A stretch of 64,000 nucleotides of DNA, taken from positions 1-64,000 of the forward strand of contig JAQGON010000111.1 of NCBI GenBank assembly GCA_028293565.1. The letters are read 5' to 3'. Origin of the DNA: Verrucomicrobiota bacterium (GTDB lineage Bacteria > Verrucomicrobiota > Verrucomicrobiia > Opitutales > Opitutaceae). A model generated the notes under the pieces. The model saw only the letters and a program-made list of their open reading frames with translations. It did not search any database and was not told where the DNA came from. Below are positions 1 to 64,000 of this stretch, piece by piece (position 1 is the stretch's first letter; every line of letters starts with the position of its first letter). Made by a program: the position numbers and the translations under genes.

Positions 1-219
1 GCCGCCTGCGCCGGCGCCGCGCGCGCGGGCGTGGCGGTCGTCCGCAGCTCCCGGACGGGCGGCGGAGTCGTCGAGCGAAACATCGAGGTCAAGGACGACG
101 AGCTCGGCTTCATCGCCTCCGAGGAGCTGAATCCGCAGAAAGCGCGCGTCCTCCTGATGCTCGGGCTGGCGCGCACCTCCGATCCCGCGGCGCTGCAGGC
201 GATGTTCTTCGCCTACTGA
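1..219 (+). CDS. L-asparaginase (type II-like), C-terminal part, truncated by window start
   Basis: Frame open from base 1; C-terminus GFIASEELNPQKARVLLMLGLARTSDPAALQAMFFAY is typical of asparaginase. Confidence 0.85.
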   Translation, partial: AACAGAARAGVAVVRSSRTGGGVVERNIEVKDDELGFIASEELNPQKARVLLMLGLARTSDPAALQAMFFAY

Positions 220-854
220 TGCCCGACACCTTCCAGCTGCCGGTGTGGGTCGATCTCGGGGCCACGTTCGCCTTCGCCCTGGCCGGAACGCTCGCCGCGA
301 TGAAACGCGGGTACGATGTCGTCGGCATGTTCTTTCTCGCCCTCGCGTCGGGCATCGGCGGCGGCCTCATCCGCGACGCGGTCTTCATTCACAGCGACGG
401 TCCGACGCCGCTCTTGACGGATCCGCGCTACATCGAGGCGATCGCGGTCGCGACGATCGCCGGCGCGCTGTTCGGCCGCCAGATCAAGCGGTTTCACCGC
501 GTCGTCGCGGTGATCGACGCCCTCGGCCTCGGCGCCTACGCGGTCTACGGCACGCAGAAATCGCTCGATGCCGAGCTGGCCGTGCCCGCCGCGATCCTCG
601 TCGGCGTGATCAACGCGGCCGGCGGCGGGCTCCTGCGCGACATCATCACCGGCGAGGAGCCGCTCGTCTTCAAACCCGGGCAGTTCTATGTGCTCACCGC
701 CGTGGCGGGCGCGGTGACGTTCGTCTTCCTGACGGTGCAGATCGAGATGCGCGCGACGCCGGCGGCGCTGGCGGCGATCGCGCTGACCTTCGTGTTCCGG
801 GCGCTCGCGATCACCTTCAACTGGAGAACCGTCTCGGTGAGCGACGCGGGGTGA
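219..854 (+). CDS. Trimeric intracellular cation channel family / UPF0126 membrane protein
   Basis: Two hydrophobic repeats with GGGLIRD / GGGLLRD motifs; TGATG overlap with upstream gene. Confidence 0.85.
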   Translation: MPDTFQLPVWVDLGATFAFALAGTLAAMKRGYDVVGMFFLALASGIGGGLIRDAVFIHSDGPTPLLTDPRYIEAIAVATIAGALFGRQIKRFHRVVAVIDALGLGAYAVYGTQKSLDAELAVPAAILVGVINAAGGGLLRDIITGEEPLVFKPGQFYVLTAVAGAVTFVFLTVQIEMRATPAALAAIALTFVFRALAITFNWRTVSVSDAG

Positions 855-962
855 GGGCGGCCCGCCCGCGCGCCGGACGAACCAAGCCGGTTTTCGCGGG
901 TCTGATGCGGTGGATGCATGTCTGTCCCGGCTGCTTCCGCTTCAACTTCCAGATTCTCGTCC

Positions 963-1607
963 ATGCGAACTCCACTCGTTGGTTTCATCCAGCGTCGGCG
1001 TGCCCTCCGGTTCCTCCTGCCGGTCGGCCTCGCCCTCCTTTGCGCGCCCGCATCGCGTGCCACTACGGTCATTGCGCCGAGCTTCGACGAACTCGTTAAC
1101 CAGGCGGATTATATCGTCCGTGCCGTGGTGAGGTCCGTGGTGCCCGAAAACCGCCTGATGCCCGGCGGCGGCCACACCATCTTTTCCAAGGTCGAACTGT
1201 CGGTCACGGAAACCATCGCCGGCTCGCCGCCCGCCCGTGTCGTGCTCGACGTCCTCGGCGGCACCTTCGAGGGCCGGAATCTTTCCATCGAGGGCGCGCC
1301 GAATTTCGCCGTCGGCGACGAGGGGATCTATTTCGTCCAGGGAAACGGAAAGCAGATCTACCCGCTCGTCCGGATGATGCACGGCCTCTATCCGATCCAG
1401 AAGGAGCCCGCCACCGGCCGCGAATACATGATCCGCAGCAACGGCCAGCCGCTGGTCGACGTCAGCCAGGTTTCCCAGGACCACGAGGAATCGTCGGCCC
1501 TCGATCGCCGCGCCCAGGTCGCGCGCGCGCTCACTCCCGCCGAGTTTGTCACGAAAATCCGGGCGGCCGCCCATGAGCCCCACCTGCGTGCATCCTCCGT
1601 CCGTTAA
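963..1607 (+). CDS. Secreted hypothetical protein upstream of matrixin protease
   Basis: ORF 918-1607; internal ATG at 963 gives signal-peptide-like N-terminus MRTPLVGFIQRRRALRFLLPVGLALLCAPASRA. Confidence 0.65.
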   Translation: MRTPLVGFIQRRRALRFLLPVGLALLCAPASRATTVIAPSFDELVNQADYIVRAVVRSVVPENRLMPGGGHTIFSKVELSVTETIAGSPPARVVLDVLGGTFEGRNLSIEGAPNFAVGDEGIYFVQGNGKQIYPLVRMMHGLYPIQKEPATGREYMIRSNGQPLVDVSQVSQDHEESSALDRRAQVARALTPAEFVTKIRAAAHEPHLRASSVR

Positions 1608-3801
1608 GTTTTTTCTCGGCGCCCTGCTCGCCCTCGCGGGGGCCGCCTCGGCCCTGGCCTATTCCTACATCGACAGCCCCTCTGTCGCGGTGTGGCAGCC
1701 GGGCACGATCAGCATCCAGATCAAGCTCGGCACGGCGACGACGCTCAGCGACGGAACCAACCACAGCACGAGCGTGCAGACGGCGATGACGACGTGGAAC
1801 AACTACCTCGGCGTCGTGCAGTTCTCGGCCCAGGTCGTGGCCGCCGGCACTTCCGACAGCAGCAACAACATCAACGAAATCGTCTTCGCGACCAAGGTCG
1901 AGGGACAGGACTTCGGCGCCGGCGTCCTCGCGGTCACCCTGTCGTCGACGTATCCCTCGATTCACGAGCGCGTCGAGTCCGACATTCTTTTCAACACCAA
2001 CGCGATCACCTGGGATTCCTATCGCGGTCCCCAGACTTCGAACGGCGCCAAGGACATCCGGCGCGTCGCGTTGCACGAGCTCGGCCACGTGCTGGGACTC
2101 GATCATCCGGACGACCACGGCCAGACCGTCGTCGCCATCATGAACAAGGCGGTCAGCGACATCGACGCGCTGACCGCCGACGACATCGCCGGCGCGCAGT
2201 CGCTTTATCGCGCGCCCGGCCCGACGACCCCTGCGTCCAACGACAATTTCTCCGGCGCGACCTCGATCGTTCTCGTCAACAACGCGGCTCAGCTCGCCGG
2301 CACCACGATCTACGGCACGAAGGAGAACGGCGAACCGAACCATGCCGGCTACCCCGGTGGAAAATCGGGGTGGTGGAAGTGGGCCGCCACCGGCGCCGGC
2401 ACCATGACGATCACGCTCAACGGCAGCCAGTTCGACACCATCATGGGCGTCTACACCGGCGCGTCGGTGGGCGCCCTGAGCACGGTGGCGTCGAACGATG
2501 ACACGACCGCCGGCTCGCTCAGCTACAGCACCGTCACTTTCGCCACGACGGCGGGAACAACCTACTGGATCGGAGTCGACGGGTTCGGCGCCCAGAGCGG
2601 CGTGGTCGCGCTGACTGTCAGTTTCTCGCCCGTCGCGTCCAACTCGGTGCCGACGATCACCTCTCATCCCGCCAGCACCTCGGCCTCCGTGGGCGCATCC
2701 GTGCAGTTTTCCGTCGCGGCCACGGGCACCCCCGCGCCGGCTTATCAATGGCAGCGCCTCGCGGTGGGCTCGGGCGCGTGGGTCAATCTCGCGAACGGCG
2801 GCAGTTATTCCGGGGTGAACGGCGCCACGCTGACCGTTTCGTCCCTCACCACCGCGATGAATGGCGACCAGTTCCGCTGCATCGCCACCAACATCGCGGG
2901 CAGCGCCACCAGCGGCCAGGCGATGCTCACCGTGAACACTGCGACTCCGGTGAACGTCGGACACCTGATCAACCTTTCCGTCCGCACGAATGCCGGCACG
3001 GACGCGCAGACCCTGATCGTCGGATTGGTGGTGGGCGGCTCCGGCACGAGCGGCAACAAGCCGCTGCTCCTCCGCGGAGCCGGCCCGACGCTCACGAGCT
3101 TCGGGGTGCCCGGCGCGCTGGCGGACCCCATCGTGGAACTTTACTCGCAGCCCGGTTCGGTGCTGATCACCACGAACAACAACTGGGGCGGCGACGCCCA
3201 GGTGGCCGGCGTCGGATCGGCCGTCGGAGCCTTTCCCTTCGCCTCCTCCACGAGCCTCGACGCCGCGCTCTACACCACTCCGGCTGGCGGAGTTTATTCG
3301 GTGAAGGTGCTCGGCGCCGCCAGCACGACAGGAATTGCGCTCGCGGAAATCTACGACGCCACCGCCGCGGGAACCTTCGGCGCGACCACTCCGCGGCTGA
3401 TCAACGTGTCCGCCCGGACGCAGGTCGGCACCGATGCCAACATCCTGATCGCAGGCTTTGTCATCGGTGGCACCACTCCCTGCACCGTCATGATCCGCGG
3501 CGTCGGCCCCACGCTGGGGAACTACGGCGTGCCTGGCGTGCTGGCGAATCCGCAGCTGACCCTTTTTCAGACCAACAACGGCGTGAACACCCAGGTCGGG
3601 TACAACGACGATTGGGGGCAGGCGGCCAATGCCGGCGTCGTGGCGACCACCTCGACCCAGGTCGGCGCGTTCGATCTCGCCAGCGGCAGCAAGGACGCCG
3701 TCATCCTGATCACGCTGCAGCCCGGCGTGTACTCGGCGCAGGTGTCGGGTGTCGGCAACACCACCGGCGTGGCGCTCGTGGAAATTTACGAGGTGCCCTA
3801 G
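1573..3801 (+). CDS. Secreted matrixin-family zinc metalloprotease with Ig-like domain and duplicated C-terminal domain
   Basis: Signal peptide; HELGHVLGLDHPDD zinc motif; Ig-like ITSHPASTSASVGASVQFSVAATG...; two ~140-aa C-terminal repeats. Start ATG 1573 preferred over 1546. Confidence 0.85.
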   Translation: MSPTCVHPPSVKFFLGALLALAGAASALAYSYIDSPSVAVWQPGTISIQIKLGTATTLSDGTNHSTSVQTAMTTWNNYLGVVQFSAQVVAAGTSDSSNNINEIVFATKVEGQDFGAGVLAVTLSSTYPSIHERVESDILFNTNAITWDSYRGPQTSNGAKDIRRVALHELGHVLGLDHPDDHGQTVVAIMNKAVSDIDALTADDIAGAQSLYRAPGPTTPASNDNFSGATSIVLVNNAAQLAGTTIYGTKENGEPNHAGYPGGKSGWWKWAATGAGTMTITLNGSQFDTIMGVYTGASVGALSTVASNDDTTAGSLSYSTVTFATTAGTTYWIGVDGFGAQSGVVALTVSFSPVASNSVPTITSHPASTSASVGASVQFSVAATGTPAPAYQWQRLAVGSGAWVNLANGGSYSGVNGATLTVSSLTTAMNGDQFRCIATNIAGSATSGQAMLTVNTATPVNVGHLINLSVRTNAGTDAQTLIVGLVVGGSGTSGNKPLLLRGAGPTLTSFGVPGALADPIVELYSQPGSVLITTNNNWGGDAQVAGVGSAVGAFPFASSTSLDAALYTTPAGGVYSVKVLGAASTTGIALAEIYDATAAGTFGATTPRLINVSARTQVGTDANILIAGFVIGGTTPCTVMIRGVGPTLGNYGVPGVLANPQLTLFQTNNGVNTQVGYNDDWGQAANAGVVATTSTQVGAFDLASGSKDAVILITLQPGVYSAQVSGVGNTTGVALVEIYEVP

Positions 3802-3822
3802 GCTCGTCGGACGCGGGTCTGC

Positions 3823-3930
3823 GGGTAGCACGGGTCTCCGACCCGTGTGGGCGGACTCTGCCAACGGAGAACTTTGAGCACACCCGTTTAGCTCGAGTCC
3901 ATCTTCATGGGTCGGAGACCCGTGCCACCC
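3823..3930. repeat. Palindromic intergenic repeat family A, copy 1
   Basis: GGGTAGCACGGGTCTCCGACCCGTG...ATGGGTCGGAGACCCGTGCCACCC; near-identical in reverse orientation to 34599-34704. Confidence 0.8.
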
Positions 3931-4070
3931 GCTCCAAGGCGCTGGTCCGTGAGCATGCCCGCCTTGGAGACGCGGCGCTGCCCGGAAGAATTCTCCGGGT
4001 TCATGTCCGGATTGAACTGAATCGTTCGTTGGATCATTGAACGCGCCCGAAATCCTTCCCTTTCCTCTCA

Positions 4071-4547
4071 ATGAACGCCGTCCCGTCTCCTTCCTCGAAT
4101 CGCGAACTCATTCTCACCCGCATCATCGACGCCCCGCGGTCCCGCGTCTACCAGGCGTGGACCCAGCCCGAGCTGCTCAAGCAGTGGTTCGCACCGCTGC
4201 CCTACACGACCCCGAAGGTCGAGGTCGACGTCCGGCCAGGGGGTTCCAGCCTCGTCGTCATGCGCGGTCCCGATGGAAACGAGTTCCCGAACCGGGGCGT
4301 TTATCTCGAGGTGGTGGAGAACGAGCGGCTCGTCGTCACCGATGCTTACACGCGGGCGTGGGAGCCCTCCGACAAACCGTTCATGACCGTGATCCTCACG
4401 TTCGAGGAGCTGGGCGGAAAGACAAAGTACACCGCGCGGGTGCTGCACTGGACGGCCGCCGACCGTGAAGCCCACGAGAAGATGGGATTTCACCAGGGCT
4501 GGGGCCAGTGCGCCGACCAGCTGGCGAAACTCGTCACGCAACGCTGA
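4071..4547 (+). CDS. SRPBCC / AHSA1-like (activator of Hsp90 homolog-like) domain protein
   Basis: RIIDAPRSRVYQAWTQPELLKQWFAP ... MTVILTFEELGGKTKYT. Confidence 0.85.
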   Translation: MNAVPSPSSNRELILTRIIDAPRSRVYQAWTQPELLKQWFAPLPYTTPKVEVDVRPGGSSLVVMRGPDGNEFPNRGVYLEVVENERLVVTDAYTRAWEPSDKPFMTVILTFEELGGKTKYTARVLHWTAADREAHEKMGFHQGWGQCADQLAKLVTQR

Positions 4548-4559
4548 CGCCGGGTTCCG

Positions 4560-4640
4560 GCCTGCGAAGATCGCAAAGGGCACGAAGGCCCGGAGCTTTG
4601 TTTCTGGCTCTTCGCGCCCTTCCCGATCTTCGTGGTGAAA
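4560..4640. repeat. Intergenic palindromic repeat family C, copy 1
   Basis: GCGAAGATCGCAAAGGGCACGAAGGCC ... CTCTTCGCGCCCTTCCCGATCTTCGTGGTGAAAA; related to 24917, 42297 and 43552 copies. Confidence 0.65.
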
Positions 4641-4650
4641 ATTCCGGATC

Positions 4651-6123
4651 ATGACGACTTCACCCCAGGGGCGCGCGCGCGCGGTTTTGCAACGGATCGC
4701 CCATCGCGTAATGCTCGAGCGGGGCCTTGAGCCGGATTTTTCCCCGGCCGCGCTCGTCGAACTCTCCCAGCTCCAGCGGCCCGCGCCCGCCGCCGCCGGC
4801 ACCCGGGACCTGCGCGCCCTTGTCTGGTGTTCGATCGACAACGACGACTCCCGCGACCTCGACCAGCTCTCGGTCGCCGTGCCGCTGCCCGACGGCACCG
4901 TGAAACTCCTCGTCGCCGTCGCGGACGTCGCCGCCCTCCTCCGCCAGGGCTCGGTGCTCGATGCGCATGCGCAGGAAAACACGACCTCCGTCTACACTGC
5001 GGGACAGATTTTCCCGATGCTCCCGGAAAAGCTCTCGACCGATCTCACCTCGCTGAACTTCGAGGCCGACCGGCTGGCGGTGATCGTCGAAATGGTTTTC
5101 TCCGCCGACGGCGAAATGGTGAAATCCGACGTCTACGAGGCCAGCGTCCGGAATCACGCCAAGCTCGCTTACCCCAGCGTCGCGGAATGGCTCGAGAAAC
5201 GCGGGCCGATGCCCTCGCCCATCGGGCCGGTGCCGGGCCTGGCAGAAAACATCCGGCTCCAGCACGGGCTCGCGCAAAAGCTGCGGGAGCGGCGGCACCT
5301 GCGCGGCGCACTCTCGCTGCAGACGATCGAGGCGCGGCCGGTGTTCGCCGGCGACATCCTGCAGGATCTGCGGGCCGAGGAAAGCAACGTCGCCCGGAAC
5401 CTGATCGAGGAACTGATGGTCGCCGCCAACGGCGTGACCGCGCGGTTCCTCGCCGCCCGAAAACTTCCGTCCATGCGCCGCGTGGTGCGCACGCCGCTCC
5501 ATTGGGACCGCATCGTCGAGCTCGCGGCGGCGCGCCATTTCGTTCTGCCGGCGGCGCCCGACGGGATCGCGCTGGAGAAATTCCTGCTCGCCGCCCGCGA
5601 CTCCAGCCCCGCCGATTTCCCGGACCTTTCCCTGAGCGTGATCAAACTCCTCGGCGCCGGCGAATATGTCGTCGAGCTTCCCGGGACCACCGCCCCCGGC
5701 CACTTCGGGCTCGCGGTGCGGGATTACGCCCATTCCACCGCGCCGAACCGCCGCTTCCCGGATCTGGTGACGCAGCGGCTTCTCAAGGCGGCGCTGGCGG
5801 GAAAACCAGGGCCCTACTCCAACGACGCGTTGACCGCGCTCGCCGCCCACTGCACGGAGCAGGAGGACGCCGCGAAAAAGGTCGAACGCCAGCTGGTGAA
5901 ATCGGCCGCCGCCCTGCTGCTCGAAAATCGCATCGGCGAGGAGTTCTCGGCCAACGTCACGGGAGCGTCCGACAAGGGCGTGTTCGTCCGCCTGCATCAG
6001 CCGCCCGTCGAGGGAAAACTCCTCAGCGGCGGAACCGGCCTGAAGGTCGGCGACCGCGTCCGCGTCCAGCTCGCGCACACCGACGTCGAACGCGGATTCA
6101 TCGATCTCAACCGGATCGGATAA
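4651..6123 (+). CDS. RNB-domain ribonuclease (RNase II/R family)
   Basis: SIDNDDSRDLDQLSVAVPLPDG RNB active-site motif; C-terminal S1-like segment GVFVRLHQPPVEGKL...GDRVRVQL. Confidence 0.85.
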   Translation: MTTSPQGRARAVLQRIAHRVMLERGLEPDFSPAALVELSQLQRPAPAAAGTRDLRALVWCSIDNDDSRDLDQLSVAVPLPDGTVKLLVAVADVAALLRQGSVLDAHAQENTTSVYTAGQIFPMLPEKLSTDLTSLNFEADRLAVIVEMVFSADGEMVKSDVYEASVRNHAKLAYPSVAEWLEKRGPMPSPIGPVPGLAENIRLQHGLAQKLRERRHLRGALSLQTIEARPVFAGDILQDLRAEESNVARNLIEELMVAANGVTARFLAARKLPSMRRVVRTPLHWDRIVELAAARHFVLPAAPDGIALEKFLLAARDSSPADFPDLSLSVIKLLGAGEYVVELPGTTAPGHFGLAVRDYAHSTAPNRRFPDLVTQRLLKAALAGKPGPYSNDALTALAAHCTEQEDAAKKVERQLVKSAAALLLENRIGEEFSANVTGASDKGVFVRLHQPPVEGKLLSGGTGLKVGDRVRVQLAHTDVERGFIDLNRIG

Positions 6124-6321
6124 CCGCCCGAACGCCCGCGCCACGCGGATCGCGGAAACGCAGAGACCAGGACGCGGCATTTTCACGGGTTTTCCGTTCC
6201 CGCGCTTCCGCGGCGTCCTATTATTCAGGAGCCGCCGCGATCGCGCGAAATTACCGTTTGCGCTCCGATTATCCGGTTTCCAGTGTCCCGTCCTTCCGTT
6301 CGCAGGCAGAATCACCCCGCG

Positions 6322-7395
6322 ATGCCCACCCCAGCAGTTGCCGTCCGTTGCGCCCTGGGCACCTGCCTGCTCGCGATGCTCGCGAGCTGCGCCCGGCCCG
6401 ACGCATCCGTCCCGGCCGAATCCGTGCGGACCGCCCGCGTGGCGCTCCACGACATCGTCGACACCGTCGAGATCACCGGCGAAGTCGTGCCGGTCATCCT
6501 CACGGAAATCAAATCGGAGATCAGCGGCCGCGTGGTGCGCGTGAACGCCCGCCCGGGAGAAGCCGTCAAGGCTTCGCAGGTGCTCGTCGAGCTGGACCGG
6601 ACCCAGCTGGACAGCGAGCTCCATGAAGCCGAGCGGCTCGTCGAGGCGGCGGGAATCTCCGCCGAGCACATGCTGAAGGACCTGCGCCGTCTCGAGAATC
6701 TGCATACGGCGGCCGTCGTCACCGAGAAGGATCTCATCGACGCCCAGGTGAACCGCGATCTCGCGATCAACAACCTCGAGGTTCTGCGCGCCCGCCTCGA
6801 CGCCTCCAAGGAGCGCCTCGCCAAGGCGGTGATCCGCGCGCCGCACGACGGCGTCGTGCTCCAGCACACCCTCCGCGAGGGCCAGGTCATCGTGGGCGCC
6901 ACGTCGTTCTCCCAAGGAACGGTCCTGATGCAGGTCGCGGACCTCACCCAGCTGTTCGTCGAAACGAAGATCAACGAAATCGATTCCCCGCGGGTCAAGC
7001 CGGGCATGAAGGCGAGGATTTCATTCGATACGATTCACGACACCACGTACCCCGCGGTCATCGAGACGGTCGCCCCGTCGGCGACGATCGTCGACCAGGT
7101 GCGGGTTTTCCTCGTCCGGATCCGGTTCGAGGGCGCCGACGCGCGGATCAAGCCGGGAATCAGCGCCAATGTCTCCCTTCCGGTCGAGGAGGTCCACGGC
7201 GTGCCGGCGGTTCCGCTCGCGGCCATCTTCATGGATGGCGCGCGGCGCTTTGTTTACCGCCGGGAACAGGCGGACTTCGTGCGGGTTCCCGTCGCGATCG
7301 GCGTCAACGACCTCGACTGGGTTGAAATCCGCTCGGGCCTGAAATCGAACGACGAGATCGCGCTGGTGCGGCCCACCTCCGCCCGCGACCAATAA
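6322..7395 (+). CDS. Efflux periplasmic adaptor (HlyD/MacA-like membrane fusion lipoprotein)
   Basis: Lipobox-like LLAMLASC; VNARPGEAVKASQVLVELDRTQLDSEL biotinyl-lipoyl-like segment; adjacent MacB-type ABC genes. Confidence 0.85.
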   Translation: MPTPAVAVRCALGTCLLAMLASCARPDASVPAESVRTARVALHDIVDTVEITGEVVPVILTEIKSEISGRVVRVNARPGEAVKASQVLVELDRTQLDSELHEAERLVEAAGISAEHMLKDLRRLENLHTAAVVTEKDLIDAQVNRDLAINNLEVLRARLDASKERLAKAVIRAPHDGVVLQHTLREGQVIVGATSFSQGTVLMQVADLTQLFVETKINEIDSPRVKPGMKARISFDTIHDTTYPAVIETVAPSATIVDQVRVFLVRIRFEGADARIKPGISANVSLPVEEVHGVPAVPLAAIFMDGARRFVYRREQADFVRVPVAIGVNDLDWVEIRSGLKSNDEIALVRPTSARDQ

Positions 7396-7408
7396 TCCTC
7401 CGGGTCCG

Positions 7409-8098
7409 ATGACGTCGCTGCCCGCACCGCTCATCGAGCTCGAGGACGTGCGGAAGACCTACCGCATGGGCGACGAGGATGTCCACGCGCTCGCCGGCGT
7501 CACGCTCACGATCGGCTCCGGCGAATTCGTCGCGGTCGTCGGTCCGTCCGGCTCGGGCAAGAGCACGCTGATGCATCTCCTCGGCCTGATGGATCGGCCC
7601 ACCTCCGGCCGCCTGTCCTTCGGCGGCCAGGATGTTTCGCGCCTGAGTTCGTCCGCCCAGGCCACGCATCGCGCGCGCAAGCTCGGCTTCGTGTTTCAGT
7701 CCTTCAATCTCCTTCCGCGCCTGTCCGTCATGGACAACGTGCTGCTGCCCCTGAGCTATGCGCGCGACGGCGGCAAGGACGGCCGGCGCCGCGCGGCGGA
7801 GGCGCTCGAGCGGGTCGGGCTCTCGCACCGGGCGCGGCACCGGCCCGGCCAGCTCTCCGGCGGGGAGCGCCAGCGCGCCGGCATCGCGCGGGCGCTGGTG
7901 AATCGCCCCGAGCTGATCCTCGCCGACGAACCGACGGGCAATCTGGACGGACAGAATGTCGAACGGATTCTGGAGCTCTTCCGCGAGCTGCACTCCGGAG
8001 GGCAGACCATCGTGCTGGTGACGCACGACACCAACGTCGCCGCCTCCGCCCGCCGCCAAATCCGGATGCAGAACGGCCGGGTCGCCCCCGCCGCCTGA
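7409..8098 (+). CDS. ABC transporter ATP-binding protein (MacB/LolD type)
   Basis: Walker A GPSGSGKST; signature LSGGERQRAGIARAL; Walker B LILADEPTG. Confidence 0.95.
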   Translation: MTSLPAPLIELEDVRKTYRMGDEDVHALAGVTLTIGSGEFVAVVGPSGSGKSTLMHLLGLMDRPTSGRLSFGGQDVSRLSSSAQATHRARKLGFVFQSFNLLPRLSVMDNVLLPLSYARDGGKDGRRRAAEALERVGLSHRARHRPGQLSGGERQRAGIARALVNRPELILADEPTGNLDGQNVERILELFRELHSGGQTIVLVTHDTNVAASARRQIRMQNGRVAPAA

Positions 8099-8103
8099 CG
8101 CGC

Positions 8104-9333
8104 ATGAATCCCGTTCGCGAAGGCATGGGCCAGGGATTTCGCGAGATCCGCGCCACTCCCTTCCGCGCGGCGCTCACGATCCTCGCCGTCGCGGCGGGAG
8201 TCGCCGCACTCGTGGCGATGCTCGGCGTGCTCGAATCGATGCTCGGCACGATGAAGACGTACAACACCGCGCGCGGCGGGCTGACCAAGATTGCGGTCAT
8301 CGACCAGGCGATCCCGGCCGCGCAGGCGCACCTCAAATTTCTTTCGCCGGGCCGCTCGCTGCGCGACGCCGAAGCCCTCCGCCGCAACGCGACGCTCATC
8401 CGCCATGTCTCGCCCGAGGTCGATCTCAGCTGGCAGCCGGTCGCGCATGGCGCGGATGCGGACTGGGCGATGATCCACGGATCCACCGCCGCCGCGGGCG
8501 CGCTCTACGATCTCGAGCTCGCCCAGGGCCGGTTCCTCAGCGATCTCGACTGCGCTCAATTCTCGTCGGTCTGCGTCCTCGGCGCCGAAGTCGCCCTGCA
8601 GGTCCTGCCGCCCGGCCAGCCCGTGCTCGGCGAGAGATTCCGGATCGGCTCGCAGGCGTTCATCGTGGTGGGCGTGCTGCGTCGCTATGAATCGCGGCAG
8701 GCCGGGCGCAACGCCCTGTGGCGGCGCAACTGGACCGTCTGGATCCCCCTGACCACGGCGCAGAAACGGTTCACGGGCTCGCGGCATGTCGATACGCTCG
8801 AAATGCAGGTCGCGGATCTCGCCCAGCTGATCCCGGCGATGGACGAGGTGGAGGGGATCGTGCGGCCGATGCACCGGTGGGTGCGCGATTTCAAGGTCGA
8901 GAACCAGCTCGCGATCCTGCAGGACTTCGGGCGCCAGCAGCAGCGGCTGCGCGCCTCGCTCGGCGGGGTCGCCGCGCTTTCGCTCGTGATCGGCGGGATC
9001 GGCGTCATGAGCGTCATGCTGGCCGGGGTGAACGACCGCATCCGGGAAATCGGCGTGCGCAAGGCGCTCGGCGCGCAGCAGTCGGACATCTTTCTCCAGT
9101 TCCTGTTCGAAGCCGTGGGCGTCAGCCTGCTGGGCGGTCTCGCCGGAGTGGTGGGCGGCGTCGGCCTGATTCGTCTCCTCGCGCGCCTGATGGTCGAGCA
9201 ACCGCCGGTGCTGGTTCCGAGCGCGCTCTGTCTCGGCGCCGCCGCCAGCATCGCGACCGGCCTGCTCGCCGGGATTTATCCTGCGCTGCGCGCCGCGGCG
9301 CTCGATCCGATCGACGCGCTGCGCACCGAATAG
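8104..9333 (+). CDS. ABC transporter permease (MacB/FtsX-like)
   Basis: N-terminal FRAALTILAVAAGVAALVAMLG; C-terminal NDRIREIGVRKALGAQQSDIFLQFLFEA. Confidence 0.92.
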   Translation: MNPVREGMGQGFREIRATPFRAALTILAVAAGVAALVAMLGVLESMLGTMKTYNTARGGLTKIAVIDQAIPAAQAHLKFLSPGRSLRDAEALRRNATLIRHVSPEVDLSWQPVAHGADADWAMIHGSTAAAGALYDLELAQGRFLSDLDCAQFSSVCVLGAEVALQVLPPGQPVLGERFRIGSQAFIVVGVLRRYESRQAGRNALWRRNWTVWIPLTTAQKRFTGSRHVDTLEMQVADLAQLIPAMDEVEGIVRPMHRWVRDFKVENQLAILQDFGRQQQRLRASLGGVAALSLVIGGIGVMSVMLAGVNDRIREIGVRKALGAQQSDIFLQFLFEAVGVSLLGGLAGVVGGVGLIRLLARLMVEQPPVLVPSALCLGAAASIATGLLAGIYPALRAAALDPIDALRTE

Positions 9334-9341
9334 GATCTACC

Positions 9342-10586
9342 ATGCTTTTTCTCACCGGCATGCGCGACGGCGTCCGCGAGATCCTCGCCCACCCGGTGCG
9401 CTCGCTCCTCACCCTGTTCGGCCTGATCTGCGGCGTGGCCTCGCTCATCGCGATGATCGGGATGGTGCACGGCATGCTCGCGGGCTGGCGGGCGTTTCTC
9501 TACGAAACCGGGGGGCTGGAAAAAGTCGGCAGCGTCGCATCGCGTCCGCCGGCCTACCAGAAGCATCTCGCCGGAATCTCGCCGGGGCGCACCGCCCGCG
9601 ACGCGGAGGGCATCTGGCGCAACGTCCCGGGCGTGACGCATATTTCGCCCGAGTTTGCGATCGACGAATACGGCGGCACCGAGGTGAAGCGCAAGGGGCG
9701 CCGTTCGCCCGACAACCTGGTCTACGGCGTCGTTCCGGATGTGATCGTGATCAACCGCTACGAGATGGAGCGCGGGCGGTTCATCGCCTCGCTCGACGGG
9801 GAGCGCGGGCGCTGTGTCGCCGTCATCGGCGCGCAGGTCGCGAAGGACCTTTTCACCCCGGCGGAAGATCCCCTGGGCCAGACCATCGACGTGAAGGGCC
9901 AGCCCTACAGGGTCATCGGCGTCTTCCGGGAGGCGGTGTTCATGCAGGGCGGCCGCAACGTCGTCGCGTCGAAAAACCGCTCGGTCTGCCTCCCGCTGAA
10001 AACCGCGCTGCTGCGTTTCAACGGCGGGTCCGAGCGGCTGACATGGCTCAACTTTCGGGTCGGAGACGTCGAGCACCTCGACGAGGTGGTCGACGCGATC
10101 CAGAACACCCTGGTGATCCTGCACCGCGGCGTGCTCGACTTCAGCCTCGAGACCCAGGAAGAGCGCGCCACCGAATACCGTCGCACGGAGCGCAGCCTGA
10201 AGACCTCGATGGGCGGCGTCTCGGCGATCTCCCTCTTCGTCGGCGGCATCGTCATCACCAACATCATGCTCGCGTCGATCAAGGAGCGGATCCGCGAGAT
10301 CGGAGTGAGAAAGGCGCTGGGCGCGCGCCGGCGCGATATCTTCATGCAGCTGATGGCCGAGGCGCTCGCCATCGGCGCCGTGGGCGGCGCGCTCGGCGTT
10401 CTCGCCGGCATCGGGCTGGTCAATCTGCTCGTGTGGCTGCTGCCGGGCCAGCCACCGCCTTTGCTGGTGCCGTCGGCCATCGCCCTGGGATTCGGCGCGA
10501 GCCTGCTCACCGGCTTGATCGCGGGAGCCTACCCCGCGTTCACCGCTGCCCGCCTCGACCCGATCGGGGCGTTGCAGAACGAATAG
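9342..10586 (+). CDS. ABC transporter permease (MacB/FtsX-like), second paralogue
   Basis: ATG 9342; RSLLTLFGLICGVASLIAMIG; KERIREIGVRKALGARRRDIFMQL. Confidence 0.92.
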   Translation: MLFLTGMRDGVREILAHPVRSLLTLFGLICGVASLIAMIGMVHGMLAGWRAFLYETGGLEKVGSVASRPPAYQKHLAGISPGRTARDAEGIWRNVPGVTHISPEFAIDEYGGTEVKRKGRRSPDNLVYGVVPDVIVINRYEMERGRFIASLDGERGRCVAVIGAQVAKDLFTPAEDPLGQTIDVKGQPYRVIGVFREAVFMQGGRNVVASKNRSVCLPLKTALLRFNGGSERLTWLNFRVGDVEHLDEVVDAIQNTLVILHRGVLDFSLETQEERATEYRRTERSLKTSMGGVSAISLFVGGIVITNIMLASIKERIREIGVRKALGARRRDIFMQLMAEALAIGAVGGALGVLAGIGLVNLLVWLLPGQPPPLLVPSAIALGFGASLLTGLIAGAYPAFTAARLDPIGALQNE

Positions 10587-10627
10587 CGTCCTCTGCCCGT
10601 CGAACCGGGCGGTCGCCGGACGCGTGG

Positions 10628-11455
10628 CTATTTGCCGGACTTCGGGGGCTCGACCACCGTGGGCGTGCCGACGTTGACGTGACCTTCCGGGAGGGAGCTC
10701 GAGACGGTCAGCTCCTCCTTGTCGATCACCCGGTCGAAATACACCGCGCCCGCGGCCAGCATCTTTTCCATCTGCGCGTTCAGATCCTGGTCGGCGTCGT
10801 CCGTGTTGATCGTCGTGTGCCAGAGCTGCTTGGGCTTCGTCCGCTTTTCTCCCTCTTTCCTGGGCCCGCGATACTCCCACGCCGTCACATTGATGATGAG
10901 CTTCTCGCCGTCGGCGCGCTGCTGTTTCTCCTCGTAGCCCGGCTCCAGGTGCCGCATCGCGTCCTTGGGGATGCCGACGATGGTCACGGTCCGGCCGCCC
11001 ATGGCCCCGATGCCGTCGATGCCCGGCGCGTCGGTTTCGATCATGCCGTCGTCGGTGTAGGGATTTTTCAGCCACCCGCGTCCATAAAGCACCGTGACCA
11101 GGATCTCCGGGTTGGTGCCCGCCGCCGCCTCGCGAAAACCGTGCGCGGCCAGAACGCGGTTGAGGTTCTTGAGCAGCGCAAATTCGTTGACCGGCCGCAC
11201 GAGCTTGTTCTCGGGGTTGTCGATCTGTTCGATCGAGATGACCGTGTAGACCTTCCCATGTTCGCGGAGGGCCTCCTTGCCCAGGCCCTTGAAGGCCCGC
11301 TCCACCTCGGAACGCACGTTGATCTGATACTCCGGCTCGTCCGCTCGCGCGCGCAGCAGGGTCAGGCCGACGACGACCGCCAGCGCGAGCATGCGGACGG
11401 CCGGGACGAAGAACCCGGGCGCGGGAGGGCAGGAAGGAGCGGCTTTGGGGGTCAT
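10628..11455 (-). CDS. Secreted hypothetical protein
   Basis: Full-length ORF with N-terminal hydrophobic segment; no family recognised. Confidence 0.65.
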   Translation of the reverse strand: MTPKAAPSCPPAPGFFVPAVRMLALAVVVGLTLLRARADEPEYQINVRSEVERAFKGLGKEALREHGKVYTVISIEQIDNPENKLVRPVNEFALLKNLNRVLAAHGFREAAAGTNPEILVTVLYGRGWLKNPYTDDGMIETDAPGIDGIGAMGGRTVTIVGIPKDAMRHLEPGYEEKQQRADGEKLIINVTAWEYRGPRKEGEKRTKPKQLWHTTINTDDADQDLNAQMEKMLAAGAVYFDRVIDKEELTVSSSLPEGHVNVGTPTVVEPPKSGK

Positions 11456-11607
11456 GACAACGAGACGCGCGGACGAATGAATTCAGTTATCAGGAGTTTT
11501 GGATTTTCCGAAAAATCGGGAAAGGCCGCTTTCGCGTGGCGGGCTCATCCATTCGACAATCGCTCCGCGACCCTGTCAATGGGCGGCCGCGGCCGGCTCC
11601 CGGGCTT

Positions 11608-13452
11608 TCATTTCTCCGCAGCAGCCCGGCGCTCGTAGAATTCCTTCAGCACGAAAAACGCCTCCTTCTTCCGGCCGTCGCTGCTGATCAGGCCCTTCCG
11701 GTTCCAGCCGTCCTGCACCTTCGGGAGCACCCGTCGCGGCGAGCGAAAATCACAGAGGATCCATGGCGTCGTCCCGCGCCACTGCGGGATTTTTTCCAGC
11801 ATGGCGAGGGTCCGCCGGTAAACGTCGACCTGAAACTCCTCGCTGAAGCGGGTCAGCGCATCGGCGTGAAAACCCTGCAGGGCGTCGGCGCCAAATTCGC
11901 TGACGACCACCGGTTTCCCGTAGCCGAACGACCAGGTGATCTCCGGCAGCTTCGCGGGCAGTCCGTCGTACCAGCCGATGTACTCATTGAAACTGAGCAG
12001 GTCGCAGGCCTCGCCAAAGGGGTCGTCGACGATCCGCAGGCTGGGCCGCGCCGGATCCCCGCGCACCTGCATCGCCGCCGCCACGAGGCGCGCGGGATCG
12101 AGCGAGCGCGCCGTGGCGACGAGGGTCTTGAGAAATCGCGTGCGCGCCTCACTCACCGGCGTCTCGTTGGCGACCGACCAGACAATCACACTCGCGCGGT
12201 TGCGGTCGCGAACGATCAGGTCCGTGAGCTGCGCCTGCGCATTCTGCAGCGTCGCGGGATTTTCCCACTGGATCGTCCAGTAAACCGGCACCTCCTCCCA
12301 GAGCAGGAGGCCCAGTTCGTCGGCCACGCGGGCCATGTGCTCGCTGTGGGGATAATGCGCCAGCCGGACGAAATTCGCGTGGAGCTCGCGGGCCCACCCG
12401 AGCAGCAGGCGGGCGTCGGCCAGCGAGTGGGCGCGGCGCCCCTCCAGCGGATTTTCCTCATGGAGCGAAATGCCGCGCAGGAAGATGGGCCGGCCATTGA
12501 GGAGAATGTCGGAGCCGCGCACCTCGATCGTGCGGAATCCAATCCGGTCGCGGATGCGGTCCGCCGAAGTCGCGAGCGTCACCGCATAGAGGCGCGGAGT
12601 TTCGGGCGACCAACGCTCCAGGTGCGGCGCCGCGATTTCGAAATGCGCCGCGCCGGAGTCGTCGGTGTCCGCCTCCGCGGCGACGCCCGCGCCTTCGATT
12701 GTGACCACCACATGCTGGCGGGGCTCGGCGCCGTCCAGCTGCACGCTCGCCTCGATCCGGTCGGGGGAGCCCTGCTTCAGCTGCACGCGATAGTCCCGGA
12801 CAAAGGTCCCCGGGGTTTCGACCAGGCGCACGTCCCGGGTCAGGCCGCCATAGTTCCACCAGTCGGTGTTCACCGTCGGCACCGCGTCGAGGTGGCGCTG
12901 GTTGTCGACGCGGACGACGAGGAAGTTGCCCGTCTCCTTCACGCGTCCCGTCACCTCGAACTCGAACGGCGTGAAGCCGCCGATGTGGCGGCCGAGTTTC
13001 TCTCCGTTCAGATAAACGTCGGCCTGATAGTTCGCCGCGCCAAAATAGAGGAAGAGGCGCCGGCCCGGCGCGGCCGGCCGGTAATCGAACCGGCGCCGAT
13101 ACCAGACTGTGCCTTCATAATAGAAAAGCCGCTCGGCTTGGGAATTCCAGTCGCCCGGGACCTGGAGGGTGGGACTCTCGTCGAAATTGTACTCGACGAG
13201 CTCGGACTTGTCGGCGGCGTGCCGGTCGAGAAAATATCCGCCCGCGGGCTTCGCCGACGCATCGAAGGCCTGCCGGCGGTAGTCGTAGTAACCGGTTTCG
13301 TAGGGATCGACGATCACATGCCACGGTCCGTTCAAATCCAAGCCGGGACGCCCGTAGACATTCTGCAGCGCGGGAGCCCCAAGCGTCGACAGCGCGCCGC
13401 CGAAAATCAGGCCCAGGAACACCAGCGGGCCAAGGAATCCGCGCGCAATCAT
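11608..13452 (-). CDS. Glycoside hydrolase family 2 (beta-glucuronidase/galactosidase-like), secreted
   Basis: LDLNGPWHVIVDP; WYRRRFDY; GISLHEENPLEGRRAHS; ANFVRLAHYPHSEHMARVADELGLLLWEEVPVYW; WSVANETP; VSEFGADA. Start at MIARGF (13452). Confidence 0.9.
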   Translation of the reverse strand: MIARGFLGPLVFLGLIFGGALSTLGAPALQNVYGRPGLDLNGPWHVIVDPYETGYYDYRRQAFDASAKPAGGYFLDRHAADKSELVEYNFDESPTLQVPGDWNSQAERLFYYEGTVWYRRRFDYRPAAPGRRLFLYFGAANYQADVYLNGEKLGRHIGGFTPFEFEVTGRVKETGNFLVVRVDNQRHLDAVPTVNTDWWNYGGLTRDVRLVETPGTFVRDYRVQLKQGSPDRIEASVQLDGAEPRQHVVVTIEGAGVAAEADTDDSGAAHFEIAAPHLERWSPETPRLYAVTLATSADRIRDRIGFRTIEVRGSDILLNGRPIFLRGISLHEENPLEGRRAHSLADARLLLGWARELHANFVRLAHYPHSEHMARVADELGLLLWEEVPVYWTIQWENPATLQNAQAQLTDLIVRDRNRASVIVWSVANETPVSEARTRFLKTLVATARSLDPARLVAAAMQVRGDPARPSLRIVDDPFGEACDLLSFNEYIGWYDGLPAKLPEITWSFGYGKPVVVSEFGADALQGFHADALTRFSEEFQVDVYRRTLAMLEKIPQWRGTTPWILCDFRSPRRVLPKVQDGWNRKGLISSDGRKKEAFFVLKEFYERRAAAEK

Positions 13453-13471
13453 GGCGGCGGCTGCCCCGTCA

Positions 13472-13669
13472 GCGGACGCGGGTGGTGACGAGCGACTGGT
13501 AGAAAGTCGCGCTGAACTTCGGGAAGAGAAGGAATTCATCATACGGAAAGTGCTGGGCGAACATGCGTGCGATGGTGCCTTCCTCCGGGTCCATGTTGCA
13601 ATACGTCGTGGCGGCACCCGTCCAGCCAAAGCGGCGCGGCCGATCCGGGCGAAGACGCGGGGGGTTCAA
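13472..13669 (-). pseudogene. C-terminal remnant of serine beta-lactamase-like hydrolase
   Basis: RFGWTGAATTYCNMDPEEGTIARMFAQHFPYDEFLLFPKFSATFYQSLVTTRVR resembles the C-terminus of beta-lactamase-family esterases; the rest of the gene is absent. Confidence 0.5.
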
Positions 13670-13779
13670 AGTCCCGGGCGCTTCGGAAGGGCCTCTTGAA
13701 GGGCATCACGCCGCGCGGCCCGGAGCGGGGATCGCTTGCCTGTTTCGCGGGGCGATCCACGCTGCGATTTCTTTTTCCG

Positions 13780-14514
13780 ATGTCCCTGCAGACCCTCCTC
13801 GACCGCTACAAAAATCATTACGCGACGATTGCCGGCCAGCATCAGCCGGATGACGCGGCGGCGTTGGCTGTCGGCGGCGAATTCTATACCGTCGGCGCGC
13901 TCGAATATTATGTGCTCAAGGCCCACGGGCTGAACGAGTCGATGCACGTCGTGGACGTGGGATGCGGCACCGGACGCCTGGCCGCACAGCTCGCGAGACG
14001 CGGTCACCCGCATTATTCGGGCTTCGATATCATGGAGTCGGCGGTTTCCTATGCGCGGAATCTCTGCCGGATGCCGGCATGGAAGTTCGGCGTCACCGAT
14101 GGCTTGAGCGTCGACGTCCCGACGGCGAGCGCGGACATGGCGTGTTTCTTTTCGGTCTTCACCCACATCACGCACGAGCACACCTTTCTCTACCTGAAGG
14201 AAGCCGGGCGCCTGCTGAAACCCGGCGGACTGGTGATTTTCACCTATCTGGAATTTGCGGTGCACTCGCACTGGGACGCGTTCGCGAAGGCCGTGAACAA
14301 TTTCGGCACGGACGCCGAGCCCGTGGTTTTTCTCGACCGCGCGGGCCTCACGCAGTTTGCGAACCGTCTCGATTTCGAGGTCCTCGCCCTGGTCGAAGGC
14401 GACAAGCCGACCTTCCCGATCGAGGAGGAGCTGACGCTCGGACCCTGCGTGGTGATGAAAGACCGGGGCCTCTTGGGCCAGTCGATCGGCATCCTGCGCA
14501 AACGCCCCGCCTAA
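13780..14514 (+). CDS. Class I SAM-dependent methyltransferase
   Basis: VVDVGCGTGRLAAQLARRGHPHYSGFDIMES motif I; start ATG 13780. Confidence 0.88.
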   Translation: MSLQTLLDRYKNHYATIAGQHQPDDAAALAVGGEFYTVGALEYYVLKAHGLNESMHVVDVGCGTGRLAAQLARRGHPHYSGFDIMESAVSYARNLCRMPAWKFGVTDGLSVDVPTASADMACFFSVFTHITHEHTFLYLKEAGRLLKPGGLVIFTYLEFAVHSHWDAFAKAVNNFGTDAEPVVFLDRAGLTQFANRLDFEVLALVEGDKPTFPIEEELTLGPCVVMKDRGLLGQSIGILRKRPA

Positions 14515-14563
14515 TCCACCGCGTCTTCACGCGAATCGAATCCGGGCGGCAGCGACGACGACC

Positions 14564-15016
14564 ATGTTCCGAATCATTTCCCGGACTCCGGAGCAGAAGG
14601 CTGATCTCGAGTGGACTTGGGAAAGGTGTGATGAGGATTTTTTCGCGGCCGGAGCCTGCCATATTCTGGCGGGCACATTTTTGGAAATGCATCCGGCCGC
14701 GGGCCACCACGCCCTGATGCTTCAACCCGCGGAGGGCTTTCGCGGCGGTCATGTGGTCGCGACCGACGGCACGACCGTGTTCGATTGCCGGGGCTGGAGT
14801 CCCCTCGCGGTGTTTCTCCATCGCTACACCGAAGGTTGCCGCGCGATCTATCCCGGTTGGAACTGCACTCTCGTGAAAGTGGCAGCACCGCTCAGCTGGG
14901 CCTTTGCGCGGGAAACGAATTGCCGGCACGCGTCACAGTTTTTCCGCGACCCGATTCCTCGCGCGCAGGCTTTCATCCGGGGGTTTCCACCGCCCGCGCC
15001 GTCCGGCCCGGAATAG
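14564..15016 (+). CDS. Hypothetical protein
   Basis: Intact 150-aa ORF, not antisense to a recognisable gene. Confidence 0.55.
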   Translation: MFRIISRTPEQKADLEWTWERCDEDFFAAGACHILAGTFLEMHPAAGHHALMLQPAEGFRGGHVVATDGTTVFDCRGWSPLAVFLHRYTEGCRAIYPGWNCTLVKVAAPLSWAFARETNCRHASQFFRDPIPRAQAFIRGFPPPAPSGPE

Positions 15017-15043
15017 ATTCCGGTTTTTTTCCGAGCGGCGCTT

Positions 15044-15982
15044 TCAGATTCCGGACGCCGCCGGTTTCCGCGCGCAGATATTTTTCTGCCGGACGATCTC
15101 GCGGATCGTGCTGATGAAATTCAGGGCGACCAGCGACGTTGGGAGGTCGCACCAGACAGCCTCCAGATCGACGAACAGATCGGTGCCGCTGTCCTTCAGC
15201 GGCTTCATGACGAGGGTCCGATTCTGCGAGATCCCGCCGACCGTCGGGACAAGCGACACGCCCAGTCCGCTCTCGATCGCCGCGCGAAACGCTTCGGTCC
15301 CCTCGATCTGCCTGAGGTGCATCTTCAGGGACCGGTTTTTGAAGATCCGCCGCGTGATCGCCACGTGCAGGGACGCGGCCTCCTTCTTCAGCGAAAGACA
15401 GAGGATCGGCGCCTGCGCCAGATCGGCCAGCGCGACCCGCGCCGGGCGGGCCAGGGGATGACTTCGCAACATCGCCGCCCGGATCGGCGAGTGGGCGATT
15501 TCGACGTGTCCCATCCCGCTTGGCAGATATGCGGCTCCGGCGACGGTGAAGCCGACCTGAAGATTCCCCGACTCCACGGCTTCGATCTGCGAAACCAGCG
15601 ACATCTCCACCAGCGTCACTTCGACGTTGGGAAACTTCCGATGGAACGCCGTCAGGGTCGCAGGCATGAATCCCATCAGGAGCGGTTCGACGTACCCCAC
15701 CGCGAGGCGGCCGCGAAGCCCGTTGGCCGCATCCCGGGTCAGGGCCATCGCCCGCTGTGACTGCGACAAGATGTGGCGCGCTTCCGTCAGGAACGTGGCG
15801 CCTGCTTCCGTCAACCGGACCCCGCCCTGATTGCGGCTGAGCAACTGGACGCCAAGTTCGGACTCCAGGTCCCTCACCTGCCGGCTGAGCGCCGGCTGCG
15901 CGATGTGCAGGCGCTGGGAGGCCTTGCGGTAGCTGAGCTCGTCGGCGACCGCCACGAAGTACCGCATGTGCCTCAGCTCCAC
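15044..15982 (-). CDS. LysR-family transcriptional regulator
   Basis: MELRHMRYFVAVADELSYRKASQRLHIAQPALSRQVRDLESELGVQLLSR HTH. Confidence 0.95.
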   Translation of the reverse strand: MELRHMRYFVAVADELSYRKASQRLHIAQPALSRQVRDLESELGVQLLSRNQGGVRLTEAGATFLTEARHILSQSQRAMALTRDAANGLRGRLAVGYVEPLLMGFMPATLTAFHRKFPNVEVTLVEMSLVSQIEAVESGNLQVGFTVAGAAYLPSGMGHVEIAHSPIRAAMLRSHPLARPARVALADLAQAPILCLSLKKEAASLHVAITRRIFKNRSLKMHLRQIEGTEAFRAAIESGLGVSLVPTVGGISQNRTLVMKPLKDSGTDLFVDLEAVWCDLPTSLVALNFISTIREIVRQKNICARKPAASGI

Positions 15983-16147
15983 GCGATGCTCTGATAATAA
16001 AAAGCGATCGCCGTAGGAAGAACAAAGTAATTTGGGGCGGACGGTCCTGTGCTACCTTGCCGCCGCTGTTCCCGCGACGGAGCCGCTGCACCGAAATCAA
16101 CCGCCAGGCCAAAAAACCGAAGTCCTCCCCCATGCCTTCCTGCTCAC

Positions 16148-18049
16148 ATGCGAATCCTGCATCTTGAGGACAATCCGCTGGATGCCGAACTCGTTCACAA
16201 TGCACTTTCCGCCGAATTTGCCGAGTGTGTCGTCACCGTGGTGGTCACCCGGAAGGACTTTGCCGCTCAGCTGGCCGCGGACCCTCCCGACCTGATTCTT
16301 TCGGACTTTTCCCTGCCCGGCTTCAGCGGCCTCGAGGCGCTGGCTTTGGCCCGCGAAGGCTATTGCCACATTCCGTTTGTTTTTGTCTCCGGCACGATCG
16401 GCGAGGAACGCGCCATCGCCGCCGTCCGCGCGGGTGCGTACGACTACGTTCTCAAGGACAGCCTGGCCCGCCTTCCGGTGGTCATTCGCCGCGTGCTGGA
16501 GGATTCCGACCGGCGCCGCCTGCGCGAAAAGGACGTCTGCCGCATCCGGGAACTGATCGGCGTCATCGAACACGCCGCCGAAGCCATCGTCGTCAGTGAC
16601 ATGTCCTCGCGGATCACGCTCTGGAACGACGGCGCCGTCCGCCTCTACGGGATTCCCGCCGCCGAGGCGGTGGGCCGGACTTCCGAGGAGGTTTTTCCGG
16701 CAGGCCAGCTCGGGGAACTGCAGGACGCGCGCGCGATCACGCTGGAAAAGGACCACTGGCGCCGGGAACTCGGCATCGTCACCCATGATGGCCGGCACAT
16801 CGTGGTCGATCTCCACATGACCCTGGTCCGTGACGCCCAAGGCCGTCCCACCGCGCGCCTGACGATCGCGACGGACGTGACGGAGAAAAAAAAGCTCGAG
16901 GAGAAGTTTCTCCGGGCGCAGCGGGTCGAGGGGCTGGGCCTGCTGGCCGCCGGGATCGCTCACGATTTCAACAACATCCTCGCCCCGATGGTCATGGCCT
17001 TTCCGCTCCTGCGCCAGCGCGCCCACCATCCGGCGGATCTCCGGCTGCTGGAAATCCTCGAGAAAAACACCGAGCGCGGCGCCAGCCTGGTCCGCCAGAT
17101 CCTGGGCTTCGCCCGCGGCGCCGCCGGCGATTTTCAGCTGACCCAGGTCCGGCATCTCCTCCGGGACGTCGGCGAAGTCATCGAGGCAAGTTTTCCCAAG
17201 TCGATCGTCCTGGACGAACAGGTGCCCGACGCGCTCTGGCCGATCCACGCGAACCCGACGCAGATCCACCAGATCCTGCTGAACCTCGCGGTGAACGCCC
17301 GCGATGCGATGATGCCCCGCGGCGGCACCCTGCGCCTGCGCGCCGAGAACCGGACCCTGGTCGAGCCGGCGGCGCTCGAGGGCGCGCGGCCCGGGGAATT
17401 TCTCATTCTCGAAGTCTCCGACACCGGCACGGGAATGGCGCCCGAGGTGATCGCGCGGATCTGGGAGCCGTTTTTCACCACCAAGGCGGAGGACAAGGGC
17501 ACGGGACTCGGGCTCTCCACCGTGCGCGGCATCGCGGCGGCGCACGGCGGTTTCGTCACGGTCGAGAGCCGCGTCGGATACGGCAGTTGCTTCCGGGTCT
17601 TCCTGCCGGCGGTCAAACCGGCCGGCCACGCGAGTGCGCCGGTCGCGGAGCCCGCGACGCCCCAGGGCAACGGCGAGCTCGTGCTGATCGCGGACGACGA
17701 AGCCGACGTCCGCGACCTCATTGCGGCGATTCTGGTCCAGCACGGCTACCAGGTCCTGACCTGCAAGGACGGCATCGAGGCGATCGGGCTGTTTTCCCGG
17801 CGGGGACCGGAAATCAAGGCCGTGGTCACGGACATCAGCATGCCCAATCTCGGCGGCGCCGCCCTCGCCCTCGTGCTGCGGCGGCTGCAGCCCGCCATTC
17901 CGATCCTGGCCACGAGCGGCTTGGGCAGCGCCGATCCGGCGGGCGCGTCCGAATCCGCGGCATTCTCCGCGACGCTTTCGAAACCCTTCACGGTGGATGC
18001 CCTCCTCCTCGCCGTGCACCGAATCCTGCTGAAATCATCGATCCCGTAG
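16148..18049 (+). CDS. Hybrid histidine kinase, REC-PAS-HisKA-HATPase-REC
   Basis: MRILHLEDNPLDAELVHNAL (REC); GIAHDFNNILAPM (H box); GTGLGLSTVRGI (G box); C-terminal LIADDEADVRDLI REC. Confidence 0.93.
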   Translation: MRILHLEDNPLDAELVHNALSAEFAECVVTVVVTRKDFAAQLAADPPDLILSDFSLPGFSGLEALALAREGYCHIPFVFVSGTIGEERAIAAVRAGAYDYVLKDSLARLPVVIRRVLEDSDRRRLREKDVCRIRELIGVIEHAAEAIVVSDMSSRITLWNDGAVRLYGIPAAEAVGRTSEEVFPAGQLGELQDARAITLEKDHWRRELGIVTHDGRHIVVDLHMTLVRDAQGRPTARLTIATDVTEKKKLEEKFLRAQRVEGLGLLAAGIAHDFNNILAPMVMAFPLLRQRAHHPADLRLLEILEKNTERGASLVRQILGFARGAAGDFQLTQVRHLLRDVGEVIEASFPKSIVLDEQVPDALWPIHANPTQIHQILLNLAVNARDAMMPRGGTLRLRAENRTLVEPAALEGARPGEFLILEVSDTGTGMAPEVIARIWEPFFTTKAEDKGTGLGLSTVRGIAAAHGGFVTVESRVGYGSCFRVFLPAVKPAGHASAPVAEPATPQGNGELVLIADDEADVRDLIAAILVQHGYQVLTCKDGIEAIGLFSRRGPEIKAVVTDISMPNLGGAALALVLRRLQPAIPILATSGLGSADPAGASESAAFSATLSKPFTVDALLLAVHRILLKSSIP

Positions 18050-18058
18050 CCGCCAACC

Positions 18059-18081
18059 CCCTCCGGTCATTTGCCGGAGGG
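18059..18081. terminator. Candidate bidirectional terminator hairpin between convergent genes
   Basis: CCCTCCGG-TCATTTG-CCGGAGGG perfect 8-bp stem at the convergent 3' ends; no clear U-tract. Confidence 0.4.
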
Positions 18082-19563
18082 CGTATTGCCCGGGACCAAG
18101 CTGAAGAGGGAGACCGTCGACCTCGGGGAGGGCGACGCAATGACCAGCGCGTCGTGGAGAAAAAGATCGGTCGCGACGGTATCCAATGAGTGAGTCTGAT
18201 CCACCACTTGACGCGTCACCGTGGTCTCGCTGGTCCACGGCAAGCCACTCACGTGGATTTCAACTTTCGAAAGGTCTCCACGGTAATTGCTGACGAGAAT
18301 ATTGGCGTGCTTCTTGTCAGCCGAGAGTCCGGCCAGCACCGAGACGCCCTTCTCGATATCGCTCCCGCTCGCCTTTACTCGGGCAGGTGTCTCGAGCATC
18401 TGGCTAAAAGCCTTGAACGCATAAAAAATGGGCCGGCGTGCGCCATAGCGGTCGGCAAAACCAAAACCGAGGGTGTCGCCTGCATAATAAGCCGCGCCGG
18501 TGATCGTCGTATCCTGGAGGAAGGTCAAAAACGCCACATCGAACGACCCGCCTTCCGCACTGCCGATCCGTTCGAACTGCTTTCCCATCTCCACGGGATC
18601 ATAAAACCAGTCGTTGAATGACCGGAAAGCGGGCGCCCATTCGTCGAGTTGGTTCTCGGTTTTGGGATAACCATACTTGAGCAAAAGGCGGTGCACCTCG
18701 GCGATCTGCTTCAAGGGCATGACATGGTCGGCGCCGTAGCTGTGCCACGAGCAGAAATCGAGAGGGAGGTTCCGCTTCTGGCAGCTGGCGAGGAAGTCCT
18801 CGAGCCACCGGAAGGTCGCGAGGTCACTGCCGCCGGAGAATGCCGGGCCGCCGACCTTCAGCGCCGGGTCGAGTTCCTTCAGCACTTTCGAAACCACGCT
18901 GTAGAATTCGAGATACTCCTCCTGGGTCCCCAGCCAGAAAGATTTCAGGTTAGGCTCGTTCCAAATTTCCCAATATTCGATATTGTAGTGAAATCCGCTG
19001 GCCCAGCCCTGGTTGTAATGACGGACGATGTTCGCGCAGATTTTCGCAAACTTGGCCGAATCCGCCGGCATGCGATTCGATTTCGCCTTCTTGTATCCTG
19101 ACTTCGCCTCCTCCACGAGGTAGATATCGACGCCCAGCCCCAAATTGTAGATCGGCTTCGCCCCGACTGCCATGATGGCGCCGATATACCGGTCGGTTAA
19201 CTCGAAATCGTAATTCGCCGGATCGTCCGCATCCGCATCCATGTTTCGAAAAATATACTGGATGTGCACGCAGTCCTGCCCGGGGTAATTCGGCGCAATG
19301 GGACGGACCAGGGGGATCTTCAGCTCCCGGAATTGATCCGAGAGATCGATCGTGAAGTTTGCGGCGTATGGACCGCAGTTGACACCGAACAACGGGCGAA
19401 TGGTCCCGACCGGCGCGGAAAAATCGACGTCGATCCGCTGCACGGCGGAAGCGGGCTCCTGCGGTGCGCCTTCGGCTCCAGCGACGCTGATCAGGCCAAA
19501 AACGGCCGCCAGGAATACGGCGCTGCGGGTGCAGGTGGAAGACGAGGCGGAGTGTGGCATATG
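18067..19563 (-). CDS. GH39-like glycosyl hydrolase (xylosidase-type TIM barrel), secreted
   Basis: ORF 18067-19581, likely start MPHSASSS; YNIEYWEIWNEPNLKSFWLGTQEEYLEFY acid/base motif; LDEWAPAF. Confidence 0.8.
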   Translation of the reverse strand, partial: HMPHSASSSTCTRSAVFLAAVFGLISVAGAEGAPQEPASAVQRIDVDFSAPVGTIRPLFGVNCGPYAANFTIDLSDQFRELKIPLVRPIAPNYPGQDCVHIQYIFRNMDADADDPANYDFELTDRYIGAIMAVGAKPIYNLGLGVDIYLVEEAKSGYKKAKSNRMPADSAKFAKICANIVRHYNQGWASGFHYNIEYWEIWNEPNLKSFWLGTQEEYLEFYSVVSKVLKELDPALKVGGPAFSGGSDLATFRWLEDFLASCQKRNLPLDFCSWHSYGADHVMPLKQIAEVHRLLLKYGYPKTENQLDEWAPAFRSFNDWFYDPVEMGKQFERIGSAEGGSFDVAFLTFLQDTTITGAAYYAGDTLGFGFADRYGARRPIFYAFKAFSQMLETPARVKASGSDIEKGVSVLAGLSADKKHANILVSNYRGDLSKVEIHVSGLPWTSETTVTRQVVDQTHSLDTVATDLFLHDALVIASPSPRSTVSLFSLVPGNTPSGK

Positions 19564-19955
19564 AATCTTCGGATTGATCAACAGCGGTTGCGGTGGTGCA
19601 GCCTGAAGCCCCAGGGGGTCGCTGGCCGGGCTGCGGTTTCTAAAAAAATCTCCGGGAGTGCGTGCCCGAGGGTGCTCGCGGCTGTGTTGTCATCCTCCGG
19701 CTGCACGCGGGAGGTTATCGGCCGAAGCGCGCGAAATAATTCCGCGGTCCACGCAATCGGTTCATCGAAACTGTCGTCCATAATCGCGTCGGGGAGTCCG
19801 GATTCCAAGGGTGAGAATGCCTCATCTGCGGGAAACCGTCTACGCCTATGGACTCAATGTCTGGCATTATTCACTCACCTCAAAGCGGAGCATGATGAAG
19901 CCAATGGGGTTATCCCGAAGGGGCATGGCTCAATTCCCGACAAACTTTCCGAGAT

Positions 19956-19997
19956 TGGGCCCACTGGGATTCGAACCCAGAACCAAAGGATTATGAG
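19956..19997 (-). pseudogene. 3' fragment of tRNA(CAU), intronless
   Basis: Reverse complement CTCATAATCCTTTGGTTCTGGGTTCGAATCCCAGTGGGCCCA is identical over 42 nt to the spliced 3' half of the tRNA at 20866-21175. Confidence 0.85.
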
Positions 19998-20334
19998 CGC
20001 GCGTGCTACCATTTTTGGATGATTACGAATGTCCGCTCTTCAACGCAAAATGTCCTGTTCTACGAATTGAAGTACAGCAGTTGCGGCAAAATCGAAGGAT
20101 CCCATGCCGTTAACCGCCGAACCTGAGATTCACTTCCCGGAGCCAAAAAGTGGCCAATGATTTCGATCCGGTTTCAACGTTCGCAGGTCTGCAAAAATTG
20201 AAGCGTAGGGTGCGCGGCGACACGCAGCGCTACTTTAATCGAGCCGACATTCCCTGCTATTTGATCCGGCTGAAATGCGGAGTCTACCGGGGGCACTTCG
20301 CGCTTGGCGCCGACCTCGACGAGGCAACGAGAAG

Positions 20335-20400
20335 TGGCACGGGTCTCCGACCCGTGAACGCGGACTCCGCCGACCGCGAACGTCGGGCTCAACCCTTCAG
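20335..20400. repeat. Repeat family A, copy 2 (divergent/truncated)
   Basis: GGCACGGGTCTCCGACCCGTGAACGCGGACTCCGCCGACCGCGAACGTCGGGCTCAACCC aligns with the start of copies 1 and 3. Confidence 0.65.
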
Positions 20401-20865
20401 TTCACCGCGTTCGGTCGGCTGCAGTCCGTGATCGCCGGCGCGACGGTCCGCTACGAGGGGCGCGAGAGCCCGAGACGGACCTGGGCCGCGAATGCCTCAA
20501 AGTCCCGCACACGACCGTGGCGGAGTACCTGGCACTCGTCCAAAAATACACCCAGCTCGACCCTCCGACTTTCGCTGGCTACCCGATAAAATTTCGCGGA
20601 ATCGTCGGAGCGATCATAGGCTTTAAGCCTACGGGGGCGGACAAATACTCCAGCCAGAGTCCCGTCACTTCGCTGTGGAGGAAAGCAGTGGATGCGGTGC
20701 CGCTCGCCAAAAGGCTAACGCGATCGCCGATGCGCTGCTGAGGAAAATGGTCGAGCAAGGCCTGGCTGTGCCAAGGGCGCGTGAGCATCCCGTCATAGAG
20801 TGTGTAACAAACTAGGATTGCAGCCCGCGCCCGCTTCCCCGACTACTCCCAGCTGTTCTTTGGCC

Positions 20866-21175
20866 GGGCCTATAGCTCAACGGTTAGAGCAGAGGACTCA
20901 TCAATTGGTGCCGGCGATCGGGAAACCGTCGCCGGGATTCGGGGAAATTCGGAGAAGCCGTCGCCTTCAACAGCACGGTAACGCCGAGCCGAGCTGCCGG
21001 TGCACTGGCAGAAGGTGTAGAGACTAGCGGAGGGTTTTAGTCCCTTAATGACCGCAACCAGCTCCCGACACCCGCAACGGATCATGCCGTGGGTGATGAC
21101 ATAGTCCAAGCCGGACGGAAACGACCGGGCACTTGAATCCTTTGGTTCTGGGTTCGAATCCCAGTGGGCCCACCA
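20866..21175 (+). tRNA. tRNA with CAU anticodon (Ile2 or elongator Met), interrupted by intron at 20902-21135, CCA encoded
   Basis: Exons 20866-20901 and 21136-21175 give 76 nt: 7-bp acceptor GGGCCTA/TGGGCCC, D arm GCTC/GAGC, anticodon loop CTCATAA, T arm CTGGG-TTCGAAT-CCCAG, CCA. Confidence 0.95.
20902..21135 (+). ncRNA. Group I intron (IC3-like, Azoarcus tRNA-Ile type) in tRNA anticodon loop
   Basis: 5' exon ends ...CAU paired with internal guide GUG (20908-20910); P2 hairpin CCGGCGA-T-CGG-GAAA-CCG-TCGCCGG; conserved GGTAACGCCGAGCC, GAAGGTGTAGAGACTAG and GACATAGTCCAAG with P7 GACTA/TAGTC (21022-21026 / 21102-21106); intron ends in G at 21135. Confidence 0.93.
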
Positions 21176-21265
21176 AGAATAATTTCGAGGGCGTTTCGTT
21201 TCCGGCGGATCAGCTCGTCCTGCGGCAAGTGTCGGAAGTCGATCGTCAAGGCCGGTCGATGCCGT

Positions 21266-21631
21266 TCATTTGCCGACGAGCCGGCGCACTTCGGCCAAGA
21301 TTTCCGCCAACGGGACCGTCTTTTGCAGGTAGCTCGCTACATTCGGACTGAGACTATCACGCACCACCTGCGGGTCGATGTACACTCCGGTCAGGAGCAT
21401 CATCGGCGTGTCGGGATATTTGGCCTTCAAGGTCCGGATCATATCCAGCCCATCCGAGTCTTCCAGCTGCAGGTCCGAGATGATGAGTTGTGGCGGATCG
21501 GTCGCAATCAGGCGCTCCGCCTCGAGGGCCGATGCCACATCCGACACGCGATAGCCCTCGTAACCGAGCGCATGCCCCAGGACCTCCCGGATTTCGGCTT
21601 CATCGTCGACGATCAATATATGCTTCGCCAT
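21266..21631 (-). CDS. Single-domain response regulator (CheY-like)
   Basis: MAKHILIVDDEAEIREVLGHAL ... LIISDLQLEDSDGLDMI ... KTVPLAEIL. Confidence 0.93.
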   Translation of the reverse strand: MAKHILIVDDEAEIREVLGHALGYEGYRVSDVASALEAERLIATDPPQLIISDLQLEDSDGLDMIRTLKAKYPDTPMMLLTGVYIDPQVVRDSLSPNVASYLQKTVPLAEILAEVRRLVGK

Positions 21632-21634
21632 GGG

Positions 21635-23278
21635 TCAGTGGGATTCCTCTGCGTTCCGAGCATTTCGCAGAATCACGATTCCGCCAACGACTTTGTCGCC
21701 GTCGCGCAGCGGGAACATCGTGAGGCGGACGGAGACTGGCCGGCCGTCCTTGTCGTCGATCGTCGCTGGAAGATCCCGGAGGTCGCGGCCTTCGTTCAGC
21801 GCGTAGACGAGCGGGCTGGTTTTCGAACCGCCTGGTGCGTCCGGTCCGTCCAATCGCACCACGTCCGAGAGCGGCCGGTCGATCAGTTCCATCAGCGTGC
21901 GCCCGGTGAAGTGCGGGACAGCGGGATTCACCCGCGAGATGTTCCGGGCTTTCGTCAGCACGAATACGAGGTCGGTGATCGAGTTGATGATCAGCTGGTC
22001 GTAACGCCGCTGATGCACGAGCGCTTGATTGGTCCAGCGACGCTCCAGATTCTCGGCCTGCAATTTCACATTGGCGGCGGCGACCTCGGCCGTGCGTTCC
22101 TGCACGCTTTTTTCCAGTTGCCGGTTTTTCTTCAGGGTTTCCTGCATGAGCATGAAGGACCGGGTCAGGATCCCGATCTCGTCGTTGCGACGCGGCGGGG
22201 CGATTTCCTGCTCGAGGTTTCCGGCCGTGATTTCCTGCGAAACTCGCGTGAGCTGCTCGAGCGGGCGCAGCGCAAAGCGGGTGGTCAGGAGCACGATGGC
22301 CAAAAGAAGCACCATGGTGACGGCCAGTGATACCGTCGTGATCCACCGGAAGGCACTGACCTGCTGGAGAAACTCCGCCTCCTTGTAGCCCACCACGACG
22401 CCCCAGCCGCCGATCTGCACGGGCTTGTAGTTCTCATGGACCCTCACGTGCAGAAGGTTCGAGGCGTACGAAAGCGCGCCCTGCCGGTTGGTCGACACCC
22501 GCTGATAGATCTGGGCCAGCTCCGGCATGCTCGCGCTTTGTGCGAGGCTCTCCATCGTCTCGGTGAGGACGTACTTCGGGTTGGGATGCGTGATCAGCCG
22601 TCCCGTCTTCGAGAAGATCATCACGTAGCCGGTGTCGAAAAATTCGTTCTGGTGTGCCAGCTCCCGCACCCAATCCAGGGCCAGACCGGCGGCGACCACG
22701 CCCGCAACAGTCCTCCGGCCATTGATCGTGCGGTAGAACGGCGCCGACACCTTCACCACGTCGGCATTCGCTCCGCCCTGGTCGAAAAACGGCTCGCTCC
22801 ACGCGACATCCCTCCGTCCCAGCGCGGTGGCGTACCAGTCGTGAGTCCAATATTGGTAGTCCTGCGCCGCCAAGTCGCGGGCCACCAGCTTGCCACCGGA
22901 ACGCGAAAGATAACGGCCGAAGCGTTCGATGCCCGGCTCCAGCACGTACGGTTCGAAGGAAATGCTGAACTCCGAAAAATTCGCGGTCCCGGTCATCACG
23001 TTGCCGATGATCCGGTTCACTTCCGCCGGCGAGAGTTCCCGGTCCTCCAGGTCCTGCGCGATGTAGCGCACCGTCGTCTCCACCGATCGAAGCTCCTTCT
23101 GCAGGCCTTCCACGAGCGCAATCGTGGCGGTGGCCGCCTGGAGCTCCGCCTGCTGCAGCACGATCTCTTCGGCCGCGCGGCGCTTGAGCTCCGTGACCAC
23201 CGGAACGGCGATGAAGCCCAGAAACAGGATGATGCCAGCCAGGCGAACCGGAAGCCGGTCAAAGAAAGCGACGCGCAT
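21635..23278 (-). CDS. Membrane sensor: dCache-like periplasmic domain, HAMP, PAS; no kinase domain seen
   Basis: Two TM segments; WYATALGRRDVAWSEPFFDQGGANADVVKVSAPFY cache; LRPLEQLTRVSQEITAGNLEQEI HAMP; PAS region; no H box, N or G box. Confidence 0.85.
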   Translation of the reverse strand: MRVAFFDRLPVRLAGIILFLGFIAVPVVTELKRRAAEEIVLQQAELQAATATIALVEGLQKELRSVETTVRYIAQDLEDRELSPAEVNRIIGNVMTGTANFSEFSISFEPYVLEPGIERFGRYLSRSGGKLVARDLAAQDYQYWTHDWYATALGRRDVAWSEPFFDQGGANADVVKVSAPFYRTINGRRTVAGVVAAGLALDWVRELAHQNEFFDTGYVMIFSKTGRLITHPNPKYVLTETMESLAQSASMPELAQIYQRVSTNRQGALSYASNLLHVRVHENYKPVQIGGWGVVVGYKEAEFLQQVSAFRWITTVSLAVTMVLLLAIVLLTTRFALRPLEQLTRVSQEITAGNLEQEIAPPRRNDEIGILTRSFMLMQETLKKNRQLEKSVQERTAEVAAANVKLQAENLERRWTNQALVHQRRYDQLIINSITDLVFVLTKARNISRVNPAVPHFTGRTLMELIDRPLSDVVRLDGPDAPGGSKTSPLVYALNEGRDLRDLPATIDDKDGRPVSVRLTMFPLRDGDKVVGGIVILRNARNAEESH

Positions 23279-23286
23279 GGGAGGAT

Positions 23287-23868
23287 CTAGAATTGGATTT
23301 TAAAGATCTCCCCGTGATTGGGGAACTTCGAAAGCTCGGACAACTGCCGCGTGGGCGGATCGTAGACGAGCAACCCGCGCTCGGTGGCGATCAGCATGTA
23401 GGCGTCGCGGTCGCGGTTGCCCGGCAATTCGCCCCACGCCTCGCGCCGGTTGCAGATCAGGACCCCGATAGGCATTGCCAGACTTTTCCCGTGCTCCCGC
23501 AGGATGGCGAGGCTCGTCGCGACCTGCAGCAGCCGGGCATATTCCAGGCCATCGTAGGAACCCAACCGGGCTTGCGGCAGATCGACGCCGACGCAGCGCG
23601 CGGCCGCTTCCAGCCACGCCGCCAGCACGGGAAGCGAACTGCTCTCGAGTACCGCATACTCGCGGTCGACGAAGTCGATGTCCTGAAGTTCCTTTACTCC
23701 GCCCCGGCGCACTTCGCGGATGAAGGTCAGGAAACCGATGCTCTTGATCCCGCCGTCGTCTTCCCGCACGAGAGCCGGAAGCGGAAACTTTGGCAGGCTC
23801 AGGGACGGCCCCGCGCCGATCAACGGCACGCCCAAGGCAAAAATGAAGAAGGCGACGAAACGCTTCAT
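23287..23868 (-). CDS. Secreted hypothetical protein, inactive-looking paralogue of 23872-24489
   Basis: Signal-like N-terminus; C-terminal RGLLVYDPPTRQLSELSKFPNHGEIFKIQF aligns to the neighbour without its Cys/His. Confidence 0.75.
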   Translation of the reverse strand: MKRFVAFFIFALGVPLIGAGPSLSLPKFPLPALVREDDGGIKSIGFLTFIREVRRGGVKELQDIDFVDREYAVLESSSLPVLAAWLEAAARCVGVDLPQARLGSYDGLEYARLLQVATSLAILREHGKSLAMPIGVLICNRREAWGELPGNRDRDAYMLIATERGLLVYDPPTRQLSELSKFPNHGEIFKIQF

Positions 23869-23871
23869 GGC

Positions 23872-24489
23872 TCAGAGGTTCACCGCCAGGATGGCATCCC
23901 GGTTGGGATAATCGGCCAGGGGCACGATGGTGCCGTTCTGCGGCTCAATGATGAAGAAACCGTCGCTCGTCCCGACGACGACGACCGAGTGGGAGATGCC
24001 GGCCTTGATCCCCGCGAAGTCGTGGTCGTTGAAGACGATGGCCCAGCCAACGCAGATCGAACCGCGGGTCTCGCCGCCCTTGCGCGCGAGCAGGTCGGCG
24101 AAGGCGACAAAACAGCGCGAGTATTTGTCGCAGTCGAAGATCGGCTCTTCGTAGCGCATGTCGAGCGACACCTCGAGTTTCCGGAACCACCTCACGAAAG
24201 CCAGCAGCCATTCGTGGTCCGGTCGCACAAAGAGCCGGCGTGCGTAATTGATGTCGGGCTGCCTGGCCGTCGACTTTCTGAATTCGGCGATGACGTCCTC
24301 GATCGTGCCTTGTGACGATTTCGCCATCACCCATTTGGGTGGAAAAGGCAGGGGAATCATCGGCTGTCGCGCCAGCGCCGCAAAATCCGGCGAGAGGCGA
24401 TCGACGTCCTCGTCCGCGGCTGAATTGACCGCCGCGCAACCGAGCGCCACGCCGACGAGCGAGGCGAAGCGGAAGGGGGCGCGCTTCAT
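23872..24489 (-). CDS. Secreted hypothetical protein, possible papain-like fold
   Basis: Signal-like N-terminus; FDCDKYSRCF ... ISHSVVVVGTSDGFFIIEPQNG suggests a Cys-His-Glu arrangement. Confidence 0.75.
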   Translation of the reverse strand: MKRAPFRFASLVGVALGCAAVNSAADEDVDRLSPDFAALARQPMIPLPFPPKWVMAKSSQGTIEDVIAEFRKSTARQPDINYARRLFVRPDHEWLLAFVRWFRKLEVSLDMRYEEPIFDCDKYSRCFVAFADLLARKGGETRGSICVGWAIVFNDHDFAGIKAGISHSVVVVGTSDGFFIIEPQNGTIVPLADYPNRDAILAVNL

Positions 24490-24916
24490 CGGGAGACAGT
24501 GTGACGAACGGAAGGACCAAGAGACGAACGACGAGGGCGGGGCTTTCGCAGCTTTCGCGGAGGGCGAGCGAAACTCACGAGAACCCCTTCAGGCGGACGA
24601 GGAATTCGGTGTCGTGATCCGCAGGATGCTCAGCGATATCGCGGGAGGCGACCTCGACCGAGCCGCCGAACTGCTTCTCCATGGTATTCATCCTTGTCGC
24701 GATCATGGGCATCAGGGCAAACGCAGGGAGTGGTTCGAGGCGGGGTCCGACAACATAACGGCAGAGAAGCAGAGTGAACGCGCCGCAGCGTAAGAGGGTC
24801 AAGGGCGGAGCGCCAGACCGCCTGGTCGATTGGCGGACGGTGCGACGGTCCTGTGGGATCAGGGAATTCTCCAGACGCCCCCCAGGTCGTGCTGCGGTTG
24901 TGACGGTTCTCTGTTT

Positions 24917-24994
24917 TTAACCGCGAAGAACGCCAAGATCGCGAAGGAAAATCGAGGGCTTGGACCTTCGCGCTCTTGGCGTTCTTCGCGGTTC
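24917..24994. repeat. Repeat family C, copy 2
   Basis: AACCGCGAAGAACGCCAAGATCGCGAAGG ... CCTTCGCGCTCTTGGCGTTCTTCGCGGTT, long imperfect palindrome. Confidence 0.75.
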
Positions 24995-25420
24995 ACTGAT
25001 TGGCGACTCGGCATCCCGTTGCTTTTTTGGCGCGACGGGGACTTTCGGATTATAACGGACACTGATATCGTCGCCGGGGTCGCGGGCCCGGGGTTCCTGC
25101 TGTCGTTTCCGACGATTGCAGGGCGGCAGGCGCGGAAGTGATTGCGCGGACACCGCATAGGTTTTGTCCCGGATCCTGTCCTTCGGCGGTCAGCTCATCT
25201 TCGCATCCCGCGGCCCCGAGTCACCGCCGGGCGAAACCGGAACCGCCCCGGCGATCCCACCACTAATCCGCATGAAGACATCCCTTGCCGCCGGTGGGAC
25301 GATGCGAGCCGCGGCCAACGCGGGACAGCGATCCGTTCTGAAATCGGACGTCGCTGCCGCTTCGCCTCCACGCAGCTTTTCCGGAAAGGCTTTCGTTTCA
25401 CGTCGTCGTGAGGAGGGTCC

Positions 25421-27697
25421 ATGGCTCGGGAACTACGGGTGCTGATAATCGAGGACTCGGTCCACGACGCCGAGCTCTGCCTCGAGGCGCTGCGGGAAGC
25501 CGGGTATGAGCCGGTTTTCACCCGCGTCGACGCCCTCGCGGCCATGCGGAAGGAGCTGGATGCGAAGTCATGGGACGTCGTGCTGTGCGATTATTTCCTG
25601 CCGGGCTTCGATGCGCTCGAGGCCATCCGTCAGATCCATGAACTCTGCGCGGACCTTCCCGTGGTCGTCGTGTCCGGTTCGCTGGGCGACGAAGCCGCCG
25701 CCGCCGTGATCAAGGCGGGAGCGGCCGATTACCTTTTGAAGGACCGCCTCGCCCGGCTGGGCGCCGCCGTGGATCAGGCGATCCAAGGAAGCCTGCTCCG
25801 CCGCGTCCACCAGCAAAACCTCGAGGCGCTCGCCGGCGCGAAGGAGATGCTCCAGACCGTCTTCGACTCCGCGCCGGTGGCCATCCTGGGCATCGACCTC
25901 GAGGGACGCATCCGGAAATGGAGCGCCGGAGCGGAACGCATGTTCGGATGGACCGAGGCGGAAACGATCGGGAAAATATGCCCGACAATTCCCGAGGACT
26001 CGATTTCGGAGTACCAAGCCATGGTCGCTCGGGTGGTCCGCGACCATCAGGAGCTGCTGGAGGTCAAGCTCCGCAAAAAAAAGAACGGCGAGATCGTCCA
26101 GGCCAGCGTCCGCGCCGCGCCGCAGCACGACGCCACCGGAAAGACCGTCGGCATGGTCGCGATCATGGAGGACCTCACCGCGCGCAAAAAGGCGGAGGCG
26201 GCGGTGCAGTTCCAGGCCCAGATTCTCAATCACATCGGCGAATCGGTCCTCGCGACGGACCCGGAGGGAAAAATCATCTATGCGAACCAGTTCGCGGCGT
26301 GTCTCTACGGCTGGGCCACCGCCGAGATGATCGGACGAAACATCCTGGACCTGGTGATGCCGCCGGAGCGCCAGTCGCAGTCCGACGAAATCATCCAGCG
26401 CGTGCGCGCCGGCCAGGTCTGGCGGGGCGAGGCGATGCAGCAGGACAAATGCGGCCGCGTGTTCCCGACCTCGATGACCAGCACCCCGATCCTGGACACG
26501 GAGGGAAAGCTGGCCGCCGTGATCAACATCTCGACCGACATCACGGAACAGAAGCAGGTCGAGGCGCAGTTCCTGCGGAACCAGCGCATCGAGGGCATCG
26601 GCAGCCTGGCCGCGGGCGTCGCGCACGACCTCAACAATGTGCTCGCCCCGATCATGATGGCGGTCGGGCTCCTGAAAACCACCGCGCGGGACGTCCCGGA
26701 AACGAAGCTGCTCGGCACGCTGGAAACCAGCGCGCAGCGCGGCGCCGACCTCGTCAAGCAGGTGCTGCAGTTCGCCCGCGGCGCGGAGGGCCGCCAGGTG
26801 CCGGTTTCGCCCGCGAGGGCGATCGCCGAAATGGAGGACGTGATGGCGAGGACGTTTCCCAAATCGATCCGCCGCGAGATCCGCGTCGCCGACAACATCT
26901 CCAACATCGTCGGCGATCCGACCCAGGTGCACCAGGTCCTCCTCAACCTCTGCCTGAACGCGCGCGATGCGATGCCGCGCGGCGGCACCCTCACGCTCGC
27001 CGCCGAGAACACCATGATCGACGAGCAGTACGTGAAGATGAACCAGAAGGGCCGCACCGGGCCGCACGTCGTCATCACCGTCTCCGACACCGGCACCGGC
27101 ATCCCCGCCCAGCTGCGCGAGCGGATCTTCGATCCTTTCTTCACCACGAAGGAGCGCGGGAAGGGCACGGGACTCGGGCTCGCCACCGTGATGACGATCG
27201 TGCGCGGCCACCAGGGTTTCATCCAGCTGCGGAGCGAACCCGGGCAGGGCACGGAGCTGAAGGTCTTTTTTCCGGCGGACGCGAGAGTCGCCTCCCGCAG
27301 CCCGATGCCGGCCCCCAGCCTGCCGCACGGCCAGGAGGAATGGGTGCTGCTCGTGGACGACGAGCCGTCGATCCTTTCGATCACGCAACAGACGCTGGAG
27401 GCCTTCGGATACCGCGTGCGCGTGGCGTCGAACGGCGCCATGGCGGTGGCCATCTATGCCCAGTTCATCAGCGAGATCGCGGTGGTGATCACCGACATGA
27501 CGATGCCGATCATGGACGGCGCGGCGTTGATCCACGCGCTGCACAACCTGAATCCCGAGGTGCGCATCATCGCCGCCAGCGGAGGCGCGAGCACCAACGG
27601 AACCCTCCCCTCGCCCGCGGGCGTGAAAGGCATGCTCAACAAGCCCTACACCGCCGAAACCCTGCTCGGCGCCGTCCACGCCGCCCTGAAACGATAA
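25421..27697 (+). CDS. Hybrid histidine kinase, REC-PAS-PAS-HisKA-HATPase-REC
   Basis: LIIEDSVHDAELCLEALREAGY REC; two PAS; GVAHDLNNVLAPIMMAVGLL; GTGLGLATVMTIV; C-terminal LLVDDEPSILSIT REC. Confidence 0.93.
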   Translation: MARELRVLIIEDSVHDAELCLEALREAGYEPVFTRVDALAAMRKELDAKSWDVVLCDYFLPGFDALEAIRQIHELCADLPVVVVSGSLGDEAAAAVIKAGAADYLLKDRLARLGAAVDQAIQGSLLRRVHQQNLEALAGAKEMLQTVFDSAPVAILGIDLEGRIRKWSAGAERMFGWTEAETIGKICPTIPEDSISEYQAMVARVVRDHQELLEVKLRKKKNGEIVQASVRAAPQHDATGKTVGMVAIMEDLTARKKAEAAVQFQAQILNHIGESVLATDPEGKIIYANQFAACLYGWATAEMIGRNILDLVMPPERQSQSDEIIQRVRAGQVWRGEAMQQDKCGRVFPTSMTSTPILDTEGKLAAVINISTDITEQKQVEAQFLRNQRIEGIGSLAAGVAHDLNNVLAPIMMAVGLLKTTARDVPETKLLGTLETSAQRGADLVKQVLQFARGAEGRQVPVSPARAIAEMEDVMARTFPKSIRREIRVADNISNIVGDPTQVHQVLLNLCLNARDAMPRGGTLTLAAENTMIDEQYVKMNQKGRTGPHVVITVSDTGTGIPAQLRERIFDPFFTTKERGKGTGLGLATVMTIVRGHQGFIQLRSEPGQGTELKVFFPADARVASRSPMPAPSLPHGQEEWVLLVDDEPSILSITQQTLEAFGYRVRVASNGAMAVAIYAQFISEIAVVITDMTMPIMDGAALIHALHNLNPEVRIIAASGGASTNGTLPSPAGVKGMLNKPYTAETLLGAVHAALKR

Positions 27698-27707
27698 CCC
27701 CCCGGAA

Positions 27708-27750
27708 TTCCGAACTCCGAACTGCGATCTCCGAACTGCGATCTGCGAAC
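27708..27750. repeat. Short intergenic tandem repeat, 14-bp unit TCCGAACTGCGATC
   Basis: Exact units at 27716-27729 and 27730-27743 with flanking partial units. Confidence 0.75.
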
Positions 27751-27765
27751 CTTCCGCCGCCCGGT

Positions 27766-28626
27766 TCACCCCTTGACTCCGCTCGCGGCGACCCCTTCGA
27801 CAAAGCGCCGCTGCACGATCGCAAAGATCACGATCACGGGCAGCGTCATCACGGTCGCGAGCGTCATCACCAGGTGCCAGGGAATCTGGCCGGTGCTGCC
27901 GCCGGTGAGCTGCTCGGCGCGCGCGATGAAATAGAGCAGGCCCACCGGCAGCGTGCAGAGCTCCTCGTTCTGGAGATAAATCAGCGGATTGAAGAGATCG
28001 TTCCAGCTCCAGACGAACGTGAACACCACCACGGTCAGCACCGCCGGCAGGCTCATCGGCACCACGAGGCGCCAGAGGATCTCCCACTCCGACGCGCCGT
28101 CGAGCCGCGCCGCCTCCAGCAGACTCGGCGACAGCGTCCGGAAAAACTGCCGCAGCAGGAAAATCCCGAACACATTTCCGCCGAGCCACACCGGCACGAT
28201 CAGGGGCAGGTACGTGTTGACCCACCCGAGCGCGGCGAAGCCCTTGAACAGCGGGATCACCGTCACCTGCGCGGGCAGCATCACGGTCGAGAGCAGCGCG
28301 CCGAACAGCAGGTTCTTGTGGCGGACGTCGTAGAAGGCGAAGGCGTACGCCGCGGGACAGCAGGTCAGAAGCGTCCCGACGATCACCATCGTCGCCACGA
28401 AAAGCGAATTCAGGAAAAACCGGTAATAGGCGAAGCCCTCCCACACCGTGCGGTAGTTGACCCACTGCGGCGAGGCCGGCAGCCACGCCGGCGGGCTGCG
28501 CAGGATCTCCGGCTGGGTCTTGAGGCTCGTCAACACCATCCAGCCCAGCGGCACGAGCATCGCCAGCGCGATGAGCGTCAGCGCCGCATAGAGGCCGGCC
28601 GTGGCGAGGGTGCTGCGGCGGTGCAT
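27766..28626 (-). CDS. Carbohydrate ABC transporter permease (MalG-like)
   Basis: EAARLDGASEWEILWRLVVPMSLPAVLTV EAA motif; C-terminal RRFVEGVAASGVKG. Confidence 0.95.
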   Translation of the reverse strand: MHRRSTLATAGLYAALTLIALAMLVPLGWMVLTSLKTQPEILRSPPAWLPASPQWVNYRTVWEGFAYYRFFLNSLFVATMVIVGTLLTCCPAAYAFAFYDVRHKNLLFGALLSTVMLPAQVTVIPLFKGFAALGWVNTYLPLIVPVWLGGNVFGIFLLRQFFRTLSPSLLEAARLDGASEWEILWRLVVPMSLPAVLTVVVFTFVWSWNDLFNPLIYLQNEELCTLPVGLLYFIARAEQLTGGSTGQIPWHLVMTLATVMTLPVIVIFAIVQRRFVEGVAASGVKG

Positions 28627-28627
28627 G

Positions 28628-29527
28628 TCAGTCGGCGTAATGCACCCACCGGCGGCTCAGCCGGAAATTGACCGCCGTCAGGAGAAGGATGAATCCGAAC
28701 AGCAGCCACGCCATTGCGCTCGCCAGGCCCATGTGGAAATACCCGAAGGCCTGCTGATAGAGATTCAGCCCGTAAAACAGCGTCGCGCGCGCGGGCCCGC
28801 CGGGGATCGGCTGCCCCTGCGCCATCCCGAACGCGTACGCGATGTCGAACACCTTCAGGGCGGCGATCACGCCCATCACCACGTTGAAAAAAAGCACCGG
28901 CGAAATCAGCGGGAGCGTCACATGCCGGAACCGCGCCCACGCGCCCGCCCCGTCGATGTGAGCCGCCTCGTACAGTTCGCGCGGCACGTTCTGCAGGCCC
29001 GCGAGGAAGATCACCATCGGATACCCGAATCCCCACAGGCTCATCACGATCAGCACCACCAGCGCCCAGGTCGGCGAGGAGCTCCACGCCTGCCCCGCAA
29101 AACCCGCGAGCCCGAGCACGCGGTTGAGCAGGCCGCCGTCCGCCTGGAAAATATAACCGAACACGACCGCCAGCGCCGCCTGCGGCAGGATCGAGGGCAG
29201 GAAATAAACCGCGCGCCACCAGCCGCGCGCCCGCACCGGCTGGTGGAGGAGCAGCGCGAGCGCGAGCGACGCGAGGATCGAGAGCGGAACCTGGATCGCG
29301 GTGAACACCAGCGTCACGCGGACCGACGGCCAGAACGCGGCGTCGTGCCGAAAAAGATAAACGTAATTGCGCAGCCCGATGAACCGCGGCGGCGCCACGA
29401 CTTCGTAATGGCAGAAGCTCAGCCAGAGCGAATACAGCATGGGCCACACGCTGAAGCAGAGCAGCCCCGCGACCGCCGGCCCGACAAATGCCCAGAACCA
29501 GACGTGTTTCGCGCGCCCGGCCCTCAT
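28628..29527 (-). CDS. Carbohydrate ABC transporter permease (MalF-like)
   Basis: Start MRAGRAKHVWFWAFVGPAVAGLLCFSVWPMLYSLWLSF; EAAHIDGAGAWARFRHVTLPLISPVLFF. Confidence 0.94.
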   Translation of the reverse strand: MRAGRAKHVWFWAFVGPAVAGLLCFSVWPMLYSLWLSFCHYEVVAPPRFIGLRNYVYLFRHDAAFWPSVRVTLVFTAIQVPLSILASLALALLLHQPVRARGWWRAVYFLPSILPQAALAVVFGYIFQADGGLLNRVLGLAGFAGQAWSSSPTWALVVLIVMSLWGFGYPMVIFLAGLQNVPRELYEAAHIDGAGAWARFRHVTLPLISPVLFFNVVMGVIAALKVFDIAYAFGMAQGQPIPGGPARATLFYGLNLYQQAFGYFHMGLASAMAWLLFGFILLLTAVNFRLSRRWVHYAD

Positions 29528-30828
29528 GAGTCCGCCGGGTCGAAGGTGGCGAGAAAGGCGTTCGCGGCCGCCTCCGCGCGGCGCCCGGCTTCCTCCGGAG
29601 TCAGCTGGCCGAGGACCATCCGGTCGATCTCGGGCTGCACGATCTGGAGCATGATCTCGATGAAGTGCGGATGCCGCGGGATCGGCTCGCCGAATTCGAA
29701 CTGCGCGTAGGCCGCGCCGAGGTTCCGCGGGCGCTCGTGCCGCCGCGGGCCCCGGATGTTCGCCGCCGCCACCGACTGCCGCACGGCGAGGCTTCCGCGC
29801 GCGACGATCTCCGCGACCGCCTCGGGCCGGGTCAGGAATTTCATCAGCGCCCACGCCTCCTCCGGATGCCGGCATGTGCGCGCGATGCTGTAGCCCGCCA
29901 TCGCCAGCTCGCCCCCGCGCCGCGAATGCGGGCCCGCCGGCAGGAGCTGCACGTCCCAATCGAGCCCGGGCATCTGGTTGTAATTGAGCCAGTAGTTCAC
30001 ATGCCCCCCGACAATCATCGCGACGCGCTCGTTCACGAAGCCGTTGCGCGGCTCGAATCCCGCCGGCGCGCTGAAATGGTGGCGGCTCGATTTCTCCTCG
30101 TAAAACCGCAGTCCGGCAATCGCCTCCGGCGAACCCAGGAGGCAGCGCCGGCCGTCCTCGGTGAACACCTTGCCCCCCGCCTGCCGGACATAGATCAGCC
30201 ATTCGCCCCACCAGTTCTCCACGCGCGAGCAGCCCCAGACGTCTGGCCGGCCGTTGGTCCCCGCGTGCGTGAGCTGCTTTCCATTCGCGACGAGGTCGCT
30301 CCAGGTCCACCGCCCGGCCGGCTCGGGGAGTCCCGCCTCGGCGAACATCCGCCGGTTATAATAGAGCAGCGAGAGATTCATGTACTCCGGCATGATGTAA
30401 TACCGTCCCTCGTGCTGCATCGCCGTGCGGATCTGCGGGAAGAAATCGTCGAGTCCGAATTCCGCGGCGTCGCGCCGCACGTAGGCCGTCACGTCCATCG
30501 TCAGCGGCAGCAGATAGCTGATCCACACGTCGCCGGACAAAAAGATATCCGGCAGCTGCCGCGCGGCCGCGAGCGTCTTGAGCCGGACGTTATATTCGCT
30601 GTCCGGCACCCAGAGGATGCGCACCTCGATGTCCGGGTGCGCGCGTTCGAATGCCTTTGCCTGCGCCTCATAGTGATCCCGCAGCGGCGTGATCACCGAG
30701 TACCACGTGATGACCGTGCGCCCGTGTACCGGCCTAGGCTCGCGGCTGCGACCCGCCCACCAGAATCCGGCCCCCGCGACCAGCGCGAACGCCAGATACG
30801 ACCAGAGCTCGGGGCGTCGGCGCATCAA
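29524..30828 (-). CDS. Extracellular solute-binding protein (family 1)
   Basis: TVITWYSVITPLRDHYEAQAKAFERAHPDIEVRILWV; overlaps permease start by 4 nt. Confidence 0.93.
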   Translation of the reverse strand: MMRRRPELWSYLAFALVAGAGFWWAGRSREPRPVHGRTVITWYSVITPLRDHYEAQAKAFERAHPDIEVRILWVPDSEYNVRLKTLAAARQLPDIFLSGDVWISYLLPLTMDVTAYVRRDAAEFGLDDFFPQIRTAMQHEGRYYIMPEYMNLSLLYYNRRMFAEAGLPEPAGRWTWSDLVANGKQLTHAGTNGRPDVWGCSRVENWWGEWLIYVRQAGGKVFTEDGRRCLLGSPEAIAGLRFYEEKSSRHHFSAPAGFEPRNGFVNERVAMIVGGHVNYWLNYNQMPGLDWDVQLLPAGPHSRRGGELAMAGYSIARTCRHPEEAWALMKFLTRPEAVAEIVARGSLAVRQSVAAANIRGPRRHERPRNLGAAYAQFEFGEPIPRHPHFIEIMLQIVQPEIDRMVLGQLTPEEAGRRAEAAANAFLATFDPADS

Positions 30829-30969
30829 CGGAAGTTCACCGGCGGGCAGCGGGCGCCGCCCCGCGAGGGACGAAGGGCGACACCCCGGCGCGCTGGCGGC
30901 TCAGCCGGCGCCGGGATCTCCCGCTCGCCGCGCCAGCGCGTGGAGGTCGCACGCTTCTGCGGGAATGCC

Positions 30970-33249
30970 TCAAAAGCGCGTCGAACCCGAGACGTAGAAG
31001 GAGCGGGGATCGCCCCAGGTCGTGTACAACGCGAGCGGCGCGGTGTCGCGGTAGAGCTTGTCGAAGACATTCTTCACGTTGACCTGGATGTTCCACTCGC
31101 GATGGCTCTCGAGCCTCAGCTTGTAGCCGAGCAGCAGATCGCAGACGCCGAACCCCGGAGTCTTCATCACGAAGTTCGGATCGGGGCTCTGGTTCGAGGC
31201 GGAATAGAAGCGCCCGCCGCCGCCGATGAAAAAGCCCTTGGCGCGCTGGCCGCCGAAGTCGTAGCGCGTCCAGAGCGTCAGCATGTCCTGCGGAAACCCG
31301 GCGAGCGGACGGCCGATGCGCGTCGGGGTCGTCGACTCGATGATCTTGGATTTGAACGAATGGGAATAGCCCGCGAGCGTCTGCCACGTCGCGGTCGGAT
31401 TGTACGACACATCCAGCTCGAGGCCCTGCGACTGCTCCGTGTCGCCGTAGGTGAACCAGGGCTGGCGGCCGGTCGCCGTTTCGCGGGCGGTATCGCGCGA
31501 GGCGATCTCGGTGCGCTTGATATCGTAGACGGTGAAGGTCGAGACCAGGCGGCCGTCGAGCAGCTCGGTCTTGATGCCGGCGTCGTAGCCCTTGCCCTCA
31601 ACCGGCTTCGCGGTCTTGCCGTCGGCGTCGACCGAAAACTGGCCCTCGATCGACGTGCTGTAGGTCGCGAACAGCGAGATGCCCGGGATCACCTTGTAGA
31701 GGGCGCCGACCTGCGGGGTCCACTTCTTGGCCACCGCATGCGCCTCGGGATTGGTCACCGTGCGCGTGTAATAGATGTCGTGGGTGATCTCGTTGCGGCG
31801 GATGCCGTAAAGCAGGTGGAGGTTCCCCCCGGCGTACTCCATGTGGTTCACGAAGTAGTAACCGGTCTGGATGTCGCGGCGGTCGCGCTCGATGCCGAAC
31901 GACTCGACGATCTCGGTCTGCGCGTCGCGCTTCGCATCCGTGCGCGGGTTGAAGTTCTGGAAGAGGCCATACCGGCCGTCCTGGAACCGCGACGCGGAAT
32001 CAAACACCCCCGGGGTCAGCTGGAAGACGCGGAGCCATTCCTGCCCGAGCTGCAGCGTGTTTTTCGCGCCGGCAAAATCGAATTTGAAGACGAGCCGGTT
32101 GTTGAGGTTGTAGGTGTCGCGGATGTTGCCGAAATTCCCGAAGCGGAAACGCAGCGTGCCGTCGGCGAACGGCTCCTGGTCGCCGCCGATCGAACGCAGC
32201 CCCATGAAATCGTCGCGCGCCCAGTTCGCGCTCATCTGGTAGGCGATGTTGTCGGTGATCACCTGCGCGAGGTCGAAGTCGAGGGTCGTCGACTTGTACG
32301 CCGAATAGACGCCCTTCCCCATGATGTACTTCCGGCCATAGGGGTCGTCGCCGCCGAAGATGGGGGCGAAAATATTGTAGGTCGGCGCGGCCGTCAGCCC
32401 GATCGAGTTCAGGTAGGTGCGCGCGCTCACGCCGGCCGGGACGTTCGGGTTGAAGAGATAGGCCGAGTTCGAGACCGCGTTGGCGCTCGATTCGAGGTCG
32501 GTGTTCTTCTTCCCCACTTTTTCGAGATCGATCGTGATGCGCGTCTTCGAGGTCGGCTTGAACAGCAGCGTGCCCCCGAAATAATGCTCCTTCCGGTAGT
32601 AATCCGTGCGGTAGCCCTTGGAGTCGATCCCGCCCGCGCCGAAGCGGAACGCCGCGTTGTCGCCGATCGTCTGGTCGAAGTAGAGCTCGCCCTTCAGGAA
32701 GCTCCAGCTGCCGGCGGTGACCTTGACCTCCGCGGTGTTGACCCCGATCTCGGGCTTGCGCGTGAGATAGTTCACCAGGCCGCCGGGACGGACGACGCCG
32801 AAGAAGACCGCGGAGGAGCCCTTGATCACCTCGATCCGGTCGATGTTCCAGGTCGGGTAAAGCTGCCGCCGGTATTGGCCGTTGCGGTACGCGATCAGGC
32901 CGTTGAATCCGCGAATCATGATGTGCGACTCATAGCGCGGATTCGTGGTGACGCCCGGCACGTAGCTGAGGATCTCGCTCTGCGACTGGCCCGACATGTC
33001 CCGGATCAGCTCGCCGGTCATGACGTTGATCGGGATCGGAACGTCCATGATCTTGGCGCCGATGCCGGTGGCGGTGATGGCGCTGGCGGCGCGGTAGCCC
33101 GTCGCGCGCTCGCTGTTCACCGAAAAGGCGTTGAGGGTGATGACTTCGTCCGGCGCCGGAGCGGCGGGCGGGTTCTGGGCGGACAGGACAATGGCGCTGC
33201 AGGCCATTCCGATGGACACAATCAGGTCACGGGGGTTGAACAGTTTCAT
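30970..33249 (-). CDS. TonB-dependent receptor
   Basis: MKLFNPRDLIVSIGMACSAIVLSAQ signal; plug INVMTGELIRDMSGQSQSEILSYVPGVTTNPRYESHIMIRGF; C-terminal beta-strand FYVSGSTRF. Confidence 0.95.
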   Translation of the reverse strand: MKLFNPRDLIVSIGMACSAIVLSAQNPPAAPAPDEVITLNAFSVNSERATGYRAASAITATGIGAKIMDVPIPINVMTGELIRDMSGQSQSEILSYVPGVTTNPRYESHIMIRGFNGLIAYRNGQYRRQLYPTWNIDRIEVIKGSSAVFFGVVRPGGLVNYLTRKPEIGVNTAEVKVTAGSWSFLKGELYFDQTIGDNAAFRFGAGGIDSKGYRTDYYRKEHYFGGTLLFKPTSKTRITIDLEKVGKKNTDLESSANAVSNSAYLFNPNVPAGVSARTYLNSIGLTAAPTYNIFAPIFGGDDPYGRKYIMGKGVYSAYKSTTLDFDLAQVITDNIAYQMSANWARDDFMGLRSIGGDQEPFADGTLRFRFGNFGNIRDTYNLNNRLVFKFDFAGAKNTLQLGQEWLRVFQLTPGVFDSASRFQDGRYGLFQNFNPRTDAKRDAQTEIVESFGIERDRRDIQTGYYFVNHMEYAGGNLHLLYGIRRNEITHDIYYTRTVTNPEAHAVAKKWTPQVGALYKVIPGISLFATYSTSIEGQFSVDADGKTAKPVEGKGYDAGIKTELLDGRLVSTFTVYDIKRTEIASRDTARETATGRQPWFTYGDTEQSQGLELDVSYNPTATWQTLAGYSHSFKSKIIESTTPTRIGRPLAGFPQDMLTLWTRYDFGGQRAKGFFIGGGGRFYSASNQSPDPNFVMKTPGFGVCDLLLGYKLRLESHREWNIQVNVKNVFDKLYRDTAPLALYTTWGDPRSFYVSGSTRF

Positions 33250-33331
33250 GGTACGGGGTGCTTGGGGGGAAATGAAACGAACCTGTGCTGTTGCATTCCT
33301 TCCGCTTTCGCTAGTCGACCCAGCAGAGTTC

Positions 33332-33342
33332 CTAACTGTTAG
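33332..33342. promoter_or_regulatory. Candidate LacI-type operator half-site palindrome
   Basis: CTAAC-T-GTTAG inverted repeat in the 135-bp divergent region between the TonB receptor and LacI regulator. Confidence 0.3.
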
Positions 33343-33384
33343 ATTTCGCGTGCCGTTTCCTCGGCGCGGGTTTAACCCACTCTC

Positions 33385-34467
33385 ATGGACGACGTGTCCA
33401 GCGATCCCAATCTGACCCCGCCCCGGAAGGGGACGCGCGCCGACAGCTCGCGGCCGAGCCTGCGGAGCCTCGCGCAGCAGCTCGGGGTGTCGATCGCCAC
33501 GGTGTCCGAGGCGCTGCGGAACCGTCCGTCCGTGGCGGCCGGCACCGCCGCCCGCATCCGGGCCGCCGCCTCCGCCGCGGGCTACGTGGCCAACCCGATG
33601 ATCGGCGCCGTGCTCTCGAGCGTGCGGCGGCGGGTGCACGTCAGCTACCACGGCACGATCGCGGCGATCAATTTCTCCGAGACGGCGAAGCCGCGGATGA
33701 TCCCGTTTCACGCGCTGCTGCTCAGCGGCGCCCAGGAACGCGCGCGTCAGCTCGGCTTCAAGGTGGACCTCTTCTGGTTCGGCCCCGAGGTGATGTCGCT
33801 TCCGCGGCTCAACGAGATCCTCCGCAGCCGCGGCGTCGCCGGCGTCTTCGTCCTGCCCTTCGCGAAGGCGCGCGACCTGAGCGAGATCGACTGGTCGCGG
33901 TACGCCGGCGTGAGCATGGATTTCTGCCTCAGCCGTCCCCTGCTCCACAGCGTCCTCCCCGACCACCACACCTCGCTGTTTCACGCCCTGCACGAGCTTC
34001 GCCGCCGCGGGTACGAACGGCCCGGCCTCGCGCTGGTCCGGGAAAAGGACGAGCGGCTGAAGTTCCGGTGGCGCGGAGGATTCCTTGCCGGGATGGTGCA
34101 CTGGCCGCCCCGCGACCAGATTCCGATCCTGATGCGCGACGAGCTGACAGCCCCCGACCTGTTGAAATGGGCCCGCCGCTACCGGCCGGACATCGTGATC
34201 GGCCATCGCTCCGAACTGATCCAGTGGCTCCGCGGCGGCGGCTTCCGCGTGCCGCGCGACATCGGTTTCTTCAGCCTGAACTGGACGGAACGCACCCGCC
34301 CGGGCGCCGGGCTCGACCTGAGCCCGACGCACCAGGGCGCGATCGCGATCGAAAACGTCATCGCCCAGCTGCACCGCAACGAGCGCGGCGTGCCCCTGCG
34401 CGCCATGACCATCACCGTCGCCGCGCCGTTCGTGGACGGCCCGACGATCCGGCCCGCGCGCGATTAG
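33385..34467 (+). CDS. LacI-family transcriptional regulator
   Basis: SLRSLAQQLGVSIATVSEALRNRPSVAAGTAARIRAAASAAGYVANP HTH and hinge. Confidence 0.93.
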   Translation: MDDVSSDPNLTPPRKGTRADSSRPSLRSLAQQLGVSIATVSEALRNRPSVAAGTAARIRAAASAAGYVANPMIGAVLSSVRRRVHVSYHGTIAAINFSETAKPRMIPFHALLLSGAQERARQLGFKVDLFWFGPEVMSLPRLNEILRSRGVAGVFVLPFAKARDLSEIDWSRYAGVSMDFCLSRPLLHSVLPDHHTSLFHALHELRRRGYERPGLALVREKDERLKFRWRGGFLAGMVHWPPRDQIPILMRDELTAPDLLKWARRYRPDIVIGHRSELIQWLRGGGFRVPRDIGFFSLNWTERTRPGAGLDLSPTHQGAIAIENVIAQLHRNERGVPLRAMTITVAAPFVDGPTIRPARD

Positions 34468-34481
34468 GGCATTGGGAAGTT

Positions 34482-34744
34482 GGCCGCAAAAATGCGCAAG
34501 GGCCCCGGGGCTGCAATCAACACCCGGCACTTTAACCAGGGAGCACACGGATCAAGCCGGCCGACGAACCTCAAAGACGCTGAGCTTGTCGGGGTCTCGG
34601 GTAGCACGGGTCTCCGACCCGTGAAGGTGGACTCGAGCTCAACGGGTGGGCTCGACGTTCTCCGTTGGCAGAGTCCGCCCACACGGGTCGGAGACCCGTG
34701 CTACATTCGATTCGGAGTCACCGAGCCCTTGTGCTTTTTTGCGG
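34482..34744. repeat. Repeat family B, copy 1, interrupted by an insert containing repeat A copy 3
   Basis: Left arm GGCCGCAAAAATGCGCAAGGGCCCCGGGG; right arm GAGCCCTTGTGCTTTTTTGCGGC; arms contiguous within ~110 bp in copies 2 and 3. Confidence 0.65.
34599..34704. repeat. Repeat family A, copy 3
   Basis: GGGTAGCACGGGTCTCCGACCCGTG...CACGGGTCGGAGACCCGTGCTAC; reverse complement matches copy 1 along its length. Confidence 0.8.
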
Positions 34745-34829
34745 CAACTCCTTCCGAACCCGGATTTGGTCCCGGCTTCCTGGCGGACACACTTTCATTG
34801 AAAATGCCCCGGCAGGGCGTCCGTCGCCG

Positions 34830-37058
34830 CTACCGCACGATCTCGTGCCATCGCGGCATCTTGTCCTTGCACTCGTCGAGACGGTACTCCTTCGCGCCGG
34901 CGTAAATCCCCTCGCCGAATGTCGTCACGTCGCGCCGGAGCGGCATGTCGAATAGGATTTTTCCCGCGAACTCGACCTCGCTGCCGTAAAGCATCCCCAC
35001 TTCGCGCGTGCCGTCGCCCTTGCTTCGCACGAAGGCGAAATCGGCGTCGGTCCGCAGCTCTCCGTACGCGACCGCGCCCGTGCGGAAATCGAACACCGGA
35101 TGGCCGCGCAGATTCGTCAGCCCGATCGTCTGGTCCAGCTTGAGGCCCACCGTCACCGGCTCGCCGCCGAGCGAAAAGGTCAGCCCGAGCGTGCGGCCGT
35201 CGTCGCGCGGATCCGGGATGATTTTCACGTCGTGCAGCATCGACTCCTGGAAACTTCCCGGCGCATGCGGGCGCAGCACGGTCACGAAGGTCAGCCGCTG
35301 CCCCTTGAAATAATAGCCCTTGAAATACTGGTAGAACGCCGTCGAGCGGTTGAACCGCCGGCCGATTTCCTTCGTCAGCGTGACCTTGTCGCGGTTGCCC
35401 AGGAACTGGATGAGCAGCTCCTTGTTGTGCGGATTCGGCCAGTATTCCTTGCGGATCGCGATTCGGTCCGGCCACGACACGACGTAATCGTCACCCTGCC
35501 GGATCACCTTGTCCGGATGCCAGGTGTTGCAGAAGATCTTGTTCCCCGCCTCCTCGATCAGCAGCGAGTCGACGACAATGTACAGGCCGCTCTCCGGCGC
35601 GAAGAGCACGATGCGGTCCCCGGTGTAGCCGCGTTCGCGATCGTCCAGGCGCGTGCGGGAGTAGTCGAGGCTGCCAAAGGTGCCGAAGTGGATTTTTTCC
35701 GTGCTCACGGCGTGATAGGTCACGTCGAGCTTGATGTAGTCGAAGATGTCGCCCTCCGGCGGAAAGCCCGTGCGTGCAATCACGCGGTTGTGAAAGACGT
35801 CTGCGCGCCAGCCGTCCTCGAAGCGCGCCAGGTAGCCTCCGTCGGCCAGGAGCACGGTCTTGTCCGCCATCAGCACGACAAAGGAATTTTCGTCCGCGTG
35901 CCCGTGATGCGGCTTTTCCTGCGGCGCATAGATGCTCGAGTTGATGTAATCCCGCTCGTAACGCGCATACGGGCCCTGATCGCGGTAGTTGATCAGGCCG
36001 TAGTCGCCGGCCGCGCTGCGAAAGGTGATCTTCTTCGAGACCAGGTCGTCGATCACTTCCGTGGATTTCTCCTGCACCAGCGGCGTGAAGGGGACCGACG
36101 GATCGAGCCAGCGCAGCGCGAGACCGAGGCAGTAGAAATTGTCGCCTTCGACCTCGTGGAAAAAATCCATGTGCGCCCGGTACAGGCGCCGGGCGGCGTC
36201 GAGCGACGCGCCGTCGCGGTAGCTGCCGCCGGCGCGCACGAGGTTCGCGACGTTCCACGCCCACATGTGCGTCCAGTCGCCGTCGCCCCAGTCGGGCAGC
36301 ATGTCGTTCGGCATGATCAGCGCCTTCGGCACCTTGAAGTAAAACCGCGTCGTCACCGCGTCGAGATGCTCCGGCGCGCGTCCGAGCAGATCGGCCAGCA
36401 CCAGCGAATAGGTCAGCCAGAAGGGCTGGTAGATCGAGGCGTCCTCGATCGACCACTTTCCCCACGTGTCGGCGGCGAGCGACTCGCCGTACTGGCGCCA
36501 GCGCGCCGCCGCGGGATCGCCGGGAACCGCGAGCGCCGCATAATAAAAGGCGGCGCCATCGATCAGCGCGCGGTTGTGCGTGCCGAAATCGGTGCGGTCC
36601 AGGTGCGTCGCGGCGCTCGCGGAAATCTGCGCCGAAACCGCGGCGATCTCCGCGGCTGAAAGCTGGCCCTCGCGCTGGAGATGGAGAAACGTCTCGCAGA
36701 ACGGCGGGAGATAACGGAACGAGGAAAACAGCGGCTTCGGCGCCCCGCCGCCCGCAGCGGCGTCCTTCACCATCCAGAGCAAATCGTCCTTCGCCCAGGC
36801 GAGCAGCCGCGCGTCGCGGGTTTGCGCGTGCAGCGTCGTCATCGCCGACAACACCCACACGTACGGGGCCGCCGGCGCCGGTTTTCCCGCCGCGCGCGCC
36901 GAATCCACGGCGCCGTGCTCATGCTCGACTCCGCGGCGCAAGTCCGCGATGAGCTGGCTCCGGAACTCCGCCCCGTTCTCCTGGGCCCGGCCGAGCACTG
37001 CGCCAGCCATGACCACACCCGCCGTTGCAACGCCCCGGAAAAAACGCGCGAAGTTCAT
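34830..37058 (-). CDS. Heparinase II/III-like protein (polysaccharide lyase-type), secreted
   Basis: Start MNFARFFRGVATAGVVMAGAVLGRAQ; NSSIYAPQEKPHHGHADENSFVVLMADKTVLLADGGY. Confidence 0.88.
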   Translation of the reverse strand: MNFARFFRGVATAGVVMAGAVLGRAQENGAEFRSQLIADLRRGVEHEHGAVDSARAAGKPAPAAPYVWVLSAMTTLHAQTRDARLLAWAKDDLLWMVKDAAAGGGAPKPLFSSFRYLPPFCETFLHLQREGQLSAAEIAAVSAQISASAATHLDRTDFGTHNRALIDGAAFYYAALAVPGDPAAARWRQYGESLAADTWGKWSIEDASIYQPFWLTYSLVLADLLGRAPEHLDAVTTRFYFKVPKALIMPNDMLPDWGDGDWTHMWAWNVANLVRAGGSYRDGASLDAARRLYRAHMDFFHEVEGDNFYCLGLALRWLDPSVPFTPLVQEKSTEVIDDLVSKKITFRSAAGDYGLINYRDQGPYARYERDYINSSIYAPQEKPHHGHADENSFVVLMADKTVLLADGGYLARFEDGWRADVFHNRVIARTGFPPEGDIFDYIKLDVTYHAVSTEKIHFGTFGSLDYSRTRLDDRERGYTGDRIVLFAPESGLYIVVDSLLIEEAGNKIFCNTWHPDKVIRQGDDYVVSWPDRIAIRKEYWPNPHNKELLIQFLGNRDKVTLTKEIGRRFNRSTAFYQYFKGYYFKGQRLTFVTVLRPHAPGSFQESMLHDVKIIPDPRDDGRTLGLTFSLGGEPVTVGLKLDQTIGLTNLRGHPVFDFRTGAVAYGELRTDADFAFVRSKGDGTREVGMLYGSEVEFAGKILFDMPLRRDVTTFGEGIYAGAKEYRLDECKDKMPRWHEIVR

Positions 37059-37171
37059 GACGGACGCGAGGGGTAGCAAGGTCCGACGGCAACTGCCAAG
37101 CCCTAATCGGCGGCCCGCGTGCTTCTGCCGCCGGAAAATCGCCGAGGCGGACGATCGCGGAAGCGCGTGAA

Positions 37172-38584
37172 TCAGATCGCTGGAATGACTTCGAGGCCGC
37201 CGAGATCCAGCCCCGGCGCGTAGCCGAACGGGGCCCGCAGCGCGGAGCCGGTCGCGATCCGCCCCTCGCGCACGTCGAGCCGCGGCCAGCCCGCCGGACT
37301 GCGCGTGTAGAGATCGCCATGATGGGCGAGGACATGTTCCTGGATCGCCCCCGGAAATTGCGCGAGGCCGGCAAAATAATGGTGGCCGTTGCGCTCGACG
37401 CTCGTCACGCCGAGCACCGCCTGGATCGCGAGGTCCTGGAGCAGCGCCACCGGGCCCACGTTCGTCAGGTCCTCGCCGCTGAGCATCGCGGTTTTCCCGG
37501 CCGCGCGCCGCTGGGCAAGCAGGCACGCGTTGCCGACGCCCTTGAAGATTCCCTTGCAATTCTTGTGGCTGGTGCCGGCGTAGCCGAGCGCCAGCGCCGC
37601 GGGCAGGCTTCCGATCTCGGCGTCGGATTCGTCGATGATGATCGGCGGACGGTCGGGCCACGCCGACCACTCCGCCGCCGGAGCCAGCGCGACCTCCCGG
37701 TGCAGCGGCTGTTCGATGAAGAGCAGCTTCGGCCAGAATTCCTGCAGCGCCGCCTCGCCGAGCAGCGCGCGCATCTGCGACGCGAACACGGCGGGATCGC
37801 GAAAGCTTTCGTTTCCATCGAGCGAGAAGGCGAAGTCTCCGCCGCACTCGCGCGCGAGCACGGACGCAATCTGCCCCAGCCGGCCGCGCGCGCGGGAGAC
37901 GTCGGCGTCGATCTTGATCTTGAAATGGCGCAGCCCGTAAAACCGCACGCACGCCGCCAGCGACTGCGGCAATCCGTCGTTCACCCGCTCCGCCGGCGCG
38001 ATGTCGCATTCCTCGATCGGGTCGGCGAGCCCGACGGTATGGCGTGCGAAGACAACCTCCGGCGGCTGCGCCGGGAGCCAGTCCCGGACCTGGGAGCGGG
38101 CGAGCGACGAATGGAGGGCGCCCAGGTCGATCCCGAGCAGATTTTCGCGCAGCGCCGCCGCAATGTTCGTCCCCTTCGCCTGGCAGAAGGCGTCGAGCAG
38201 CGCGCGCTCGACGAGCGAGGTTCCGAACTGGGCGAGCAGCGGGGGAATCCGGTTCCGGCCGCCCCACGCCGCCTGCGAGGAATAGAGCTCGCGCCAGAAT
38301 TGAAAGGGCGTGGCCGCCGATATTTTTCCCGCGTGTGCGACGGCGGCGCGCAGGACCGACAGCATTTCGTCGATCTCGTCATCGAGGGCGCGCGCGGGAT
38401 CCTTCGTGAACCACTTCGGCGGCAGATGATCGGCCGCCAGACCCGAGTGGAGGCGTCCCTCGATCTCGAACTCCAGCCGGAGGAACACGTGCGGCACCTC
38501 GGTCATCGTCGCGATGCCGTAACGGAAAGGCATGCGCGTCCGGAGTGGAAGGCGGTGAAGCCACGAGTTCCTGAGTCTGATCAT
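37172..38584 (-). CDS. Enolase-superfamily enzyme (MLE/MR type)
   Basis: HFKIKIDAD (KxK), FSLDGNESF, LFIEQPL, IIIDESDAE, SHKNCKG. Confidence 0.85.
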   Translation of the reverse strand: MIRLRNSWLHRLPLRTRMPFRYGIATMTEVPHVFLRLEFEIEGRLHSGLAADHLPPKWFTKDPARALDDEIDEMLSVLRAAVAHAGKISAATPFQFWRELYSSQAAWGGRNRIPPLLAQFGTSLVERALLDAFCQAKGTNIAAALRENLLGIDLGALHSSLARSQVRDWLPAQPPEVVFARHTVGLADPIEECDIAPAERVNDGLPQSLAACVRFYGLRHFKIKIDADVSRARGRLGQIASVLARECGGDFAFSLDGNESFRDPAVFASQMRALLGEAALQEFWPKLLFIEQPLHREVALAPAAEWSAWPDRPPIIIDESDAEIGSLPAALALGYAGTSHKNCKGIFKGVGNACLLAQRRAAGKTAMLSGEDLTNVGPVALLQDLAIQAVLGVTSVERNGHHYFAGLAQFPGAIQEHVLAHHGDLYTRSPAGWPRLDVREGRIATGSALRAPFGYAPGLDLGGLEVIPAI

Positions 38585-40269
38585 TTCGTTGGAGGCGCGG
38601 CGGGCGTTTCCGAAAATTCAAAGGGAACCCGCACCCGCGTCGCCACGTGCCGTCCCTTGTTCGCCGCCGGTTCGAACCGCCAGACGGAGACGGACTGCAG
38701 CGCGGCCCAGCCGAAGGCCGGATCGCTCGCCGACACGATTCTCGGCAGGCGCGCCCGACCCTCGTCGTCGATCACGAACTCGATCGTCGCTTCCCCGCGT
38801 TCGAAGCGTCCCCGCGCCGAGGCGGGGAAAATCGGGGGGCGGGTCGAGATCGGCTTTGGCCGGGCGTCGAGCAGCGCGGCGCTGACGATCCGTTCGGGAT
38901 GCTTCCGTTCCAACGCGAGGAGACTGTCCACCTCCCGCGGCACGAGGTCGCCGTCGGCCGGCGCGAATTTCTGGGTGAATGAGAACACGGTGCGCGTCGG
39001 ATGGCCGTCCTTGAGTCCCGGCTCAAACACCCATTGCTCCACCATCGCGACGGTCGCCGCCCCAAAATCCGGGTGCGTTGCATCGAGCACCTTCGAGAAA
39101 ATGACCCGGCCCGTCTCGCTGATCACGAAACGCACCGTGGCCTCGCCCTTCAGTCCGTCCCGCAGCGGGCCGTAGGGATAAACCGGCAGCACCCGCCCCC
39201 GCGGCTTCGGCGGCACATCGTAGCGGAATTCCGGCGGCAGGTCGGATTGGCTCGTTTTCGTATCGATCGAGACGCCGGTGTCGCCCCCCTCCCATTCTCC
39301 CTCCAGCTGAAAGAACACCGGCACCTGCAGGTGGGTGTTCACCGGGATTTTGCCCTTTCGTCCGGGTTCGAACCTCCAGCTCCGGACAGCCTCCAGGGCC
39401 GGTTCATCGAAGGCTGGATTCATCGAACGCGCGACGAAGGCCTGGGTCACGCGCCCCTCGAGATCGACCACGAAGTCGACCACGACCTCGCCTCGCATTC
39501 CACTGCGGCGCATTTCCATGGGGTAAATCGGCCGCGTCTGCCGAACCGCCCGTGGCGGAACCATGGTTCCGTCGGCATCGGGCTCGCTCGCATATGGCAC
39601 GAGGATGAATGGGACGCGCAGACGCGCCGCCACGGCAACGCCATCGCGGCGCGCGGGTGCAAAACGAAAATCGTGCACGGCGAGATCGAGCAGCGCGGAA
39701 ACCTCCGGCGGCGCCTCGCTCACACCAATCGGCGTGCCCGAGGCGTCCAGCGCAACATTCGCCCAAACCACCTTCGCCGGGACGGCGGTGTGACTGCCAC
39801 GCGGAGGTCGGCGGGCGGGATCGACCACCGTCCGGGCGTGAAGGAGGCGCGGCGTCGCGCTGGGCCGGGCGGCATCGGCCGAGGCGGGATTGAAGACGAC
39901 AAGCGTGCGCGTGAAGGTGTTCACCGCGTTCCCCTTGCGGCGGCCTGGCTTCAGCGTCCAATTCCGCGTCTCGTTCGACACGGCATTTTCATAGCCCGGG
40001 AGGGTTCCAAACGGATGAAGACTCAAACACTTGCCCTTCTCGCTCGTGAAAATCTCCAGAACCACATAGCCGGGGTCCGCAATGCCGCGGAGATCAGCCG
40101 GGAAATGCGGCCGCAGCGGATGATTTTCCATCGGCAGCTCGTCGGGCGCATCCTTGGGGTTGACCCATTCCAAGGGAGTCACGGTGACATCCTGCGCGCC
40201 GAGCCGGAAGGGGAAGGCCATCGCCGGCAGCGCGAGCGCGAGCGACAGCTTCAGGAACTTGGGGTACAT
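38581..40269 (-). CDS. Secreted protein with tandem TonB C-terminal-like domains
   Basis: Three clear repeats (YPMEMRRSGMRGEVVVDFVVD..RSWRFEPG; YPYGPLRDGLKGEATVRFVIS..EQWVFEPG; FPASARGRFERGEATIEFVID..SVWRFEPA) plus two degenerate N-terminal ones. Confidence 0.85.
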   Translation of the reverse strand: MYPKFLKLSLALALPAMAFPFRLGAQDVTVTPLEWVNPKDAPDELPMENHPLRPHFPADLRGIADPGYVVLEIFTSEKGKCLSLHPFGTLPGYENAVSNETRNWTLKPGRRKGNAVNTFTRTLVVFNPASADAARPSATPRLLHARTVVDPARRPPRGSHTAVPAKVVWANVALDASGTPIGVSEAPPEVSALLDLAVHDFRFAPARRDGVAVAARLRVPFILVPYASEPDADGTMVPPRAVRQTRPIYPMEMRRSGMRGEVVVDFVVDLEGRVTQAFVARSMNPAFDEPALEAVRSWRFEPGRKGKIPVNTHLQVPVFFQLEGEWEGGDTGVSIDTKTSQSDLPPEFRYDVPPKPRGRVLPVYPYGPLRDGLKGEATVRFVISETGRVIFSKVLDATHPDFGAATVAMVEQWVFEPGLKDGHPTRTVFSFTQKFAPADGDLVPREVDSLLALERKHPERIVSAALLDARPKPISTRPPIFPASARGRFERGEATIEFVIDDEGRARLPRIVSASDPAFGWAALQSVSVWRFEPAANKGRHVATRVRVPFEFSETPAAPPTK

Positions 40270-40335
40270 GAGCGTGTGAAGCTGACGGCGAAAAATACCA
40301 CGGTCAACGACGGCGGAATTCCGGAGCGGGAGGCT

Positions 40336-40446
40336 GGCCGCAAAAAATGCGCAAGGGCTCCGGGGTGGCGAAGGAGCTGCCGTCGCGCCGATCGGCGCAC
40401 GCGGGATTCCATTCGGATTCCCGGAGCCCTTGCGCATTTTCGCGGC
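40336..40446. repeat. Repeat family B, copy 2
   Basis: GGCCGCAAAAAATGCGCAAGGGCTCCGGGG ... CCCGGAGCCCTTGCGCATTTTCGCGGC terminal inverted repeats; similarity to copy 1 continues to ~40505. Confidence 0.75.
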
Positions 40447-40508
40447 GACTCCTTCCGAACCCGAGCGGGTCCCGCCCTCCTGGCGGACACCCTTTCATTT
40501 AAAATGCT

Positions 40509-41468
40509 CTAACTTTCCGCCGCACACACCGCCTCAAATAATTCCGCCGGCAGGGGACCCGCTTGCGACGCCTCCCACGCATCGGTCAATTCGGTCGGAT
40601 TCCGCGCGCCGATCACGACGCGGTCGATTTCCGCGACACTGAAAGCAAACCGGTGCGCAAGGGCCGCCAGCGACAGGCCGTTTTGGTCCGCGACTCGGCG
40701 CAGGCGGATCGCGTGATCGATCGGGGCCTCCCCGACCCACGGTGGGCGCTCGCGCACGAATTCCTCGTGCCGCGAGCCCAGCAGTCCCATGTGGAGCGGG
40801 CTCGCCCCGTAGGTTCCCATCGCCGCCCGACGCAGCCGCGGGATGTCCTCGGACAGTCCGTCGAAAATGCACGCGTCCAGGCGCCGGAACAGCATCGCGA
40901 CCGCAAACGCGCCCGATTCGACCAGCCCATCCCATCCCGCGCCGAAACCGCCGCCGAGCCCGAGACAGCGCGCCTGTCCGTCGGCCTGAAATTGCCGGAG
41001 CGTCCCGATCACGCGCGGCCGCTCCTGCACCGGCACGAAGTCCGGCTCGTGCAGGAAGAGCAGGTCGACGTGCGCGACGCCGAGCGTCCCGAGGCTGCGC
41101 CGGACGGACTCCTTCATTCCCGCCGGCGAAAAATCGAACTTCAGCTCATGGGTTTTCCCCGTCGGCAGGCGCCCGACTTTCGTGCTCAAGACCGGGCGCG
41201 GTCCCCGGCACCCCGCCAGCGCCTCGCCGAGTAGTTTCTCGGCGTTCCCATAGGAGGGCGCGACATCGAACACCGAAATTCCCAATTCCAGCGCGCGCCG
41301 CAGCGTTTCGCGTGCGACCACCGGGTCCACCGGTCCCCACGCGCCGCCGATTCCTGCGAGGCCGAATGCGATGCGGTCCCCGCGCAAATCCAGGCGCTCC
41401 AGCGCTGCCGACGGTTCAATCCGGCCCTGCCGCGTCGGGCGCGCCGCCCTGTCGCCGGGCGAACTCAT
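40509..41468 (-). CDS. Aldo/keto reductase
   Basis: SVFDVAPSYGNAEKLLGEAL; STKVGRLP; VDLLFLHEPDF; VVIGARNPTEL. Confidence 0.9.
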   Translation of the reverse strand: MSSPGDRAARPTRQGRIEPSAALERLDLRGDRIAFGLAGIGGAWGPVDPVVARETLRRALELGISVFDVAPSYGNAEKLLGEALAGCRGPRPVLSTKVGRLPTGKTHELKFDFSPAGMKESVRRSLGTLGVAHVDLLFLHEPDFVPVQERPRVIGTLRQFQADGQARCLGLGGGFGAGWDGLVESGAFAVAMLFRRLDACIFDGLSEDIPRLRRAAMGTYGASPLHMGLLGSRHEEFVRERPPWVGEAPIDHAIRLRRVADQNGLSLAALAHRFAFSVAEIDRVVIGARNPTELTDAWEASQAGPLPAELFEAVCAAES

Positions 41469-42224
41469 TTATTTTCCGGCGCTCCAGCCGCCATCGGTCA
41501 TGAGCGCCGAACCCGTGACGAGCTCCGCCTCGTCGCTCGCAAGATAATGCGCGGCGGCCGCGACTTCCTCCGGGCGCCCCATCCGGCCGATCGGCTGCGA
41601 CGCGCTCATTTCGCGAAACGCCTTTTCGGGATCGGCATATTCCTTCAGCCGCGCCTGCACGAACGGAGTTTCCACGCGGCCGGGACAAATGCAGTTCACG
41701 CGGACTCCATCGGCGGCGTGGTCGAGCGCCATCGATTTCGTCAGGCCGACGACCGCGAACTTCGTCGTGCAGTAAACCAGCCGGTCGCGGATGCCGACGA
41801 TTCCGCCGACGGAGGCCAGGTTGATGATGCTTCCGCGCCCGCGGGCGAGCATCGCCGGGAGAAAGGCCTTGGACACGTTGAACACTCCGCGGACATTGAC
41901 CCGATAAAGCCGGTCCATGTCCGCGCCGGTGGCCTCGAGCAGGGTTCCCACGTGGCCGATGCCCGCGTTGTTCACCAGAATGTCGATCGCCCCGAGGCGC
42001 GCGGCCAATGCGCTGACCGCAGGCTCGTCGGCGACATCGAGGCGGGAAAATTCCGCGCGTCCTCCGGCGGCCGCAATCAGCGACACGGTCTCGCGTCCTT
42101 CGGCCTCCGCGGAATCGGCCACATGCACCCTCGCGCCGGCCGCGGCGAAGCGCTGCGCGATGGCGCGGCCGATGCCGGAGCCTGCTCCCGTGATCACTGC
42201 CATCTTTCCCGCGAGGTCGAACAT
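41469..42224 (-). CDS. SDR-family oxidoreductase
   Basis: VITGAGSGIGRAIAQRF; NNAG; YCTTKFAVVGLTKSMALDHA; C-terminal TGSALMTDGGWSAGK. Confidence 0.95.
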   Translation of the reverse strand: MFDLAGKMAVITGAGSGIGRAIAQRFAAAGARVHVADSAEAEGRETVSLIAAAGGRAEFSRLDVADEPAVSALAARLGAIDILVNNAGIGHVGTLLEATGADMDRLYRVNVRGVFNVSKAFLPAMLARGRGSIINLASVGGIVGIRDRLVYCTTKFAVVGLTKSMALDHAADGVRVNCICPGRVETPFVQARLKEYADPEKAFREMSASQPIGRMGRPEEVAAAAHYLASDEAELVTGSALMTDGGWSAGK

Positions 42225-42296
42225 GCCGGCGATGCTAGCGCCGGGATCTTTTTAACCACCAGACCGAAGTGCGCGAACCCCGGCCTGCCGGATGAT

Positions 42297-42372
42297 TCAC
42301 CACAAAGGGTGCAAAGAGCGCGAAGGCCCCAAGCCGGAGATGGATCGAGCTTTGCGTTCTTCGCGGTGAACC
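42297..42372. repeat. Repeat family C, copy 3
   Basis: CACCACAAAGGGTGCAAAGAGCGCGAAGGCC ... GCTTTGCGTTCTTCGCGGTGAA. Confidence 0.65.
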
Positions 42373-42449
42373 TCCGGATCGGAGTGATCTTTCAGCCGTC
42401 CGGGATTGCCAACCGGACGGGCGACTCCGATGAAAGGACCACCCCGCCG

Positions 42450-43523
42450 ATGAAGATTGTCGCCGTTCATGCGTACACGATCCGCACGAAGACCAAGGTG
42501 CCCTTTGTATGGCGCCGCGGACTGCTCGGCACCGATCCCAGTTCGGAGCAGACGTGGCTCCGGCTCGTGACCGACGCCGGCATCGAGGGCTGGGGCCGCG
42601 CGCCCCGCGGCGCGATCGCGCTCGATCTCGTCGAGCGCCGGATCAAGCCATGGCTGCTCGGAAAAAATCCGCTGATGAAGGAACTCCTCTGGCACGAGCT
42701 GTGGGAAATCGACCGGATCGAGGAGTTCCCGATGTACATGATGGGGCTCGTCGATTCCGCGCTGTGGGACATCACCGCCAAGCTCGCGCAGATCCCGCTC
42801 TATCAGCTGCTCGGGGGCTACCGGGAAAAAATCGCGGCGTACGCGAGCACGGTGACGTATGCGACGACGAAGGAATACCTCGACGTGGCCGACCAGTGCC
42901 TGGCCCGCGGGTTCCGCGCGATCAAGCTCCACGCGTGGGGCGACGCGCGCAAGGACGCCGCGTTGTGCGCCGCCCTGCGAAGGCACGTCGGCCCCGACAT
43001 CGCGCTGATGTACGACGGCTCCGCCGGCTTCGATCCGTATGAGTCGCTCTCCCTCGGCCGCGCGCTCGAGGACGCCGGCTACCTTTGGTACGAGGAGCCG
43101 ATGCGCGAGTTTAGCATCAACGCGTACCGGCGGCTCTGCGAGCAACTCGACATTCCCGTGCTCGCGGCCGAGACCTCCGACGGATGCCACTTCAACGTCG
43201 CGGACTTCATCGTGCAGGGCGCAGCCGACATGGTCCGCACCAGCTATCATTACAAGGGCGGCATCACCGGCGGCCTGCGCGTCGCGCACCTGGCCGATTC
43301 GTTCCAGCTGAGCGCGGAGGTCCACGGCATGGGCGTCGAGAACATCCATCTCTGCCTCGCGATCCGGAACAACCACTATTACGAGACGCTCGTGATGGGA
43401 AACCCCGTCGTGTTCGAATCCGCCGTCGACGCGCACGGCTGCGTCCACGCGCCGAAAGGGCCGGGACTGGGATTCGACATCAGCCTGAAGGCCCTGGAAA
43501 AAACCGCGGTCGCAAAAATTTGA
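42450..43523 (+). CDS. Enolase-superfamily enzyme (mandelate racemase / sugar-acid dehydratase type)
   Basis: FRAIKLHAWGDA; MYDGSAGFDPYESL; YLWYEEPM; VLAAETSDG; AEVHGMGVENIHL; start ATG 42450. Confidence 0.9.
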   Translation: MKIVAVHAYTIRTKTKVPFVWRRGLLGTDPSSEQTWLRLVTDAGIEGWGRAPRGAIALDLVERRIKPWLLGKNPLMKELLWHELWEIDRIEEFPMYMMGLVDSALWDITAKLAQIPLYQLLGGYREKIAAYASTVTYATTKEYLDVADQCLARGFRAIKLHAWGDARKDAALCAALRRHVGPDIALMYDGSAGFDPYESLSLGRALEDAGYLWYEEPMREFSINAYRRLCEQLDIPVLAAETSDGCHFNVADFIVQGAADMVRTSYHYKGGITGGLRVAHLADSFQLSAEVHGMGVENIHLCLAIRNNHYYETLVMGNPVVFESAVDAHGCVHAPKGPGLGFDISLKALEKTAVAKI

Positions 43524-43551
43524 CCCGCGAAGCGAAAGTCTGACCGAGCTG

Positions 43552-43640
43552 ATTCACCACAAAGGGCGCGAAGCCCGCGAAGGTTCGGACCAATTCTTCC
43601 GGGGATCGACCTTTGCGTGCTTCGCGCCCTTTGCGGTGAA
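43552..43640. repeat. Repeat family C, copy 4
   Basis: TTCACCACAAAGGGCGCGAAGCCCGCGAAGG ... CTTTGCGTGCTTCGCGCCCTTTGCGGTGAAAA. Confidence 0.75.
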
Positions 43641-43651
43641 AATCGATTCGG

Positions 43652-45493
43652 TTATCCCTCGATCGCCGCCCGGCGCTGCTGTGCGGCGCGGATCCGGGCC
43701 AGGTCGTATTTTTTCCTCCGGTCGAAGAAGAAAATCCCGTTCTGCTCCTGGTGGACGTCCGTGAGCTGCGTGTAACAGTAGCCGAACATCCGCGGGTGCT
43801 CCAGCAGCGCGGCGCAGAGTCCCTCGAACCGCCGATAAAATTCCTCCAGCGTTTTCGGACGGTCGCCGTAACCCCACGACGGATCGCCAGCCCGGGCCCG
43901 CGGATTCCACCAGATCCCGCCGAACTCGCTGACGAAGTACGGCTGCCCGCGCCACGGGATGCTGCCGTGCAGCGGCGTCTCGTTCACAAAGGGCCGATCC
44001 TCGTTCAGGCCCGCGTGGCGCTCCGCGAGCGTTCTGGGATCCGGCTCGTAGTCGTGGCTGTCGTAGACGTCCGCCTCCGGCACGCGATGACAGTAGCCCG
44101 AGACATCGAGCACCGGACGCGTGGCGTCGCAGAGTTTCGTCGCCAGGAACATCGCGCGCATGACGTCGTCGTGCCCGGTGATCCGCTCGTGAATCCGGTT
44201 TTCGGATTCGTTCAGCGGACACCAGCCGACGATGCTCGGATGGTTGAAGTCGCGCTGCAGCGCCTCGATCCACTGCGTGACATGCCCGGGCGTGAAGTCG
44301 GGCCCGTTGTGGTTTCCCCCGCGCACGATCGCACCCTGCGCGTCGCGCTCCCACCGGCGCACGGCCGCGGAGCCGTTCAGACCCCAGTCGCTGAATTCGC
44401 CCCACACGAGATAACCGAGCCGGTCCGCGTGGTGGAGAAACCGTTCCTCGAAAACCTTCTGGTGCAGGCGCGCGCCGTTGAATCCGGCTTCCTGCGCGAG
44501 TTCGATGTCGCGGATCAGGGCCGCGTCGCTCGGCGCCGTCAGGATTCCATCGGGATAATATCCCTGGTCCAGCACGAGCCGCTGGAAAACCGGCTGGCCG
44601 TTCAGTTTCACCGCGAAGCCGTCGATCGCGATGCCGCGGAGTCCCGCGTAGCTCTCCACGCGGTCGATCGGCGCCTCCGCCTCGTCGAGCAGCTCGAACT
44701 CGAGCGCATAGAGATGGGGATCCTCCGGCGACCACAGCCGGAGGTCCTTTTCGGGCACGGGAAGATCGAAACGCGGATAAAATCCGGCGCCACACCGGCA
44801 GGAAGCCTCGCTCAGGATCCGCCGTCCCTCCCGCAAGCGCACGCGGCACGTCAATCCCGTCTGCGCCCCGGCCACCGGCTGCTCGATCGAAAATTTCCGG
44901 TTCGCGACGTCCGGCACGATCTTCGGCCGCAGCAGATGCGCCCGCGCCGGGACCGGCTCGAGCCAGACGGTCTGCCAGATCCCGGTGGTGCGCGTGTAGT
45001 GACAGCCGGCGTTATGGAGCGTCCACGCCTGTTTCCCCGAGGGCATGGATTCTGCCGGATTGTCACGCGCGCGGATCACGATCGTGAGTTTCCTTCCCGG
45101 CGTCGCGACTGTCGTGAGATCGCAGGAAAACGGGGTCATCCCGCCGCGATGCCGGCCGACCTCGACGCCATTCGCCCAGACGAACGTGTCGTAATCGCAT
45201 GCCTGGAAATGAAGGAGAATGCGGCGCCCTTTCCACGCGGACGGAATCGTGACTTCGCGCCGGTACCACACCGCGTTCAGAAAATCCGTATTCCCCACTC
45301 CCGAGAGTTTCGACTCCGGACAGAACGGAACGAGAATCGAATCCTTCAGCTTTCGGCGGAGCAGGCTGCGGTCGAGACCGCTGTCGGCCTGGTCGATTTC
45401 GAACTCCCAGCGGCCATTCAGGCAAAGCCAGTCGCGACGGACCCACTGCGGGCGCGGATATTCGGGTCGGGGCACGGAGGGTTTCGTCGGCAT
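43652..45493 (-). CDS. Glycoside hydrolase family 2
   Basis: LCLNGRWEFEIDQADSG; NAVWYRREVTIP; GFNGARLHQKVFEERFLHHADRLGYLVWGEFSDWG; WCPLNESE; VSEFGGIWW; start MPTKPSVPRPEYPRPQWV. Confidence 0.92.
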   Translation of the reverse strand: MPTKPSVPRPEYPRPQWVRRDWLCLNGRWEFEIDQADSGLDRSLLRRKLKDSILVPFCPESKLSGVGNTDFLNAVWYRREVTIPSAWKGRRILLHFQACDYDTFVWANGVEVGRHRGGMTPFSCDLTTVATPGRKLTIVIRARDNPAESMPSGKQAWTLHNAGCHYTRTTGIWQTVWLEPVPARAHLLRPKIVPDVANRKFSIEQPVAGAQTGLTCRVRLREGRRILSEASCRCGAGFYPRFDLPVPEKDLRLWSPEDPHLYALEFELLDEAEAPIDRVESYAGLRGIAIDGFAVKLNGQPVFQRLVLDQGYYPDGILTAPSDAALIRDIELAQEAGFNGARLHQKVFEERFLHHADRLGYLVWGEFSDWGLNGSAAVRRWERDAQGAIVRGGNHNGPDFTPGHVTQWIEALQRDFNHPSIVGWCPLNESENRIHERITGHDDVMRAMFLATKLCDATRPVLDVSGYCHRVPEADVYDSHDYEPDPRTLAERHAGLNEDRPFVNETPLHGSIPWRGQPYFVSEFGGIWWNPRARAGDPSWGYGDRPKTLEEFYRRFEGLCAALLEHPRMFGYCYTQLTDVHQEQNGIFFFDRRKKYDLARIRAAQQRRAAIEG

Positions 45494-45627
45494 GGGGCCC
45501 GCGAAAACAAACGCCCACGCCGCATTCGAATCGATCACAATCCGCCGGACGACCTGCCGGTTTGAGCGGGTTGCCCAGACGCCAAACGCAGCGTGCCCGA
45601 TCGCTCGAGGATCAGGGTCTGCATCGC

Positions 45628-46569
45628 CTAATTGTTTTCGGGGCGCCCGCTGGGCCACGTCGCACCCTGCACCGGGGCGAGCAGCGCGCGGACGCCTTCA
45701 AGCAATTCCGGATCCGGGGTTCGTCCCACGCATTTGACCGCCCGGCTGACCTCATCGGCGCTCCCGAGGCCGACAACCGTGCAGTCCATTTCCGCCAGAC
45801 CGAACGAGTGCTGCAGGGCAAGCTCCGCGAGATCGGCCCCACGACGCACGCAGTAGTCGGCCGCAGCCGCACAGGCCGTCCGCAACGCCGGCGACGCCGG
45901 ATGCCACGCCGGCATCGAGGCGCGCGTCAGCAGGCCCATCGCGAGCGGCGCGGCGTTCAGCGTGCCGACTTTCGCCGTGCGCAGCTCCGTCGCCCAGGGC
46001 CGGAACGTCCCATCCTGCAGCGTGCCGTGACAATAGCTCAGCACCACCTCGACGAGCGCGGGCGCCTGCTCGCGGACCCGCTGCAACGCCGCCAGCGGGA
46101 AGCCGGTGATTCCGAGATGCCGGACCTTTCCCGTCTGCCGAAGGCGATCGAGCGCCGGAAGCGTTTCGTTCCAGACCTGCGCGAGAAAACCGAACTCGAT
46201 GTCGTGCACCTGAACCAGGTCGAGGTAATCGCACCGCAGGCGGGCCAGGCTTTCATCGACGCTGCGGGCCGTCCGCTCGCCCGAAAAATCGAAACCTTCC
46301 GGGCCGTGCCCGTAACGTCCGACCTTCGTCGCCAGGACGAAGTTTTCGCGCGGAATCTCCCGCAGCGCGCGGCCGAGCGCGCTCTCCGCTGCGGTCGCAC
46401 CATAATAGGGAGCGGTGTCGAAAAAATTGATCCCCGCATCCAGTGCAGCGCGGACCGCCGCGTTCGCGGCCTCCTGCGTGACAGGCCGAAACGCCCCGCC
46501 GAGCGGTGATCCGCCAAAGCCGACGACCGACACCCGAAGCCCGGTGCGACCAAGGGGACGCAGGTCCAT
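45628..46569 (-). CDS. Aldo/keto reductase
   Basis: Start [58 protein letters not shown]. Confidence 0.93.
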
Positions 46570-46810
46570 GGGCCCGAAAGTGCGGGGATCGGCCGGCGCC
46601 GCAAACCAAACCCTTGAACCGGGGAACGAAACGTCGTCCGTGCCCACAGGGATTCGGGTGCCAAAAAAATCCCGGACGCAACCTGCCAACCCGGACATCT
46701 TTGCGGACGTCGCTTTGTTGCCGTCGTTGGCTTCTGTTCAAATTTCCGGATCGGGATCTTCCCATCCCGGAATTGACCGAACGCTGGCGGCGCGCCATCT
46801 CTGGCAGGCT

Positions 46811-48334
46811 ATGTCCGCCACTCCTGCTCCCGCCGTCTCGATGGATAACATTGTCGCGCTCGCCAAGCGCCGCGGATTCATCTTCCAGTCGTCGGAGATC
46901 TACGGCGGCTTCAACGGCTTCTTCGATTACGGCCCGCTCGGTTCCGAACTGAAGAAAAACATCCGGGACTGCTGGTGGAACGACATGGTTCGCCGGCGCG
47001 ACGACATCGTCGGGCTCGAGTCGTCGATCATCATGCACCCGAAAGTGTGGGAGGCCTCGGGCCATGTCGCCGGCTTCACCGACCCGCTGGTCGACTGCAA
47101 GGTGAGCAAGCAGCGCTACCGCGCGGACCAGCTGTTCTTCGCGGCGGTGGTCATCGACGGAAAAACGGCCGGGTATGTGTCCATGCTCGAAAGCGAAAAA
47201 ACCGCCGCCGACCTCCAGGCCGCCGCGGAGCTGTTCAAGCGGAAGAAAGCCCTGCAGGGCACCCTGGCGCCGGTGGCGGCCAGGGACATGACGGAGGCCC
47301 AGCCCGAAGAGATTCCGCTGATTCCCTCCCCGGCCACCGGCGAACCCGGGAGCCTCACGGCTCCGCGGTCGTTCAACATGATGTTCCAGACGAACGTCGG
47401 CGCGATGACCGACGGGAGCAGCGTCGCCTACCTGCGGCCCGAAACCGCCCAGGGCATGTTCGTCGATTTCAAGAACGTGGTCGACACCGGCCGCGTGAAG
47501 CTGCCGTTCGGGATCGCGCAGATCGGAAAATCGTTCCGCAACGAAATCACGCCGCGCAACTTTATCTTCCGCTCGCGGGAGTTCGAGCAGATGGAGATGG
47601 AGTACTTCATCCACGAGGACGCCGACTGGGCGAAGTGCCACGAGGAGTGGATCGCGTGGTGCGAGGCCTGGCTGAAGAGCATCGGCCTCCCTGACAGCCA
47701 TCTTTCGCGGTACACCCACCCGAAGGAGAAGCTCGCATTCTACTCGCGCGGCACGGTCGACATCATGTTCCGGTATCCCTTCGGCGTGCAGGAACTGTGG
47801 GGCATCGCGGCGCGCGGCAGCTACGACCTCACGCAGCACGCCAAGGCCAGCGGGAAGCCCCAGGATATTTTCGACGAGGCGTCGAAGAAGAAATTTGTCC
47901 CGCACGTGATCGAGCCGGCCGTCGGCGTCGACCGGATCCTCCTCGCGGTGCTCTGCGCCGGCTACGCCGAGGAGGACGTCACCGACGAGAAGGGGGCGGT
48001 CGAGAAACGAACGGTGCTCCGGCTGTCGCCCCGCATCGCGCCCGTGAAGGTCGCCGTGCTGCCGCTGCTGAAGAACAAGGAGCTGCTCACCGCCCGCGCG
48101 AAGGAGCTGCACCGGAAGCTCCAGCGCCGCTACGCGGTGTTCTACGACGAGGCGGGCGCGATCGGACGCCGGTATCGCCGGCAGGACGAGATCGGCACGC
48201 CCTGGTGCGTGACGATCGATTTCGAGACGATCGAAAAGGACGGCACTTTCACCCTCCGCGAGCGCGATTCGATGGCGCAGAAGCGCATCACCGAGGCGGA
48301 GCTGTTCCAGCTGCTGGACGAGCAGGTCTACTAA
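46811..48334 (+). CDS. glyS: Glycyl-tRNA synthetase (class II, dimeric type)
   Basis: [95 protein letters not shown]. Confidence 0.95.
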
Positions 48335-48919
48335 ATGGACGCCTACACCCGCGCCCGCCGGCTCATCGATGACGCGCACGCGGGCGATCCCGCGCGCGGC
48401 CCCGACGGGCGCGCCGCCGAGCTGGCGTATGCCGACCATGTCGAGGCCTGGGTCGCGCGCCTCGTGCCCGACGCGTCCGCCCTGCTCCGTCTCGCCGCGC
48501 GCTGCCAGCACCTCGAGCGGTGGACGGTGCCGCGGGCGACGTTTCCGCTGGACCGGCCGGGTTACCTCGCATGGCGCCGGAGTCTTTACGTCAAACAGGC
48601 GGCGCGGGCGCGGGAGTTGCTCCTCGCCGCGGGCGTGGCGGCGGCGGAGGCCGATGACGTTTCGACGTGGGTTTCAAAGACCGGACTGAAAACCATCGCC
48701 GGGACCCAGGCATTGGAAGACGCCGCGGTCCTCGTCTTTCTGGAAAGCGAAATCAGCGCCTTCGCCGCGCAGCATGCCGGATATCCGCGCGAGAAATTCA
48801 TCGATATCCTCCGCAAGACCTGGCGAAAACTCAGCCCGCACGCCCGGGAAATGGCCGGAACCCTGAATCCGCCGCCAGCGATCGCGGAGCTGATCAGGGA
48901 AGCGCTGCAGTCGGGTTAG
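48335..48919 (+). CDS. DUF4202-like protein
   Basis: CQHLERWTVPRATFPLDRPGYLAWRRSLYVKQA; LEDAAVLVFLESEI. Confidence 0.8.
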   Translation: MDAYTRARRLIDDAHAGDPARGPDGRAAELAYADHVEAWVARLVPDASALLRLAARCQHLERWTVPRATFPLDRPGYLAWRRSLYVKQAARARELLLAAGVAAAEADDVSTWVSKTGLKTIAGTQALEDAAVLVFLESEISAFAAQHAGYPREKFIDILRKTWRKLSPHAREMAGTLNPPPAIAELIREALQSG

Positions 48920-49049
48920 CGCGGAGCTGGGAGCATTTCGAATTCGTTTAAACACGAAGGCCGCGAAGTAGCCAAAGACGATTGGCACCGTGCAGGATTA
49001 ACCGGCTTAGAGCAGACTCGTCGGCGGCGAGAATTCCCGCGCGGAGGTT

Positions 49050-49159
49050 GGCCGCAAAAATGCGCAAGCTCCCCGGGGTGGCGAAGGCGCTGCCATCGCG
49101 CCTATGGGCGCACGGGAGATTCAATTCGGAGCCCGGGAGCCCCTGCGCATTTATGCGGC
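49050..49159. repeat. Repeat family B, copy 3
   Basis: GGCCGCAAAAATGCGCAAGCTCCCCGGGGTGGCGAAGG ... GAGCCCGGGAGCCCCTGCGCATTTATGCGGC. Confidence 0.75.
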
Positions 49160-49245
49160 GATTCATTCGATGTGATGTGATCCGGACCCTCCCCCCTGAA
49201 CGAAATCGGATCGAACTGACGCCGGTTTCCACGGTCCGGAGGGAG

Positions 49246-49896
49246 ATGAAAATCGGCATTCTCGGATTCGGATCGGCACTGCTCCTGGCGGCGGCCGGAT
49301 GCTCGAACGCCTATTATGGCGCGATGGAAAAATTCGGCTTTGCGAAGCGCGAGATCCTCGTCGACCGCGTGGAGGCCACGCGCAAGGCGCAGACGCAGGC
49401 CAAGGAGCAATTTGCGAGCGCGCTGGAGCATTTCCTCGCCGTGACGCATGCCGACGGCGGCGATCTCCAAAAAAAATACGATGAGCTCAACCGCGAGTTC
49501 CAGCGCAGCGAGGAGCAGGCCAAGGAGGTCCGCTCGCGCATCGCCGCGGTGGAGGACGTCGCGGACGCCCTCTTCCGCGAGTGGCAGCAGGAGTTGAAGC
49601 AGTACACCAGCGCCCCCCTGCGGAACGAAAGCCAGCGCCAGCTGGATTCCACGCGCCGGCGCTACGACACGCTCATCCGCCTGATGCGCCGCGCCGCCGA
49701 CCGGATGGATCCCGTGCTGGGTGCGTTCCGCGACCAGGTCCTGTTCCTCAAGCACAACCTCAACGCGCGCGCCCTCGCGTCGCTCGACTCGACGAAGGCC
49801 TCCCTCGAGGCCGACATCTCCCGCTTGATTTCCGACATGGAAGCCTCGATCCGCGAGGCCGAGAGTTTCATCAGGGCCATGCCCAAGGATCCGTAA
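49246..49896 (+). CDS. DUF2959-like lipoprotein
   Basis: LLLAAAGCSNAYYGAMEKFGFAKREILVDRVEATRKAQTQAKEQFASALEHFLAV; coiled-coil. Confidence 0.85.
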   Translation: MKIGILGFGSALLLAAAGCSNAYYGAMEKFGFAKREILVDRVEATRKAQTQAKEQFASALEHFLAVTHADGGDLQKKYDELNREFQRSEEQAKEVRSRIAAVEDVADALFREWQQELKQYTSAPLRNESQRQLDSTRRRYDTLIRLMRRAADRMDPVLGAFRDQVLFLKHNLNARALASLDSTKASLEADISRLISDMEASIREAESFIRAMPKDP

Positions 49897-49913
49897 GATT
49901 TTCGCGAAGCCCG

Positions 49914-51038
49914 CTACTCCAACCAATCCGAGTCGTCAAAATGCTCCGGATTCAACCCAAAGCCCGGCTGCCGCGGAAAATCGCGGTCGATGACCTCCAG
50001 CCTTCCTTCCGCACCAAACATCAGCGGATTTTTTATCACGTCGCGCTGGAGGAGATGCGTGCCGAAAGCGCCCTCCTGAGCCGTTAGTCCGCGATGTTGG
50101 CTTGCTTGGGCGAGTGTGAGCGCCGCGCGGGTCAGCACGCTCGTTTCGCCAACCTGGCAGCCGACGATAAAGGGGATGCCTTCAGCGTGAGCGCGCTCCA
50201 TCACCGCCAGCGATCGCAGCAAGCCGCCGAGTTTTGAAATCCGAAGATTGAGGATCCAGCGGCCCGGATGGAATTTCAAATGATCGAACTGCGCCAGCTG
50301 GAGGAAGCTCTCGTCCAGGATAATGCGGGCCGGGAGTGAATCGGCGAGCACGCCCAGTTCGGCATAACGTCTGGGCGCCAGCGGCTCCTCCACGGCAAAA
50401 AACGGCGTCTCGAGTTTCCTTAAATAGTCCAAAGCGGCCTGCGGATCTTTCCAAAGATTGTTCGCATCGAATCGAAGGGCATCGATCGACTCTTTGTCCG
50501 CCGCCAAAATTGCCATGCGCGCCGAGTCCGTCTCGGGATTTCCGCAGAGCTTCACCTTGAAGTCCCTGAAATCCATCGACCGGAACCGCTGCAGGTTCGC
50601 CTTGAAGGTGTTTGGCTCCTCCGCTCCGAGCACCGCGCTGTAACGAAAGGGCCCGGAAATGGAGGGCAACGAGAGGAGGTCTTCCACCGAGCGTCCCGCA
50701 TCGCGGGCCAAAACATCCAGGAGCGCCAACTCGACCGCGCACCACGCCGAGGGATTCGCATCGATCAGGTCGCGTTGCGCATCCACCCACGCCCTCAACT
50801 CGCCAAGGCTTCCGATCCGGAGGACGTCAGGCTGGACGCGGCGGACAAATTCCAGCGCGGTCGCAACCGTTTCCCCCGTGACATATTCGCGCGGGCATCC
50901 TTCGCCGAATCCCCGCGCGCCACTTTCCGATTCCGCCTCCACCCAAATCGTCTCCGTCCTGCTCCGCGCCGCGGCCGCGTGCGTGAAAGTCCCCCTGAAT
51001 GGAATCCGCAGCGACCACGCCCGAAGCTGGCGGATCAC
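49914..51038 (-). CDS. Enolase-superfamily enzyme (MLE / OSBS / dipeptide-epimerase group)
   Basis: DFRDFKVKLCG; LRFDANNLW; FFAVEEPL; ARIILDESF; ILNLRISKLGG. Confidence 0.88.
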   Translation of the reverse strand: MIRQLRAWSLRIPFRGTFTHAAAARSRTETIWVEAESESGARGFGEGCPREYVTGETVATALEFVRRVQPDVLRIGSLGELRAWVDAQRDLIDANPSAWCAVELALLDVLARDAGRSVEDLLSLPSISGPFRYSAVLGAEEPNTFKANLQRFRSMDFRDFKVKLCGNPETDSARMAILAADKESIDALRFDANNLWKDPQAALDYLRKLETPFFAVEEPLAPRRYAELGVLADSLPARIILDESFLQLAQFDHLKFHPGRWILNLRISKLGGLLRSLAVMERAHAEGIPFIVGCQVGETSVLTRAALTLAQASQHRGLTAQEGAFGTHLLQRDVIKNPLMFGAEGRLEVIDRDFPRQPGFGLNPEHFDDSDWLE

Positions 51039-52699
51039 GGGAGGGGATCGACCTGCGCGTCGAAGTCGAAGGTCACCTTTTCCAGCGACTGCAGCCGCAG
51101 GAATTTGAATTGCGCCTCGCGCTGCCCCTGCGCCAGCAAGTGTGCCTTGAACGACTCGCCGGCGCCGGGCCGAAGCCTCTTCAGCTCGATCGGGTGCAAC
51201 CGCCCGCTCTCCCGCTTTGCCTTGTACTCGAGGTTTCGGGCGAAAATTTCCGCTTCGAATGCGTTCAGAAAAGCGTCTTCCGCGATGCCTTCCGCCTCGA
51301 GGTAGAAGACGTAACGCTGGCGGGCCGGGTCAGCAATCATCACAAAAAACGCGGGATGCCACGACCGGCCCGAGACCGAAGCGTCGACCGCATCGCAGAC
51401 CTGGCTCTCGTAAAGTTTTTCCCCGGTGATGTTCGTCGCCCCGGTCCCTTTCTCGAGGAACTTGATCGTCGGCGTATTTCCGTGACGCACGCCTGCCATC
51501 ACGATGTCGTTCATGAAGTACCGATAAAGGCCCGCAGGGGTGGTGATGATCACGTAATAGAGCCGACCGATTTCCAGGTGTTCAAGCGCACAGGTGCGAA
51601 CGCTGCCTGACTCCCAGGCGTCGCGCTCGATGAACTCGAAATAGTTCTCGTGCAGGGTCGGCACTTCAAGGTGGCGCAGTGAATCGACGGGAAGGCTCCC
51701 GCGGCACTCGCTCGAAAGATAACCCATTTCCAGGATCGGCATGCCGGGGGGCAATTGCCGCTGCAGCGCCGGCAGGAGCAGGCGGCAGCTGCCCTCGCGC
51801 CAGCAGGAAATCGCCTTCAATTTCGGCCAGAGGGCTGCCAGCGTGATCCGTTCGGGATTGATCGCCAGACGCTCGAGCACGCAGGCCCGGTCCTCGTTTT
51901 TTCCGAACGCCTGCTGCAGGACGCGGTGGGTCGCGGGGCCCAGCTGCTCCCGTCCTGGGAGCTGCCCGGTGCGGATCGCCGCAATGATCGATTCGATCCG
52001 AGCCGGGATGACTTCGGCGATTTTCAGGAAAGTCGACGGATTCGCGCCGGCAATATAACTGATCGAATCCTCGGCTGCGGCGAAGATCGCGATCAGAAGA
52101 TACTTTACCGCGGAATCGGCGCACTCAAACACCGCCGGCGGGATCACGTAGTTTCGCTGGAGCAACTTCGGCGTGCTCTGATAAATCAGGCCGGACATTG
52201 AACCGAAAGGTGTGCCCGAGGGGAGCCGGCCTTCGATGGCGGGACTGACAAAGGCCAGGGTTTTCCCGCTGAAGATGCCGGGCACTGCGGAATAATGACA
52301 GTATGAGAAAATCTCCTGGTTTCTCCGGTAACTGGCGATCGTGCTCGCGAGGAGCGGGATGTATTTCGGCTTGCCGGTGGTCCCGCTTGTCCGCGCATAC
52401 ATCACTGGCTGCTCCGCGACCAGATGCGGCGTTTTGTCCGCTTCCTGTTTTTCGATATACGGGCGCAGGTCTTCGTATGTCTGGATCGGAACCTTCGTCG
52501 CGTACTCCGCGGACCCGCCGATGCCGGCAAAGCCATGCGCGCGGCCAAACGCGGTATTCTCGTTCCGCCTAAGGATTGAACGCAGTGCTTGCTGCTGAAA
52601 GAAGGCTGGATCCTGCGTCCGGCGCACAAACGAAGCCCAGAGGGTGCGCCGAACCCAAGCCATGCGCAGCCGCACGAGCTGATTGAACAATCCGTTCAT
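51035..52699 (-). CDS. GH3 auxin-responsive-promoter family acyl-adenylating protein
   Basis: Start MNGLFNQLVRLRMAWVRR; ARTSGTTGKPKYIPL; MGYLSSECRGSLPVD; ENYFEFIERD; TTPAGLYRYFMNDIV. Confidence 0.9.
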   Translation of the reverse strand: MNGLFNQLVRLRMAWVRRTLWASFVRRTQDPAFFQQQALRSILRRNENTAFGRAHGFAGIGGSAEYATKVPIQTYEDLRPYIEKQEADKTPHLVAEQPVMYARTSGTTGKPKYIPLLASTIASYRRNQEIFSYCHYSAVPGIFSGKTLAFVSPAIEGRLPSGTPFGSMSGLIYQSTPKLLQRNYVIPPAVFECADSAVKYLLIAIFAAAEDSISYIAGANPSTFLKIAEVIPARIESIIAAIRTGQLPGREQLGPATHRVLQQAFGKNEDRACVLERLAINPERITLAALWPKLKAISCWREGSCRLLLPALQRQLPPGMPILEMGYLSSECRGSLPVDSLRHLEVPTLHENYFEFIERDAWESGSVRTCALEHLEIGRLYYVIITTPAGLYRYFMNDIVMAGVRHGNTPTIKFLEKGTGATNITGEKLYESQVCDAVDASVSGRSWHPAFFVMIADPARQRYVFYLEAEGIAEDAFLNAFEAEIFARNLEYKAKRESGRLHPIELKRLRPGAGESFKAHLLAQGQREAQFKFLRLQSLEKVTFDFDAQVDPLP

Positions 52700-54057
52700 T
52701 CCGCGGGCTGGTCGGCACCCTTGATGAACGGTGTCCGCATTTGGCGCAAAAAACTTCGCGGGTAATCGCGGTTTCTCAGCCCGAGTTGCCCGACCTCCCG
52801 GCCCCCCGGCAGGAAGAACGAGCCGAAGACCAGGTCCCACAGGATGATGTTATTCCCATAGTTCCGGTTCGATTCCCGCGATTCCCAGGAATGATGCCAG
52901 CGGTGCAGCTCCGGGCCCGCGAGCAGGTAGTTCATCCAGCCAAGGCGCAGCTCGACGTTGCTGTGCTGGAAGAATCCGTTGATCGAGTAACAGATGAAAT
53001 AAAGGGCGATGACCTCGGGCGAGACCCCCAGGATCATGAATGGCGCCGCATCGAGCAGAAACTGGAGCGATTTCTCAATGGGGTGAAAGCGCGCGACATT
53101 CACCCAGTAGAGCTTGTGGGGGGAATGGTGAACCGCGTGCAGCCGCCACAGCGCCGGACTCCACTCATGACTGGCCCGGTGCAGCCAGTACCGCATGAAA
53201 TCCACCAGCAGGATCATCAGGAGCGCCTGCATCAAGGGATGCAGCCCATGCGGCCAAAAGCCCTGCAGCACCACACCATTGGCCTGGAGCCAGCCGACTA
53301 CTTTGATCGTCACAAAAAAAGTCAGCATCTTCGGCAGCAAAATCTGCACGATCACCATGAAGGTCAGGTCGCTCCTGACCTCGTTTCCGCCCGGCTGCCA
53401 TTCCCCTCGATACGGATACCAGCGCTCTCCGCCCGCTATGGCGGCCGCCGCCAAGGCCAGCGGAACATATGTACTCGCCTGCAAACCGACCCCCTTGCCC
53501 AACAGAAAGAGATGAAGCCAAAGGCCAATGGCGATCACGATCGGGTAGGTCAGCCAAACCAGTGCTGTGCGGCCAGCCTGTGGAGGACTTCTGTCCGGAT
53601 TTCGGCCCTCGGAATTTAGGTAGTGATACATCCCCAAGGCGATGAGCCACCCGCTGAGCACCAGATGAAAGAACGCCGGAATCGGCGAGCCGAGGAACGG
53701 CTCGCGCTCCGCAAACGTCAGCGATGCGCCGAAGCGAAAAAGCATGAAGGAAAAATAAAACGCTCCCAGCGATAGGAGCATTTCCGCGGTCGCCCGTCGG
53801 GGGACCACCCGCCCGAGCGCGAGCCGCACATCCGTGACCACCATCGCGCCGAGGATCAACAGCTGGAGAAAAAGAAGCGTCTCATACGGGAGAACTCCGC
53901 TGTGCCAAGCGGTAAACGGCGGCAAAAAATCCACGGGTGAATATCTCTGTACCGCCTGCGCCGTGACCCGGAAGAAAAACCCCAACAGGAGAACCCAGTG
54001 CACGATCACGAGGGATGTTTCGCGCGGGCGTGGCCGCAAAAATAGGGGCAGAGTCAT
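52696..54057 (-). CDS. Sterol desaturase / fatty acid hydroxylase family membrane protein
   Basis: Multiple TM segments; histidine boxes HRASHE, HAVHH, HRWHH. Confidence 0.9.
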   Translation of the reverse strand: MTLPLFLRPRPRETSLVIVHWVLLLGFFFRVTAQAVQRYSPVDFLPPFTAWHSGVLPYETLLFLQLLILGAMVVTDVRLALGRVVPRRATAEMLLSLGAFYFSFMLFRFGASLTFAEREPFLGSPIPAFFHLVLSGWLIALGMYHYLNSEGRNPDRSPPQAGRTALVWLTYPIVIAIGLWLHLFLLGKGVGLQASTYVPLALAAAAIAGGERWYPYRGEWQPGGNEVRSDLTFMVIVQILLPKMLTFFVTIKVVGWLQANGVVLQGFWPHGLHPLMQALLMILLVDFMRYWLHRASHEWSPALWRLHAVHHSPHKLYWVNVARFHPIEKSLQFLLDAAPFMILGVSPEVIALYFICYSINGFFQHSNVELRLGWMNYLLAGPELHRWHHSWESRESNRNYGNNIILWDLVFGSFFLPGGREVGQLGLRNRDYPRSFLRQMRTPFIKGADQPAE

Positions 54058-54221
54058 CGAATCCAGGAATTACGCTGGAGCGACCAGCACAATAGGCTCG
54101 CGCCCCCGATTCAAGTCCGGTCGCGCGTGTCGTGATTCATTGGTCATCCGGACACCGCAGCAAGACGCCACGGTTTTCCGGGCGCTCAGGATCACGGCAA
54201 GGGTGCGGTTTCAACCGCCAC

Positions 54222-57200
54222 TCACCCCGCCGTCCGCAGTTTCACGATCAGGTCCTTCGACTCCACGGTGTCCCCGATCGCCGCGTGCAGCTCGGCGACG
54301 ATTCCGTCGGCGGGGGCGTAGATCGTCGTCTGCATTTTCATCGCCTCCATCATGAAGAGCTTGTCGCCTTTCGCGACCTTCGCGCCGACCGAGGTGGAAA
54401 GGACGACGACCAGGCCCGGAATCGGCGCCGCGACTTGCAGCGGGTCGGCGAGGTCCGCCTTCGGCCGCGACTTCGCCGTGGCCGCCACCGTCTTGTCCTG
54501 GATGAAGACCTCCCGCGCGATGCCGTTCAGATCATAGGTCAGCGACCGGCGCCCATCCTTGTCCGCCTCGCCCACGCTCACGAGGCGGATGATGAGCATC
54601 TTGCCCTCCTCGATGCTGACGGAAATCTCCTCCCGCGACCTCAGGCCGTAGAAAAACGCGGGCGTCGGCAGCACGCTGACGTCGCCAAAGTCGCGCTGGT
54701 GCCGCGCGAAGTCCGCGAAGACCTGCGGATACATGAGATGAGAGTAGAACTCGTCGTCCGACGGCTCGCGGCGGAGTTTTTCCGCCAGCGCCTTTTTCAT
54801 GCCCGCGAGCTCCTCCGCCGCCGCCTTCGGGTCGGCGGCCGCGCGCGCGGATTTTTTCCTCGAGCGGGATTTTTCCGCGTCGATCGCCGACCGGTACTTG
54901 GCCTGCGCCTCGCGGAAGCGCTTCTCCCCGAGGATTGCGCGCCACACCGGCACCGGCCAGCCGCCGTCGGGCCAGCCGAGGCCGCCGGCCAGCATGTCGA
55001 TCACGCTTTCCGGGAACGGCGTCGCGCCGGGTTCGAGATTCACCACGTCCGCCGGCTTGATGCCGCGCGAGAAGAGGAACAGTGCCATGTCGCCGACGAC
55101 CTTGGACGACGGCGTGACCTTCACGATGTCGCCGAAAAGCTGGTTCACCTCCGCGTAGGCGCGCGCGATCTCGGGCCAGCGGTGCGAGACGCCCATCGAG
55201 GCCGCCTGCTCCTTGAGGTTCGTGTACTGCCCGCCCGGCATCTCGTGGAGGTAAACCTCGGCGCTTCCCGTCTTCGGCGCGGTGTCGAAGGGACGGTAAT
55301 ACTCGCGCACCTGCTCCCAGTAATCGGAAAACCGGTTGAGCGCCTCCAGGTCGAGGCCGGTGTCGCGCGGGGTGTGCTCGAGCGCGGCGACAACCGCGTT
55401 GAGGTTCGGCTGCGCGGTGCTGCCGGACATCGACGCCGTCGCGAGGTCGACCACGTCCACGCCGGCATCGGCGGCGCGCAGGACCGAAGCGGAGTTGATG
55501 CCGCTGGTGTCGTGCGTGTGAAAATGGATCGGCAGGCCGATCTCCTCCTTCAGCGTCTTCACGAGCTTGTGCGCGGCGTACGGCCGGCAGAGCCCGGCCA
55601 TGTCCTTGATCGCGATCATGTGCGCGCCCATCCGCTCGAGCTCGCGCGCCATCTTCACGTAATAGCCCAGCGTGAACTTGTCGCGCCGCCCGTCGAGGAT
55701 GTCGCCGGAATAGCAGAGCGCCGCCTCGCAGACCGCGTGGGTCTCCTGCACGGCGTCCATCGCCACGCGGAGGTTGGGCAGGTAGTTCAGCGAATCAAAG
55801 ATGCGGAAGATATCCATGCCGTTCGCCGCGGCGTGCTTCACGAAGCCGGCGACGACCGAGTCGGGATAATTGGTGTAGCCCACGGCGTTCGCGCCGCGGA
55901 AGAGCATCTGGAAGCAGATGTTCGGCACCCGCGCCCGCAGCGCCCGCAGCCGCTCCCACGGATCCTCGTTGAGGAAGCGCATCGCCGTGTCGAACGTCGC
56001 GCCGCCCCACATCTCCAGCGAGTAAAGCCCCGGCGCGCGCCGGGCGAGAAAGCCGGCGCAGGCAAGCAGGTCGTAGGTCCGCACGCGCGTCGCCATCAGC
56101 GACTGGTGCGCGTCGCGGAACGTGGTGTCGGTCACGAGCAGCCGCTTCTGCCGACGCGTCCAGTCGGCGAATTTTTTCGCGCCGAGCTCCAGCAGCAGGT
56201 CGCGCGTCCCGGGCGGCGGCGCGCCGCGGACGTCCGGCGCGGGCAGGGGCGCGGCCGGCAGCGGCTTGGCGGGGCGGTAGCCCTTCGCGTGCGGGTTGCC
56301 GTTGACGACCACGTTGCCGAGGAAGTTCAGCAGCTTCGTCGCCCGGTCGCGCCGGGGCTTGAAGGTGAACAGCTCGGGCGAGGTGTCGATCAGCGAGGTC
56401 GTGGCCTGGCCGGCGCGAAACAGCGGATGCGCGATAACGTTCTCGAGAAAAGGGATGTTGGTCTTCACCCCGCGGATCCGGAACTCGCTCAGGACGCGGC
56501 GCGCCCGGGCCAGCGCGATGTCGTAGCTCTGCCCGCTCGTGATCACCTTCACGAGCATCGAGTCGTAGTAGGGCGTGATCACCGCGCCGGAGTAACCCAT
56601 CCCGCCGTCGAGCCGCACCCCGAATCCTCCCGGCGACCGGTAGGCGACGATCCGCCCGTAATCGGGCACGAACTTGTTCTCGGGATCCTCCGTCGTGATC
56701 CGGCATTGGATCGCGTAGCCGTGGCACGGCACGTCCGCCTGCCGGGGCATGCCGACTTCCGGGGAATGCAGCGCATGGCCCTGCGCGATGAGGATCTGCG
56801 CGCGCACGAGGTCGAGGCCCGTGACCACCTCGGTCACGGTGTGCTCCACCTGGATGCGCGGGTTCATCTCGATGAAAAACCACTCGTGCCGGTCGAGGTC
56901 GTAGAGAAACTCGATCGTGCCGGCGTTGTCGTAGCGCACCTCGCGCGCCATGCGGGCCGCGGCGGCGCAGAGTTCCGCGATCACCGGCTTGGGCAGGCCG
57001 AAGCTGGGGGCGATTTCGACGACCTTCTGATGCCGGCGCTGCACGGAGCAGTCGCGTTCGTGAAGGTGGATGACGTTGCCGTGCTTGTCGCCGAGCACCT
57101 GGACCTCGATGTGCTTCGCGTTCGAGATGTATTTCTCGAGGAACACCGCCGGATTGCCGAACGCGCGCTCGGCCTCCGCCTGCGCCTCGTCGAGCAGCGC

Positions 57201-57782
57201 CCCGAGATCCGCCGGCTTGTGCACCACGCGCATGCCGCGGCCGCCGCCGCCGAACGCCGCCTTGATGATCAGCGGAAAACCGATCTCGCGGGCCGCCTTC
57301 AGCGCCACTGCGCGATCCGTCACCGGCTCCTCCGTGCCCGGCAGCGTCGGCACCTTGATCTTCTTCGCCAAGGAGCGCGCGGCGGTCTTGTCGCCCATCA
57401 TCTCCAGCAGCTCCGGGCGCGGGCCCACCCAGATGATTCCCGCCGCCTCGCACGCGCGGGCGAACGCCGCGTTCTCCGAGAGAAAGCCGTAGCCGGGGTG
57501 GATCGCGTGCGCGCCTTTTTCCCGCGCGACAGCCACGATGCTCGCGATGTCGAGGTAGGCCGCGACCGGGCCCTTGCCATGGCCGACCTGATACGCCTCG
57601 TCCGCCTTGTAGCGGTGGATGCAGAACCGGTCCTCCTCCGCGTACACTGCGACCGTCCGCAGTCCGAGTTCGGTGCCGGCGCGAAAAATGCGGACCGCGA
57701 TCTCGCCGCGGTTGGCCGCCAGCAGCTTTTGCAGCGGGCGAATTGACGGGGCAGCAGGGCGGGAATCGGCGACGGTTATCAC
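54222..57782 (-). CDS. pyc: Pyruvate carboxylase
   Basis: Biotin carboxylase domain ([42 protein letters not shown]), carboxyltransferase ([19 protein letters not shown]), biotin site MEAMKMQT. Confidence 0.97.
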   Translation of the reverse strand: [1186 protein letters not shown]

Positions 57783-57856
57783 AGTGATAGAAGCAGCCCC
57801 CGCTTGTAGGGAGCCGCGGGTTCACCGCCAAGGAGAACTATTCAGGGCGACGGGCG

Positions 57857-58837
57857 CTACCGGATCGCGGCCACCAGTTCGTACGACCGCTTCCGCGCTT
57901 CGTGATCGAAGATCGCAGCGGTGATCATCAGCTCGTCGACCTTCGTTCTTTCGACGAACGCCCCAATTCCCCGTTTCACGGTTTCCGGCGAGCCGATCAC
58001 CGCCTCGCGAAACGCGCGGCCCACCATCTCCTGCTCGAGCGCCGAGCTCATTTCATCGAGATTCCTGACCGGAGGCGGCAGCGGACCCGGCCGTCCGCGG
58101 CGGAGGTTGATGAAGCTCTGCTGGAGCGAACTGAAATGAAACCGGGCTTCGTCATCGGTGTCGGCGGCGACCACCCCGATGGCCGCCATCGCGTGCGGCC
58201 TGGGCCAGGCAGGCGACGGGGAATATTCACGCCGGAAGGTGGCCAGCGCCTCCTCGAGCTGGTCGGGGGCGAAATGCGCCGCGAACGCGAAGGGCAGCCC
58301 CAGCGCCGCCGCCAGCTGCGCGCTGAACAGGCTCGAGCCCAGCAGCCAGATGGGCACGCCGACTCCGGCGCCCGGCACGGCCTGCACCGCCTGGTTCGGA
58401 ATCGGGGGCAGGAAATAGGACTGCAGCTCCATCACGTCCTGGGGAAAGGTGTCCGCCGTGTTCGCGCTTCCACGGCGCAGCGCCCGGGCGGTCAGCGGAT
58501 CCGTGCCCGGCGCGCGTCCGAGCCCGAGGTCGATGCGGCCGGGGAACAGCGTCGCGAGCGTCCCGAACTGTTCCGCGATCACGAGGGGCGAGTGATTCGG
58601 CAGCATGATTCCGCCGGAGCCCACGCGGATGGACGACGTGCCCGCGGCCACGTGCCCGATCACCACCGAGGTGGCCGCGCTCGCGATGCCGGGCATGTTA
58701 TGGTGCTCCGCGAGCCAGTAGCGCCGGTAACCGAGCTTTTCCGCGTGCCGCGCGAGATCGAGCGAGCGGTGCAGGGCGTCGGCAGCCGTGCCGCCCTGCA
58801 TGATGGGCGAGAGATCCAGGACCGAGAGCGGAATCAT
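57857..58837 (-). CDS. LLM-class flavin-dependent oxidoreductase
   Basis: [64 protein letters not shown]. Confidence 0.95.
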
Positions 58838-58885
58838 CCGTCATCGTGTTCAACCCCGCGAAATTTGCCAGCGAAGCTGCGCCGG

Positions 58886-59200
58886 TCAGAGACCGGCGCC
58901 TCCCCGCATCCGCTCCGCGGCGCATTCCGGGGAACCCCGCGCGAGCTCGCGGCACACCTGCGGGCGGTTCCCGTACGCCGTGCAGAAAAATTCGGCCGCG
59001 CCGGCTTGGCCGCGCCGGATCTCCAGCGCGGCGCAGTGGCCGTCGCTCATGCGCATGTACGCGCGATGGCCGATGAAATGGGCGAGCCGGTCCGCCGCCG
59101 GGCCCAGACGCTCCCAGTCGCTGCCGGTCACGCGGACAAACCGGTCCGTCGGCGAAAAACAGCACGCGCCACAGCGAAGGCATTCGGGCAGCGCGGTCAT
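58886..59200 (-). CDS. YkgJ-family cysteine cluster protein
   Basis: CLRCGACCFSP; CAALEIRRGQAGAAEFFCTAYGNRPQVCREL. Confidence 0.85.
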   Translation of the reverse strand: MTALPECLRCGACCFSPTDRFVRVTGSDWERLGPAADRLAHFIGHRAYMRMSDGHCAALEIRRGQAGAAEFFCTAYGNRPQVCRELARGSPECAAERMRGGAGL

Positions 59201-59279
59201 CGGCGCCGAGTGATGCCGGAAAACGGCCTGCGCTCAACGTCCAACGCCGGCCCGGGCAACCGGAGGGAAGTGGCGCCGA

Positions 59280-61370
59280 ATGTTGGGCGTTGAGCGTTTC
59301 CGGGATCGTGCTTCTACTTGGAACGTGGCTTCCCCTCCCCGACATGCGCGGACCCTGCGCTGGTTCTGGCTGGCGCCGGTGGCGCTCCTGGTCGCCGCGT
59401 TTCATTTTTCACCCTTCCGGCCGGCGCTCGATCGCTCGTTCCTCGACCTGTCGAGCCGCCATCCTTTGCGCGCGCCGGCGCTGCCGGGAGATTCCGCGAT
59501 GGTCCTGATCGACGAGACGACGCTCGCGTTGCTCAGCACGCAGGGCCTCCGCTGGCCCTTCCCGCGCGCCGTCTTCGCGCAGCTCATTGCCGGCCTCCGC
59601 CAGGCCGGCGCCAGCCGGATCGTGATGGATTTCACCTTCTTCGAGGAATCGATGGCGGGCGACCAGGACCTGCTCCTGGCCGGGGTCGCCGCCGCCACCC
59701 CGGGAGTGGTCCTCGCGCGCACGGTCGAGCGCGCGCCGGTTTTCTGGAGCGACGAATTCGTCGCCGCCCACCCCGCCTATTTTCTCCGGCCCCGCACCGG
59801 TTTGGTGGAGTTCCCCGTCGACAGCGACGGGACGGCGAGAAGCTATCGCTCCCGGGGCTCCCTCGCGGCGGCGGCGTTTGATCCTCCGTCAACGCGCCCC
59901 GGCGGAGTCATCCGCTGGCACGGCGGTCTCGACCAGCTCGCCGCCCGCGGCGTGCCGGTCCTTTCGGCCCAGCCGCTGATCGAAGCCGGCGCCGCCATCC
60001 TCCAGCGCGTGATCGCGGCAGCGCCCAATCTCGACGTCGCCGAAATCGATCGCGCGCTCCAGGCCGAGCCGGTCCTGGAGGGGAAAACCGGCGCCCTCCT
60101 GCGCGGGAAGACCGTCTTCGTCGGCGCCAACGCCAGCGGAACGTTCGACCTCAAGTCGCTGCCGGTCGGAAAACTCGAGCCGGGTGTGCTCCTGCACTGG
60201 ACCGCCTGGACAAATCTCGCCGGCAACGGGTTCATCGCGACGCTGCCGCGGGGGAGCGCCCTGGCAGGCGCGGGCGTCGTGGGCGGGCTGCTCCTGCTGC
60301 TGGCAGGACGCTGGCCGGGACTGGGGGTGCCGACCTCCGCCGCCGCGCTCCTCGTCGTGCTGGTGTTCGCAGCTTCCTATGGCGGGCTTTCCGCCGGCTG
60401 GTTTTTTCCTCCGGCCACTCCCGCGGTGGCAGCGGTGCTCATGCTGCTCGGGATCGTCGCGGAAAATTTCTGGCAGGAACAGCGCCGCAAGCGCGAGATC
60501 CAGACGATGTTTGGCGCGTACGTCGACCCCGGCGTCGTGGCCCAGCTCGTCCGGGACCCGAACGCGATCCGGCTGGGAGGCGAGAGGCGCGCGGCGACGG
60601 TGTATTTTTCCGACCTGGCGGGCTTCACGGACCTTTCGGAAAAGCTGCCGCCGGATCAGCTGATGGAAATCGTGAACCGGTACCTCCAGGAAATGAGCGA
60701 GTGCCTGCTCGATCACGGGGCGTACATCGACAAGTACATCGGCGACGCCGTCATGGCCGTGTTCGGCGCGCCGCTCGCGGATCCGGACCATGCCGCGACC
60801 GCCTGCACCGGCGCCCTCGCCGCGCAGCGCGTCCTGGCGCGGATCAACGCCGACATCGGCCCGAGGCTCGGCCAGACCCTCGCGATGCGGATCGGCATCA
60901 ACACCGGTGAAATGCTCGTGGGCAATCTCGGCTCCGACCGGAAGAAAAATTACACCGTGCTCGGCGACGCGGTGAATCTCGCGTCGCGCCTTGAAGGCGC
61001 GAACAAGGAGTTCGGGACCGCCATCATGCTGGGCGAAAACACCGCGCGCGCCGTCGCCGGGCGATTTGCGCTTCGGCCGCTGACCCGTCTCCGCGTCAAG
61101 GGAAAGCAGACCGCCGTGGAGGTTTTCGAGCTCGTGGGGCGATTCGAAGAATTGACCCCGACCCAGCGCGACTTCCTCGCCGCGTACGAACAGGGCTACG
61201 GTCATTTCGGCGCGCGACGGTTTGCCGAGGCCGAGATTGATTTTGGCCGTGCGCTCGCGGTCGTTCCCTCCGATGATCTCGCCCGCGAGCTGCAGGAACA
61301 GTCCCGCGAGCTCGCCGCCCACCCGCCACCCCCCGACTGGGAACCCATCGTCACCCTGAAATCAAAATGA
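59280..61370 (+). CDS. CHASE2-domain adenylate/guanylate cyclase
   Basis: ALPGDSAMVLIDETTLALL...RWPFPRAVFAQLI CHASE2; TM segments; VYFSDLAGFTDLSEKL, YIDKYIGDAVMAVFGAP class III cyclase. Start uncertain (ATG 59280 or GTG 59325). Confidence 0.92.
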   Translation: MLGVERFRDRASTWNVASPPRHARTLRWFWLAPVALLVAAFHFSPFRPALDRSFLDLSSRHPLRAPALPGDSAMVLIDETTLALLSTQGLRWPFPRAVFAQLIAGLRQAGASRIVMDFTFFEESMAGDQDLLLAGVAAATPGVVLARTVERAPVFWSDEFVAAHPAYFLRPRTGLVEFPVDSDGTARSYRSRGSLAAAAFDPPSTRPGGVIRWHGGLDQLAARGVPVLSAQPLIEAGAAILQRVIAAAPNLDVAEIDRALQAEPVLEGKTGALLRGKTVFVGANASGTFDLKSLPVGKLEPGVLLHWTAWTNLAGNGFIATLPRGSALAGAGVVGGLLLLLAGRWPGLGVPTSAAALLVVLVFAASYGGLSAGWFFPPATPAVAAVLMLLGIVAENFWQEQRRKREIQTMFGAYVDPGVVAQLVRDPNAIRLGGERRAATVYFSDLAGFTDLSEKLPPDQLMEIVNRYLQEMSECLLDHGAYIDKYIGDAVMAVFGAPLADPDHAATACTGALAAQRVLARINADIGPRLGQTLAMRIGINTGEMLVGNLGSDRKKNYTVLGDAVNLASRLEGANKEFGTAIMLGENTARAVAGRFALRPLTRLRVKGKQTAVEVFELVGRFEELTPTQRDFLAAYEQGYGHFGARRFAEAEIDFGRALAVVPSDDLARELQEQSRELAAHPPPPDWEPIVTLKSK

Positions 61371-61855
61371 AGCCCCGCTCATCCGGCTTTTTCCTGGCCG
61401 CCGCGCTGCTGGCGGCCGCCGCGGAGGCGGCAGTCGTCAGCGGCGGCTCCGTTTACGCGAAACGTTTCGAGACCACCCTGCTGAGCGAGCCCCAGCCGCT
61501 CGCGGCGCCCGCGGCCAAGGTCGGCGTCGGCCGCAAGCTGAAGGTGGACGAAGTCCGGGGCGTCTGGCTCCGGGTGAGCGACGGCGGGACCAGCGGCTGG
61601 GTTTTCTCCGGCAACGTTTCCGAGACCAAGCCGGTGGAGATCAAGGGACTCGACGGCCTTCCCCTGGCCGCGAGCAAGACGACCGCCACCGCCGCCGCGC
61701 GGCCCCTCACTCCCGCGGCGGCCGACTACGCCAGTCGAAAGAACCTCGGCACCGCCGGCGGCGATCTCGACTGGCTGCTCCAGCAGTGCCGCGCCGTCAG
61801 TGACCAGGAGCTCGAGCATTTCCTGCAGGAAAAAAAGAAGGGGGACTTCCAATGA
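61367..61855 (+). CDS. Secreted SH3-like domain protein
   Basis: Signal peptide; VGRKLKVDEVRGVWLRVSDGGTSGWVFSGNV; overlaps cyclase stop. Confidence 0.75.
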   Translation: MKPRSSGFFLAAALLAAAAEAAVVSGGSVYAKRFETTLLSEPQPLAAPAAKVGVGRKLKVDEVRGVWLRVSDGGTSGWVFSGNVSETKPVEIKGLDGLPLAASKTTATAAARPLTPAAADYASRKNLGTAGGDLDWLLQQCRAVSDQELEHFLQEKKKGDFQ

Positions 61856-62634
61856 AGCCTCGTCCCTGGCTCGTGATTTTCCTGGCCGCGGCGCTGGCCC
61901 CGGCCGCATTCGGCCAGTTCGATTTCGGCAAGCTTTCCAAAGGGCTCGATACGCTGAAGGACGTCGGCAAGGTCGCCAAGGGCGCGGCGAAGATCGGGCC
62001 CGAGGAGGAAAAAATCATCGGCGACTCCGTCGCCCTCGAGATCGTCGGAAAATACGGCGGGATTGTCCGCGACGAAACGGTCACGCGGCGCGTCAACCTC
62101 GTCGGCCGCGCGGTTGCCCGCTGCTCCAGCCGGCCCGACGCGCAGTGGAAATTCGGGGTGCTCGATTCGGCCAGCGTCAACGCCTTTTCCGCACCCGACG
62201 GTTACGTCTTCATCACGCGCGGGCTCTATGACCTCGCCGAAACCGACGACGCCCTCGCCGGCATCCTCGGCCATGAAATCGCGCACATCACCAAGCGCCA
62301 CGCGCTGAGCATCGTGGAGCGCGGCGAGTTTGTCTCGGGCGTGACGGGCATCGCCTCGCGCGAGAACGGCAACGTCCGTCAGATGGAGGCGCAGCTGAAG
62401 CAGTTCGACCTGGGCGTGGAAAAGATCCTCACGACGCTGTTCGAGAAGGGCTTCGACCCGCAGACGGAATACGAGGCCGACAAGGAAGGCCGCGCGCTGG
62501 CTGCGACGACCGGCTATGCCGCCGGCGGGCTCCGCGCGGTGCTGGCGACGCTGGACCGGCGCGGCGGGGATGCGCGCCAGGTTTTCTCGACGCATCCGCC
62601 ATTGAAGGAGCGCATCAGGCGCCTGCCCGATTGA
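61852..62634 (+). CDS. M48-family metalloprotease, secreted
   Basis: NAFSAPDGYVFITRGLYDLAETDDALAGILGHEIAHITKRHAL; HEIAH zinc motif. Confidence 0.92.
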   Translation: MKPRPWLVIFLAAALAPAAFGQFDFGKLSKGLDTLKDVGKVAKGAAKIGPEEEKIIGDSVALEIVGKYGGIVRDETVTRRVNLVGRAVARCSSRPDAQWKFGVLDSASVNAFSAPDGYVFITRGLYDLAETDDALAGILGHEIAHITKRHALSIVERGEFVSGVTGIASRENGNVRQMEAQLKQFDLGVEKILTTLFEKGFDPQTEYEADKEGRALAATTGYAAGGLRAVLATLDRRGGDARQVFSTHPPLKERIRRLPD

Positions 62635-62649
62635 CGCGGAATTTCCGGG

Positions 62650-63114
62650 ATGAAACGAAAGCTGCTGGCCGTCCTCGTCGCCATCCTCCTGGTGATCCAG
62701 GTTTTTCGTCCGGATCGAAACGTCTCGGCCGCCGCCGCGTTTGCCGGCCGGGATGACATCACCGCACTCGCGCCGCCGCCGCCGGAGGTCCGGAAAATCC
62801 TCGAGGCCGCCTGCTACGACTGCCACTCGAACCACACGGAGTACCCGTGGTATTCGAACGTGCAGCCCGTGGGATGGTGGCTCGCGCAGCATGTCCACGA
62901 CGGGAAGAAGCAGCTGAATTTCTCGGAATTCAACGCGTACAGCATGAAGCGGAAGATGAAGAAGCTGGAGGATCTCTGCGACGAGGTGCGCGAGGGCACG
63001 ATGCCGTACAAATCATACGGCTGGATGCATCGCGGCGCCCGCCTGAGCGAGTCCGAGCGCAGCGCGCTCTGCGCGTGGTCCGAGGCGGTGCAGGAGCAGC
63101 TCGCCGGGAAATGA
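62650..63114 (+). CDS. Heme-binding domain (CxxCH) protein
   Basis: AACYDCHSNHTEYPWYSNVQPVGWWLAQHVHDGKKQLNFSEFNAY. Confidence 0.9.
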   Translation: MKRKLLAVLVAILLVIQVFRPDRNVSAAAAFAGRDDITALAPPPPEVRKILEAACYDCHSNHTEYPWYSNVQPVGWWLAQHVHDGKKQLNFSEFNAYSMKRKMKKLEDLCDEVREGTMPYKSYGWMHRGARLSESERSALCAWSEAVQEQLAGK

Positions 63115-63169
63115 TCTTTCCCCCGCCGCGTCCTTGACCGGAAGCTGGCCCGGATCGTTGAATGGGAGG

Positions 63170-63709
63170 ATGCTGCGGCCGCCCGAAACCTTCCTCACGG
63201 CCCGGCTCGCGGCCCGGAGGGCGACCGTCGCAGATGCGCCCGCTGTCCTTGCAGCGTACGCGAACGATGAAACCGTGACGCGTTACCTTTCCTGGAAGGC
63301 GCACGCCGACGTCAAGCCGGTCGAGGAATTTCTCGGACACGCCGAGGAGGCCTGGCGCACCGGAAAGGGGGCCATGCCATGGCTGCTTCACCTTCGCGAC
63401 ACCTCCGAACTGGCCGGCTCGATCGGCGTCTCCCTGGGCACAGGCTCGGCCATGTTCGGCTATGTGCTCGCGAAAAAACACTGGCACCGCGGCCTCATGG
63501 CCGAGGCGCTGAGCTCGCTCGTCGAATGGTCGCTGGCGCAGCCGTCGATCTACCGGGCGTGGGCATTCTGCGACGTCGAAAATCCCGCGTCGGTCCGGGT
63601 GATGGAAAAGGCAGGGATGCAGCGCGAGGGCGTCCTGCGCCGCTGGCACGTGTGCCCGACCATCGGATCCGAACCCCGCGACTGCACCGTCTGCGCCCGG
63701 GTAAAGTGA
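63170..63709 (+). CDS. GNAT-family N-acetyltransferase (RimJ-like)
   Basis: MLRPPETFLTARLAARRATVADAPAVLAAYANDETVTRYLSW; YVLAKKHWHRGLMAEAL; NPASVRVMEKAGMQREG. Confidence 0.93.
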   Translation: MLRPPETFLTARLAARRATVADAPAVLAAYANDETVTRYLSWKAHADVKPVEEFLGHAEEAWRTGKGAMPWLLHLRDTSELAGSIGVSLGTGSAMFGYVLAKKHWHRGLMAEALSSLVEWSLAQPSIYRAWAFCDVENPASVRVMEKAGMQREGVLRRWHVCPTIGSEPRDCTVCARVK

Positions 63710-63723
63710 GTCCGCCAGGGTGG

Positions 63724-63744
63724 AGCGCGTTGCCCCAACGCGCT
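63724..63744. repeat. Short palindromic hairpin
   Basis: AGCGCGTT-GCCCC-AACGCGCT, perfect 8-bp stem in a convergent intergenic gap; terminator or REP-like element. Confidence 0.4.
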
Positions 63745-63812
63745 GGCGGCGCGAGTTCAACCTGGAACGTGAACGCAGTCCCCAACCCACGCGGCACCTC
63801 AAGCCCGAAAAA

Positions 63813-64000
63813 TCAGCCCTTCAGCGCGCCGGCGGAAATGCCCTTCACGATGTGGCGCTGGAGCAGCAGGTAGAGCGCGAGGATCGGGAGCGTCACCAGG
63901 ACCAGGCCGGCGAAAAGCATGCCATAATCCGTGTGGTACTGCGCGGTGATCGAAAGGTTCGCCAAACCCAGCGGCAGCGTTCGCGCCGTGTGGGTCGTGT
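63813..64000 (-). CDS. Carbohydrate ABC transporter permease, C-terminal part (truncated by window end)
   Basis: Minus-strand frame ends ...LVLVTLPILALYLLLQRHIVKGISAGALKG*, typical MalG-family C-terminus. Confidence 0.85.
   Translation of the reverse strand, partial: TTHTARTLPLGLANLSITAQYHTDYGMLFAGLVLVTLPILALYLLLQRHIVKGISAGALKG

Follow-up and report, generated by a model that had tools for sequence, protein, structure and literature searches.

A tRNA-Ile2(CAU) gene split by a P7.1-bearing group I intron, with a boxA-like motif in its leader, in a member of the Opitutia

The window analysed in this study, a DNA stretch of 64,000 nt, contains a tRNA-Ile2(CAU) gene which is interrupted by a group I intron of 234 nt. 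The overall explanation favoured here, to which we assign a probability of roughly 0.8, is that this is a functional tRNA-Ile2(CAU) gene split by a P7.1-bearing group I ribozyme and preceded by a boxA-like leader. Transcription would yield an interrupted precursor, and the ribozyme would excise itself from it: P1, in which the exon sequence CAU pairs with the guide GUG, would present the 5′ splice site, an external guanosine bound in P7 would attack after U36, and the freed exon would then attack after the terminal G of the intron, by which nucleotides 36 and 37 would be joined. TilS would turn C34 into lysidine, so that the tRNA would read AUA. The boxA-like leader might recruit NusB-S10 and thereby allow the polymerase to pass the long, structured and untranslated precursor, or allow the precursor to fold well. 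The features of the locus are as follows:

20818-20846 (+): candidate promoter TTGCAG, 17 nt, GACTAC; putative, with a TTGC-like element recurring, as judged by eye, at a similar distance upstream of the motif in other split loci
20855-20861 (+): boxA-like GTTCTTT, located in the 5′ leader 4 nt ahead of the tRNA; associated with split tRNA-Ile2 genes
20866-20901 (+): 5′ exon of tRNA-Ile2(CAU), nucleotides 1-36; from the cloverleaf of the joined exons
20899-20910 (+): P1, exon CAU (20899-20901) with guide GUG (20908-20910), U.G at the 5′ splice site; invariant (11/11)
20902-21135 (+): group I intron, 234 nt, terminal G; RF00028 match and covariation
20911-20935 (+): P2 with GAAA loop; four two-sided covarying pairs
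20939-21068 (+): P3 (20939-20944 with 21063-21068), enclosing P4-P6 and P7.1; 100% paired, one two-sided change
20948-21015 (+): P4, P5, P6 and P6a; four covarying pairs in P6a, one in P6
21022-21106 (+): P7, the guanosine-binding helix (21022-21026 with 21102-21106); invariant
21027-21055 (+): P7.1 (21027-21030 with 21052-21055) and P7.1a (21031-21034 with 21042-21045), an additional domain separating P7 from P3; covarying across phyla, 0/500 shuffles
21069-21095 (+): P8; 98% paired
21107-21135 (+): P9.0 (21107-21110 with 21132-21135) and P9 with GAAA loop; an A-U to G-C change in P9.0, four covarying pairs in P9
21136-21175 (+): 3′ exon of tRNA-Ile2 with encoded CCA; from the cloverleaf of the joined exons

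Spliced in silico, the two exons form the perfect 76-nt cloverleaf which the first-pass annotation had described, with the anticodon CAU at positions 34-36 and an encoded CCA; ARAGORN confirmed it on the spliced sequence, the exon coordinates were exact, and the insertion point lies between tRNA nucleotides 36 and 37. The expectation that ordinary annotation would miss or mis-call the gene was borne out as well: in its default mode ARAGORN found no tRNA in the window, and with introns allowed it called a tRNA-Gln(TTG) whose 234-nt intron it placed at 33/34. This boundary was rejected, as the anticodon then wrongly reads TTG and as both P1 and the terminal G speak against it. Split tRNA-Ile2 genes represent a gene class that is dropped by routine annotation. 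No long ORF is present on the sense strand of the intron, the longest stop-free stretch being 45 codons, which agrees with the ORF-less group I intron proposed at first. Its description as a very small ribozyme holds in relative terms at most, since Azoarcus-type Ile2 introns mostly measure 190-224 nt. Gene structure, intron class, conserved helices, P7.1 and the association with the leader motif are established, and we infer that the intron splices.

The intron matches RF00028 (Intron_gpI) at 20890-21128 with 40.9 bits (E 4.2e-9 for 510 bases, 8e-9 for the whole genome). The proposed covariance check thus returned a match, albeit one below the curated gathering score of 50 bits, which is a detection cut-off and not a biological criterion. 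It has been judged unlikely that a single alignment such as RF00028 covers the diversity of group I introns (PMC6125680). A screen of 292 genomes of the order with RF00028 returned three genomes, one of them with a 23S rRNA intron and none with the second intron type described below (type B), while intron- and exon-based searches revealed at least 21 split Ile2 genes in the family; RF00028 was consequently dropped as a survey tool. A 23S rRNA gene with a group I intron was observed at L035 (G271:C58), where the intron ORF resembles, by eye, a LAGLIDADG homing endonuclease.

A hand-made structure was scored on 11 sequences of window-like introns (type A). In these, 93.1% of the pair cells are standard and 17 pairs show two-sided changes, which exceeds all 500 shuffles (0/500) and every slid control. 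As homologous introns occupy this junction in ten relatives, whose exons match, and in view of these pair changes, the sub-threshold RF00028 match is not a chance match. P1, P4 and P7 are paired in all 11 sequences, and the U.G at the 5′ splice site as well as the terminal G occur in 11/11 introns; the hallmarks named from the letters alone (P1 CAU/GUG with U.G, GAAA-capped P2, P7 GACUA/UAGUC, terminal G) are all present as claimed. Two-sided changes were found in P2, P3, P6, P6a, P9.0 and P9, whereas P4, P7 and P8 show conservation and no two-sided changes among the 11 sequences. Of the five pairs proposed for P5, three hold across the relatives and two fail. The minimum free energy fold recovered P2-P6, P7.1, P8 and P9 and missed the P7 pseudoknot, P1 and P9.0; thermodynamic stability alone was uninformative (z -1.67).

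The host is a verrucomicrobial member of the Opitutia, as the family member G301 is identical in sequence to the record 'Opitutia bacterium fen_1464' (L205 = L097); a verrucomicrobial host had already been suspected. Its genome (4.16 Mb, 99.6% complete) encodes 33 other tRNA genes, two of which also carry a CAU anticodon: one is initiator-like (L013), the other, with A4 and G5, resembles elongator tRNA-Met (L010). The pairs C4-G69 and C5-G68 are TilS determinants. As the split gene has both pairs and matches the Ile2 genes of the family, it is assigned to tRNA-Ile2, and we infer that its identity is conferred by TilS. The follow-up checks on these points turned out in favour of the annotation: the split gene is the only tRNA-Ile2 gene found in this 99.6%-complete assembly, in which no intact copy was detected, and tilS is present.

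One could imagine the split gene to be dead or silent, with AUA being decoded by a different tRNA such as a tRNA-Ile(UAU). Indeed, a tRNA-Ile(UAU)-like gene (L032; C112:6970-7043 of the same genome) was found with 50.5 bits and one mismatch in the anticodon stem; its sequence suggests that it could decode AUA too, and hence splicing of the split gene may not be strictly essential. In addition, three genomes (G149, G267 and G294) contain an intact next to a split Ile2 gene. A dead copy is nevertheless very improbable, as 11 genomes preserve the exons and the catalytic helices, with compensatory changes, as most genomes with a split gene, including that of the window, lack an intact Ile2 gene, and as tilS is retained.

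Type A introns occur in 11 of 252 family genomes, all of them at 36/37 and 71-91% identical to the intron of the window, the closest (91%) being from the same genus. An intron-less Ile2 gene with all 76 nucleotides identical exists both in a congener (G279) and in further genera, so that both intron-plus and intron-minus alleles, for which a search had been recommended, were found. Screening 390 genomes of the class gave no further full-length type A match. That the split gene has a conserved genomic context was rejected, as the flanking genes differ even inside the genus. A gene of unknown family at 37172-38584 (-) of the window has a homologue which adjoins tRNA-Ile2 in the congeners G279 and G457; here it lies 16 kb off. 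At 19956-19997 (-), on the strand opposite to the split gene and about 870 bp away from it, the window contains a 42-nt exact, intron-free copy of tRNA-Ile2 nucleotides 32-73, which by its sequence resembles the remnant of an integration site. A functional mobile element around 19956-20600 was rejected, this region offering two small ORFs without Pfam match. In G149, an array of about 25 tRNAs (L225; G149:C1:1304700-1309000), which has the appearance of a mobile element, lies about 15 kb from the split Ile2 gene and about 37 kb from a CCA-less intact one.

Within the same family, tRNA-Ile2 also hosts a different group I intron (type B), which is inserted after U33 (33/34), has no P7.1 and ends with GGTAAG before CAT. 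The first set, from eight further family genomes, was noticed as partial tRNA matches; additional cases were found by pattern, alongside named Verrucomicrobiota records (L054 and L123). Type B loci are L189, L192-L198, L229, L233 and L234, and in genus g107 one genome carries type A and another type B. Both types share the tRNA gene, the host family and the leader motif. Type B (e.g., in G149 and G307), however, sits 3 nt upstream of the type A site, lacks P7.1, is IC3-like with P7 GACCA or GACTA, and groups with a tRNA-Leu intron.

The motif GTTCTTT is located 3-12 nt upstream of the tRNA in 22 of 23 split Ile2 genes, comprising both introns, but in none of 70 intact ones (Fisher 1.9e-20, a value inflated by relatedness among the loci). 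It was first noticed in the initial split loci and then checked on loci fetched later, the numbers given being the final count, and it is the most enriched of all 7-mers in split-gene leaders. The association with the intron has the same direction in all 11 genera in which both states were sampled and differ. The sole split gene without the motif is that of G139; in g9 the intron-bearing gene lacks it. Among the 33 other tRNA genes of the window genome, a G[CT]TCTTT motif precedes one, that for His. None of 42 split tRNA genes of Pseudomonadota showed the motif. For Patescibacteria and Omnitrophota, where split genes only were considered, G[CT]TCTTT was found at most 40 nt upstream of the tRNA in L048, L078, L080, L087, L088, L093, L118 and L124, and almost never in shuffled leaders. 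That the leader motif pairs with the intron was rejected, as type A introns contain no consistent complement.

The leader agrees with the core GYTCTTT of the gammaproteobacterial boxA consensus GYTCTTTAANA and, like boxA, it lies ahead of a long untranslated RNA gene, within the leader (PMC5725501). The full consensus is not matched, since GG, CA or TT instead of AANA follow the core, although this consensus is gammaproteobacterial and may differ by phylum. The rRNA leaders of the family, where the boxA of the host would appear, are masked, as found with a 16S model, by 23S similarity and on direct reading. Prevention of termination by Rho and control of rRNA folding are attributed to the Nus complex (PMC5725501), and the 310-nt structured untranslated precursor would be a plausible client of it. 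Judged by this likeness, the odds are about even that the motif is a boxA-like element pointing to Nus-factor antitermination on intron-bearing pre-tRNAs. The broader idea that intron-bearing tRNA genes of Verrucomicrobiota, and perhaps of Patescibacteria and Omnitrophota, need a boxA-Nus complex, acting in antitermination or in folding, to be transcribed and spliced, with the element gained or kept together with either intron and missing from intron-free copies, is put forward tentatively and at somewhat less than an even chance.

GTTCTTT could also be a promoter or start-site element, as the TTGC element lies about 36 nt upstream of it. A promoter or initially transcribed element, or the mark of one ancestral locus, in either case with no role in antitermination, falls barely short of an even chance: a position 3-12 nt from the tRNA is near the expected transcription start, and all split genes could stem from one old locus. 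These readings have difficulties with the 70 intact genes, none of which keeps the motif although introns A and B differ in their site, and with the similar motifs before split tRNA genes in Patescibacteria and Omnitrophota; in addition, the sequence of the motif agrees with the boxA core but with no promoter hexamer.

Group I introns in tRNA-Ile2 are known from Azoarcus (PMC3984707) and have been reported in Acidovorax and Burkholderia, and 36 genomes were described in which group I introns hide an fMet or Ile2 gene (PMC8450103). A literature search with partial coverage yielded no report of group I introns in Verrucomicrobiota tRNA genes and, apart from one incidental co-mention, none tying boxA to group I introns. 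New in this study are the type B intron at 33/34 in other family genomes and the association of the leader motif with split genes, the latter being the part most worth testing. Transcription and folding of long untranslated tRNA precursors have been little studied, and with a boxA-like signal accompanying two different introns of a single gene, a Nus role in ribozyme-containing tRNA genes becomes directly testable.

Regarding the subgroup of the intron, closest kinship to the Azoarcus IC3 intron had been assumed at first. In the intron of the window, a hairpin composed of P7.1 and P7.1a and ending with CUUAAU.ACC sits between the P7 5′ strand and the P3 3′ strand. IC3 introns have no helix between P7 and P3, whereas P7.1 with P7.1a or P7.2 at this place defines IA introns, and it is the latter arrangement that the window intron displays. 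Extra P7 hairpins are regarded as a mark of IA introns (PMC3428280, PMC3984707). P7.1/P7.1a with compensatory changes was also found in introns of Elusimicrobia, Bacteroidota, Clostridium (tRNA-fMet) and a Methanosarcinaceae record. A core tree was limited to columns that are mostly filled by P7.1-less introns too, which omits most P7.1-specific columns; in this tree, which contains long branches, type A forms one group (99/98) that joins the P7.1-bearing introns (97/81). From the hairpin and this grouping the window intron is, with caution, read as P7.1-bearing and IA-like rather than as Azoarcus-type IC3.

That it is instead a homologue of the Azoarcus-type IC3 tRNA-Ile intron, vertically inherited or laterally moved, which gained a P7.1 insert, appears rather unlikely. 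The assumed kinship stands as far as the same tRNA, site and CAU/GUG guide and the similar P7 and J motifs are concerned. Yet shared site and guide say little on kinship, because the target anticodon forces them, and the P7 motifs are common to many tRNA introns of several subgroups. A clade of type A and the betaproteobacterial introns does not occur in the best tree and costs 15 log units, but the AU test does not reject it (p 0.20). The covarying hairpin common to bacterial and archaeal introns of other lineages, and the grouping obtained with most P7.1-specific columns omitted, speak against this homology.

Compared with known systems, the IA-like intron of the window resembles two sets of introns in different respects. 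The IC3 intron in tRNA-Ile(CAU) of Azoarcus BH72 and the betaproteobacterial Ile2 introns (Polynucleobacter, Leptothrix and others; for Acidovorax and Burkholderia see PMC8450103) share with it the 36/37 site, P1 with its U.G, GAAA-capped P2 and P9, P7 GACUA/UAGUC and the lack of an ORF. In contrast to it, they proceed directly from P7 to P3, their core groups elsewhere, and their loci have no GTTCTTT leader. The P7.1-bearing (IA-like) tRNA introns of Elusimicrobia NORP122 (L090), Cytophagales (L148) and an uncultured Clostridium (L070; tRNA-fMet, inserted after CAU) possess the same P7.1/P7.1a with CUUAAU.ACC and the same core motifs, but reside in other hosts and tRNAs and have diverged in their core sequence.
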